IMG/VR virus record: IMGVR_UViG_3300046011_006206
Location: 1 to 40,555 of that record
Direction: 5' to 3' (one strand)
From: a virus
Length of the DNA: 40,555 bases
This document shows, one piece after another, positions 1 through 40,555 of the stretch. The notes beneath the pieces are model-generated. The model had not been told where the DNA came from and did not search any database. It saw only the letters and a list, made by a program, of their open reading frames with translations. Numbering within the stretch: the first letter of the stretch is position 1; every line of letters begins with the position of its first letter. Both the position numbers and the translations under genes were made by a program.

Positions 1-138
1 GAGTTGCGACGAACTCATGGTTTTTTGAACTATTGGCGGAAAAATATTTCAGCCACTATTAATAAAGTTGTGATAAGTGTAGATGACAGGGAATGGCGAG
101 ATTATAGTAATGTAATTGGTCTCTACAAGCTAAATTAA
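1..138 (+). CDS. 3' end of an upstream gene, identity unknown
   Basis: An open frame runs in from the window edge and stops with TAA at 136-138, three bases before the terminase start. The visible 45 residues end in ...REWRDYSNVIGLYKLN. The close spacing to the terminase gene suggests one late transcription unit. In T4 the gene before gene 17 encodes the small terminase, but the fragment is too short for me to claim that identity. Confidence 0.6.
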   Translation, partial: ELRRTHGFLNYWRKNISATINKVVISVDDREWRDYSNVIGLYKLN

Positions 139-141
139 ACT

Positions 142-1734
142 ATGGCACAAATAGCACAGAGCTTTATAAAAGTCAAAACTCCTTATCAAAAAACTCAATA
201 TACTCGCGAGCAGTTTCAAGAACTTTTAAAGTGTGCAAGTGATCCACTTTATTTTATTGAAAACTACATTTACGTGCAACATCCCACAAAAGGTCGACAG
301 CCCTTTAAACTATGGGAGTTCCAAAAAAAACTAGTTACTACATATTGGAAATATACCAATAGCATATGTATGATTCCTCGCCAAAGTGGCAAAACAGCCA
401 GCAGTGCTGCTTATTTGCTGTGGTATGCATGTTTTAACAACGACGTGACTATCTTGATTGCTGCACACAAGTTCAAGGCAGCAAGTGAAATCATGATGCG
501 TGTGAAATATGCTTACGAGGAGTTGCCGGACTTTTTGCGTCCGGGTGTAACAAAATACAATCAACAAGACATTGCTTTTGATAACGGCAGTCGTATTGTG
601 GCAACTACCACCACTGCTGATAGTGGACGAGGCATGAGTATCAGCTTGTTGTATCTCGATGAGTTTGCCTTCGTGAAAACCAATATTGCCACGGAGTTTT
701 GGGCCAGTATAAGTCCCACATTAAGCACTGGTGGCCGGTGTATTATTACCACCACTCCCAAAAGTGACGAAGACATGTTTGCTGAGTTGTGGTTTGGTGC
801 CAACAAGTTGACTGATGAATACGGCAATGAAAATGCTGAAGGCATGGGAATAAACGGGTTTCGTGCATTTACAGCACATTACAGTGAAGTTCCTGGACGC
901 GACGAAACCTGGGCACAGCGAGAACGCAACAAAATTGGACAAGAAAGATTTCTCCGAGAGTTTGAGTGCCAGTTTGCAGGTGAAAGTGAAACACTTATAA
1001 GTGGTATAACTTTGCAACGACTTACCGGACAGGAGCCAATTTTCAAAACACAACAAATCCGATGGTATAAAAATATCGAGGCTAATAAAACTTACCTTGT
1101 TGGTTTAGATCCCAGTGCTGGTATTGGCAAAGACTACGCTGCAATCAGTGTATGGAGTTTGCCGGACATGGAACAAGTAGCCGAATGGTGTCATAATCTA
1201 ACACCTATTCCCGGGCAAGTACAGACTCTCATGAAAATACTGGAGTTCATTTACAACGAATGCAAGCAAAAAGGACATAGAGGCGATCCTGATATATTTT
1301 GGACTTTGGAAAACAATACCTGGGGCGAAGCTGCACTTGTTAGTATTAATGAAATAGGTGAAGAAAGATTTGCCGGACAGTTTGTGCATGAACCAAGAAG
1401 AAACGTAACCTCAGGCCGTAGCAGGAAAGGTCTCAATACCAATATGAGAACAAAAGCCATGGCATGCAGCAAGCTTAAAACACTTATTGAAAGCAACCGT
1501 TTAATTCCGCATAGCAAGATGTTGATACGACAACTGAAGTTCTTTATCAGCAAGGGTGATAGTTTTTCCGCCAAATCAGGAGAACACGACGACTGTGTGA
1601 TGAGCATGATGTTGTCAGTTCGTATGATGCAAATATTGCAAAACTGGGACGAAAAAATTGGTGATTTGCTACGGGACGATTTTGACGATCAAGAACTCAT
1701 GGAACCTCTTCCCATGACCATGGCCTTTAGATAA
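142..1734 (+). CDS. terL: Terminase large subunit (T4 gp17-like)
   Basis: DNA-packaging motor: the N-terminal ATPase translocates DNA into the prohead and the C-terminal RNase H-like nuclease cuts the concatemer. The Walker A-like motif RQSGKT is at residues 80-85 and Walker B LLYLDE ends at D173-E174. The nuclease acidic residues appear as D323 (GLDPSAGIGKDY), E390 (WTLENN) and D483/D484 (HDDC). At 530 aa it is shorter than T4 gp17 (610 aa) but has both domains complete. It begins 3 bp after the previous stop without a strong Shine-Dalgarno site. Its stop codon is part of a late-promoter motif that serves the next gene. No intein or split is seen. Confidence 0.96.
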   Translation: MAQIAQSFIKVKTPYQKTQYTREQFQELLKCASDPLYFIENYIYVQHPTKGRQPFKLWEFQKKLVTTYWKYTNSICMIPRQSGKTASSAAYLLWYACFNNDVTILIAAHKFKAASEIMMRVKYAYEELPDFLRPGVTKYNQQDIAFDNGSRIVATTTTADSGRGMSISLLYLDEFAFVKTNIATEFWASISPTLSTGGRCIITTTPKSDEDMFAELWFGANKLTDEYGNENAEGMGINGFRAFTAHYSEVPGRDETWAQRERNKIGQERFLREFECQFAGESETLISGITLQRLTGQEPIFKTQQIRWYKNIEANKTYLVGLDPSAGIGKDYAAISVWSLPDMEQVAEWCHNLTPIPGQVQTLMKILEFIYNECKQKGHRGDPDIFWTLENNTWGEAALVSINEIGEERFAGQFVHEPRRNVTSGRSRKGLNTNMRTKAMACSKLKTLIESNRLIPHSKMLIRQLKFFISKGDSFSAKSGEHDDCVMSMMLSVRMMQILQNWDEKIGDLLRDDFDDQELMEPLPMTMAFR

Positions 1735-1738
1735 ATAT
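1731..1738 (+). promoter_or_regulatory. T4-type late promoter
   Basis: The sequence ATAAATAT matches the T4 late element TATAAATA at 7 of 8 positions. It overlaps the terL stop codon. A start about 6 bases downstream would give a leader of about 12 nt with the Shine-Dalgarno sequence CAGGAG before the ATG at 1755. Confidence 0.6.
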
Positions 1739-1754
1739 CGCCAGGAGACTAATA

Positions 1755-2987
1755 ATGACACCTAACTGGGACATCATCACACAAAAAATACATGGCATAT
1801 TAAAAGCTCGTGGCATGCAAGTCAAAAAAATGTTTGATGAAGACATAAAAGAAACATTCAAGATTGAAGATGCTCGACAGTTTTATGCCACAGTAGCAGA
1901 TCCTCATGATCCCAATATCAAATCATATGACATTTTGATTAGTTTACATGACGAGGACAGCCACAGTCATGTGGATTTACAAACTCCTCGCATGAGAAAC
2001 ACCCAAGATTTCAACGATTTGTTCAGTTTACATATGTGGTTGCGTAAAAACATAAACGACAAAGAAGGCGTAAGTGTCAACTGGTTTCAGTTTGATAAAG
2101 ACATTGAAGCCAAAAAGCCACCAGTTGAAGAAAGTCGTGACATCAGCCGTCCTTGGGGCACAACCCGCAGTTCCTTTCAACGTGTGGGCAACTGTCGCAT
2201 GATAGTTAGACACAGTGATATTGTAAATGAAGATACCCCGGGAAGTCGTTGGCGCAAAATACACAAGATATTTGTGGAAACTGATCAAGGCGAACGTCTT
2301 GGTTGGCCTACTCGTCATGTAAAAGGTGCAAGAGCCTGGGCAAGACATTTGAGCCAAGGCGGGCAAGCTCATGATGAAGTCAGCAGCTACCTTAAAACAC
2401 TAAGTGAGCATTATGGTGTTTTAAAAAGCGCGGCTAGAAAACTACGCCAACCTGCCCAACTACAAAATGAACTTTTGCCAACTCTAGCTGAAATTCATCA
2501 ACACATGCATGACATTAACAATGAACTGCAATCTTGGAGTGGTCCCCGTGGATATCATAGCAGTCATTCCAATATGCGGGAGTTCCGTAAAACAGCTCTT
2601 GCACCTTGGTTACGGCCAGTTGTCGAGCAGCATTGTCCCGATCATCAAGAAGTATTAGAGCAATGGTTGGGTATGGAAAAATCCATACCCAAACCTGAAC
2701 TTGAAGAGTTTCAAGATTGGTTAAGTGATACTGAAGTGGTTATTCAGGAAGATCAGATTGGTCAAGCAGAAAGTCAAGCACAAGAGGCTTGGCAAGATTA
2801 TCAACTGGACCTAGGCTCCAATGAGCAAGCTGTTTCAGCTACTTTGAAGTTTTTGGTGTCCAGCAACGACTGGTGGCGTGAGCAATGGGAAATCAACCCC
2901 AGTGAAACTCAAGATCACTTGAAAAAACTAGTGGGGATGAACACCAATCCTGATGTCAGCCGTGTCAAGAAGCTAGCTGGGTTGTGA
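1755..2987 (+). CDS. Conserved unknown protein downstream of terminase
   Basis: 410 aa, soluble, with no signal peptide or membrane segment. Start ATG follows a good CAGGAG site. The first ~180 residues are mixed alpha/beta with several short charged stretches. From about residue 190 it appears mostly helical and rich in Gln, His and Glu. It contains WGTTRSSFQRVGNCRMIVRHSD near residues 135-155, which could be a compact beta fold. It ends in helical acidic sequence. I do not recognise the family. Late promoter and position suggest a virion or assembly role, but this is inference from context only. Confidence 0.75.
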   Translation: MTPNWDIITQKIHGILKARGMQVKKMFDEDIKETFKIEDARQFYATVADPHDPNIKSYDILISLHDEDSHSHVDLQTPRMRNTQDFNDLFSLHMWLRKNINDKEGVSVNWFQFDKDIEAKKPPVEESRDISRPWGTTRSSFQRVGNCRMIVRHSDIVNEDTPGSRWRKIHKIFVETDQGERLGWPTRHVKGARAWARHLSQGGQAHDEVSSYLKTLSEHYGVLKSAARKLRQPAQLQNELLPTLAEIHQHMHDINNELQSWSGPRGYHSSHSNMREFRKTALAPWLRPVVEQHCPDHQEVLEQWLGMEKSIPKPELEEFQDWLSDTEVVIQEDQIGQAESQAQEAWQDYQLDLGSNEQAVSATLKFLVSSNDWWREQWEINPSETQDHLKKLVGMNTNPDVSRVKKLAGL

Positions 2988-3009
2988 AAAATTAATAAGG
3001 TCAAAAGCA

Positions 3010-3037
3010 TTGACTTTCATGTGTCAGCATAAGTAAT
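3010..3037 (+). promoter_or_regulatory. Possible sigma70-like promoter for gene 32
   Basis: TTGACT at 3010-3015 is a good -35 element. The candidate -10 (TAAGTA/AGTAAT around 3030-3037) is poor and its spacing is 14-16 bp. It would transcribe the leader hairpin at 3043-3071 ahead of the ssDNA-binding protein gene. A second weak -10, TATAGG at 3083-3088, lies nearer the gene. Confidence 0.3.
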
Positions 3038-3042
3038 GTTGT

Positions 3043-3071
3043 TCAAGACAAAGAAACAAATTTTGTCTTGA
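3043..3071 (+). promoter_or_regulatory. Leader hairpin upstream of gene 32
   Basis: A perfect 10-bp inverted repeat (TCAAGACAAA / TTTGTCTTGA) with a 9-nt A-rich loop lies 34 nt before the gp32 start. In T4, gp32 represses its own translation by nucleating on a structured leader element at a similar position. I found no second pairing that would make a pseudoknot here, so an autoregulatory role is only suggested. Confidence 0.45.
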
Positions 3072-3105
3072 TCTAAACACATTATAGGCACAGAAAGGCA
3101 CACAA

Positions 3106-4119
3106 ATGGCACTTAGTTTAAAAGAAATTCAAGCACGTCTACTTGAAGAACAATCAAAAAAGGATCGAGTTCGCACAGGTCAATTTCAAGGTGACAATGC
3201 GATTTATCCCTTTTGGAACAACCCCGAGGGGTCCACAGCAACAATTCGTTATCTTCCCGATGGTGATGTCAACAACGACTACTTTTGGGTTGAGCGACTG
3301 ATTATCAAGCTGCCGTTCCGTGGAGTTAAAGGGCAAGCTGATAGCAAGCCTTGTGATGTTCAAGTTCCCAGCGTGGATATGTGGAAGCCCGGTAGCTGCC
3401 CTATTAACGCAGAGATCCGTCCTTGGTGGAAAGACGAAAGTCTTGTTGACATGGCTCGCAAATATTATCGCAAAAAGAGCTATCTGTTTCAAGGTTTTGT
3501 CCCCAACAACCCCAACAAGGAAGATTCCACACCAGAAAATCCCATTCGTAGGTTGGTAATTAATCCCAGCATTTTTGACATGATCAAGGGGATTTTGCTG
3601 CGTCCAGATCTTGAATACTCACCAACTGACTACGAGCATGGTAGAGATTTTTATCTCACAAAGACCACAAAAGGTAGTTTTGCAAACTATGCAAGCAGCT
3701 CATGGGCTATGAAAGAACGTCCACTTGGTGATGTAGAACGCCTGGCTATTGAACAGCATGGATTGTATAATCTTTCCAGCTTCTTGCCCAAGCGTCCTGA
3801 TGAAGACGGACTGCGAGTGATTATGGAAATGTTCCAAGCCAGTGTTGAAGAACAACCATATGATCCCGAGCGCTGGGGTAACTATTTCAAACCAACTGGC
3901 ATGCGTGTTACTGACAATGATCAGGACGGCGCTTCTACTACAAAACCAGTTCAAGTTCGCAATGTTCCTCAGCCAACGCCAGCAGCAAGCAAACCACAGC
4001 AGGAAACTGCAACCCCACCCTGGGAAGAAACTGTGGAAAGCACACCACGCCCAGCTGGCAAGTCTACTAGCCCCGAGGACATCTTGGCTGCTATTAGAGC
4101 TCGCCAACAAAACAAATAA
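3106..4119 (+). CDS. 32: Single-stranded DNA-binding protein (T4 gp32-like)
   Basis: Coats single-stranded DNA in replication, recombination and repair. It begins with a basic, helical N terminus (KEIQARLLEEQSKKDR), followed by the OB-fold signature YPFWNNPEGSTATIRYLPDG near residues 37-56. Where T4 gp32 has its His-Cys3 zinc site, this protein shows only C83 and C98. The second Cys of the usual C-x-x-C pair is replaced (CPIN), so zinc binding is probably altered or lost. The C-terminal third is Pro/Thr/Gln-rich and ends in basic/neutral residues rather than a strongly acidic tail. Shine-Dalgarno AAAGG lies 8 nt before ATG. uvsX follows after a hairpin. Confidence 0.92.
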   Translation: MALSLKEIQARLLEEQSKKDRVRTGQFQGDNAIYPFWNNPEGSTATIRYLPDGDVNNDYFWVERLIIKLPFRGVKGQADSKPCDVQVPSVDMWKPGSCPINAEIRPWWKDESLVDMARKYYRKKSYLFQGFVPNNPNKEDSTPENPIRRLVINPSIFDMIKGILLRPDLEYSPTDYEHGRDFYLTKTTKGSFANYASSSWAMKERPLGDVERLAIEQHGLYNLSSFLPKRPDEDGLRVIMEMFQASVEEQPYDPERWGNYFKPTGMRVTDNDQDGASTTKPVQVRNVPQPTPAASKPQQETATPPWEETVESTPRPAGKSTSPEDILAAIRARQQNK

Positions 4120-4134
4120 GCAATAGCGGAAACT

Positions 4135-4167
4135 GAGCAAGACTGATAGTTAATATCAGTCTTGCTC
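4135..4167 (+). terminator. Perfect 14-bp hairpin after gene 32
   Basis: GAGCAAGACTGATA and its exact complement are separated by a 5-nt loop (GTTAA), 16 nt after the gp32 stop. There is no U-tract (CTACC follows), so it is not a canonical intrinsic terminator. It may be an attenuator or an mRNA 3'-end protector. It leaves the uvsX Shine-Dalgarno site free. Confidence 0.75.
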
Positions 4168-4189
4168 TACCTATCAAGGATGATATGAC

Positions 4190-5266
4190 ATGAAACCAAT
4201 GGATCTATCTAAACTTCGCCGAGATATTACAAAAAATATTGATGGTATTAGTTTGGGATTTCGTGATCCCAAAGTGTGGATCTCCACAGGAAACTATGCA
4301 TTAAACTATGCAATTAGCGGTAGATTCCGTGAAGGTGGAATTCCGCTGGGTAAAGTTACCATGCTAGGTGGCCAAAGTGGTTCAGGAAAAAGCTTTTTGG
4401 CATCAGGCAACATCACATCCAACGCACAGAAAAAAGACGTGTTTGTGGTGTTGATTGATACTGAAAACGCACTTGATGAATCCTGGCTTAAAGCATTGGA
4501 CGTTGACACTAGTGAACATTCACTTTTAAAGGTAAACGTTGCCATGATTGATGACGTTGCCAGGTTGATAAGTGATTTTATGAAAGACTACAAGACACAA
4601 TACGGCGCAGTTACTGAAGAAGAACGGCCTCGCGTGTTGTTTGTGATTGACAGCTTGGGCATGATGCTTACACCAACAGATGTTAATCAGTTTGAAGCTG
4701 GTGATCTCAAGGGCGACATGGGTCGCAAGCCCAAGGCACTGGCAGCACTGGTGCGCAACTGTGTGAACATGTTTGGCGAGTATGACATTGGCATGGTTTG
4801 CACCAACCACAGTTATGCCAGCCAAGACATGTTTAACCCTGACGATGTGATCTCGGGTGGTCAAGGGCCTATATATGCCAGCAGCATTGTGCTAGCCATG
4901 CGCAAGCTCAAGCTCAAGGAAGATGAGGACGGCAACAAAACTACCGATGTAAAAGGCATTCGCGCACAATGCAAAATAATGAAAACGCGATACAACAAGC
5001 CATTCGAGCAAGTGGAAATAAAAATCCCTTATGATCGTGGCATGGATCCCTACAGCGGTCTATGTGACCTATTTGTGCAAAAAGGACTTCTTGTGAAAGA
5101 AGGCAACAAATGGAACTACACATGCGTTGACGGAACTCAAATCAAGAAGTTTGAAAAAGCATGGAATCGTAACGAAGACGATTGTTTGGATCGAGTTATG
5201 GATGAATTTTATCGCAAAATAGATCCAGCTAAATCTCTAGCACTCCCGGAAGTTGAGCAAGAATAA
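4190..5266 (+). CDS. uvsX: UvsX RecA-like recombinase
   Basis: Strand-exchange protein for recombination-dependent replication. The Walker A motif GGQSGSGKS is at residues 60-68, then VLIDTENALD, and Walker B VLFVIDSLGMM near residue 155. A GDMGRKPKALAALVRNC stretch and the TNHSYASQDMF segment match the L1/L2 region of UvsX proteins. Length 358 aa is close to T4 UvsX (391 aa). Start ATG has AAGGA 9 nt upstream. It stands between gp32 and uvsY, the two partners that load or are displaced by UvsX on ssDNA. A second hairpin closes the gene. Confidence 0.96.
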   Translation: MKPMDLSKLRRDITKNIDGISLGFRDPKVWISTGNYALNYAISGRFREGGIPLGKVTMLGGQSGSGKSFLASGNITSNAQKKDVFVVLIDTENALDESWLKALDVDTSEHSLLKVNVAMIDDVARLISDFMKDYKTQYGAVTEEERPRVLFVIDSLGMMLTPTDVNQFEAGDLKGDMGRKPKALAALVRNCVNMFGEYDIGMVCTNHSYASQDMFNPDDVISGGQGPIYASSIVLAMRKLKLKEDEDGNKTTDVKGIRAQCKIMKTRYNKPFEQVEIKIPYDRGMDPYSGLCDLFVQKGLLVKEGNKWNYTCVDGTQIKKFEKAWNRNEDDCLDRVMDEFYRKIDPAKSLALPEVEQE

Positions 5267-5274
5267 ACTGTTTG

Positions 5275-5307
5275 GCTATGTCAACAGCCAGGCACTGTTG
5301 ACATAGC
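5275..5307 (+). terminator. Perfect 13-bp hairpin after uvsX
   Basis: GCTATGTCAACAG pairs exactly with CTGTTGACATAGC across a 7-nt loop, starting 8 nt after the uvsX stop. It is followed by AATAAC, not a U-tract. Form and placement match the hairpin after gene 32, suggesting a shared function such as partial termination or transcript stabilisation. Confidence 0.75.
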
Positions 5308-5352
5308 AATAACTAACACAATATATTGCAAGCTAAGAGGAGCAAAATAAAC

Positions 5353-5577
5353 ATGCAAGCTAGTGTAGTTTTAGAAATTTGGGACCTGCTTCAAGAGTTT
5401 GTTCCAGCCAATAAAAAAGCCCAAGCTGTGGAAGATCTTGTCACTGCATTTGTTGATGCCGGGGCAGATGAAGCTTGGTTTGAAGATATTCTCGGTGAAG
5501 ATCAAGCTCTAGATGAGGCTATTGCCGGAGTTCTTGAATTAGATCAAGAAGAGTCAGAAGAAGAGTGGGAAGAGTAA
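5353..5577 (+). CDS. Small acidic conserved protein between uvsX and uvsY
   Basis: 74 aa and strongly acidic, ending in EESEEEWEE. ATG 5353 is preferred over the upstream TTG at 5326 because AAGAGGAG lies 10 nt before it. The sequence is predicted helical (VLEIWDLLQEFVP, AVEDLVTAFVDAGADEAWFEDIL). Similar short acidic proteins occur in marine T4-like phages, to my recollection. Its position between the UvsX and UvsY genes, 6 bp before uvsY, suggests a partner in presynaptic filament control, but no function is known to me. Confidence 0.75.
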   Translation: MQASVVLEIWDLLQEFVPANKKAQAVEDLVTAFVDAGADEAWFEDILGEDQALDEAIAGVLELDQEESEEEWEE

Positions 5578-5583
5578 AAGTCT

Positions 5584-6036
5584 GTGTACTACACCCAAGT
5601 AGTTGCAGATTTAGCCTCAGTGGCTCTGGCTGTGGAGTATTACAGCCAAGAATTTGAACAAGCACAAAAAGAAACTCGTATTTCGGGAAGTTTGGAAAAA
5701 GCAGCCCAAGATTTAAGTGGGCATGTAACTTATAGATTTACCCAACTACAAGACTTGGAAAGCATTTTGAAATATATCAATATACGATATGATAAAATGC
5801 GCAGTGACTTGTATAGGAAATATCTTGAACGCTATAATCGTGATTTAAGTGATCGCAGTATTGAAAAATATCTAGATGGCGAATCCAGTCTTGTGGATAT
5901 GAATACATTAATCTGTGAAGTTGCTTTAATTCGCAACAAGTATCTTGGCCTCATGAAGGGATTTGAAGCCAAAAGCTGGCAAATCAACAATATTGTCAAG
6001 CTGCGCAGTATTGGAATCGAAGACGTCAAACTTTAA
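5584..6036 (+). CDS. uvsY: UvsY-like recombination mediator
   Basis: UvsY loads UvsX onto gp32-covered ssDNA. 150 aa versus 137 in T4. The C-terminal two thirds carry the UvsY pattern: RYDKMRSDLYRKYLERYNRDLSDRSIEKYLDGE, then a hydrophobic helix (LICEVALIRNKYLGLMKGFEAKSW) and the end QINNIVKLRSIGIEDVKL, matching the T4 order of a basic helical region followed by an IKHIQDMR-like end. The start codon is GTG with only a weak purine-rich site before it. Neighbouring uvsX supports the call. The identification rests on pattern and context because UvsY diverges strongly. Confidence 0.75.
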   Translation: MYYTQVVADLASVALAVEYYSQEFEQAQKETRISGSLEKAAQDLSGHVTYRFTQLQDLESILKYINIRYDKMRSDLYRKYLERYNRDLSDRSIEKYLDGESSLVDMNTLICEVALIRNKYLGLMKGFEAKSWQINNIVKLRSIGIEDVKL

Positions 6037-6042
6037 TTTTGT

Positions 6043-6070
6043 TTGACAACCCCTAAACATATGTTATAGT
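6043..6070 (+). promoter_or_regulatory. Sigma70-like early promoter for AAA+ ATPase/uvsW
   Basis: TTGACA (6043-6048), a 16-bp spacer and TATAGT (6065-6070) form a strong promoter just after the uvsY stop. Transcription would begin near 6077. This excludes the GTG at 6069, which lies in the -10 element, as a start codon on this transcript. Confidence 0.85.
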
Positions 6071-6098
6071 GAAGGTCAAATTGCAAACAAGGTTGACA

Positions 6099-7121
6099 AT
6101 GAAGAGCTACGTGCTTGTTAAACAAGGTAGACTGGGCAACGGCAGTTGTGTGCAAAACGTCACAGTGGAAACGCAAGGTGGCATCAAACGCGATCACAAC
6201 GGCAAGTTTCTAGTTGTCTGGGGCAACGGCAGCGACGGTCTACGTCGTGGAAAAAACCGTCTTTACATCGACCATGCTGATGATTATCAGCCCGTGAGTG
6301 CTCCGGTGGTTGTTGCAGCAGACACAGATCCCAATATTCTCCAACTAACAGATCAAGAGATTCAACAAGACATTGATGAAACTTTTGAAATCCTTGGTGA
6401 AATGACGGATGCTGTTGCCAGCAACATTGTTAAAGGCCTTGTAGTCAGCGGTCCCAGTGGTATTGGCAAAAGTCACACTGTGGAAAATCGCTTGCATCGG
6501 GCACTGGCAATCAAACAAGCCATGCAAAATCGCAGCTTGTTTGAATGCATTCACGGCGACATGTCGGGTATTTGCCTTTATGAAAAACTTTGGGAATATC
6601 GCGGTGAAGGCCAAGTGCTGGTGTTTGACGACTGTGACAGTGTGCTATACGATGATGACAGCTTGAACGTTCTCAAAGCTGCTCTTGATAGTCGTAAAAC
6701 ACGCATGATTCACTGGGGCAGCCAAAACAGAAATCTTGTCAAACAAGACATTCCCAACAGTTTTGAATATCGCGGTGGTATTGTTTTTATTACCAATATC
6801 AAGTTTGATCAAGTTCGCAGCCCCAGGATTCAAAATCATCTTGCTGCAATCATGAGTCGGTGCCATTACATGGATTTGGGCATCAACACCACACGTGAAA
6901 AACTTTTGCATATCACCAATGTAGTCAACAAGCACAACCTCTTGGGCAGTTATGACTTTTCTCACGATGAGCAAAAGGAAATTTTGGATTTTGTAAAAGA
7001 CAACGTACATAGGTTGCATGAGCTTAGCCTGCGCACAGTAACCAAAATTGCCGACTTGCGTGCTGCCATGCCCGGGCGATGGCAGAAGTTTGCCGAGAAA
7101 AACTGCATGAGAAAAACATGA
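6099..7121 (+). CDS. AAA+ ATPase of recombination cluster
   Basis: 340 aa. Walker A GPSGIGKS is at residues 118-125, Walker B VLVFDDCDS around D177-D178, and a sensor-1-like segment GGIVFITN follows at about 226. A sensor-2-like SLRTVTKIADLR sits near the C terminus. ATG 6099 is chosen because AAGG lies 6 nt upstream and the alternative GTG overlaps the promoter. The first 75 residues form a small beta-rich domain (YVLVKQGRLGNGS...). The gene is ATGA-coupled to uvsW, so a role in replication-fork or recombination remodelling is likely. The specific function is unknown to me. Confidence 0.85.
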   Translation: MKSYVLVKQGRLGNGSCVQNVTVETQGGIKRDHNGKFLVVWGNGSDGLRRGKNRLYIDHADDYQPVSAPVVVAADTDPNILQLTDQEIQQDIDETFEILGEMTDAVASNIVKGLVVSGPSGIGKSHTVENRLHRALAIKQAMQNRSLFECIHGDMSGICLYEKLWEYRGEGQVLVFDDCDSVLYDDDSLNVLKAALDSRKTRMIHWGSQNRNLVKQDIPNSFEYRGGIVFITNIKFDQVRSPRIQNHLAAIMSRCHYMDLGINTTREKLLHITNVVNKHNLLGSYDFSHDEQKEILDFVKDNVHRLHELSLRTVTKIADLRAAMPGRWQKFAEKNCMRKT

Positions 7122-8572
7122 ACACTGTAGTCATTAATATCATGGACGAAGTCAACGTCCATATTCAGGAAGTTGAGCTGACAGATCGGCGCAAGCTTGT
7201 TAACTCTGTGAAATATTTTCTGCCACACGCTAGATACAGTCCTGCCTTCAAATTAGGACGATGGGATGGTTGTGCAAGTTTTTGCACACTGGGCGGTAAA
7301 ACCTATCTCAATGCCTTGGATAAACTGCTGCCTATTTTGGTTGATGCAGGGTATGATGTTGAGATTGTGGATGACCGTCACAAACATAATCTTGATCTCA
7401 CGGCTATTGATGATACCTATCTAAGTGATCGCATGTGGCCACCCGGGCATCGAGCTCAAGGTGAGCCCATTGTGCTACGTGATTATCAAGTTCAGTTGGT
7501 AAACGAATGTCTTGCCAATCCCCAGGGATTGATTATTGCGCCCACTAGCTCGGGAAAAACCATTGTCACTGCCACACTGAGTCGACGTGTGGAACACATT
7601 GGTAGGACTATTGTGATTGTTCCCAACAAAAATCTTGTGGAACAAACACTGGAAGATTATCAAAACGTGGGTTTGAATGTTGGTGTAATATTTGGTGATC
7701 GCAAGGAGTTTGATCGGCAACATACTATTTGCACATGGCAAAGTCTCAATGTTCTAGACAAGAAAAACAAAGACGCCCTAGATGACGATCAGCTGGCAGT
7801 GTTCCTGGACCAGCAAGTGGCTGTGATTGTGGATGAGTGCCACGGGGTAAAAGATTTAGGAGTGTTACATCGACTCTTAACCACAACTTTCAGCAATATT
7901 CCTATTCGTTGGGGATTGACAGGCACTGTGCCTGAAGCTGAGTATAATCAAATGAGCTTGTTTACAGCCATTGGGCCTTTAATTGGCCAACTACAAGCAA
8001 GAGACTTGCAAGATGCCGGGCATTTGGCACAATGTCAAGTTCATGTACATCAAACTCAAGAAACACAAGTTTACCAAGACTATCAAAGCGAGCTGAAGTT
8101 TCTCCTTACCAACAATGATAGATTGAAATGGGTATCAGATTTTGTAAAAACTATCAGTGCAACAGGCAACACTCTTGTTCTAGTAGATCGCATTGCAACA
8201 GGCACTGCTTTACATAATCTCATAGCCGACAGCACATTTATCAGTGGAGAAATGAAAAGTTCCGATCGGCGTGAGCACTATAAAGAAATCAATCTCAGCG
8301 ACAACGCTGTGATGATTGCAACGTATGGCACAACTGCTGTGGGTATTAGCATCAATCGCATTTTCAATCTTGTGTTGATTGAGCCCGGCAAGAGCTTTGT
8401 GCGTGTGATCCAAAGTATTGGTCGAGGGTTACGCAAAGCTGACGATAAAGATCATGTCGATATATATGACATTTGCAGTAAAATGAAGTTCAGCCATAGG
8501 CACATGCTAAAACGCCAGCAACATTATAAAAAAGTGCAGTATCCTCATGCACTTACCAAGGAAAACTACTGA
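7118..8572 (+). CDS. uvsW: UvsW-like SF2 DNA helicase
   Basis: Unwinds branched recombination intermediates and R-loops, shutting off origin replication in T4. 484 aa against 503 in T4. The N-terminal DNA-binding domain ends in YSPAFKLGRWDG. Motif I PTSSGKT is at 142-148, the DEAD-box variant DECH begins at D239, motif III is WGLTGT, and motif VI QSIGRGLRK is near 431-439. ATG 7118 overlaps the previous stop (ATGA), so translation is coupled. An in-frame ATG at 7079 would need a 43-bp overlap and is less likely. All helicase motifs are intact. Confidence 0.95.
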   Translation: MNTVVINIMDEVNVHIQEVELTDRRKLVNSVKYFLPHARYSPAFKLGRWDGCASFCTLGGKTYLNALDKLLPILVDAGYDVEIVDDRHKHNLDLTAIDDTYLSDRMWPPGHRAQGEPIVLRDYQVQLVNECLANPQGLIIAPTSSGKTIVTATLSRRVEHIGRTIVIVPNKNLVEQTLEDYQNVGLNVGVIFGDRKEFDRQHTICTWQSLNVLDKKNKDALDDDQLAVFLDQQVAVIVDECHGVKDLGVLHRLLTTTFSNIPIRWGLTGTVPEAEYNQMSLFTAIGPLIGQLQARDLQDAGHLAQCQVHVHQTQETQVYQDYQSELKFLLTNNDRLKWVSDFVKTISATGNTLVLVDRIATGTALHNLIADSTFISGEMKSSDRREHYKEINLSDNAVMIATYGTTAVGISINRIFNLVLIEPGKSFVRVIQSIGRGLRKADDKDHVDIYDICSKMKFSHRHMLKRQQHYKKVQYPHALTKENY

Positions 8573-8591
8573 CATCACCAGTAAATACTGC

Positions 8592-9092
8592 GTGAAAATA
8601 CTTACCAGCGACAATCAGAGCTTGAACGTCAACCACTTACCTGACCAAGGCGTGGATCTTAACTTTTGTGTGTTAGATTACAGCGACAACAAAAACATTG
8701 ACTATTATTGGCATCCCTTGGTGTTTTTGGAAAGCTTTGTTTCACCCAGCGTGGATTTGCAAATAGGGCCCTATCAATGCCAAATGCCACTAGATTGGCA
8801 TTTGGTTATTGGAGATCCTGAAATAGGTGATTTGGAAATAGTCAGTTTGTTGTATCTCATGGACAAAGATTTCCAATCTTTTTGTTTTAATCCTTTGACA
8901 GGATATATACCCAAGTTTCACACCGTGGACGTTATCAATGTTTGGCCTGATGTCAAATGGTTTTGTCCCAAGCTGAAAACAGCTAATATTTTAGCAGTGC
9001 CCTTGCAAGATGGACGTGATCCTGCTTGTGCTTTTTTTGTAAAAGACCTAGCTAAAATTCCCGAAGTATTAGATATTAAACATTTGTTTTAA
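8592..9092 (+). CDS. Conserved unknown protein after uvsW
   Basis: 166 aa from GTG 8592. An ATG at 8547, inside uvsW, would add 15 residues. Neither has a clear Shine-Dalgarno site. The sequence around the GTG (CAGTAAATACTG, a palindrome at 8579-8590) resembles a late promoter. The protein is rich in aromatic and acidic residues with the segment LESFVSPSVDLQIGPYQCQMPLDWHLVIGDPEIGDLE. This recalls a small conserved protein of T4-like cyanophages of unknown role. No motif, signal peptide or membrane segment is visible. A convergent terminator follows the stop. Confidence 0.7.
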   Translation: MKILTSDNQSLNVNHLPDQGVDLNFCVLDYSDNKNIDYYWHPLVFLESFVSPSVDLQIGPYQCQMPLDWHLVIGDPEIGDLEIVSLLYLMDKDFQSFCFNPLTGYIPKFHTVDVINVWPDVKWFCPKLKTANILAVPLQDGRDPACAFFVKDLAKIPEVLDIKHLF

Positions 9093-9095
9093 AAA

Positions 9096-9129
9096 CACAA
9101 TGCCCTGATATTGCTATCAGGGCATTGTG
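9096..9129. terminator. Bidirectional hairpin between convergent genes
   Basis: A perfect 15-bp stem (CACAATGCCCTGATA and complement) has a 4-nt loop. On the minus strand it is followed by five T residues, making a canonical intrinsic terminator for the late gene ending at 9171. On the plus strand the U-tract is absent. Confidence 0.85.
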
Positions 9130-9170
9130 GAGTCTGTACTTGTTTTAACAAGTAAAAAACAAGTAAAGCT

Positions 9171-10268
9171 TTAGTCGCTTTGGATAGTTGCTTGGCCAGG
9201 TGCTGTCAAAGGTATTCCTTCAAACTTCCAATCATATGTTCTGTTATTTGTAAATGTTCTAACAGTGTTATCAAAAATAACAGCAGCATATTCTTTTGAT
9301 GTTGATCCACTTATGCTAACGTTGGGAACGGCACTATAAGTTCCACCAGCAGTAACGGTCACAGCACTGATGTTACCCTGTGACACTGTGGCTGTAGCTG
9401 CTGCTGCGCCTGTTTCAAAGTCCACATCTGCTGCGGTGTAAAGACCATCACCTGCATAAGTTACTGCAACTTGTGTAACGGACCAAGTTACGTTGACATT
9501 TGCTCCTGCACCACCTTCTGCACTGGCAGCAAGGGCTATGGGATTGCTGGGGATTACACTGTAAACACCAGTATCAGTTACACTAATGCCGTTGATATCA
9601 AAGCGGAAGTTCAATGTAGCATTGCTACCTTGTGTTCCTATTACACTTGTTGGTGCAACACTAAGACCGCCAGTTCCCGGCAAAGATGTGCCCACAAATA
9701 CGCCGGCATTTATTATTGTTAATCCCGTAATGGCGCCCCCGCCGCCAATAGTTGCTACTTGAACATTCCCTGAGGTAGTCCAATCAGTGCCACTGAAAAT
9801 CAAGTAGCTGTTAGTACCGTAACCAGTGCCTGCGTTTTGTGTTGTGACGTTGCCAATTTTAACACTATTGACTGTAACGTTGCCAGTTGCTGTGCTTGTC
9901 CCGCCAATAACACTGAGTTTTTCGCTAGGCAAATAACTATCGCCGACAGGACCTTTTCCAGCCAAGTTTACAGCTACAGCCCCTAGTCCTAGGCGTGCTG
10001 CCACTGTGGCTCCGCTACCGCCCGCGCCCCATGGGGTAACCACGATGTTTGCTTGTCCTGCTGTTGTAAGGGCACCATTGACCAAGCTGACTTGACCACT
10101 TGCTACACCGGCATTGGCACGCATGACATAACGTCCTGTGCCTGTTTGTCGAGTAATATATGCATCGGTATAAGGCGCTCCTTGGCCAGGAATCCAAGCT
10201 GTTGCAGCTATCTGTTGGCCTGTAACACCAGTATTACCTATAAACTTCTTGTTAATCGGGCGTCCCAT
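9171..10268 (-). CDS. Late beta-rich virion protein, MGRP family
   Basis: 365 aa, almost entirely Gly/Ala/Thr/Val/Ser with repeating short beta segments, typical of phage fibre or capsid-surface proteins. The N terminus MGRPINKKFIGN matches that of its upstream neighbour (MGRPLNPRYFG). A good Shine-Dalgarno AAAGGAG precedes ATG. A perfect late promoter TATAAATA lies upstream at 10334-10327 on the minus strand, and a terminator follows. The near-absence of Cys and the repetitive glycine-rich composition support an extracellular structural role. Exact position in the virion is unknown. Confidence 0.8.
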   Translation of the reverse strand: MGRPINKKFIGNTGVTGQQIAATAWIPGQGAPYTDAYITRQTGTGRYVMRANAGVASGQVSLVNGALTTAGQANIVVTPWGAGGSGATVAARLGLGAVAVNLAGKGPVGDSYLPSEKLSVIGGTSTATGNVTVNSVKIGNVTTQNAGTGYGTNSYLIFSGTDWTTSGNVQVATIGGGGAITGLTIINAGVFVGTSLPGTGGLSVAPTSVIGTQGSNATLNFRFDINGISVTDTGVYSVIPSNPIALAASAEGGAGANVNVTWSVTQVAVTYAGDGLYTAADVDFETGAAAATATVSQGNISAVTVTAGGTYSAVPNVSISGSTSKEYAAVIFDNTVRTFTNNRTYDWKFEGIPLTAPGQATIQSD

Positions 10269-10325
10269 TGTTTTCTCCTTTGCCTTTCAAGGCTACGCGG
10301 TTGGACCGCATAATAGTTGTTTGGG

Positions 10326-10700
10326 TTATTTATAGTTCATTACAGCATCAATAATACAAACATAAGATTGCTGTGGATTTACAAGATGGGCATGAAAAGT
10401 CCAGGGATATTTTTGACCATGGAAATCCCAAACAAACAAGTTGGTTATTCTACTGCAATAAAATATTTGATCATGAGGATCTTGAAATCGCAAGAGCATG
10501 TTGCCATTGTGATCTAGATTGTTTGCCAGCTTGCAAAGCCCCTGACTACCTGACAGTGTTTGTCGACAAATATAGCTGTGTTTGTTGGTTTGATTAACTA
10601 TCCATGCAGCTTGAACTTTGTCATGTAGGCGTACAACTGGCAGCAGCACAGGTTGTCCCCGTGGAACACCAAAATAACGAGGATTTAACGGCCGGCCCAT
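10326..10700 (-). CDS. Small MGRP-family late protein
   Basis: 124 aa. The first 11 residues (MGRPLNPRYFG) match the start of the downstream minus-strand gene, but the rest is unrelated, with several His, Cys and aromatic residues (FYCSRITNLFVWDFHG). Start ATG lacks a clear Shine-Dalgarno site. A weak TATAAAGC lies immediately upstream, too close to serve as promoter. The last codons double as the late promoter of the next gene. Perhaps a short virion component sharing an attachment peptide with its neighbour. The function is not known to me. Confidence 0.65.
   Translation of the reverse strand: MGRPLNPRYFGVPRGQPVLLPVVRLHDKVQAAWIVNQTNKHSYICRQTLSGSQGLCKLANNLDHNGNMLLRFQDPHDQIFYCSRITNLFVWDFHGQKYPWTFHAHLVNPQQSYVCIIDAVMNYK
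10327..10334 (-). promoter_or_regulatory. Late promoter, perfect TATAAATA
   Basis: The minus strand reads TATAAATA exactly. It is made from the last codons of the upstream gene (Asn-Tyr-Lys-stop, AAC TAT AAA TAA). The leader contains a 5-bp hairpin (GCGGT/ACCGC) and GCCTT/AAGGC before the Shine-Dalgarno site. Confidence 0.85.
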
Positions 10701-10710
10701 GCTTTATATG

Positions 10711-10738
10711 TTGACATTGATCTGACAGTATATATTGT
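10711..10738 (+). promoter_or_regulatory. Sigma70-like early promoter for nuclease/methylase operon
   Basis: TTGACA at 10711-10716 is followed by TATATT (10731-10736, 14-bp spacer) or TATTGT (10733-10738, 16-bp spacer). Transcription would start about 25 nt before the ATG at 10770. AAGGA at 10759-10763 acts as Shine-Dalgarno sequence. Confidence 0.7.
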
Positions 10739-10769
10739 AAGACAACAGCATGCGAACCAAGGATTTTAT

Positions 10770-11303
10770 ATGAGCCAGAGAACCCACGGATTTCAAGGAG
10801 GTATCAAAAAAGGCACTACTGCATATGACTCACAGAGCCATGCTTTAGATCGCGGAATGCGGCATATTAGCAAGATTTTGTCCCAGGAACTAGCCCCACA
10901 GGGTTACAGACGTGTGAATAAGTTTTTGTCCCGGGACATTCCCGGAGGCCTTGCCAGCTGCCAGCCGGATGGTGGTATTTGGTATAACAGCAAAAACCAA
11001 ATCGTTGCTATTTTTGAAGGCAAAAAACAAGGAGCAGTGGGCAACGCACACGAGCGATGGTATATGAATCGCTGGATAGCTCATGTGTTGGCACCACAAG
11101 CAAGATATGTTACATTTTGCAGTGGCCCAGGTGTTCAAGAGCATAATAGCATGTATAAAGGGTTAAGCTTTGCCTTGGCTTGTGAAGGCAAGCCAGTTGT
11201 TTGGAATGTAACTCATGCAACAGGCACAAGTTTTCACGGGCAAGAACAGGGTTTCACAGACCAAGAGCTGTATAACATCATGAAACAGGCGATTACCCTT
11301 TGA
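10770..11303 (+). CDS. EcoRI-like restriction endonuclease
   Basis: 177 aa PD-(D/E)XK nuclease. P66-D67-G-G-I followed by E83-G-K85 reproduces the EcoRI catalytic pattern (PDGGI...E-A-K). It is followed by QG, then GNAHER at 91-96 (EcoRI has GNAIER) and YVTFCSG (EcoRI YVLFLEG). This ordered set of matches is specific to the EcoRI/RsrI/MunI fold family, not just to generic PDEXK nucleases. It is shorter than EcoRI (277 aa), so recognition loops may be reduced. Its stop overlaps the start of a Dam-type methyltransferase (TTGA), as in a restriction-modification pair. The specificity cannot be read from sequence. Confidence 0.85.
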   Translation: MSQRTHGFQGGIKKGTTAYDSQSHALDRGMRHISKILSQELAPQGYRRVNKFLSRDIPGGLASCQPDGGIWYNSKNQIVAIFEGKKQGAVGNAHERWYMNRWIAHVLAPQARYVTFCSGPGVQEHNSMYKGLSFALACEGKPVVWNVTHATGTSFHGQEQGFTDQELYNIMKQAITL

Positions 11304-12184
11304 TTAAACCATTGTTTAAATGGGCTGGTGGCAAGAGCAAAATGCTCAAATACTACCAACCTTATATGCCAGCTGCTCCTATCAAGACTTACAGTGAGCC
11401 ATTTTTTGGTGGCGGGGCTATGTTTGCTCATGTGATTGAAAAATACAATCCACAGGAAGTCTGGATTAACGATATCAACAGCGACATAATCAACATCTAT
11501 CAGAGTATTGTTAGCGATTTCCAAGATTTTTGCGATTGTTTACAACAGCATAGTCAGGAATATCTGCAAGGCAACTATGACCAGCGCCGTGCATATTATT
11601 ATAAAGTTCGTGAAGAACATGCATGGGATTGGGAAAAGTGGTCAAAAACTCAGCAAGCTGCTGTGTTGTATTTTCTCATGCGCACAGGATTTAACGGCAT
11701 TTGGCAAATCAACAAAAACACCAACAATCGCTATGGCACGCCTTGTGGCTTGCTTACAGAAACTCAAGTATATGATCCCGATAACTTGCAAGCATGGCAC
11801 GATGCATTAACACAACGACAAGTTCATATTACGTCAGGTGATTGGAGCCAAGTTCCTATTTGTGACTTTGTGTTTTGTGATCCTCCCTATCGCGATAGTT
11901 TTGCTGATTACAATCAACCATTTCCAGATATTGAGCTGGAAAAGCTTGTAAAAACTGTGGAACAAAATGATAATTTTTGGTTGTGCAATCGTGATAGCGG
12001 CGACGGATTCTTTGACAAAGTGCAAGCGCACGTGGTAAAAATACCTGTGACATATACAGCAGGGCGTCGTAAAAAAACACAAACAGGCTTTGAAGCCAAG
12101 AAAGCCATGGAAGTGTTGATTTTTCGCAATCTTGTCGCGGCGCCAAACAGTAGTTTGTTTTATCAGGAGTCATCACATGGCTAA
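11300..12184 (+). CDS. dam: Dam-type DNA adenine-N6 methyltransferase
   Basis: 294 aa, alpha-class (Dam/DpnIIA/T4 Dam) enzyme. The AdoMet-binding motif FKWAGGKSKML is at residues 6-16, EPFFGGGAMF near 33-42, and the catalytic DPPY is at 194-197. Dam-family enzymes usually methylate GATC, and GATC is frequent in this window. Start TTG overlaps the preceding TGA. The motif at residue 6 makes any other start unlikely. Paired with the EcoRI-like nuclease it could protect phage DNA. Alternatively it is an independent modification enzyme as in many T4-like phages. The 3' end overlaps gp62 by 8 nt. Confidence 0.93.
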   Translation: MIKPLFKWAGGKSKMLKYYQPYMPAAPIKTYSEPFFGGGAMFAHVIEKYNPQEVWINDINSDIINIYQSIVSDFQDFCDCLQQHSQEYLQGNYDQRRAYYYKVREEHAWDWEKWSKTQQAAVLYFLMRTGFNGIWQINKNTNNRYGTPCGLLTETQVYDPDNLQAWHDALTQRQVHITSGDWSQVPICDFVFCDPPYRDSFADYNQPFPDIELEKLVKTVEQNDNFWLCNRDSGDGFFDKVQAHVVKIPVTYTAGRRKKTQTGFEAKKAMEVLIFRNLVAAPNSSLFYQESSHG

Positions 12185-12665
12185 AGAATATGCATTGGAT
12201 ATCAAACAGGTATTAAGTGCTATTGATACACAAAAGCTTGACTATTACAGCCAACTAACTGAACAAGAACGCCGAGCTTATAGTCCTTTTGTGATCATGC
12301 GTTATCTCAGTAGTTTGGCCAACAACAGTGCTTTACAATCTTATGCTATTTTGGCAGTAAATGATCTGGTCAATATTGGATTCAGTGACTTGAGGGATCA
12401 TGCTGAACTACAGCATCTATTGCTATGTTGTGCAGGTGCTGGCAGCAAACAGTTTCATCCCTGGATACCAGTTGCACGAGCAAAAAAACGACGCGACAAT
12501 CCCATTGTGGAACTTATACAAAACTATTATCCTCAACTCAACAGTCAAGAACTGTCAATCATGCTGGCAACTATCACGCAGCAGCAGGTGATTGACTTAG
12601 CAGTTGCTAGTGGTTATGCAGAAAATAAAGTTCAAGAGCTAGTCAAACTCCACAGTGCAAAATGA
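12177..12665 (+). CDS. 62: Clamp-loader small subunit (T4 gp62-like)
   Basis: Subunit of the gp44/62 complex that loads the gp45 sliding clamp. 162 aa (T4: 187). The pattern SPFVIMRYLSSLANNSALQSYAILAVNDL matches the gp62 segment with YSKFMVENALSQFPE...YAMNLIG, and LLLCCAGAGSKQFHPWIPVAR matches YLMAAVPRGKRYGKWAK. ATG 12177 is chosen for its AGGAG site, and it overlaps the methyltransferase end by 8 nt. In T4 gene 62 is coupled to gene 44. Here no gene 44 or 45 is nearby and the partner is the methyltransferase. Confidence is moderate because gp62 is a divergent family. Confidence 0.8.
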   Translation: MAKEYALDIKQVLSAIDTQKLDYYSQLTEQERRAYSPFVIMRYLSSLANNSALQSYAILAVNDLVNIGFSDLRDHAELQHLLLCCAGAGSKQFHPWIPVARAKKRRDNPIVELIQNYYPQLNSQELSIMLATITQQQVIDLAVASGYAENKVQELVKLHSAK

Positions 12666-13339
12666 CTTTTGTATGCGAGTTTTGCAAAAGATTTTTTGCA
12701 AAAGAAAAAACTTGGTATAATCACAGTTGTGAAAAGAAAAGACGTTGGTTTAACCGAGACACAGCTCAAGGTCGCTTGGCGTTTTACAGTTGGCAGAGAT
12801 TTCATGAGCTTAGTGGCATGCGTAACATGAAAAAAGTCACACAGGAAGATTTTATTTCCAGTGCATTTTATGGAGCTTTCAACAAGTTTTCCACTTATGT
12901 TATTGAAAACGATGTTGTAGCTCCCCGGGCATTTATTGATTTTGTTATTCGCAGCAATATACCTGTGGATAAATGGTGTCAAGAAAGCTTGCTGGTGTTG
13001 TATGTACATGACTTGATTGCAACGGAAAATTGTGATCAAGCTCTTGCTCGCAGCGTGGAATATCTTGCCAAATGGGCGCAACAAAATGACACAGCTTGGT
13101 GCGAATTTTTTCGTATGGTAAATACCAATATGGGCACACAAATCATTTGTCATGGCAGAATCAGTCCTTGGTTGATATACAATGCCGACAGCAGTGCAGA
13201 GTTTTTGCAACGCTGTAGCCATGAACAAGTGTCCATGATACAAAACTGGGCTCCTGCTCATGTGTGGAAACTCAAGTTCAAAAGCCATCCACAAGATGCA
13301 GATTTTGCCCGTGAGATGTTAGCACAAGCAGGAATGTAA
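12662..13339 (+). CDS. Zinc-finger protein of replication operon
   Basis: 225 aa. An N-terminal finger has C5-x2-C8 and H21-x-C23 (CEFC...NHSC), immediately followed by a basic run (KKRRWFNRD) that suggests nucleic-acid contact. The rest is helical with many aromatic residues (AFYSWQRFHELSG, WCEFFRMVNTNMG). Proteins with this finger plus EKKRR and an aromatic helix occur in other marine T4-like phages as I recall, of unknown function. It is ATGA-coupled to gp62 and TAATG-coupled to the next gene, so it is expressed early with the clamp loader. Confidence 0.8.
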   Translation: MTFVCEFCKRFFAKEKTWYNHSCEKKRRWFNRDTAQGRLAFYSWQRFHELSGMRNMKKVTQEDFISSAFYGAFNKFSTYVIENDVVAPRAFIDFVIRSNIPVDKWCQESLLVLYVHDLIATENCDQALARSVEYLAKWAQQNDTAWCEFFRMVNTNMGTQIICHGRISPWLIYNADSSAEFLQRCSHEQVSMIQNWAPAHVWKLKFKSHPQDADFAREMLAQAGM

Positions 13340-13686
13340 TGAAAAAGTTTTTAGTAGAGCCCCAAGAAATCTGGAATATTCCCATTAAAGCTGAACCCCG
13401 GGTAGTTGAGCAAATACAGTTTGGCGGACAATATAGCAACGATAGCGATGACAGCAACAGTCTGCCCTTGACAAAAAAGACTTCTGATTGGCAGATTGAG
13501 GGGGCCTGGGTAGTAGTATCAGACCAACAAGGTAACCGGCAACGTGTTCCCGGTGAACAGGTGATTCAACAGTTGGTGCGAGAAAATCAAGATTTAAAAA
13601 CCCAAATGACCAAGATGCAACAGGAACACAGAGAAATCATGTCCCGACTCAGTCAGTTAAACACCCGGTTACGTCAGAGAACATGA
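13339..13686 (+). CDS. Small coiled-coil protein
   Basis: 115 aa. The first half is extended and acidic (FGGQYSNDSDDSNS) with a short beta stretch (GAWVVVSDQQGNRQRVPGEQ). The C-terminal ~45 residues form a clear coiled coil rich in Gln and Glu with leucine/methionine heptads (LVRENQDLKTQMTKMQQEH, IMSRLSQLNTRLRQ). It shares one base with the previous stop and is ATGA-coupled to the DnaE-like gene, suggesting that the two products act together. No family recognised. Confidence 0.75.
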   Translation: MKKFLVEPQEIWNIPIKAEPRVVEQIQFGGQYSNDSDDSNSLPLTKKTSDWQIEGAWVVVSDQQGNRQRVPGEQVIQQLVRENQDLKTQMTKMQQEHREIMSRLSQLNTRLRQRT

Positions 13687-14273
13687 TAGATTTTGATATC
13701 GACATTGACGTGGCCGCCAGAGAGCAAGCCCTAGCAGACATCAAACATATTCCTGCTAGCTTGCTTAGAAATGATCGCTTGGAAAAACACAACACCGGGG
13801 TGTATTTCCACAATGTACCTCAAGATCCTGTTACTGGTTATTGCAGCTTGCCCTACAAGCAAGCTCAGCAACAGGGATTGTTCAAAATTGACATACTCAA
13901 TGTAAACGTCTACGAGAAGGTCCGCAGTCCTGCGCATTTGCAAGAACTATGTGATCGTGATTTCAACTGGCAGTTAATGACTTATCCTGAGTTTGTTGCA
14001 CAACTGATCCATCTTCACAATCATGCTGATTTAACAGCACGATTGGCCCCTAAAAGTCTAGAAGACATTGCTATCATTTTGGCGTTGATTAGACCCGGTA
14101 AACAATGGCTTATCAATCGTTGTTTGGAACATGGGCTGTCTAGTGCTGATCCCGACATTTGGCAGCGCAGTGACCAAGGTTACCATTTTAGGAAATCTCA
14201 TAGTTTTGGTTATGCCATGTTGGTGAAGGTTCATGCAGAAATAATCGTTGACGAAGTTTCACAATCATTATAA
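13683..14273 (+). CDS. Miniature DnaE-like polymerase-core protein
   Basis: 196 aa with the landmarks of bacterial DNA polymerase III alpha palm in the same order but compressed. DFDIDI at 3-8 corresponds to DFDVDF (catalytic D401/D403 of E. coli DnaE, here D5 and D7). RNDRLEKHNTG at 29-39 corresponds to RNAGKHAGG. GLFKIDILN at 65-73 corresponds to GLVKFDFLG (D555, here D70). LALIRPG at 133-139 corresponds to LFRPG. FRKSHSFGYAML at 169-180 corresponds to FNKSHSAAYALV. PHP, thumb, clamp-binding and OB domains are missing. Whether it polymerises or regulates is unknown. Coupled to the preceding coiled-coil gene. Confidence 0.8.
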   Translation: MIDFDIDIDVAAREQALADIKHIPASLLRNDRLEKHNTGVYFHNVPQDPVTGYCSLPYKQAQQQGLFKIDILNVNVYEKVRSPAHLQELCDRDFNWQLMTYPEFVAQLIHLHNHADLTARLAPKSLEDIAIILALIRPGKQWLINRCLEHGLSSADPDIWQRSDQGYHFRKSHSFGYAMLVKVHAEIIVDEVSQSL

Positions 14274-14276
14274 TAT
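14248..14276 (+). promoter_or_regulatory. Sigma70-like early promoter inside the mini-DnaE gene end
   Basis: TTGACG (14248-14253) precedes TATAAT (14269-14274, 15-bp spacer) or TAATAT (14271-14276, 17-bp spacer). The -10 overlaps the stop codon of the preceding gene. Transcription would start about 15 nt before the ATG at 14298, leaving the Shine-Dalgarno AGAGAGG. Confidence 0.75.
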
Positions 14277-14297
14277 AACACATAGAGAGGTATAATC

Positions 14298-14747
14298 ATG
14301 CAGCTACAGCTAGCCAGTTCAATGTTTGGATGTCATGCCCATGTGGTGCATGAAGACAACACTTGGGATTTGGGATATATTGAAGACGCAGAACTTGCAG
14401 GTAAGTTTCGTCAACGCTTGCATGGTGATGTTTGGATGTGGCGCAATCCACGTTGCCAGCCACGTGAACTGCGAGATATTCTCGTAAGTCTCGAGCATGC
14501 AAGCGACCAGTTCAGTGTGCGCTTGCGTGCCGTGGAAAACAGTGATGATTTTTATGCTATTTTGGCTGTAAACAATGAACTGGTGGCCCGCACGCTTGCA
14601 TGGAAAACCATGCAGCACTGGCAAAAGTGGAGTCGACAAGAAGAAACTCAATATCTAAGAGAACAGCGTGTTAAGTTTGAACCAAAAGTCAGTGCTGATG
14701 GTAAAACTGTAAAAGTGAGAGTGAAAGTTAGTACTCTAGGCGATTAA
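14298..14747 (+). CDS. Unknown early protein
   Basis: 149 aa, with its own early promoter and a good AGAGAGG site 7 nt before ATG. The N-terminal half is His/Cys/Trp-containing (FGCHAHVVHEDNTWDLGYI, GDVWMWRNPRCQPRELRD). The C-terminal half is helical then strongly basic and beta (KFEPKVSADGKTVKVRVKVSTL). No known family. Its stop TAA shares TTAA with the stop of the convergent minus-strand gene, so no terminator separates them. Confidence 0.75.
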   Translation: MQLQLASSMFGCHAHVVHEDNTWDLGYIEDAELAGKFRQRLHGDVWMWRNPRCQPRELRDILVSLEHASDQFSVRLRAVENSDDFYAILAVNNELVARTLAWKTMQHWQKWSRQEETQYLREQRVKFEPKVSADGKTVKVRVKVSTLGD

Positions 14748-15118
14748 ACTTCGCGCACCAAAGTAATGGTGCGTCGTTTTACTCGTTTGTTTAACATTTC
14801 ACGTAGATTTACTGTGGGACCTTGAACTACACGACTTTCTTTGCTTGCAAAAGTTTTTAATACGGTTCTAAACTCTTGAAAGTCTTGCCCCATAAACAAA
14901 TTTATGGGGATATTTCTGTTGCTTTCCCACCACCAAGTTTCACCACAAACTAGAAACCTTTTCTTGCGAACATCAGTCCAGTTGTCATCCCAAGCATAAA
15001 TGTTGATAAACTGTTGATCAGCTTGTTGAATGATTCCTAGATACTCGTTGTTGAGATATTGCACTACACTGAGAAAGGGATATCTTTGTTGCAAGTCGGT
15101 TAGTTCCTGTGGTGTCAT
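14744..15118 (-). CDS. Conserved unknown protein of marine T4-like phages
   Basis: 124 aa. The segments PFLSVVQYLNNEYLGIIQQ, GETWWWESNRNIPINLFMGQDF and QGPTVNLREM recall a small protein conserved among T4-like cyanophages, with the GxTWWWESNRxxPINxF core intact. No function is known to me. Shine-Dalgarno AAGGAA precedes ATG. The only clear promoter in the 63-bp divergent gap points the other way. A GAATAAAATAG stretch is a weak late-promoter candidate. It ends tail-to-tail with the neighbouring gene. Confidence 0.8.
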   Translation of the reverse strand: MTPQELTDLQQRYPFLSVVQYLNNEYLGIIQQADQQFINIYAWDDNWTDVRKKRFLVCGETWWWESNRNIPINLFMGQDFQEFRTVLKTFASKESRVVQGPTVNLREMLNKRVKRRTITLVREV

Positions 15119-15141
15119 AGCAGTTTCCTTGTAACAGTTCA

Positions 15142-15150
15142 GCTAAATAC
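15142..15150 (+). promoter_or_regulatory. Late promoter
   Basis: GCTAAATAC matches the TAAATA core of the other late promoters in this window. It lies about 30 bp before the ATG at 15182, which has no obvious Shine-Dalgarno sequence. Confidence 0.55.
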
Positions 15151-15181
15151 TTATTAGATTAATCACTATTTTATTCATGAT

Positions 15182-15994
15182 ATGTCCACTATTACCCTTT
15201 ATTCTTATCAACAACAGCTATATTGGATGTATGATGCACCTGGAACTTTCCTGCAGACATGGCCCATGATTCAATATAAGCAAAAAATATACAAAGGCGT
15301 TACTAACACCCTGCAAATGCTGGTGCGTAATGTTGATCGGAGACCTGTGGACATTACCGGTCTCACTCTAACTGCTCAAATGATTAATGTGGAAACACAA
15401 CAGACAGTTTTGGTTAAAAGTGTCACAACTACCAATGCTGCTCAAGGCCAAGCTGTAGTTGACATACAAGAAACTGATATTCAGTTTTTGCCTTTGGGAT
15501 TTTACAATATTCAGCTTACCAGCACTGATGACAGCAATGTGCAACGTTTTCTTTACAGTGATCAATATCAAGACATTGATGTGGCAGTGGAAATTTTAGC
15601 TGGCACTCAACGTGAACTTGTTCCAGCCACAGTAATCACTAACTTCACACCCACACCGCTCAACTGGTGGACTGATATTTTATACGTGAGTTCCAGTTTA
15701 CCTGGCAATGCACAAACAGGTGAGACTTCGGGGACTCATACATGGGTGGTTTACACAACCAACTGGTTGGGCAAGCTTTGGATGCAAGGCAGTTTGACAG
15801 AAAATGTGCCCACAGATAACGAATGGTTTTTCATTCCTCTAACAGCTGACACCAACTACAAACAATGGACTGGCGACGATCAGCCCACAATATGGCAGGG
15901 CAGCACCACACAAAATCTCTACTGGGTGCGTTTTGTTTATCAAAGTGCTCTTGGCAACACAGGAACGTTTGACAAAATACTCTACAAAAGCTAA
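15182..15994 (+). CDS. Probable virion protein, beta-rich
   Basis: 270 aa, predicted largely beta with Thr, Gln and Trp. The first ~130 residues (YKGVTNTLQMLVRNVDRRPVDITGLTLTAQMIN..., VVDIQETDIQFLPLGFYNIQLTSTDD) look like an immunoglobulin-like or BppU-N-type sandwich found in phage baseplate and fibre proteins. The second half (WTDILYVSSSLPGNAQTGETSGTHTW) is another beta domain. Late promoter supports a structural role. No Shine-Dalgarno site is evident. The exact virion location is not known. Confidence 0.75.
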   Translation: MSTITLYSYQQQLYWMYDAPGTFLQTWPMIQYKQKIYKGVTNTLQMLVRNVDRRPVDITGLTLTAQMINVETQQTVLVKSVTTTNAAQGQAVVDIQETDIQFLPLGFYNIQLTSTDDSNVQRFLYSDQYQDIDVAVEILAGTQRELVPATVITNFTPTPLNWWTDILYVSSSLPGNAQTGETSGTHTWVVYTTNWLGKLWMQGSLTENVPTDNEWFFIPLTADTNYKQWTGDDQPTIWQGSTTQNLYWVRFVYQSALGNTGTFDKILYKS

Positions 15995-16002
15995 ACCATG
16001 TA

Positions 16003-17040
16003 ATGGTATCTGTAGCAGATGTAGTTGGTCAATGGATTCCTGCGCGAGCTAGAACCGCTAGTAAAGGCTGGAAAAGTGCAAATGCAGTATGTTGCAGCCA
16101 TCGCGGACACAGGCCTGACACTCGTGGTCGTGGCAACTGGTTGATTGATGGACAATCACACGTTTCCTACAGTTGTTATAACTGTGGATATCGTTGTAGA
16201 TATACAGGTGATGGCCTAACTGACAGTTTTCGCATGCTGCTGTCGTGGATGTCTGTTCCACAAGAAATTATTGACAGTTTAAAAATGCACGAGCTGCAAA
16301 AAAGCCTTGAAGGCAGCTCCAGCACAGATTCTCTTCCGGCCATTACGTTAGACGTGAAGTTTGAACCTGATGCTTGGCCCTTGAACAGCCAGTTAATGAG
16401 TAAACTTGTCGAGGAAAACAATCAAGATCCTGATTTTCTACAAGCTTGGCACTATATCAATCAGCGTGGCTCTAGTATCATGAGAAACAGTGAATACTTT
16501 TGGTCACCTCACGGGGGACGATGGAAAATGAAACACAGAGTTCTCGTTCCCATGAAAGATCACAAACAAGCCACAGTGGGTTACAGTGCGCGATGGGCAG
16601 GAACCCCACCTGCTGGGCAGCCTAGATATGTCAACAGCAAGTTGCCCACAGACTATTTGTTCAACAGTCATGTGCTGTATAATAGCAGACACTTTGTGAT
16701 TGTAGTTGAGGGACTTTTGACTGCCATAAGTATTGATTGTGTAGCTGTCATGAGCCATGTGTTAAGTCAAGGGCAAATATCTCAGCTGCAAAAATCTGGC
16801 AAACAAATAATCATAATGCCTGATCAAGAACAACAGAATCAAGACTTAATTGATCAAGCATTACAGTTGGATTGGGCTGTGAGTTTCCCACAATGGGAAA
16901 AATCATGCAAAGATGCAGCAGATGCAGCTCAGCGTTATGGTGAGTTGTTTACAATAAGAAGCATAATTCAGTCTCGCACTACAAGTGATTTGAAAATAGG
17001 CGTATTACGACAGGCCATGGGTAAAAACAATGGATTCTAA
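16003..17040 (+). CDS. 61: DNA primase (T4 gp61-like)
   Basis: Makes RNA primers for lagging-strand synthesis with the gp41 helicase. An N-terminal zinc-binding region has C30/C31, H33/H36 and C58-x2-C61. A TOPRIM fold follows, with the conserved glutamate in VVEG (E236) and the acidic pair region in IIMPDQE (D274), then CKDAADAAQRYG. 345 aa, close to T4 gp61 (342 aa). The gene overlaps gp41 by 11 nt, consistent with primosome coupling. Start ATG has no clear Shine-Dalgarno site. It begins 8 bp after a late gene, so some expression may be by read-through. Confidence 0.92.
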   Translation: MVSVADVVGQWIPARARTASKGWKSANAVCCSHRGHRPDTRGRGNWLIDGQSHVSYSCYNCGYRCRYTGDGLTDSFRMLLSWMSVPQEIIDSLKMHELQKSLEGSSSTDSLPAITLDVKFEPDAWPLNSQLMSKLVEENNQDPDFLQAWHYINQRGSSIMRNSEYFWSPHGGRWKMKHRVLVPMKDHKQATVGYSARWAGTPPAGQPRYVNSKLPTDYLFNSHVLYNSRHFVIVVEGLLTAISIDCVAVMSHVLSQGQISQLQKSGKQIIIMPDQEQQNQDLIDQALQLDWAVSFPQWEKSCKDAADAAQRYGELFTIRSIIQSRTTSDLKIGVLRQAMGKNNGF

Positions 17041-18427
17041 AAAACACGAATACAGCGAGGCCAAGCAAAAGCTGTTGATTGATATATTAATGAGCAGTGA
17101 GGAAGTTTTTATTCGCTGTCAGAATATTCTCAAACCACAGTATTGGAATCAAAAGTTTCGCAAAGCCATCAAGTATATTTTGGACTATGTTGATGATCAT
17201 AAAGCATTACCAAAAATACAACAACTCAATGTTGAGACTCAAAGTAACTTTGAGTTGATTCCTGATATCAACACACATCATATTGAAGCCTTTTTGCAGG
17301 AAATTGAAGAGTTTTGTAAAAATCGTGCATTGGCTGAAGCTGTGTTATCGGCAGTGGATCTTATTGAAAAGGGCAACTATGGTGAAGTAGAGAAACGAGT
17401 TCGCGATGCCATTCTCATTAGTTTGGTAAGTGATGTAGGCACAGATTACTTTGCCGATCCACGCGAACGTCTTAATCGTATCAAAAGCAACAACGGACAA
17501 GTAAGCACAGGCTGGAAAACTGTTGATCAGAAACTATATGGTGGTGTAAATCGTGGTGAAATCACTATTTGGGCTGCACCCAGCGGTGTGGGCAAAAGTT
17601 TGTTTTTGCAAAATCTCAGTTTGAGTTTTGTTAAACAAAAACTCAACGTGATTTATATCAGTCTCGAGCTCAGTGAAGAACTAACCAGCATGCGAGTGGA
17701 CAGCATGTTGACTGGCGTAGCAACTACTGATATTTTCCGTAAACTTGATGACGTGGAAATCAAAGTCAAGCAAACCAGTCGTTCATCAGGAACTTTTCAC
17801 ATCAAGCAAATGCCACAAGGCAGCACAACCAACGACATCAAAGCCTATCTCAAGGCATATGAGATTAAAACCGGGCAGCGAGCAGACGCCTTGATTGTGG
17901 ACTATTTGGATTTGTTGTATCCCAACAACAAAAAGATCAATCCCAGTGACTTGTTTATCAAGGACAAGTTTGTTGCCGAAGAGCTTCGCGGCTTGGCTGT
18001 GGAGCGTAAAATACTTTGCATGACAGCCAGTCAGCTAAATCGCGGTTCAATCAACGAGCAGGAACATGATCAAAGCATGATTGCTGGTGGTATCAGCAAA
18101 ATCCACACAGCAGACAATGTTATCACAATCTATGCCACACAAGCTATGAAAGAACGTGGACAATACCAAATCCAGTTTATTAAAACACGTAGCAGCAGTG
18201 GCGTGGGCAGCAAGTTGTTTTTGGGCTATGATCCAGCAACACTGAAAATATTTGATCTTGAAGATCAAGGTCAAGTGCAACAGGCACAGGCAGGAGTGGT
18301 TACAGATGTGCTGGCTGATCTTCGTAGAAAAAGCACACAACCTCCGCCCAAATCAGATACTCAACCACCAGTTGCTGCAAGCAAAATGCAGGATCTCAGC
18401 AAGCTAACAAGCTTGATACGACGTTAA
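17030..18427 (+). CDS. 41: Replicative DnaB-type helicase (T4 gp41-like)
   Basis: Hexameric 5'-3' helicase of the replication fork. A helical N-terminal domain comes first (residues 1-130). The RecA-like core has Walker A APSGVGKS at 183-190, ISLELSEELTSMRVDS (motif H1a region), Walker B ALIVDYLDLL near 285, and SQLNRG plus a Q-loop-like segment. 465 aa, close to T4 gp41 (475 aa). The start overlaps the primase gene. The C terminus is a Pro/Gln-rich tail ending SKLTSLIRR. A hairpin with an embedded late promoter follows the stop. Confidence 0.95.
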   Translation: MDSKKHEYSEAKQKLLIDILMSSEEVFIRCQNILKPQYWNQKFRKAIKYILDYVDDHKALPKIQQLNVETQSNFELIPDINTHHIEAFLQEIEEFCKNRALAEAVLSAVDLIEKGNYGEVEKRVRDAILISLVSDVGTDYFADPRERLNRIKSNNGQVSTGWKTVDQKLYGGVNRGEITIWAAPSGVGKSLFLQNLSLSFVKQKLNVIYISLELSEELTSMRVDSMLTGVATTDIFRKLDDVEIKVKQTSRSSGTFHIKQMPQGSTTNDIKAYLKAYEIKTGQRADALIVDYLDLLYPNNKKINPSDLFIKDKFVAEELRGLAVERKILCMTASQLNRGSINEQEHDQSMIAGGISKIHTADNVITIYATQAMKERGQYQIQFIKTRSSSGVGSKLFLGYDPATLKIFDLEDQGQVQQAQAGVVTDVLADLRRKSTQPPPKSDTQPPVAASKMQDLSKLTSLIRR

Positions 18428-18438
18428 TTTTTTACATC

Positions 18439-18481
18439 AGTTTCCCATAAATAAAGCAAATGTTTTTGCTTATGGGAAACT
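18439..18481 (+). promoter_or_regulatory. Late promoter within a ribosome-site-hiding hairpin
   Basis: AGTTTCCCATAA (18439-18450) pairs exactly with TTATGGGAAACT (18470-18481). An inner 5-bp stem (GCAAA/TTTGC) and a TGTT loop extend it. The left arm contains ATAAATA (18447-18453), a late promoter that would start RNA near 18459. The right arm contains GGGA, the probable ribosome site for the TTG at 18485. The hairpin may also weakly terminate the gp41 transcript. Confidence 0.65.
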
Positions 18482-18484
18482 ATT

Positions 18485-18733
18485 TTGAAGTCTAAATCTA
18501 GCATTCTTGAAGAACTTGACCGGCACATTGGCAGCCGCAACAAACACAGTGTTATAGAAAACCGTGTTATTCATCTAGTTGCCAACATGGCAAATCTTTG
18601 TGAACAAATCCGTATAACTTACAGTCAAGATCAAGCAGATGACTTGATTCGCCGTCTTCAGCGTGCGTTGTTGACAAATGATGACAAAAAGTTCACCCGC
18701 AAAATTAGCGAATATAAGAATCAAGAGAAGTAA
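18485..18733 (+). CDS. Small helical protein, TTG start
   Basis: 82 aa. No ATG exists near the N terminus. TTG 18485 is the first start after an in-frame stop, and the next Met is residue 34. The sequence is wholly helical and charged (ILEELDRHIGSRNKHSVIENRVIHLVANMANLCEQIRITYSQDQADDLIRRLQRALL). The hairpin covering its ribosome site suggests late-only translation. It is followed after 4 nt by a late gene. No family recognised. Confidence 0.7.
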   Translation: MKSKSSILEELDRHIGSRNKHSVIENRVIHLVANMANLCEQIRITYSQDQADDLIRRLQRALLTNDDKKFTRKISEYKNQEK

Positions 18734-18737
18734 ATCC

Positions 18738-19841
18738 ATGACCCAATCACTTGCTGTTTATGAAGACATTCGCAAAAATATAAATTTTATTGATGAAATA
18801 CAACATCAAGACACAAATGAAGCCCTGGGTGATTTGGTAAAAAAAGCCCAAACTTATTGGTCAAAAAAGAAAACTGGTTGGGCTGGCCGAGAAAAACGGG
18901 CTGGACAACGTGCTGGACGACGCGAACTTGAACATTATGTTAATCAAAACTTCAAATGGTTGGGATTACTAATGGGGCGTCAAAACATAGACTGGACTGA
19001 ATTAAGTTTTGGTAACATGCGTCATTTTTTCAAAGCACCAAGTAATCGTATTGGCTTGGATGATGCAGATGTTGATAAAGTTTTTGCCAAAGTTCAAAAG
19101 CAGTTTAACATACCTAATATCAAAAACAACGTCAATATAAATGACGATGCACTTACAAGCCAAGCGATTGTAAAAGGGCTTTTGAAACAAGGTATAGTGC
19201 AAGCACAAGCCAAGCAAGGGCTAGGCGACGGTTCACAAAAAGAACCTGCTGCAAGCACCACAGCTAATGCTCCTGCTGCCGCAGCTGGCAGCCCTGCAGC
19301 TAGTCCTGCATCTGCATCTTCCAATACTACGTCTGCAACATCTACATCGCCAGCTGTTCCAGCAGCAGCACCTGCTGCACAACAAGACCAAAAACCTTTT
19401 GATCCTCAGAAGCCCGATTTAGTAGTGGATATTAAAGGTCAACCAACAAAAGTTTGGAAAGTTCCTGTTACTCCACAAGCACCTTCAGGATGGGTGTATT
19501 GGAATCCAGTTGATAAGGTTTGGGTCAAACCCCCAGCTGGCAGTAAAGACGCTGACTGGTTTAATGACTATTATGCTGCTAAACAGGTAAAAGAAGGGGT
19601 TTCTCCCCAAGGACCAGCTGGCGCCCACACTGAAGATTTAGTAGCTGCACAGCAAGCTGAGCAGCAAGGCGATAAAGCCCTACAATATGAAAAGCTTGCA
19701 GATTACCATGAAAAGTTCAGCAAAATCAATAAGTTAAAACCTGCTGATCGTGTTCATCATATAACACAAGCAGGCATTTATCGCAGTGCTGCTCAAGCTG
19801 TTCGATCAGCCCAAGAAACTTTAGCCAAGAGTTCAAAATGA
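18738..19841 (+). CDS. Late protein with Ala/Pro linker
   Basis: 367 aa from ATG 18738, preceded by a purine-rich AAGAGAAG site. Start at 18678 would overlap the previous gene by 56 bp. Residues ~1-150 are helical with many basic residues (KKAQTYWSKKKTGWAGREKRAGQRAGRRELEH). Residues ~170-230 are a low-complexity Ala/Ser/Thr/Pro linker. The C-terminal part has WKVPVTPQAPSGWVYWNPVDKVWVKPP then helices. The architecture of two folded parts joined by a flexible linker fits a virion or internal protein. The family is not recognised. ATGA-coupled to the next gene. Confidence 0.75.
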   Translation: MTQSLAVYEDIRKNINFIDEIQHQDTNEALGDLVKKAQTYWSKKKTGWAGREKRAGQRAGRRELEHYVNQNFKWLGLLMGRQNIDWTELSFGNMRHFFKAPSNRIGLDDADVDKVFAKVQKQFNIPNIKNNVNINDDALTSQAIVKGLLKQGIVQAQAKQGLGDGSQKEPAASTTANAPAAAAGSPAASPASASSNTTSATSTSPAVPAAAPAAQQDQKPFDPQKPDLVVDIKGQPTKVWKVPVTPQAPSGWVYWNPVDKVWVKPPAGSKDADWFNDYYAAKQVKEGVSPQGPAGAHTEDLVAAQQAEQQGDKALQYEKLADYHEKFSKINKLKPADRVHHITQAGIYRSAAQAVRSAQETLAKSSK

Positions 19842-21544
19842 AACTATTTCAAGATTTGAATCGATACGTAACACAAAATGCCACAGTAAGCTTGGCTGGT
19901 AATAATCCAGTTAATGTTGCAGAGTGTTCTAATACTATTTTCCAAGGCTTGCTTGCCTTGCATGTTTTACGTCAAGAGCCAGAAAGTCATCATGTAATAA
20001 GAGAATACGCAGAAAACACGCTGCAAATAGCCAACAGCACAGGTTTGTATGAGTTTTTGCATGTCATGCATACTGAAGTATTACGTGAGCATGCTAGAGA
20101 CGAAAAAAGTTATTTTACAAAAAGCGAAATTGACCAACAGATCCGTGTTACTCACGAATTTCTGCATGCATGTAGTGAGGTAACCTATCCGCAGTCCATG
20201 CAAAATCAAAGATTATTGCAGTTGGAGAGCAGTTATAAAATCACCAGCACTGCTGATAAAAAACTACGTCGTGATGTTGCCAACTGGCAGAAACTTGATG
20301 CTGACACACGCTGGTCAGTGTGCCAGAAACTTTGGGAAAACATTCATCGCACGCAAGGCTTGCGTGACCTACGCAACTGCTTGCGACGTTATGTGCAAGA
20401 ACAAAAATGGCCTGCTCCTGTTACTGGAGAAAAACCACCTGTCAGTGCTGCCAACCGCATGCAGTTGCTGACTCGCCTACCAGTTGTGAAAGAAAACCTA
20501 GAAGCCAGTCAAGGCGTTAAAGATCTTGAACATGCATTGACTAAAACACAAGATCACAGCTATGAAAACATAGACAAAATCATGCGTGGTATTTGCCAAA
20601 AGTTGTCGATCAGCCCGCATCAACTGCATAAAGAGTTTGTCTCACAGCATCAGATGACACCCGACGACTGGGTTAGACAATCAAATGTGCGGGGTTTTAG
20701 AGAAGAAACTAATATACCCGAAGCTATAAAAGGCTGGAAGCATGCACAAAGTGACTTGGCAAAGTGGAGAGCTGGAAAAAAATCAGCATCGCAACCAGTT
20801 AAGCTTGTTTCTGTTAAAAAAGATGGTAATGAAAGCAAAATGCATGACGCTGTGAAAACATTTGATACACAAGACCAAGCTCTAGAATATCACAAACGTT
20901 TGATAGGTCTTAATCCTGGTAGAAATATCAAGCACAATCTATATGTTGATGGTCAGTTAGTGCAACTGCTGGATGCCACACACCTAAAAGAAGTTAGACA
21001 TCAAATAGGTGCCGCTGCTGAAAAGGCTTTAAAAAAAGCTTCCGACAATGGTAATAGTCAAGCACGGGCTATAGAAAAATGGAAACAGTTGGACGCCAGA
21101 GAAAAAGAAATACAAGCACGCTCGGATGCAAATACCGGCAAGTATGCTAAAACACTTGACAATATAACCAGGCAAAAAACTCAAGTTGCCAAAAACGGGA
21201 ACTTAAATGCATTTGGAAAACCAGTTTCAGAATCAGCAAGTGCGGGTGGAACCAGTGCTGGTGCAATAGCCAGCATGGCAAATCCCCAGGGGCAAGTAAA
21301 TCGCAGGCCCAGTTTGTTTGGATATGTTCCTGAAGACGCGCCTGCACCAAAAAGAAAGAATATATTTCAAGTTGGGGATCAAGTGATATCCAGATGGGGG
21401 GACAGAAAAGATCAAAAACCTCACACTATTACCAAAATAGATGGGGATTTCATCCACACAGATGAACAAAGTTTTTTCAATCCCGAAAACTCCCTGTTCC
21501 ATCATGAGAACTTTGTTCTTTACAAACGCCGACAAGACGTGTGA
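19838..21544 (+). CDS. Large late protein with C-terminal KOW/Tudor-like domain
   Basis: 568 aa. The N-terminal ~400 residues are helical, rich in His, Gln and Lys. The final ~55 residues (NIFQVGDQVISRWGDRKDQKPHTITKIDGDFIHTDEQS) look like a small SH3/KOW-type beta barrel. A Ser/Ala/Gly linker lies at ~465-490. The gene is basic overall, and ATGA-coupled to the gene before it, so the two may work together. No catalytic motif visible. Possibly an internal head or structural protein. This is inference from its late operon. Confidence 0.75.
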   Translation: MKLFQDLNRYVTQNATVSLAGNNPVNVAECSNTIFQGLLALHVLRQEPESHHVIREYAENTLQIANSTGLYEFLHVMHTEVLREHARDEKSYFTKSEIDQQIRVTHEFLHACSEVTYPQSMQNQRLLQLESSYKITSTADKKLRRDVANWQKLDADTRWSVCQKLWENIHRTQGLRDLRNCLRRYVQEQKWPAPVTGEKPPVSAANRMQLLTRLPVVKENLEASQGVKDLEHALTKTQDHSYENIDKIMRGICQKLSISPHQLHKEFVSQHQMTPDDWVRQSNVRGFREETNIPEAIKGWKHAQSDLAKWRAGKKSASQPVKLVSVKKDGNESKMHDAVKTFDTQDQALEYHKRLIGLNPGRNIKHNLYVDGQLVQLLDATHLKEVRHQIGAAAEKALKKASDNGNSQARAIEKWKQLDAREKEIQARSDANTGKYAKTLDNITRQKTQVAKNGNLNAFGKPVSESASAGGTSAGAIASMANPQGQVNRRPSLFGYVPEDAPAPKRKNIFQVGDQVISRWGDRKDQKPHTITKIDGDFIHTDEQSFFNPENSLFHHENFVLYKRRQDV

Positions 21545-21567
21545 AACCCGCGTGATTTGGGCAAACC

Positions 21568-21577
21568 TAATAAATAC
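21568..21577 (+). promoter_or_regulatory. Late promoter
   Basis: TAATAAATAC lies 41 bp before the ATG at 21618, with a strong AAGGAG Shine-Dalgarno site between them. A short TGCAA/TTGCA inverted repeat lies in the leader. Confidence 0.7.
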
Positions 21578-21617
21578 TCATGCAAAAATATACTTGCACT
21601 TACAAGGAGAATAAACA

Positions 21618-22403
21618 ATGACTGATCGCGTAAATGGATCTACATTTGCAGGTGAGTTCCTAACTGGCAACATGGATTTCTTCACCCTGTTGACACTTGT
21701 GCCAGTTGGACAAACCAATGTAGTAACACCAGTAGTTGATCTGCCCAGCTATCAAACATATGCTAGCACCGGCGTGTGGACCACAGTGTCTGTTACAGAC
21801 AGCAGCGGTACCGCAACAAGCTATGCCACATTGAATGCATATCTAGATGCTTTTTACAAGCAAACCAATCTTGACAACTTGATCCGCACATTTTCTGGCC
21901 GTGCTAATCCAGTTGCCATTAGTGTTAACAGCATAACTGGTAACATTCCCGGCACAGCAACAGCAATCAATGCAAATACAACAACTTTGTGGGCATTTTA
22001 CGGGCTTTACAACAACATTGCTACACCCACACAAGTATTTGGTAGCGCATACACAACTGGTAAAACTTTCTACAGTGTTCACGTTGCTACAGAAAAGACA
22101 TTGCTGTGGACAGCTGGCACTAACAGCAACTTCAGTACTTCAACTGCTGCTGACAACACAAATGCACAAGGTTACAACATCTTGGCAAGCAACAGCAGTT
22201 ACCAAGGATTGGATGGCCTTACTGCATATGACACTCAAAGCGCTCAAGTGCTTAGCGGAAGTGCTCAAGGTTCCGATGCAACCAACTACTACTACCTCAA
22301 GAACACTGTTCAACCCTATGTAACAACATGGAATACAAGCAGTGCAACTCTTACAAACACCATGGCAGCACAAGGCTTTGTGCTTAACACAGTGGGCGTG
22401 TAA
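21618..22403 (+). CDS. Abundant late virion protein candidate
   Basis: 261 aa, rich in Thr, Ser, Asn, Ala and Tyr, with only one acidic-rich stretch and no Cys. Beta segments and short helices alternate (FFTLLTLVPVGQTNVVTPVVDLPSYQTY; LWAFYGLYNNI). It forms its own transcription unit: late promoter, AAGGAG site and the only canonical intrinsic terminator on the plus strand in the window. That arrangement and the composition suggest a highly expressed capsid-decoration, tail or fibre protein. I do not recognise the family. Confidence 0.75.
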   Translation: MTDRVNGSTFAGEFLTGNMDFFTLLTLVPVGQTNVVTPVVDLPSYQTYASTGVWTTVSVTDSSGTATSYATLNAYLDAFYKQTNLDNLIRTFSGRANPVAISVNSITGNIPGTATAINANTTTLWAFYGLYNNIATPTQVFGSAYTTGKTFYSVHVATEKTLLWTAGTNSNFSTSTAADNTNAQGYNILASNSSYQGLDGLTAYDTQSAQVLSGSAQGSDATNYYYLKNTVQPYVTTWNTSSATLTNTMAAQGFVLNTVGV

Positions 22404-22420
22404 TACTTTTCCACTAGGAG

Positions 22421-22446
22421 AAAAGGGCGCTTTTGCGCCCTTTTTT
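22421..22446 (+). terminator. Intrinsic terminator
   Basis: AAAAGGGCGC and GCGCCCTTTT form a GC-rich 10-bp stem with a TTTT loop, running into T-rich sequence. It closes the single-gene late unit. Confidence 0.95.
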
Positions 22447-22486
22447 CTTGATGTCAAGTTCACTAACTAAATACTTGACGTTCAAG
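22447..22486 (+). promoter_or_regulatory. Late promoter in loop of ribosome-site-hiding hairpin
   Basis: CTTGATGTCAAG (22447-22458) pairs with CTTGACGTTCAAG (22474-22486), giving 12 pairs with one G-U and one bulged base. The 15-nt loop holds ACTAAATA, the late promoter. The right arm runs into AAGGA, the Shine-Dalgarno site of the ATG at 22497. RNA started at the late promoter would lack the left arm. Confidence 0.6.
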
Positions 22487-22496
22487 GAAAAACATT

Positions 22497-22898
22497 ATGA
22501 CACAATCAGAAAACATCGTAAATGAAGGGGTAATGGGCAACTTAACCACATTAGACCCCTTGGGTAGAATGTTGCAGCTGGCTGGAGTTGATACACCTGC
22601 AGAAACTTTACAAGAAGATGCTGCTAGTAATACAATTTCGCAGTTGGTGAAAAGTGCCATTAACCTTCCGCAATACAAAGGAAATGCCGAAGCAGCTAGA
22701 TTATATGTTATTGGAACGTTATTGAGTGCCATTTATCAAAATGCTCAAGCACAGCCATTTCAAACTGTGCAAGCACAAGCAAAAACCAAAGCTCTTACGG
22801 CATTGGGTGCAATAGGTGCAGACTTTATAAAAAGTTCACAAACAGCCGTTAAACCCACCGCTGCGCAGCCTGCACCTGTTGGTGCAACACCAAGATGA
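22497..22898 (+). CDS. Small late protein
   Basis: 133 aa, Ala/Gln-rich. The central part is helical (SNTISQLVKSAINLPQYKGNAEAARLYVIGTLLSAIYQNAQ), and the C-terminal ~30 residues are a Pro/Ala/Thr tail. ATG 22497 has AAGGA 8 nt upstream. The stop overlaps the next start (ATGA). The late promoter lies in a hairpin loop just upstream. No known family. The three coupled genes from here to 23760 probably form one unit. Confidence 0.75.
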   Translation: MTQSENIVNEGVMGNLTTLDPLGRMLQLAGVDTPAETLQEDAASNTISQLVKSAINLPQYKGNAEAARLYVIGTLLSAIYQNAQAQPFQTVQAQAKTKALTALGAIGADFIKSSQTAVKPTAAQPAPVGATPR

Positions 22899-23116
22899 AG
22901 TTTATCGAAATAGCTCAAGGCGTGCTGCAACCCATTAGCAATGAAGAATCTGTTGTACTTGAACGGGTTCGTGGAAGTGAAAATGGTGTTTGCTTGCGTC
23001 GAGCATTAAATGAACGTGAACAGGAAATAGCCCGACAACTTTGTCAGCGTGGCCTCTTGACAAGACTGCAAAGTCAGGGCCATATTTACTATGGTTATCA
23101 GGAGCATAAATCATGA
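22895..23116 (+). CDS. Small winged-helix-like protein
   Basis: 73 aa. MKFIEIAQGVLQPISNEESVVLERV is followed by LNEREQEIARQLCQRGLLTRLQSQGHIYYGYQ, a helix-turn-helix then beta-wing pattern. Similar short proteins occur in marine T4-like phages as I recall, with unknown function. ATGA overlap with both neighbours implies coupled translation. It could bind nucleic acid, but there is no direct evidence. Confidence 0.75.
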   Translation: MKFIEIAQGVLQPISNEESVVLERVRGSENGVCLRRALNEREQEIARQLCQRGLLTRLQSQGHIYYGYQEHKS

Positions 23117-23760
23117 CCGTTGGCGAACAAGAACGCAACTACATGCAAAATCTGCTGGATATTATGGATGGCAAATCCCCTGCAGGTGCAGCATCCTCTC
23201 CTAAAAATCCCAGTAAACCACTGAATGAAAGTGTGCAACTGGCAGGTCCTGGCCAAATAACGTCAGCTGACGTGCAAGCCATGCATAATGTGCTTTCTAG
23301 ACTGGAACATATTACTGATGATTTGGTTCAAGATCCTGAGCCCAACCAAGAATTCCGCCAAGCTTTACAAGAGCAACGTAATACACGTGGAATAAGTGTG
23401 GGAAGTTGGCAGATTGCTGTTCATGAAGATGCTGCTCGCCTAGCTGGAAAACAATACTACAGTATCCATCACACACAAACTCAACAAGTAATAGCAAATG
23501 ACATCAGTCTTTATGAAACTGCGTTGGGCGTTGCACGACTGTTAAACAAAGGCGAAATGGTCAACAGTTGGAAAGTTCGCGAGCTGTTTGAGCAAGATGA
23601 TACCTATACCAGTCATAAAATTGATGCACACAGGTTCCGCATCCGCAGTCGCAAAACACGTGATCAACATCAACGTCAACTCTACGAAACCCGCATGCAA
23701 GCCAGCAGCGATCGCGCACAACAGATACGTGATCAACTAAAAAAACACTTGCCAATCTAG
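23113..23760 (+). CDS. Late protein of three-gene unit
   Basis: 215 aa. The first 75 residues contain a Pro/Ser linker and an acidic helical part. The central part SVGSWQIAVHEDAARLAGKQYYSIHHTQTQQVIANDISLYETALGVARLLNKG looks like a compact alpha/beta domain. The C-terminal 60 residues are long, very basic and helical (RFRIRSRKTRDQHQRQLYETRMQASSDRAQQIRDQLKKHL). This layout recurs in marine T4-like phage virion proteins, to my memory. No enzymatic motif. Confidence 0.75.
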   Translation: MTVGEQERNYMQNLLDIMDGKSPAGAASSPKNPSKPLNESVQLAGPGQITSADVQAMHNVLSRLEHITDDLVQDPEPNQEFRQALQEQRNTRGISVGSWQIAVHEDAARLAGKQYYSIHHTQTQQVIANDISLYETALGVARLLNKGEMVNSWKVRELFEQDDTYTSHKIDAHRFRIRSRKTRDQHQRQLYETRMQASSDRAQQIRDQLKKHLPI

Positions 23761-23775
23761 TAGAATTTTAAAAAT

Positions 23776-23839
23776 ATATTTCTCTGCTGCCGGTGTATAA
23801 ATACAAATCAGTTAGCATACCCAGGCAGCAGGGAAATAT
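23776..23839 (+). promoter_or_regulatory. Perfect late promoter in loop of long hairpin over the ribosome site
   Basis: The 16-base arm at 23776-23791 (core CTCTGCTGCC) pairs along its full length, with one G-U pair, with 23824-23839 (core GGCAGCAGGG). The 32-nt loop contains TATAAATA (23796-23803). The right arm holds AGGGAA, the Shine-Dalgarno site, and ends 2 nt before the ATG at 23842. Late RNA would start near 23809, inside the loop. Confidence 0.8.
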
Positions 23840-23841
23840 TC

Positions 23842-26800
23842 ATGGTTATTGATTACTTGGACCCCACTCCAACTTATAGACTACAACAACTACGTCATAC
23901 TTTAAAAAGTATTCATGGTATTGAGTTACCAAACAATCTCAGTGAGAGCAAAATACATGCTATGATCTCGGAAACACAGCAGGCCCGGGATACTGTGATT
24001 GAAAACAGCAGCTTCAACAGCTATCTCAGCAATCCCGAATACATTAAAAACATGCTGATTTTGGAAGCGTTGTCTATTACTCTTCGTGAAGTAAGTCCTG
24101 GACGCAAGAAGAAAACCACTGTAAAAGAATCCCTAGATGCTCCTGTCAGCAAGGAACAGCAACGTTTGGCATTTGCCCGCAAACTTGAGCAGTTTGCCAT
24201 GTATGTTGTTCCTCCCAGTAAAACTGGCAAGCTCAGCAATGAAGAAAAGCAACAGCAAGAACAACGCGATTTGTTCATTGTTGCGCTGCAAACTATAGCA
24301 GATAAACTACAGCATGTGGGCACAGCTTTTGCCAAAGAGCAAGCAACCCAACTGACAACACTTGAGCGTGATATTGTCAAGCTCATGCGGCATGCGGAGC
24401 AAGCAGGCATGTTAGATGACGTAACTGACAAAGTCAAAACACGTATAGTCAACAAAGGGGTTGAGCTTTATGGCCCAGCTTTGCTAGCACAGCGTGAAGA
24501 GCTACGCGGTGATCCCGAAATACGTCGCGGCGACTGGGAAGTGGAAAAAGAAATTGAAAAAGAGAAAGAGCAGCCCATGGACAAAAAGGCTAAAAAGTCA
24601 GTAAAAGAAACCGATATGATTCACAGTCGTCGTGAAGTTACACCGGAAGGCAATGAGTTTGTAAAAGCACGCCTTGACGCTATCAAATCAGGTAAAAAAC
24701 ACTTCACAGTTGCTGGCAAGACTTTCCAAGTAACTGGCGACACACGTGATGAACTTGCAAAAGTTGATGAAAATGTGCTGGGAGAAATGCATGACAGTTT
24801 GGAGTTTGACGTAGACGTTGAACGTGACCCACATACTGATGTCAAGCATTATGAATATCAAGCTAGCATGACCCGCAGCGAACTTTATCGCAATGCCAAG
24901 TATGCCATGAGCATGATGAATCAAATACAAGTTAACGAAGAAATTGAGCCTTGGATAGCTGGTGCATTGACCAAGTCAGCCAACTACCTTGACAAAATTT
25001 ATCACTACCTTGACTATTACAAGACTTTTGAGCCTGAACAACTTCCTGAAGACCTTGATGGTGACATGGAACTTGGCGAAACATCAGGAAGTATTACTCG
25101 CCAAAATCTCATGATGATTGTGGAATACAGCACCAAGTTGTTTGAAATGATCAAGCCAGGAGATCATCTCGAAGGCTGGGTGGCCATGAAGCTTACCACA
25201 GCAAGCGAATGCATTAGCAGCGCCAAGCATTATTTAGACTACAAGCAATTTGAAATGCACGCCCTAGATGATCACTTCAGTGATGCCCGCGCTGGCAAAA
25301 GCCGCCACCTTGCCGAGCAACGCCTGCGCCGTGCAAAGGTCATGGAACAGCAAGACCTAGCTCAAGCAGAAACACTGTTGGCAGCTAAAGATTTAAGCAA
25401 TCAACTTCAACAAACTGCTGAAAAGATTGCCAAGATGAGCGTGGAAGATCTCATGCCCTTGGTAGACGTCATGCGCGAACAGTTTGGCCCTGAAGCTGCA
25501 CAAGGTTTCAATGACACTGTAAAAGCCAGTTTGGAATCACTATTAAGCACTACAACTGAAACAAAAGAACAAGTTGACACTAGCATTGAAACACTACAAC
25601 AAGGTGGAATACCCGGTCAACAAGCAGAAGCACCAGCCCCTGATGTTGAATTAGCTGGCGAAGAAACTCCTGATGGCGATGAACTAGGTGAACCTCCTGC
25701 AGAAGCACCGGGGGCTGAAGAACCACTAGGCCGCAGCAAAAAGAATGACTTGGCAGAAGCATGGGACGATGACTGGGGCAGTGACGAAGATCCTGAAGAT
25801 GACGGCATGGGTATGAAAGAAGACCTAAGTCCCGACGAACGTAAAGAACAGGAAAGAATGGAACGTGAGTTTTTGGCACGTGGTGGGAACGTTACGCAGG
25901 GTTCTGCAAAACGTGCACGCGGAGCGGAAAAATCACAAAGGACCAGAGGTGGGCACATTCCACGGACAGGGACTGCACAAGCTGCTGCACCTACACTTGC
26001 ATACGGTAAACTAAAAGAAAATAGTTTAATGGGAGCAAATCCTTATGAAATAATGGACTATGATCGTTTAAAGCAAAAAGCTGCTAGTGATTCCAAGGCA
26101 CGTCAAGAACTTGCACGTCGTGGACCGCAACCTACTCCTAGCCTGGATATGAAGCCCAGCGCAACTGGTGTAAGCAATCCCTACGACATTGCAAGCGATC
26201 AGCGTTTGCAACAACTAGCTGCTAAAGGCGACGCAAACGCAAATAAGGAACTGCAACGTCGTAAAACATCAGGATTACCAGAAGCTCAGTTGCAAGAAGT
26301 TGCGCCTCCTGGTGAAAAAGCCGAACGTTTTATACGCCAAAACAAAGAAAAGTTCCGCAAACAATACGGTGATCGTGCTGAAGAAGTCTTGTATGCAACA
26401 GCTTGGAAAATGTTTGGCAAAAAAGAAGAAAGCTATACACGCAACCAAGTTCGTTTGGAAACACTCAAAAAGCACATTGGTAGCTTGCAAAAAACTCTTC
26501 AAGAACATCGCCAAACATGGAAACAACAGCTTAGCGAAGGCATTGTAGTTGATCCCCTGAATGTAGGTTACGGTTTAGAAGGTGAAGTTGTTGCAGGTAA
26601 AATTGCCCAAGCTCAACAACATCAACGTAAAGTTGAAACTTGGCTGGCAGCTTATCGCAATCAAGGCATTCACAAGCTACAAGAACAAGTTGCCACTGTG
26701 CTGCAAATCCGCAAACTGGTGCAAGCTAAAAAACAAGCACCATGGGGATTGGCTTATCAAGACCAGCAAGGTCAACAACAGCAGAAGTTTTTTGAAAGCC

Positions 26801-26913
26801 GTGCCAATGCCAAATTTTGGCGTGATTTAAATGCAAAAGATATCAAAGTTTTGCAAATGTTTGGTCCCAGAGACTTTGATAAAAAGATCACCAAGTTACA
26901 GGGCACCCTGTAA
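23842..26913 (+). CDS. 1023-aa multidomain structural or scaffold protein with repeats
   Basis: Highly charged, Lys/Glu/Gln-rich. Two copies of a ~49-residue helical unit lie at about 344-392 and 419-467 (both with E-x-W-(I/V)-A and a YL-D-Y end). This unit resembles a PWV-x-SKI-type repeat in structural proteins of T4-like cyanophages. An acidic Pro-rich region spans ~590-680. Two copies of NPY(E/D)I...RLxQ-A occur at about 733 and 779. Near 833, KAERFIRQNKEKFRKQYGDRAEEVLYATAWKMFGK is another phage structural motif. A basic helical C terminus follows. Probably a prohead core or internal virion protein. Under a late promoter. Confidence 0.8.
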   Translation: MVIDYLDPTPTYRLQQLRHTLKSIHGIELPNNLSESKIHAMISETQQARDTVIENSSFNSYLSNPEYIKNMLILEALSITLREVSPGRKKKTTVKESLDAPVSKEQQRLAFARKLEQFAMYVVPPSKTGKLSNEEKQQQEQRDLFIVALQTIADKLQHVGTAFAKEQATQLTTLERDIVKLMRHAEQAGMLDDVTDKVKTRIVNKGVELYGPALLAQREELRGDPEIRRGDWEVEKEIEKEKEQPMDKKAKKSVKETDMIHSRREVTPEGNEFVKARLDAIKSGKKHFTVAGKTFQVTGDTRDELAKVDENVLGEMHDSLEFDVDVERDPHTDVKHYEYQASMTRSELYRNAKYAMSMMNQIQVNEEIEPWIAGALTKSANYLDKIYHYLDYYKTFEPEQLPEDLDGDMELGETSGSITRQNLMMIVEYSTKLFEMIKPGDHLEGWVAMKLTTASECISSAKHYLDYKQFEMHALDDHFSDARAGKSRHLAEQRLRRAKVMEQQDLAQAETLLAAKDLSNQLQQTAEKIAKMSVEDLMPLVDVMREQFGPEAAQGFNDTVKASLESLLSTTTETKEQVDTSIETLQQGGIPGQQAEAPAPDVELAGEETPDGDELGEPPAEAPGAEEPLGRSKKNDLAEAWDDDWGSDEDPEDDGMGMKEDLSPDERKEQERMEREFLARGGNVTQGSAKRARGAEKSQRTRGGHIPRTGTAQAAAPTLAYGKLKENSLMGANPYEIMDYDRLKQKAASDSKARQELARRGPQPTPSLDMKPSATGVSNPYDIASDQRLQQLAAKGDANANKELQRRKTSGLPEAQLQEVAPPGEKAERFIRQNKEKFRKQYGDRAEEVLYATAWKMFGKKEESYTRNQVRLETLKKHIGSLQKTLQEHRQTWKQQLSEGIVVDPLNVGYGLEGEVVAGKIAQAQQHQRKVETWLAAYRNQGIHKLQEQVATVLQIRKLVQAKKQAPWGLAYQDQQGQQQQKFFESRANAKFWRDLNAKDIKVLQMFGPRDFDKKITKLQGTL

Positions 26914-26914
26914 C

Positions 26915-27244
26915 GTGCGTATTAGTGAAATTTTGTGCGAGGACATTGAAACTGAAGTCGCACAAAGTTTGAAACAGATGTTCATACCTTACCTTGCTAA
27001 TAAAACCAGCAAGGTAAGCATGGACTTGGTTCTCAAACACATGAAAGAACTGCACGGGCAAGATTACGACGTTAGCCCGGAATGGGTCATGAACGCTCTA
27101 ACAGGTGCTGATTTTGTCAAGAGAGTGACACCTGATCATGTGTATCTGGATGTTGGCACCCCGGAATCTATTACCAGTGCTGATGAATCAGAAAAAGCGC
27201 GAGATCATGTAGCTAAAATGGCTAAAAAATCACGCAAGATTTAA
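26915..27244 (+). CDS. Small protein, GTG start
   Basis: 109 aa. GTG 26915 follows the previous stop by 1 bp. A longer frame from ATG 26831 would overlap the 1023-aa gene by 83 bp and its extra residues look random. The core VRISEILCEDIETEVAQSLKQMFIPYLANKTSKVSMDLVLKHMKELHG is helical, followed by DYDVSPEWVMNALTGADFVKRVTPDHVYLD, a winged-helix-like arrangement. It ends in a basic tail KMAKKSRKI. Cotranscribed with the 1023-aa gene and probably translationally coupled. No known family. Confidence 0.75.
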   Translation: MRISEILCEDIETEVAQSLKQMFIPYLANKTSKVSMDLVLKHMKELHGQDYDVSPEWVMNALTGADFVKRVTPDHVYLDVGTPESITSADESEKARDHVAKMAKKSRKI

Positions 27245-27281
27245 CGTGTGACTTTTCATAAAGCATGTAGTAAGCTAGCTT

Positions 27282-27965
27282 ATGCAACTTAATCCTGTCT
27301 ATTCCTACAGCAAACTTGAACGTGGCACAAATGACCAAGGTCAACGTCGTTATCTAACTCCCGACGGCAATAAACTTGCCAGTGTGACAACTATTTTAGA
27401 GGCTACCAAGCCTCTAGAAGCTAGACAAGCACTTGCTGCTTGGAAACGACGCATGGGTGCTCAGAAAGCACAAGCTATTACCACCGAGGCTGCTACTCGC
27501 GGCACTATCATGCACAACTATCTGGAAAAAACACTGCTGGGATTAAATCCACAATCCGGCACAAACATCTACCACAAGCAGGGCTGGGACATGGCACAGA
27601 CCCTGATAGAAAACTATCTTCGCCCCAACCTAAACGAAGTTTGGGGGTTGGAAGCCAACTTATATTATCCCGAGCTTTACGCAGGAACAACCGACTGCTG
27701 CGGAAATTGGGCTGGCCAGCCCAGCATTGTGGACTTCAAACAAAGCAACCGTCCCAAAACCAACGAGCGGGTGTTTGATTACAAGCTACAGCTGGTAGCA
27801 TATGCACATTGTCACAATGCTATGTTTGGCACGGATATTCGTCAAGGTGTGATTGTCATGTGCACGCCACAACTAGAGCACCAGTGTTGGGTGCTAAAAG
27901 ATCAAGAGTTTGACGATATCAGCCAGCTGTGGTGGCAGCGTGTGGCTGAATTTTACAAGATCTAG
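27282..27965 (+). CDS. PD-(D/E)XK exonuclease, RecB/MGME1-like
   Basis: 227 aa nuclease. A helix with RGTIMHNYLE (His motif) near residues 73-82, AGTTDCCGNW with the metal-binding Asp near 150, IVDFKQS (D-x-K motif) near 158-164, and QLVAYAHCHN (motif with Q and Y) give the complete RecB/Cas4-type active site. The N-terminal SVTTILEATKP matches this clade. Such genes are widespread in T4-like cyanophages. It may process DNA ends in recombination or degrade host DNA. No Shine-Dalgarno site. A 12-nt palindrome (TAAGCTAGCTTA) ends at the start codon. It converges on the next gene. Confidence 0.88.
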   Translation: MQLNPVYSYSKLERGTNDQGQRRYLTPDGNKLASVTTILEATKPLEARQALAAWKRRMGAQKAQAITTEAATRGTIMHNYLEKTLLGLNPQSGTNIYHKQGWDMAQTLIENYLRPNLNEVWGLEANLYYPELYAGTTDCCGNWAGQPSIVDFKQSNRPKTNERVFDYKLQLVAYAHCHNAMFGTDIRQGVIVMCTPQLEHQCWVLKDQEFDDISQLWWQRVAEFYKI

Positions 27966-27966
27966 C

Positions 27967-28380
27967 TCAAGCCGCAGCCAGCTTTTGGGCTTGTGCTACA
28001 TGCTTGCACGCCCGGTTGAACTGTCCTGCCACGCAATTGCAACGCCAGTTTCCACGAACCTTGCTGACAGTGTAGGTTGCACCGCGGCTGCCTGCAATCT
28101 GCCATTCCTGTGGCTTGGCGGTAACCTCAGCAGATAGGGCTACCTTTTCAGTACGACCGTTCTGCGTGATGCTGACCACATCGCTCCAACGGATCACACG
28201 CATGGGAACCCATCGCGAGCCAGTCATACAAAAGCTGTGCTCAGGGACCCAGTCCGGGCTTGACATGATCTTGCCCTCTAGTTCGTCAGTAGCAGGCCTC
28301 CAAACTAGCATGCCCTGCATGCGATTTTTGACCAAAACGGTGACAACGTCACCAACGCTGACCTGGGGTTTCTTGCTCAT
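27967..28380 (-). CDS. SWIM zinc-finger protein
   Basis: 137 aa. The C-terminal WRCNCVAGQFNRACKH is a SWIM finger (C-x-C ... C-x-H), a DNA- or protein-binding zinc site. The N-terminal part is beta-rich (VSVGDVVTVLVKNRMQGMLVWRP). The gene is visibly richer in G+C than its surroundings, and uses codons unlike its neighbours. It stands alone on the minus strand with its own sigma70-like promoter. The predicted start of transcription coincides with the ATG and no Shine-Dalgarno site is present, so its mRNA may be leaderless. Perhaps recently acquired. Function not known. Confidence 0.8.
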   Translation of the reverse strand: MSKKPQVSVGDVVTVLVKNRMQGMLVWRPATDELEGKIMSSPDWVPEHSFCMTGSRWVPMRVIRWSDVVSITQNGRTEKVALSAEVTAKPQEWQIAGSRGATYTVSKVRGNWRCNCVAGQFNRACKHVAQAQKLAAA

Positions 28381-28386
28381 GTGCCC

Positions 28387-28414
28387 ATGATAGCACAGTC
28401 AGCCGGTATGTCAA
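28387..28414 (-). promoter_or_regulatory. Sigma70-like promoter giving a leaderless transcript
   Basis: On the minus strand TTGACA (28414-28409), a 16-bp spacer and TATCAT (28392-28387) are followed by six bases and then the ATG at 28380. The expected start site 7 bases after the -10 is the A of ATG. Confidence 0.8.
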
Positions 28415-28508
28415 CCAAAAAAATGCATGTGTTTGGGATAACCCACGCAGCATGTGTATGATATTAACAAACGTGTGGTAAATGTAAGCGCATTACAGCC
28501 CTACCTTT

Positions 28509-28518
28509 AATAAATATC
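28509..28518 (+). promoter_or_regulatory. Late promoter of tail spike
   Basis: AATAAATATC lies 21 bp before the ATG at 28540. GGAGA stands between them as the ribosome site. The remaining divergent gap 28415-28508 holds a short TGTAA/TTACA inverted repeat and nothing else I recognise. Confidence 0.7.
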
Positions 28519-28539
28519 CAACATGGAGATCCCACTAGC

Positions 28540-29913
28540 ATGACTATTGTAGTTACCAGCCAAATTCAGCACCGTAGAGGTTTGCGTAGCGATTTACCCG
28601 TTCAACTTAGCGAAGGCGAGTTGGGTTGGTGCTTGGACACCCGCCAGTTGTTTATAGGCAACAGTGATGGATTTGGAGACAACACTGAAATCATCACGCA
28701 GTTTAGTCAAGATGTTTTAAGCAATGTCAATGTTTTAGCTACCAATACAACATTTGCTAGAGTTCTTGCCGACAGATTTGCTGACGTTTTCAATGTAAAA
28801 GATTTTGGTGCAACTGGTGTTTTTGCACAAGATGCAACTGGTGCTGTGCAAGCAGCGGTTAACGCAGCTTTGGCGGCAGATCGAGCCACAGTGTATTTTC
28901 CATCAGGTCAGTATAAGGTAGGAGCCATCACTATTGGTCCCAATATCACTATAGTGGGTGATGGAACTGGTGTAAGTGAAGTTTATGCTAGAGACTCTGG
29001 TCAAGATATATTCACATACACAGAAACTACAGTTACAAACACAAATATAAACATCAGCCAACTATCGTTTATCAGTCAGAATCCCGGAGCAGGCACAGCA
29101 GTATATATTTCAGGCACAGATGCTGCCATCCGCGTTGTTTATATTAGAATAACTGATTGCGAATTTGGTTTATTAAACAAAGCTGTGCATTTGCGTTTTT
29201 CTGCAAATATTTGGTTGAACAATCTTCAAGCGCAAAGTTGCACTACTCCCTATTACATAGACACCTGCGGTGACGTGAACTTCAACAGTTGTCATGCACA
29301 AAACGGCACAGGATATGGATACACTCTTATTCAAAGCGAGTCTCCACGGGGACCTTCTAGTGAAGGACAACGGTTGATCAACTGTGAATCTAATGGTCAA
29401 AAAGGCATTTATGCCAACGAAATTCACTGGGCAAATGTAATTGGCGGCAGCTTTACCAGTGGATTCCCCTCGGGCACAACACCTACGCCCACAAGTGATC
29501 CCATGGTTGATTTGGTGAACTGTGCAAACTGGAGATTCCAAGGCACTGACATTTCCTTTGCAGGAACAGGTGGATACTGGGGACCGGGCTTGCACACTGA
29601 CAGCGATTGCGAAAGAATACAACTTACTGGTTGCTTTGTTGCGCTAAACACCTATGCTGCCAATATAGATGGTCGTTGGAATACGGTTACTGGTTGTGTA
29701 TTCAGTCCCAATGGAACAAGTGACATTGATGTAAAAGGCAAATATACCACAATAACTGGCAACACTTGTGCAAGTGCAATAACACCCAATATTACCGAAA
29801 GCGGCACTGCCGACTACAATAACTTTGTGGGTAACATATGTAACGATGGATTGATTACTACAGGGGCTAATACTATAGTTGGTACTAATATTACATCTCA
29901 CCCTAATACTTAA
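28540..29913 (+). CDS. Tail spike/fibre with Mtd-like N terminus and pectate-lyase fold
   Basis: 457 aa. The N-terminal IQHRRGLRSDLPVQLSEGELGWCLDTRQLFIGNS matches the short virion-attachment domain also found at the start of major tropism determinants. After a linker, FNVKDFGATGVFAQDATGAVQAAVNAA (from about residue 85) is the start of a pectate-lyase-3 right-handed beta helix. The rest shows regular turn repeats with Asn ladders (NNLQAQSCTT, FNSCHAQNGTG). Probably binds or degrades a surface polysaccharide. No catalytic residues can be assigned. Late promoter and GGAGA site. Confidence 0.88.
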   Translation: MTIVVTSQIQHRRGLRSDLPVQLSEGELGWCLDTRQLFIGNSDGFGDNTEIITQFSQDVLSNVNVLATNTTFARVLADRFADVFNVKDFGATGVFAQDATGAVQAAVNAALAADRATVYFPSGQYKVGAITIGPNITIVGDGTGVSEVYARDSGQDIFTYTETTVTNTNINISQLSFISQNPGAGTAVYISGTDAAIRVVYIRITDCEFGLLNKAVHLRFSANIWLNNLQAQSCTTPYYIDTCGDVNFNSCHAQNGTGYGYTLIQSESPRGPSSEGQRLINCESNGQKGIYANEIHWANVIGGSFTSGFPSGTTPTPTSDPMVDLVNCANWRFQGTDISFAGTGGYWGPGLHTDSDCERIQLTGCFVALNTYAANIDGRWNTVTGCVFSPNGTSDIDVKGKYTTITGNTCASAITPNITESGTADYNNFVGNICNDGLITTGANTIVGTNITSHPNT

Positions 29914-29942
29914 TCCAACCGCAGTTGCCAAGAGAAATAAAC

Positions 29943-30440
29943 ATGTCAGTTGTTAACGGCACTTCCTGGAGTCAAGTAGACTTTGTGCAAGGAAGTGAGC
30001 ACAGATTGTCATCTTGGAAAAAATTACGTCGAGAGTTGACACCAGATCTTTCAGATCAAGATTGGCTGGAAAAGATTGTTGATTTTTGGAGTTTGGCTCC
30101 ACTAAAACCTCGTGTTTTAGATTACAGTCAACTTGGCACTTGGCCCAATCCCTGGCAGCTTTTAGATCAAGGTGATTTTGATGAGAACAGCGTGAGTTTG
30201 GGTATGTTTTATACCTGTGCATTGTCCCAAGACTCACGTTGGCAACCTCATGATTTGGAACTTTTATTGCTGCGTGACACACAGCAGCATCAAGAACAAC
30301 TGGCAGTTTGCATTGCAAACACATGGTTGATAGGATGGGAATACCGCAAGATTAAATCTTGGCAACTACCACGAAACAATGTTATTTTACAGAATCGTTG
30401 GCGCTGTGACTTAGAAAAATACCTACCTGTGCCAGTTTAA
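29943..30440 (+). CDS. Conserved unknown protein
   Basis: 165 aa from ATG 29943. The TTG at 29925 is an alternative, but AAGAGA precedes the ATG. Contains SQLGTWPNPWQLLDQGDFDENSVSLGMFYTCAL, a pattern (W-P-x-PW-L-L ... ALGM-YT) I recall from small T4-like cyanophage proteins of unknown function. The C terminus has ANTWLIGWEYRKI then basic residues. It follows the spike gene by 29 bp and could share its late transcript. A GUAA-tetraloop hairpin follows. Confidence 0.75.
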   Translation: MSVVNGTSWSQVDFVQGSEHRLSSWKKLRRELTPDLSDQDWLEKIVDFWSLAPLKPRVLDYSQLGTWPNPWQLLDQGDFDENSVSLGMFYTCALSQDSRWQPHDLELLLLRDTQQHQEQLAVCIANTWLIGWEYRKIKSWQLPRNNVILQNRWRCDLEKYLPVPV

Positions 30441-30455
30441 ACATCGGAATTTACA

Positions 30456-30475
30456 TGCCTTGCGTAAGCAAGGCA
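30456..30475 (+). terminator. GTAA-tetraloop hairpin before nrdA
   Basis: TGCCTTGC and GCAAGGCA form an 8-bp stem closed by GTAA, a stable GNRA-type tetraloop. There is no U-tract. It may end or protect the upstream transcript. Confidence 0.55.
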
Positions 30476-30483
30476 CCACTGTC

Positions 30484-30489
30484 TATAAT
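30484..30489 (+). promoter_or_regulatory. Possible nrdA promoter (-10 element)
   Basis: A perfect TATAAT lies 23 bp before the nrdA ATG. No matching -35 is seen at 16-18 bp (the hairpin occupies that place). TGTC before it is close to an extended -10. It might depend on a phage activator, as T4 middle promoters do on MotA. Confidence 0.45.
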
Positions 30490-30512
30490 CTACTGTGAAA
30501 GGCATCACTTAT

Positions 30513-32846
30513 ATGACGTCAATGAAACAAATAAATGTTATTAAAAGAAGCGGCAAGAGAGAACCACTATTAATTGAAAAATGGCAAGCGCAGATTGGCA
30601 AAATCTGTCGTGGGATAAGTGATGTGAGCCAAAGCATGATTGAAATTCGTGCTCAACCACAGTTTTACGATGGGATTACCACCAAGGAAATTGACGAGGT
30701 CACATTACGTGCAATAGTCAACTTGATTGACGTAGAGCAAGATCCTGATTTAGCACATGTGAACTATCAGTATGTTGCTGGCAAGCATCGAGTCAGCATG
30801 CTGAGAAAAGACGTGTATGGTGGGTATGAACCACCGCATCTTGTGGACATTGTCAAGAAAAATGTAGCTTTAGGGCTATATACACCAGAACTTCTTGAAT
30901 GGTATAGTCAAGACGACTGGGACAAAATGAATGACATGCTTGATCACAGCAAGGATGAAAGCTACAGTTATGCTGCCATCGAACAACTTATCGACAAATA
31001 TCTAGTTCGCAATCGCGCAACTCGGCAAGTTTACGAAACACCACAAGTGCGCTATATTATTGCAGCCGCCACGGTGTTTCATCGTGAAGGTCCGGAAAAT
31101 GCACGCTTGCGATATATTCGCGAATATTACAATTGCGCAAGCGATGGCCTATTCACACTAGCAACACCTGTGCTGGCAGGCTTGGGCACACCTACCAAAC
31201 AGTTCAGCAGTTGTGTGCTGATTCGCAGCGACGACAATCTCGACAGCATTTTCGCCAGTGGCGAAATGATGGCCAAATACGCCAGCAAGCGTGCAGGCAT
31301 TGGTCTAGAAATGGGACGCATGCGACCTCTGGGCAGCGAGATTCGCGGTGGCGAAATCATGCACACTGGTGTTGTGCCGTTTTTGAAGAAATGGTTTGGT
31401 GACTTGCGTTCATGCAGTCAAGGCGGAATACGCAACGCCAGCGCAACTATCTTTTATCCCATCTGGCACTATCAGTTTGATGACTTGATTGTGTTGAAAA
31501 ACAATCAAGGCACTGAAGAAACTCGTGTGCGTCACATGGACTACGGTGTGGTATTGAGTGCTTTCTTTTGGCGTAGATTCCGCGACAAACAAAACATCAC
31601 ATTTTTTGATCCCAACCAAGTGCCTGATCTATATGAAGCATTTTATCGTGACAGCGATGAGTTTGAAAAGCTTTATGTGGAATATGAGTCACGCAGTGAT
31701 CTGCGCAAAAAAGTAATGAGTGCTGATGAAGTATTCCGTGGCGGTATTCTCAAAGAACGCACTGATACTGGCAGGATTTATCTTGCATATATTGATAATG
31801 TGCAAAAGCAAGGCAGTTTTGATACTCGTGTAGATCCTATATATCAAAGCAACTTGTGCATGGAGATTTTCCTACCCACAAAAAGCTTTCAGCGTCTCGA
31901 CGATGCCAACGGGCGCATTGCTCTTTGCACCTTGGGCAGCATGAACTGGGGCAGTTTCCGTAATCCCGAAGACATGCGCCGTGCATGCAGAATCCTGCAT
32001 CGCAGCCTGTGTAACATCTTGGATTATCAAGACTATCTCAGTGTGCAAAGTGAACTAAGCAATAAAGAAATACAGCCCTTGGGCATTGGTGTTACTAACC
32101 TTGCCTACTGGCATGCCAAGAGAAACTTCCGCTATGGTACAACAGAAGCTTTGGCAGAAGTCAAAAGCTGGATGGAACATCAAGCTTATTATTTGACAGA
32201 AGCCAGTGTGGAACTTGCACGCGAGCGCGGCAGTTGCGAAAACAGTTCTAGAACATATTACGGTAAAGGTGTGTTTCCCTGGGAACGTAGAAATCCCGGT
32301 GTAAATGAACTAACAGATTTTCAACCTGAACTAGATTGGGAACCCCTGCGTCAGCAAATGCTGGAACATGGCGTGCGCAATGCCACATTAATGGCTATTG
32401 CACCTGTGGAAAGCAGCAGTGTGGCCATTAACAGCACAAACGGCATTGAAATGCCCATGAGCTTGATCACCACAAAGGAAAGTCGTGCCAGCAGTCTCAC
32501 ACAAGTTGTTCCGGAATATCAACGTTTGAAAAATCGTTATCAACTCATGTGGGAACAAAAAGATTGCGTGGATTACCTGAAAACATCTGCTGTGCTTGCT
32601 GCGTATGTTGATCAATCCATTAGCACAAATACCTTTTACAACCCTGCACATTATCCACAGAGAAAAATACCTGCCACACTTGTTGCACGCAACTTGATGC
32701 TAGCACACAAATGGGGGCTGAAGTCCTTGTATTACAGTTTGGTAAACAAACAAGGCAGTAAAACCGCTCAAGAACCTGAGCAACAACCGCTTGCAACTGA
32801 CATTGAAGATATTGATGATTCGGATTGTGACGCATGCAAGCTTTGA
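30513..32846 (+). CDS. nrdA: Ribonucleotide reductase large subunit, class Ia
   Basis: Makes deoxyribonucleotides for phage replication. 777 aa. An N-terminal ATP-cone (INVIKRSGKREPLLIEKW) is present, so allosteric activity control is likely retained. Active-site cysteines are all found: SSCVLI (C225 of E. coli), SNLCMEI (C439) and ALCTLG (C462). The C-terminal CDACKL gives the swinging dithiol pair. ATG 30513 is favoured over GTG 30495 because GAAAGG is 10 nt upstream. ATG 30522 is also possible. nrdB follows and glutaredoxin is encoded nearby, giving a complete enzyme set. Confidence 0.96.
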   Translation: MTSMKQINVIKRSGKREPLLIEKWQAQIGKICRGISDVSQSMIEIRAQPQFYDGITTKEIDEVTLRAIVNLIDVEQDPDLAHVNYQYVAGKHRVSMLRKDVYGGYEPPHLVDIVKKNVALGLYTPELLEWYSQDDWDKMNDMLDHSKDESYSYAAIEQLIDKYLVRNRATRQVYETPQVRYIIAAATVFHREGPENARLRYIREYYNCASDGLFTLATPVLAGLGTPTKQFSSCVLIRSDDNLDSIFASGEMMAKYASKRAGIGLEMGRMRPLGSEIRGGEIMHTGVVPFLKKWFGDLRSCSQGGIRNASATIFYPIWHYQFDDLIVLKNNQGTEETRVRHMDYGVVLSAFFWRRFRDKQNITFFDPNQVPDLYEAFYRDSDEFEKLYVEYESRSDLRKKVMSADEVFRGGILKERTDTGRIYLAYIDNVQKQGSFDTRVDPIYQSNLCMEIFLPTKSFQRLDDANGRIALCTLGSMNWGSFRNPEDMRRACRILHRSLCNILDYQDYLSVQSELSNKEIQPLGIGVTNLAYWHAKRNFRYGTTEALAEVKSWMEHQAYYLTEASVELARERGSCENSSRTYYGKGVFPWERRNPGVNELTDFQPELDWEPLRQQMLEHGVRNATLMAIAPVESSSVAINSTNGIEMPMSLITTKESRASSLTQVVPEYQRLKNRYQLMWEQKDCVDYLKTSAVLAAYVDQSISTNTFYNPAHYPQRKIPATLVARNLMLAHKWGLKSLYYSLVNKQGSKTAQEPEQQPLATDIEDIDDSDCDACKL

Positions 32847-32856
32847 GGAAAAACAC

Positions 32857-33957
32857 ATGAGCAAACAGCAATACAACCTTTCCACTACAACTGATTATTT
32901 GTCTAGGAAAATGTTTCTGGATCCTCAGGGTCCAGTAACTATTCAACGTTTTGAAGAGGTGAAATACAAGCGCATAGCAGACTTTGAACTCACAGCTCGT
33001 GGATTCTTTTGGGTTCCTGAAGAAATTGATCTTACAAAAGACGCAGCAGATTTCAAAAATGCCAGTGACGCAGTCAAGCATATTTTCACCAGCAACTTGC
33101 TAAGGCAAACTGCACTAGACAGCTTGCAGGGGCGAGCACCTACTCAGGTGTTTACGCCAGTGTGCAGTATCCCCGAGCTGGAAGCTATCATGTATAACTG
33201 GGGCTTTTTTGAAACCAATCTACACAGCAAAAGCTACAGTCACATCATTAGAAACATCTACAATGTGCCCAAGGATGTGTTTAATACCATTCATGACACG
33301 CAGGAAATCGTGGACATGGCCAGCAGTGTGGGCGGATATTATGATGATCTACATTTACTCAACTGCAAAAAAGAGCTGGGGCTGCCAGTTAGCGAAGCAG
33401 AACATATTCGCGCCATTTGGATGGCACTGCATGCAAGCTATGCGCTGGAAGCACTGAGGTTTATGGTAAGTTTTGCCACAAGTCTTGCCATGGTGGAAAA
33501 CAAAATCTTCATGGGCAATGGCAACATCATTAGTTTGATTCTACAAGATGAACTGCTGCACAAGGGTTGGACAGCTTGGATAATCAATCAGCTTGTGAAA
33601 GAAGATGCAAGATTTGCACAGGCACGAGAAGAATGCCAAGGAGAAGTTTATAAACTTTACTTGGATGTCATACAAGAGGAAAAAGACTGGGCTGACTATC
33701 TGTTTAAGAAAGGTCCAGTTATTGGGTTGAACGCTGCTATTCTCAAAGATTTTGTGGACTTCACAGCCAATCAATCTCTAAAAGACATTGGTATTCGCTA
33801 CGCAACTCCCAGCCCTAAAACCACTCCTATTCCTTGGTTCAACAAGCATGTGGAGACTGATAAAAAGCAAACAGCTTTGCAAGAATCCGAAAGCACAAAC
33901 TACATTGTGGGCGTAATGGGCGATCAAATCAACTATCAGGAACTACCTGCCATTTAA
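32857..33957 (+). CDS. nrdB: Ribonucleotide reductase small subunit, class Ia
   Basis: Carries the diiron-tyrosyl radical used by NrdA. 366 aa. Iron-ligand and radical motifs are visible: TALDSLQGRAP (Asp), FFETNLHSKSYSHI (Glu, His and the radical Tyr), ALEALRFMVSF (Glu) and QDELLH (Glu, His). The first Glu and His are spaced by one more residue than in E. coli (ETNLH versus ETIH). ATG 32857 follows GAGG and starts 10 bp after nrdA. An in-frame ATG at 32791 lies inside nrdA and is unlikely. The 3' end overlaps the convergent gene by 15 bp. Confidence 0.95.
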   Translation: MSKQQYNLSTTTDYLSRKMFLDPQGPVTIQRFEEVKYKRIADFELTARGFFWVPEEIDLTKDAADFKNASDAVKHIFTSNLLRQTALDSLQGRAPTQVFTPVCSIPELEAIMYNWGFFETNLHSKSYSHIIRNIYNVPKDVFNTIHDTQEIVDMASSVGGYYDDLHLLNCKKELGLPVSEAEHIRAIWMALHASYALEALRFMVSFATSLAMVENKIFMGNGNIISLILQDELLHKGWTAWIINQLVKEDARFAQAREECQGEVYKLYLDVIQEEKDWADYLFKKGPVIGLNAAILKDFVDFTANQSLKDIGIRYATPSPKTTPIPWFNKHVETDKKQTALQESESTNYIVGVMGDQINYQELPAI

Positions 33958-35772
33958 TAAGGTCAGTAAGTCCCATGTAACTGTCTTTACAACGCCAGTC
34001 CAGTCCTGTGGCTGCGACTGGCGGTAAAGCGTCATGTCGCAATACCACGGGGAGGTTTTAGCCTCGTGATGCCCCCAACGCCAACAACTGTTGTAAGGCA
34101 ATAACGCCCAAGACTTTTTGGCCAAAGCACCAGACAAGTGTAACACACTGGTATCCACTGAGATTACTAAATCGCAATAGTGTATTATTGCTGCTGTGTC
34201 ACTGAAATCTTTTATAGGTTCAGGTAATATAGATACGTTGTGATATTTCCCGATAATGTCTTGCTCCTGACTGGTAGTATCGGTGTGTAACACATGGAAA
34301 TCACAAGGCAACTGAAACAGTGGTTCCAGTGACTGCAAGTTAATATTTCTATTGCGGGCATTTTTGTGATCAGGATTACCACGCCAAGCAATCCCCACTT
34401 GTAAACGTGGAGTTTTTGCACGGGCAGGCCGCCACATGAGAAGGTTGTCCGCATCTAATTGAAAATAGCTGTTGTGTTGCGCTTGGAAGTCCCATTGGCT
34501 GCTCATGCAATGGGGAATACTCATCATGGCAACTTGATAATCCACATCACCAGGTCCCGGAAGCTGTTCTTGTATATGATCACACCCCGGAAGTCCTTGA
34601 AATAATCTATGCAAGGGCTGAGGAATTATTACATGAGTTTGCGCACCTTGCTTTTTCAGCCATTGGATATATCTAGCAAACTGAATACTGTCGCCGTAAC
34701 CTTGTTCATGTATTACAGCAATCTTTTTGTTGCTTAATATTTGTTGCCCGTTATACACAGGAATATCTTGTGATAAAACTTGTGGGATCTCCCGATGTTC
34801 CCAATAACACCATGCTTGTTGCCAACTGTGGGTTTTAAACAAAGCTATGCTATGATTAAAAGCCACATCGCGATTATCAGGTGCCCAAGTTGCTGCTTGT
34901 TGAAAGTCTTGTAACGCAGCAACATAGTTCATGATGTCAAGAAAATACGTGCCACGATTGTTTCTAGCTGCTATGTTGCGAGGATCAATTTCCAAGCTGC
35001 GATTGGCATCTTGTATAGCCTCTGTGGTTTTTCCTTGTGCGTGGAAAATCACACTGCGATTGTTCCAAGTTTCACTAGCACAAGGATTGTGTTGCAACGC
35101 TTGTGAATAACATTGCAAGCTCATGTCTAGGTTTTTTACTGCTTGCCATGCCACAGCCATGTTGTGCCAGCCCTGAGTGTGATCCAGAAGATTTGCCTGC
35201 AGAGCATCGTGCAGAGCTTGAGAAACGTTGTTTTGTTTATAACAAACACTGCTGCGATTATTCCACCAAAGAGCCTGCTGGGGTTCGCGTATTATAAGCT
35301 GATCGTAAACTTGTTGTGCAAGGTCATAGTGTTGTTGTTGCTCACAGGCATTGGCAACTAAATCCCAACCAAATGTAGTGTCAAGATTTTTGATATTCTG
35401 CCAGACATCCTGCCATGTGTTGAGATCTTCAAGATGAATCAAGTTAATAAGTTTGCAGATTTGTATTCGGGTGTCTTGCTGATAAAACTGTTCAGCTTGC
35501 TTGCATGCTTGCAAACTGTTGGGCCATTGTTGTGTGTCTTGATAGACCAAGGCTAGGTTATACCAAGGTTCCCACGCTTGCGGTAATAGTTGCACTGCAT
35601 GCATCAGCCATTTTTGTGCTGTGGTAGTTTGTTTTAAGTTACGTAAACAAACACCGCCAATATGCCATGCGTCTGCATGCTGTGCGTTTTTGTCTACTAG
35701 ATCTTGACAGATCTCCCAGGCTGATTGCCAGTTGTTATTCTTGTATAAATCCCATGCAGTTTCTATGTCCAT
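33943..35772 (-). CDS. TPR protein with glycosyltransferase-like C terminus
   Basis: 609 aa. About nine TPR-like helical repeats fill residues 1-310 (A-W/Y-NLALVYQDTQQW, AWHNMAVAWQAVKNLD, ETWNNRSVIFHAQGK, AARNNRGTYFLD). The C-terminal ~290 residues resemble GT-B glycosyltransferases of the heptosyltransferase/family-9 type: KIAVIHEQGYGDSIQFARYI, QVGIAWRGNPDHKNARNRN and DLVISVDTSVLHLSGAL. Bacterial TPR-GT9 proteins with this layout are common. In a phage it may modify a virion protein, DNA or host surface sugar. The start has no Shine-Dalgarno site. TATAAT lies 6 bp before ATG without a good -35. It overlaps nrdB at its 3' end. Confidence 0.85.
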   Translation of the reverse strand: MDIETAWDLYKNNNWQSAWEICQDLVDKNAQHADAWHIGGVCLRNLKQTTTAQKWLMHAVQLLPQAWEPWYNLALVYQDTQQWPNSLQACKQAEQFYQQDTRIQICKLINLIHLEDLNTWQDVWQNIKNLDTTFGWDLVANACEQQQHYDLAQQVYDQLIIREPQQALWWNNRSSVCYKQNNVSQALHDALQANLLDHTQGWHNMAVAWQAVKNLDMSLQCYSQALQHNPCASETWNNRSVIFHAQGKTTEAIQDANRSLEIDPRNIAARNNRGTYFLDIMNYVAALQDFQQAATWAPDNRDVAFNHSIALFKTHSWQQAWCYWEHREIPQVLSQDIPVYNGQQILSNKKIAVIHEQGYGDSIQFARYIQWLKKQGAQTHVIIPQPLHRLFQGLPGCDHIQEQLPGPGDVDYQVAMMSIPHCMSSQWDFQAQHNSYFQLDADNLLMWRPARAKTPRLQVGIAWRGNPDHKNARNRNINLQSLEPLFQLPCDFHVLHTDTTSQEQDIIGKYHNVSILPEPIKDFSDTAAIIHYCDLVISVDTSVLHLSGALAKKSWALLPYNSCWRWGHHEAKTSPWYCDMTLYRQSQPQDWTGVVKTVTWDLLTLLNGR

Positions 35773-35790
35773 GCCGACATTATATGAATT

Positions 35791-36015
35791 TTATCGGCGA
35801 ACCCATAATCCTGATAGATTGACATTGTAGTATTGAATTCTATCACTGTCGGCACTAGTGGCTACGAGTTCATAGGAATTAACTCCCAGTTGAGGGGGGT
35901 AATCTGTCAAAGTAAAAGACGTAGGTAGCAAAGTGGAACTAGTTGTAGTCAATACACTTAGATTGGTCACTGTGTTGTCAGGATTTCTACGTCGTAATGT
36001 AAGGGTAACTGTCAT
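35791..36015 (-). CDS. Small beta-rich protein after tail fibre
   Basis: 74 aa, Thr/Ser/Leu-rich, predicted as one small beta sandwich (VTLTLRRRNPDNTVTNLSVLTTTSSTLLPTSFTLTDYPP). Shine-Dalgarno AAGGA is 6 nt before ATG. It sits 22 bp after the fibre gene on the same strand and 18 bp before the TPR gene, so it is probably cotranscribed with the fibre from the late promoter. Possibly a fibre-associated or adhesion protein. No family recognised. Confidence 0.7.
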   Translation of the reverse strand: MTVTLTLRRRNPDNTVTNLSVLTTTSSTLLPTSFTLTDYPPQLGVNSYELVATSADSDRIQYYNVNLSGLWVRR

Positions 36016-36037
36016 TTTTAATCCTTGAAATTAGCTA

Positions 36038-37438
36038 TCAGTTGCCGCCAGAACCTTCACCGCCATAATATTCCTGCGGCGGTATGAAAGGAGGCTCGGG
36101 TGTGGGTGGCGGTGGGCTAGGTGGCGGTGGCGGCGTAGGTGTAGGTGTAACCAGATTGGCCAAATAACTGTTGAAAAGTCCGCTGCTGAGAATGAGAACA
36201 CCCTCCCCACTTGCTTGCACATTAACATTGAAGCTGGCTATTTGATATACTGTAGGGTCTGGGTTAAGCGCCACATTTCCGCTACCTGCCCACGCGCCAT
36301 ATGCCACTGTGGTAGTTCCCAAGGGCATGTTTGCAGGATAAACAACAGCATTACCCAGTCCATTTGCTCCCAGAATGATATTGCCAGTTGTGTCGTAAAT
36401 GTTCAATCCATAGTTACCAGGATCTGTGCCTGGTGCATTATTACTCAAGTACCCCAGACGTATACGCTCGCGGTTCTGGCCATCTCTTACTGTTAGTCTT
36501 TGATTGGTTCCTTCAATAGCAAAATAGTTGGCACTGGGCGTGGTATTCGCACTTATGTAAATATTGGCGGTGCTTATGCTGCCACTTTCAATACTACCAG
36601 CACTTATTTTTCCCAAGAACGTTAAAGTTGGTGGATTGGCTAGTGTATCAATACTAAATGCAGCTACGTTGCCATTTGCACCTGCCTTGCTGACAAAAAA
36701 GTTGTCGGCATTAATCACAATGTTGGCAATGTTGCCGTTGTTTACACTGGTAATGCCGCTTATGTAGCCATTGCTGTCAAGTTTCACGCTCCAGGTATTA
36801 TTAAGCCCGTTGACACTCGTGCTCAAGGTCGTAACGCTGCCACTTACACTGCCCAAAGTGGTGCTTACTGTGGTTATACTTTGAGCCAGCACACTGCTGT
36901 TGCTGGCAATAGCTTGATTAAGTGTGCTAACTGCTGCATCAGTATATCCCAACACATATGCATTGACACTGTTGATTTGTTGTGCCAATATGCTGCTGTT
37001 GCTGATAATAGCTTGATTAAGCGCACTTACTGCCGCGGCCCCTACCCCTAACACATATGCATTGACACTGTTGATTTGTTGTGCCAATATGCTGCTGTTG
37101 CTGATAATAGCTTGGTTCAAGGTATTAACACTGGCAGTTAAAGAGTTACCCAAGCTGACATTTACCACACTAATTTGTTGGGCCAGTGCTGCACTGTTGC
37201 TGACAAGGTTTTGATTAAGCTGTATAACACTGGCTGTCAAGCTGTTGATAACTGTGGTATTAGTGGCATTGACTTTGTTGTTCAAGCTCACGCTTATGGA
37301 AGTCAAATCAGCACGCACATTGGATAAAAAGTTGCTTACTGTTGTTTTGCGTGATAGTCCACCTGAGTTAATGATCAGTAAATCAGGATCAGTTACAATA
37401 CTTAAACTGGGAAGATTGGGAATTGCGATATTGGCCAT
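36038..37438 (-). CDS. Tail fibre with 33-residue repeats
   Basis: 466 aa. The N terminus MANIAIPNLPSLSIVTDPDLLIINSGG looks like a virion-anchoring segment. Residues ~95-205 are a trimeric coiled-coil-like region of 33-residue repeats. Residues ~215-270 (NNTWSVKLDSNGYISGI..., INADNFFVSK) match the C-terminal fibre domain of lambda-J type tail proteins (DUF1983). Then comes a beta region and a Pro-rich, Gly-rich C terminus (TPTPPPPPSPPPPTPEPP). Late promoter at 37479-37471 on the minus strand. The Shine-Dalgarno site is AGAGA. Likely host-recognition fibre. Confidence 0.85.
   Translation of the reverse strand: MANIAIPNLPSLSIVTDPDLLIINSGGLSRKTTVSNFLSNVRADLTSISVSLNNKVNATNTTVINSLTASVIQLNQNLVSNSAALAQQISVVNVSLGNSLTASVNTLNQAIISNSSILAQQINSVNAYVLGVGAAAVSALNQAIISNSSILAQQINSVNAYVLGYTDAAVSTLNQAIASNSSVLAQSITTVSTTLGSVSGSVTTLSTSVNGLNNTWSVKLDSNGYISGITSVNNGNIANIVINADNFFVSKAGANGNVAAFSIDTLANPPTLTFLGKISAGSIESGSISTANIYISANTTPSANYFAIEGTNQRLTVRDGQNRERIRLGYLSNNAPGTDPGNYGLNIYDTTGNIILGANGLGNAVVYPANMPLGTTTVAYGAWAGSGNVALNPDPTVYQIASFNVNVQASGEGVLILSSGLFNSYLANLVTPTPTPPPPPSPPPPTPEPPFIPPQEYYGGEGSGGN
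36951..37015 (-). repeat. 65-bp perfect direct repeat, copy 1
   Basis: This stretch recurs without mismatch at 37050-37114, 99 bp apart, within the tail-fibre gene. The 99-bp period equals 33 codons. A third, diverged unit lies next to it. Confidence 0.95.
37050..37114 (-). repeat. 65-bp perfect direct repeat, copy 2
   Basis: Identical to 36951-37015. The identity at DNA level indicates recent duplication or gene conversion, since other repeats in the same protein have diverged. Confidence 0.95.
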
Positions 37439-37470
37439 GTGATCTCTGCTGCCTGATTGAATGTTGCAGT

Positions 37471-37479
37471 GTATTTATT
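37471..37479 (-). promoter_or_regulatory. Late promoter of tail fibre
   Basis: The minus strand reads AATAAATAC, about 33 bp before the fibre ATG at 37438. Transcription would start about 25-28 bases before the ATG. Confidence 0.65.
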
Positions 37480-37490
37480 TACATACGATA

Positions 37491-37519
37491 TTGATATCTC
37501 TTGTCACAGACTGTATGCT
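37491..37519 (+). promoter_or_regulatory. Sigma70-like promoter of glutaredoxin gene
   Basis: TTGATA (37491-37496), a 17-bp spacer and TATGCT (37514-37519) are followed by 7 bases and the ATG at 37527. The transcript would be leaderless or nearly so. Confidence 0.55.
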
Positions 37520-37526
37520 GGTGATT

Positions 37527-37811
37527 ATGGAATATCAAGCAGAAATCTACACCAAAAAAACATGCAAACACTGCAACTTGGCCAAGAAACTTTTGGCCCA
37601 ACACAATATCAGCTATCAAGAATACATTATTGGCGGTGATCCTAACCTGCTTGCTGAAAATCAGCAAGTGACAACTCGTGAAAGTCTTCTAGAACGTTAC
37701 CCTGATGCCCGGACTGTTCCACAAATTTGGTTGGACGGGCAACATATTGGCGGTGCCGAAGAACTAGAACAGTATTTTACTGGCATGGACCGTCAGGAAA
37801 ATCACCAGTAA
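37527..37811 (+). CDS. grx: Glutaredoxin
   Basis: 94 aa dithiol glutaredoxin, probably the electron donor for the phage ribonucleotide reductase. The active site CKHC (residues 13-16) is preceded by EIYTKKT. TVPQIWLDGQHIGGAEEL carries the cis-Pro and the glutathione-binding GG motif. ATG 37527 is chosen because upstream in-frame ATGs (37461, 37515) lie before or within the -10 element and encode no family sequence. No Shine-Dalgarno site. Its stop codon forms part of the late promoter of the next gene. Confidence 0.93.
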   Translation: MEYQAEIYTKKTCKHCNLAKKLLAQHNISYQEYIIGGDPNLLAENQQVTTRESLLERYPDARTVPQIWLDGQHIGGAEELEQYFTGMDRQENHQ

Positions 37812-37816
37812 ATATC
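37807..37816 (+). promoter_or_regulatory. Late promoter built on glutaredoxin stop
   Basis: AGTAAATATC overlaps the TAA stop at 37809-37811. AAAGGAG lies between it and the ATG at 37832. Confidence 0.65.
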
Positions 37817-37831
37817 TAAAAGGAGACATAT

Positions 37832-38713
37832 ATGCCGTTAAATCCGCCTAGCTACAAGGGACAAGATGTTTACTACAGTCCTGATACTTGGGTAAATCAA
37901 GTGCCTGTTGCTTTGTGGCAAATTCCACAAAGCAACAATGTGGGAACTGATCAACTCACTCAAGCTTTATTTCAAGGCTGCCATATTGATGGCGCTGGAA
38001 CACCTGAAAGCCTTGTTGCAGCTCAACAATATCAAAAAGAACTTGTGAGTAAAGGACTTATCAGCCAACAAGAAGTTGATCAAGCTGCAAATGTTCAACA
38101 AGGTCTCGGTGCAAGTGATACCAAGCCACCTCCCAATACGCCAACATTTGGTAATGACACAGGTGGGGTAGAAAACTCAACTAGTTTCCCTGGAACCTTA
38201 CAGTTAAGTCGTAGGTTTACTTTGGGACAACTTACACTTAAACCATTTGTGGATTTTCAACATCAAACACGAGATTTTGGTGGACTAACACAAGGGCAAA
38301 TAGTTGCTAACTTGAAACTTTTAGCCATAAATGTCCTAGACATTGTTATTGATAAATTTCCCGACATGCGGGTTACAAATACATTTAGGGCCAACGATCC
38401 TCCACGATACTATGCAACTAATCAACATGCAAAAGGACAGGCTGCGGACTTGGTGTTTAGTAAAACAGATAAGCGACAGTATTTTACTATAGCTCAGTGG
38501 ATTAAGGACAACACACCTTTTGATCAACTTATTTTAGAATGGCGTACTGGGGGCGGCCGTGCCAGCCCCAGCCATTGGATTCATGTAAGTTATGCAGGAA
38601 CTAGTAATCGTCCAAGAACCAATCGTGAATGTGTTATGACCATGGTAAATGATGTGAGATGTCAGCCCAACAACGGATTTGGTTTGGTAGATTTAAGTGC
38701 AAACTTTGTATAA
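37832..38713 (+). CDS. Late M15-type zinc peptidase, tail or lysis enzyme
   Basis: 293 aa. The C-terminal half has the D,D-peptidase M15/hedgehog zinc pattern: QHAKGQAADL (H199, D206) and HWIHVSY (H248/H251), with FDQLILEW between. Such domains cleave peptidoglycan cross-links. The N-terminal ~130 residues (YSPDTWVNQVPVALWQIPQSNN, then a Pro-rich linker) are not recognised and may dock to the virion. Late promoter and strong AAAGGAG site. No signal peptide or membrane segment, so it is either a tail-associated cell-wall hydrolase or an endolysin needing a holin. Confidence 0.85.
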   Translation: MPLNPPSYKGQDVYYSPDTWVNQVPVALWQIPQSNNVGTDQLTQALFQGCHIDGAGTPESLVAAQQYQKELVSKGLISQQEVDQAANVQQGLGASDTKPPPNTPTFGNDTGGVENSTSFPGTLQLSRRFTLGQLTLKPFVDFQHQTRDFGGLTQGQIVANLKLLAINVLDIVIDKFPDMRVTNTFRANDPPRYYATNQHAKGQAADLVFSKTDKRQYFTIAQWIKDNTPFDQLILEWRTGGGRASPSHWIHVSYAGTSNRPRTNRECVMTMVNDVRCQPNNGFGLVDLSANFV

Positions 38714-38724
38714 AGGAAAACAAA

Positions 38725-39057
38725 ATGTTAATAACTGCACCAACTGATATTGGTTCAATAGTATCTATTAAACTACAAAGTGGAGTTGAGCTTATCGGCA
38801 AACTGCATGCGCAAGATGCTACTACAGTTACGCTGGCCAAGCCTCTTATAGTTGATTTGACCATGGATCCACAAACACAAAAAGTAGCTATTGGCATGGC
38901 ACCGGGGTTTGTTTTAGGGGCTGATTGGGATCAAAACGTCAGTTTAAATCGAGACCACATCACCACGTTAGTAAAATCAGCTCAAGCCATGCAAGACAAT
39001 TATACCCAAAGCACCAGCACTATTGCTTTGCCACGTAGGTCGGGTATTATTCAGTGA
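38725..39057 (+). CDS. Sm-like small protein
   Basis: 110 aa. IGSIVSIKLQSGVELIGKLHAQDATTVTLAKPLIVDL fits an Sm/LSm-type five-stranded barrel, as in a small protein conserved in T4-like cyanophages. The second half is SLNRDHITTLVKSAQAMQDNYTQSTS, helical. ATG 38725 follows AAAGGA. A longer frame from 38659 would overlap the peptidase gene. The stop overlaps the next start (GTGA). Possibly RNA-binding or structural. The function is not known to me. Confidence 0.75.
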   Translation: MLITAPTDIGSIVSIKLQSGVELIGKLHAQDATTVTLAKPLIVDLTMDPQTQKVAIGMAPGFVLGADWDQNVSLNRDHITTLVKSAQAMQDNYTQSTSTIALPRRSGIIQ

Positions 39058-39965
39058 CTTTAACTTTCCCGGGCATACGCACATTTTTGCGCAGTTGGAC
39101 CAGTCAGCAACCACAAACAGCTTTCGTGGTTGTGGGCTTGCCCAGTGATTGTGCAACAAGCCATAGACCCGGTGCACGCATGGCTCCTGCTGCTATAAGG
39201 CATAGCAGTTTACATTTAGTTGATGGGGTTTGTGATGATTGGCCTGTTGATGTTACCCAGAACCTAACTGATCTTGGCGACGCCAATCTCAGCACGGGCA
39301 ATCTTGCAGTAACATTGACTGAAATACAGCAGTTGATTTTACAACTGCATGCAGCTGAACATCACGTAGTTGCCATGGGCGGTGACCACAGTGTGACTTT
39401 GGGTATTTTACGCGGCATGCATCATCGCTATCCGCGTCTAGCGTGTGTGCATTTGGATGCACATTGTGATACTTGGCAACGTCATGGCAGTCAGCCTCAG
39501 GGACATGGTACTTGGTTGCGTAATGCCATTGAAGAAGGACTAATAGATCCTGAAAAAACAGTGAGTATTGGTGTAAGAAGTCCTGCAGACAATCCCACAA
39601 GATTTTGGTTGAACACTCAAGGTGGCTTGACCATTTCAGCTAGATCAGCCATGAGGGCGCAGCCTTACGAATTATTTGCTAGTATTCTAGAGCGTATTGG
39701 CGACACGCCCTGTTATTTTACCCTGGACATTGATGTCCTAGACCCTGCTTATGCTCCAGGGACAGGAACTCCCGAGATAGGCGGATTGACTAGCATGTGG
39801 GTTGATGAGTTTATCGACTGCATGCATGTTTTAAATTTAGTAGGCATGGATTGTGTGGAAGTTGCTCCGGCATATGATCACAGTGAGATTACCAGTTTGG
39901 CAGCGGCAACTTTCATGTGGAGATATCTCAGCATGCAAATACACAAAGCTGGACAATCTAGTTGA
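39054..39965 (+). CDS. speB: Agmatinase-family ureohydrolase
   Basis: 303 aa. It contains the family signature set: GLPSDCATSHRPGARMAPAAIR, GGDHSVTLG (H112), HLDAHCD (D135, H137, D139), HGTWLR and LDIDVLDPAYAPGTGTPEIGG (D225, D227). All metal ligands are present, so it should be active. The HGT-x-L and S-x-RPGAR features suit agmatinase (agmatine to putrescine and urea) or guanidinobutyrase better than arginase. Polyamines neutralise packaged phage DNA in T4. GTG start overlaps the Sm-like gene stop. A strong early promoter overlaps its stop. Confidence 0.88.
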   Translation: MTLTFPGIRTFLRSWTSQQPQTAFVVVGLPSDCATSHRPGARMAPAAIRHSSLHLVDGVCDDWPVDVTQNLTDLGDANLSTGNLAVTLTEIQQLILQLHAAEHHVVAMGGDHSVTLGILRGMHHRYPRLACVHLDAHCDTWQRHGSQPQGHGTWLRNAIEEGLIDPEKTVSIGVRSPADNPTRFWLNTQGGLTISARSAMRAQPYELFASILERIGDTPCYFTLDIDVLDPAYAPGTGTPEIGGLTSMWVDEFIDCMHVLNLVGMDCVEVAPAYDHSEITSLAAATFMWRYLSMQIHKAGQSS

Positions 39966-39990
39966 CAATATTAGCTGTCTTGTATATACA
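39962..39990 (+). promoter_or_regulatory. Strong sigma70-like promoter
   Basis: TTGACA (39962-39967) and TATACA (39985-39990) with a 17-bp spacer. The -35 overlaps the agmatinase stop. It would drive the small gene at 40051 and the BI-1 gene. Confidence 0.85.
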
Positions 39991-39998
39991 ATAGGTAG

Positions 39999-40027
39999 GG
40001 GTCCAGCCCAGTAACCAAAATGGACCC
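39999..40027 (+). promoter_or_regulatory. Leader inverted repeat
   Basis: GGGTCCA (39999-40005) and TGGACCC (40021-40027) can pair around a 15-nt loop in the 5' leader, ending 13 bases before the CAGGAG Shine-Dalgarno site. It may stabilise the early mRNA. Confidence 0.5.
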
Positions 40028-40050
40028 ACAAACACACACAGGAGACTAAC

Positions 40051-40293
40051 ATGGAACACAACGGTTACAAAATACGTTATGACTTGATTAACATGGCAAA
40101 AGACATGCTAATGGAGGAATGGAACTGCAAGCGTCAAGCTGCTGAACAAACCTATTATCAGCTTTGTGAGATTGAACGTCGACGAGAATCCAGCATGGAA
40201 GTTCCTTATCCCACTGCTAATCCACTTCCATCAGGTCATCAGATTATTGCACTAGCTCAACAGTTAAATGACTTTGTAAGTCGCAAGCATTAA
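40051..40293 (+). CDS. Conserved small early protein
   Basis: 80 aa. YKIRYDLINMAKDMLMEEWNCKRQAAEQTYYQLCEIERRRE is a long helix, followed by VPYPTANPLPSGHQIIALAQQLNDFVSRK. This helix plus YPT...L-FV-RK layout is familiar from small conserved proteins of T4-like cyanophages with no known role. CAGGAG lies 9 nt before ATG, downstream of a strong promoter, so it should be highly expressed early. Confidence 0.8.
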   Translation: MEHNGYKIRYDLINMAKDMLMEEWNCKRQAAEQTYYQLCEIERRRESSMEVPYPTANPLPSGHQIIALAQQLNDFVSRKH

Positions 40294-40302
40294 AAGGAAA
40301 AC

Positions 40303-40555
40303 ATGGAACCTAATTCATTCGCAACAGCCAACCCTGCTGCCACACAAGAACAAATAGATCAGGGATTAAAGACTTATCTTGTAAGCATTTATAACAAAAT
40401 GACCATGGCTCTTGCAGTAACAGGGGCTGTGGCGTATTGGGCCAGCTGGGCTCTCTTGCCCATGATGCAAACACCCCTGTGGATTGTCATGGCACTTTTG
40501 CCATTGGCATTTATTTTGGTGCTAAGTTTTGGTATTGACAAGTTCAGCGTGCCCA
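40303..40555 (+). CDS. Bax-inhibitor-1/YccA-family membrane protein, truncated by window end
   Basis: The first 84 residues are visible. ATQEQIDQGLKTYLVSIYNKMTMALAVTGAVAYW matches the N terminus of bacterial BI-1 (TMBIM/UPF0005) proteins (DQGLRxYMLxVYNYMxxGLAxTGxVAY). Two hydrophobic segments are seen, at ~34-51 and ~59-77. ATG 40303 follows AAAAGGA and is 9 bp after the previous stop, in the same early operon. These proteins form multi-helix membrane channels or regulators. The remaining helices lie outside the window. Confidence 0.82.
   Translation, partial: MEPNSFATANPAATQEQIDQGLKTYLVSIYNKMTMALAVTGAVAYWASWALLPMMQTPLWIVMALLPLAFILVLSFGIDKFSVP

What the first reader, a model, noticed from the sequence alone, without database searches (positions are those of the whole stretch)
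13683..14273. A 196-residue DnaE-like protein that keeps the full catalytic aspartate triad
Five DnaE landmarks occur in order (DFDIDI, RN-x-KH-x-G, GLFKIDIL, ALIRPG, F-KSH-x-YA), and D5, D7 and D70 correspond to the polymerase aspartates D401, D403 and D555 of E. coli. A family-C polymerase of this size would be far below any I know, and the phage group normally uses a family-B polymerase (gp43). It may be a mini-polymerase, a nucleotide-binding regulator, or a decoy for host replisome parts. I cannot say whether relatives are already described.
Basis: partly seen in the sequence, partly recalled or inferred. Interest (0 to 1): 0.8.

Follow-up and report, generated by a model that had tools for sequence, protein, structure and literature searches.

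The report
Half of a split phage polymerase
This small gene in a T4-like virus of bacteria encodes the metal-binding half of a stripped-down bacterial-type DNA polymerase whose other half is encoded elsewhere in related virus genomes, an oddity already reported from genome comparison; we found no laboratory test of it.

Summary
ORF 13683-14273 (196 aa) is a DnaE-derived protein with D5, D7 and D70 at the places of E. coli D401, D403 and D555. It is not a complete mini-polymerase. It belongs to phrog_11778, which I identify with the C-terminal unit of the split, minimal DNA polymerase III alpha that Iyer et al. 2021 described in 'group 2.2' jumbo phages. The other unit (phrog_11127) carries the nucleotide-binding GRGS motif.

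Tested here: AlphaFold models of the two units align to non-overlapping stretches of E. coli DnaE (about 277-393 and 398-784). Both genes occur in 12 of 12 named phage genomes checked and in 9 of 9 checked IMG/VR contigs of 228 kb or more. The 12 named genomes also encode a family-B polymerase. Catalytic residues are invariant; dN/dS is about 0.04-0.05. The C-half is usually flanked by gp62-like, zinc-finger, primase and helicase genes, the N-half by gp44.

Against activity: thumb region, R390, R709 and R710 appear lost. The 40.5-kb window shows no N-half. Best reading: with its partner it forms a small auxiliary polymerase, perhaps extending primers. Binding, activity and role are inferred.

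The parts
13683..14273 (+). C-terminal half of split minimal Pol III alpha (phrog_11778), 196 aa
13695..13709 (+). D5-I-D7-I-D9 motif; D5 and D7 at E. coli D401 and D403 (metal ligands), D9 at D405
   Evidence: invariant in 16 of 16 (A1) and 63 of 63 (A3)
13788..13799 (+). H36-N-T-G39, placed at E. coli H511 and G514 by motif (by eye)
   Evidence: H36 and G39 invariant in 16 of 16 and 63 of 63
13884..13892 (+). K68-I-D70, at E. coli K553 and D555 (third metal ligand)
   Evidence: invariant in 16 of 16 and 63 of 63
14091..14102 (+). R137-P-G-K140, at the DnaE RPG motif of the fingers (R639)
14187..14213 (+). residues 169-177 with the KSH landmark; H173 at the proposed E. coli steric-gate residue H760, Y177 at Y764
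   Evidence: H173 invariant in 63 of 63, Y177 in 58 of 63
12132..12665 (+). gp62-like small clamp-loader subunit (phrog_11758; weak phrog_225, E=4e-4); conserved neighbour. The listed TTG start overlaps the upstream gene and may be too far upstream (inference)
12662..13339 (+). zinc-finger-like protein (phrog_11058; zf-C2H2 match below cut-off), unknown function, conserved neighbour with a phage distribution close to that of the C-half
13339..13686 (+). short coiled-coil protein; its stop overlaps the start of the C-half
14744..15118 (-). conserved opposite-strand gene (phrog_11637), unknown function
15182..15994 (+). virion structural protein family (phrog_14467), conserved neighbour
16003..17040 (+). 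gp61-type DNA primase, conserved neighbour
17030..18427 (+). gp41-type DnaB-like helicase, conserved neighbour

Best explanation
The protein is the metal- and template-binding half of a minimal family-C DNA polymerase split inside its palm domain. Shown here: it corresponds to DnaE about 398-784 with large deletions; in relatives a second protein, mostly 158-184 aa, corresponds in its last 100 residues to DnaE about 277-393 and carries the nucleotide-binding GRGS motif; both genes occur together across relatives, at separate places, with invariant catalytic residues. Inferred: the window's own phage also has the second gene; the two chains bind each other without covalent joining (neither chain has room for an intein) and rebuild one active site, so neither works alone. 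Inferred, less surely: the heterodimer is an auxiliary DNA polymerase beside the phage's family-B replicase.
For: Fold: C-half model residues 1-194 align to E. coli 2hnh 398-781 (Z 10.0, 3.6 A, 189 aligned) and 1-195 to Taq 3e0d 459-841 (Z 10.6); best unrelated row Z 2.8. N-half model (of a relative, L121, not of the window's own partner): residues 79-178 align to Mtb 5lew 306-413 (Z 12.0) and 78-178 to E. coli 5fku 277-393 (Z 10.1); hmmsearch of the N-half profile hits E. coli DnaE 286-393 at 2.4e-7. The two stretches adjoin without overlap. Both halves: 12 of 12 named records, chosen from the C-half hits; SCTP-2; 10 of 16 IMG/VR contigs, each chosen because it had at least one half, including 9 of 9 of 228 kb or more. 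Family-B polymerase in 12 of 12 named. Catalytic residues invariant. Gene order. dN/dS 0.037 and 0.052. [quoted passage not shown] B. subtilis DnaE extends primers and hands to PolC (PMC5627055 abstract).
Against: I found no biochemistry. R709 and R710, reported to interact with the incoming nucleotide, lie in an E. coli stretch (643-738, 96 residues) that only about 12 phage residues span, so they are probably lost; R390 aligns with a nearly invariant Glu (54 of 55). The stretch between E. coli 405 and 511 (thumb region) is 27 residues instead of 106, so DNA grip is doubtful. PHP and C-terminal parts are absent. No N-half in the window or in 5 other contigs with close C-halves (0 of 6); all are fragments of at most 112 kb. 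Sequence matches of the C-half profile to solved DnaE are not significant on their own (best E 0.014), and Foldseek E-values are modest (best 1.1e-3). The primer hand-off role rests on gene neighbourhood and analogy only.
Confidence: 0.65

Rival explanations
1. Non-catalytic replisome subunit: the halves kept the polymerase fold but now serve as a scaffold or regulator that links clamp loader, primase and helicase, or binds host replisome parts.
For: R390, R709 and R710 equivalents, thumb region and C-terminal parts appear to be missing; relatives have another replicase; usual association with gp62, gp44, primase and helicase genes.
Against: D5, D7, D9, K68, D70 and H173 are invariant in 63 of 63 and 16 of 16 aligned proteins, and G-R-G-S in 12 of 12 named N-halves; a scaffold does not need metal ligands or a steric gate.
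Confidence: 0.2
2. A nucleotidyltransferase with another substrate: the rebuilt Pol-beta-like site makes primers, adds nucleotides to ends or modifies something other than a DNA primer.
For: Site with intact metal ligands and GRGS but without the DNA-gripping parts; shortened fingers.
Against: The His proposed as sugar-selecting steric gate in DnaE is invariant; the genes sit in the replication cluster; a primase is already encoded next door.
Confidence: 0.1
3. Stand-alone 196-residue mini-polymerase, as first suggested.
For: Full Asp triad and fingers motifs in one short chain.
Against: The chain starts after the nucleotide-binding part of the palm (structural match begins at E. coli 398); that part is a separate gene in 12 of 12 named genomes and in 9 of 9 contigs of 228 kb or more that were checked.
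Confidence: 0.04
4. Decaying fragment of a host dnaE gene.
For: Much shorter than cellular DnaE.
Confidence: 0.01

Closest known systems
Split minimal DNA polymerase III alpha of group 2.2 jumbo phages, C-terminal unit (Iyer et al. 2021, PMC7824862); phrog_11778 (the identity of the two is my inference; their Figure 3 and accessions were not seen)
   Same: Stand-alone C-terminal catalytic part, a separate N-terminal unit elsewhere in related genomes, no other DnaE domains, family-B polymerase in the same related genomes, T4-like phages
   Different: Nothing of substance seen; the window is a metagenomic member 32-43% identical to the 60 listed cultured-phage records, and its own N-half was not found in the 40.5-kb fragment
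CBB_328 of phage CBB (172 aa, PMC5259590) and gp316 of Atu_ph07 (PMC6102473); by position and annotation I take these to be the N-half, phrog_11127
   Same: The other half of the same split enzyme, noted there as a truncated, or a predicted, Pol III alpha subunit
   Different: The N-half carries GRGS, not the Asp triad; separate gene
Bacterial DnaE/PolC (family C)
   Same: Palm and fingers fold, Asp triad, K553, H760 and Y764 positions
   Different: About 370 residues in two chains against 1160 in one (E. coli); no PHP, thumb or C-terminal domains (names recalled); R390 position changed, R709 and R710 probably lost
Cyanobacterial split DnaE (recalled, not fetched)
   Same: DnaE encoded by two distant genes
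   Different: There inteins join the parts and the split is elsewhere (recalled); here no intein-sized extension exists on either chain (lengths)

Membership tests
Split minimal Pol III alpha of group 2.2 jumbo phages, C-terminal unit | Stand-alone protein spanning only the metal- and template-binding part of Pol III alpha | tested here: met
   Model 1-194 aligns to E. coli 398-781; phrog_11778 E=8e-54 over residues 4-190
Split minimal Pol III alpha of group 2.2 jumbo phages, C-terminal unit | Separate N-terminal NTP-binding unit in the same genome | tested here: inconclusive
   Not in the window or in 5 related contigs (0 of 6), all fragments; present in 12 of 12 named relatives and in the 453-kb contig whose C-half is 53% identical
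Split minimal Pol III alpha of group 2.2 jumbo phages, C-terminal unit | T4-like jumbo phage with family-B polymerase | tested here: inconclusive
   Window has terminase, SSB, UvsX-like, helicase, primase and DnaB-like genes but is a fragment and was not searched for DNA_pol_B; named relatives have DNA_pol_B in 12 of 12. Slicko01 is only 141 kb, so the family is not confined to jumbo genomes
Family-C DNA polymerase (DnaE) | Three catalytic Asp in order | tested here: met
   D5, D7, D70 = D401, D403, D555
Family-C DNA polymerase (DnaE) | GS nucleotide-binding motif in the same chain | tested here: not met
   Absent from the 196 aa; found in the separate N-half of relatives
Family-C DNA polymerase (DnaE) | Thumb, PHP and C-terminal clamp/OB domains | tested here: not met
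   D9-H36 is 27 residues against 405-511 in E. coli; structural match spans only 398-784. Domain names recalled
Family-C DNA polymerase (DnaE) | Template-directed DNA synthesis | not testable with these tools
   Needs purified proteins

The most novel reading that the evidence does not exclude
The two phage chains form an active two-subunit family-C polymerase of about 370 residues, the smallest of its family known to me, which lacks a thumb and borrows DNA grip and clamp or primase contacts from the co-conserved zinc-finger and coiled-coil neighbours, and acts as a dedicated primer-extending polymerase ahead of the family-B replicase: a phage counterpart of the two-polymerase replisomes of cells.
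Probability: 0.25. Interest if true: 0.78.

Novelty: new member of a known kind. Interest (0 to 1): 0.42.

Why it matters
A polymerase active site divided between two chains in the middle of the palm, with the genes apart yet both conserved in many T4-like phages, would be a natural test of how little of a family-C polymerase is enough, and of why phages with a family-B replicase keep a second polymerase. Gene order points to concrete candidate partners (gp44, gp62, primase, helicase, a zinc-finger protein) and to a laboratory system: phage Sharanji, listed with E. coli K-12 MG1655 as host, matches both halves.

Tried and rejected
A zinc-ribbon-like reading upstream of the C-half in L013/L014, and a shorter one in L011, lies in another frame than the coiled-coil gene it overlaps and was dropped. 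DxD register: hmmsearch alignments disagreed (Mtb in register, E. coli shifted by two, both with negative scores) and global hhalign misplaced the N-terminus (8-196 on 495-783); I settled it after a self-check. The C-half profile against PDB sequences is not significant by itself (best E 0.014). Foldseek: 0 matches at E 0.001 or less for either model (best 1.1e-3 and 3.5e-3); query TM-scores to family-C chains 0.38-0.56 for the C-half and 0.36-0.41 for the N-half. VIA only re-aligns chains that Foldseek ranks. N-half residues 1-77 had no structural match. Host genomes: 9 genome-contig loci; the one I read, L239, shows the phage gene order, so I take these as phage contigs in genome bins; 1 of 9 read. 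Pol III epsilon idea: an RNase_T (DnaQ-like) protein is encoded in 11 of 14 records and lies near the C-half in several RaK2-like phages, but Phosso, Slicko01 and G007 had no match, so it does not seem required.

Rows dropped before counts: the 12 named records were chosen by me from the 60 listed of 63 C-half hits. A3 holds 63 proteins: P0001, 3 of the 14 loci, and 59 of the 68 readings; one search took 68 of the 80 loci (7 repeat contigs, and L059, L060, L069, L079, L100 left out as near-duplicates or partial). A4 holds 55 of 62 N-half readings from 80 loci; the 62 were picked by a script that required a GxGR(G/A)S match and a length range, so GRGS invariance in A4 is partly built in. A2 (12 named) was located by PF07733, though four minus-strand frames were then found with a GxGRGS pattern. 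Neighbourhood counts use 90 C-half loci, of which L045, L046, L047 repeat the contigs of L001, L006, L012 and others are near-identical, so they are not independent; whether a place lies inside a locus was judged by fixed offsets. The C-half (E 1e-5) and zinc-finger (E 1e-3) record counts used different limits.

Literature: searches listed 7, 4, 1 and 12 (of 20) papers; I opened only PMC7824862, PMC6102473, PMC5259590 and PMC9123017 of these and judged the rest by title and start of abstract. Of PMC7824862 I read section 3.4.1 whole and passages elsewhere; passages only of PMC5259590, PMC6102473, PMC9123017, PMC8485763 and PMC4374717; outline and abstract of PMC5627055. In those searches I saw no experimental study of the proteins; most subscription papers and preprints are outside the library.

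Full report
WHAT IS THERE. The ORF at 13683-14273 (+) encodes 196 residues. Its start overlaps the stop of the upstream coiled-coil ORF (13339-13686), which overlaps the zinc-finger ORF (12662-13339), which overlaps the gp62-like ORF (12132-12665). The window is a 40,555-base virus record with T4-like genes: terminase large subunit, single-strand binding protein, UvsX-like recombinase, a helicase of the UvsW kind, primase, DnaB-like helicase, ribonucleotide reductase.

FAMILY. The protein matches phrog_11778 ('DNA polymerase') over residues 4-190, E=8e-54, and Pfam DNA_pol3_finger just under the curated cut-off (20.4 against 22 bits). tblastn finds 63 of 50,697 phage records; the 60 listed are 32-43% identical and mostly jumbo phages (RaK2, 121Q, GAP32, PA5oct, Atu_ph07, XacN1, CBB, Phosso); Slicko01 and Slickus01 are about 141 kb.

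ACTIVE SITE. In 16 aligned members and 63 aligned members, 75 distinct proteins in all, D5, D7, D9, H36, G39, K68, D70, R137 and H173 are invariant; K140 is kept in 16 of 16 and 62 of 63, Y177 in 16 of 16 and 58 of 63. On E. coli DnaE, D5, D7 and D9 fall on D401, D403 and D405 (74 of 74 distinct N-termini, two alignment modes; 8 of the 74 have the literal DnaE signature PDxDxDF). K68, D70 and R137 fall on K553, D555 and R639, H173 and Y177 on H760 and Y764, H36 and G39 on H511 and G514 by motif; the E. coli gene is. D401, D403 and D555 are the active-site residues and H760 the proposed steric gate (PMC8485763, passages).

STRUCTURE. AlphaFold2 gives pLDDT 93.2, pTM 0.85. Against the PDB the strong matches are family-C polymerases only: Z 10.6 to Taq (model 1-195 on 459-841), Z 10.0 to E. 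coli (1-194 on 398-781), Z 8.2 to 9qrn (968-1304, which I take to be PolC); the next unrelated row is Z 2.8. The protein keeps the palm from the DxD strand onward plus reduced fingers. Two large gaps against E. coli: 27 residues instead of 106 between the D405 and H511 positions (thumb region, name recalled) and 36 instead of 121 between R639 and H760.

THE OTHER HALF. Papers on CBB and Atu_ph07 mention a truncated (172 aa) or a predicted Pol III alpha subunit (PMC5259590, PMC6102473, passages). PF07733 hits a second gene, profile positions between 13 and 125, above its cut-off in 12 of 12 named records, confirmed with a dedicated alignment in 12 of 12. Six of these proteins were scanned and all six match phrog_11127. 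Its profile hits E. coli DnaE 286-393 at E=2.4e-7. The model of one member (L121, from a 462-kb contig that has both halves; pLDDT 93.3, pTM 0.77) aligns residues 78-178 to E. coli 277-393 and 79-178 to Mtb 306-413, Z up to 12. It carries GRGS (E. coli R362-G363-S364). So the N-half ends at about 393 and the C-half begins at about 398: the polymerase is cut within the palm between the nucleotide-binding motif and the metal ligands. Chain lengths (N-half 141-184, C-half 188-216 residues) leave no room for inteins, so joining must be non-covalent (inference).

CO-OCCURRENCE. Besides the 12 named records, SCTP-2 has an N-half, the zinc-finger gene and a C-half that I found by hand (E=1.5e-72). 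Of 16 IMG/VR contigs of 100 kb or more, chosen because they had turned up with one half, 11 have the C-half and 15 the N-half; 10 have both, including 9 of 9 of 228 kb or more; the 6 with one half are at most 191 kb. In the 22 genomes with both (12 named, 10 contigs) the genes are never neighbours (gap of about 11 kb in Slicko01, 14 kb or more elsewhere) but lie on the same strand in 21 of 22. All 12 named records also hold a family-B polymerase match above the cut-off. For the window itself the N-half is not seen: 0 of 6 records (window and 5 C-half contigs, all fragments).

NEIGHBOURHOOD. In viral loci long enough to show the place, the C-half is accompanied by gp62-like 59 of 60, zinc-finger 70 of 70, opposite-strand phrog_11637 86 of 87, structural protein 82 of 83, primase 69 of 70 and helicase 55 of 56; in 12 named loci the same counts are 10, 9, 11, 9, 9 and 10, the misses being in XacN1, RAS14 and Slicko01 (loci not all independent). 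The N-half is accompanied by its flanking small genes (78 of 80, 75 of 77), a GroES-like/head-morphogenesis gene (75 of 76) and gp44 (62 of 69). In Slicko01 gp44, gp62-like, two small genes and the C-half form one run, with the N-half about 11 kb upstream on the same strand, which looks like the two neighbourhoods still joined (inference). The zinc-finger protein occurs in 61 phage records (E 1e-3) against 63 for the C-half (E 1e-5), with nearly the same genus tallies, so it may belong to the same machine.

SELECTION. dN/dS is 0.037 (L006) and 0.052 (L007) against the window gene; three more distant pairs were saturated at synonymous sites.

PUBLISHED STATE. Iyer et al. 2021 (PMC7824862; section 3.4.1 read whole; [quoted passage not shown] PMC9123017 (passages) notes the PF07733 domain in 51.9% of one cluster of jumbo phages. 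The finding is therefore a further member of a described kind. What I add: the split point by two models, residue-level bookkeeping including losses, the two conserved neighbourhoods, the Slicko01 arrangement and co-occurrence in metagenomic contigs. I did not see these in the passages read; Figure 3 and the supplements of the paper were not seen, so I cannot say that they are new.

MECHANISM. Most likely the chains reassemble into one Pol-beta-like active site and add nucleotides. Shown: complementary fold ranges, co-occurrence, invariant ligands. Inferred: binding, activity, role. Against: R709 and R710, reported to interact with the incoming nucleotide (PMC4374717, one passage), fall in a stretch that is mostly deleted; R390 aligns with Glu; no thumb. 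The invariant R137 and nearly invariant K140 might substitute (speculation). For the role, the link to clamp loader, primase and helicase and the B. subtilis precedent (DnaE briefly extends RNA primers before PolC; PMC5627055 abstract) favour primer extension or gap filling; repair is the alternative.

Noticed in passing
12662-13339: Zinc-finger-like protein (phrog_11058, unknown function) has a phage distribution close to that of the polymerase halves (61 against 63 records) and sits upstream of the C-half in 70 of 70 viral loci that could show it
   Followed up: partly
39054-39965: Arginase family protein (PF00491, E=6e-77), to my knowledge an unusual metabolic gene for a phage
   Followed up: no
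9171-10268 and 10326-10700, minus strand: Two adjacent ORFs share an MGRP(I/L)N N-terminus; 9171-10268 had no Pfam match at E 0.01
   Followed up: no
33943-35772, minus strand: 609-aa protein with many TPR repeats and a weak, sub-threshold glycosyltransferase-9 match near its C-terminus
   Followed up: no
28540-29913: Mtd_N plus pectate-lyase-like protein, perhaps a tail-fibre or receptor-binding protein
   Followed up: no
L024 and L230 (Alishewanella phage Slicko01): In this 141-kb genome both polymerase halves and gp44-gp62 lie within about 12 kb on one strand, perhaps the arrangement before the halves drifted apart
   Followed up: partly
L237 (Rossellomorea phage phiT1): A DnaE annotated as two ORFs (gp20, gp18) with a small ORF between, apparently a different kind of split
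   Followed up: no
W02 (PA5oct) 217618-221395: Family-B polymerase matches fall in two open frames about 2.5 kb apart, perhaps an interrupted gp43
   Followed up: no
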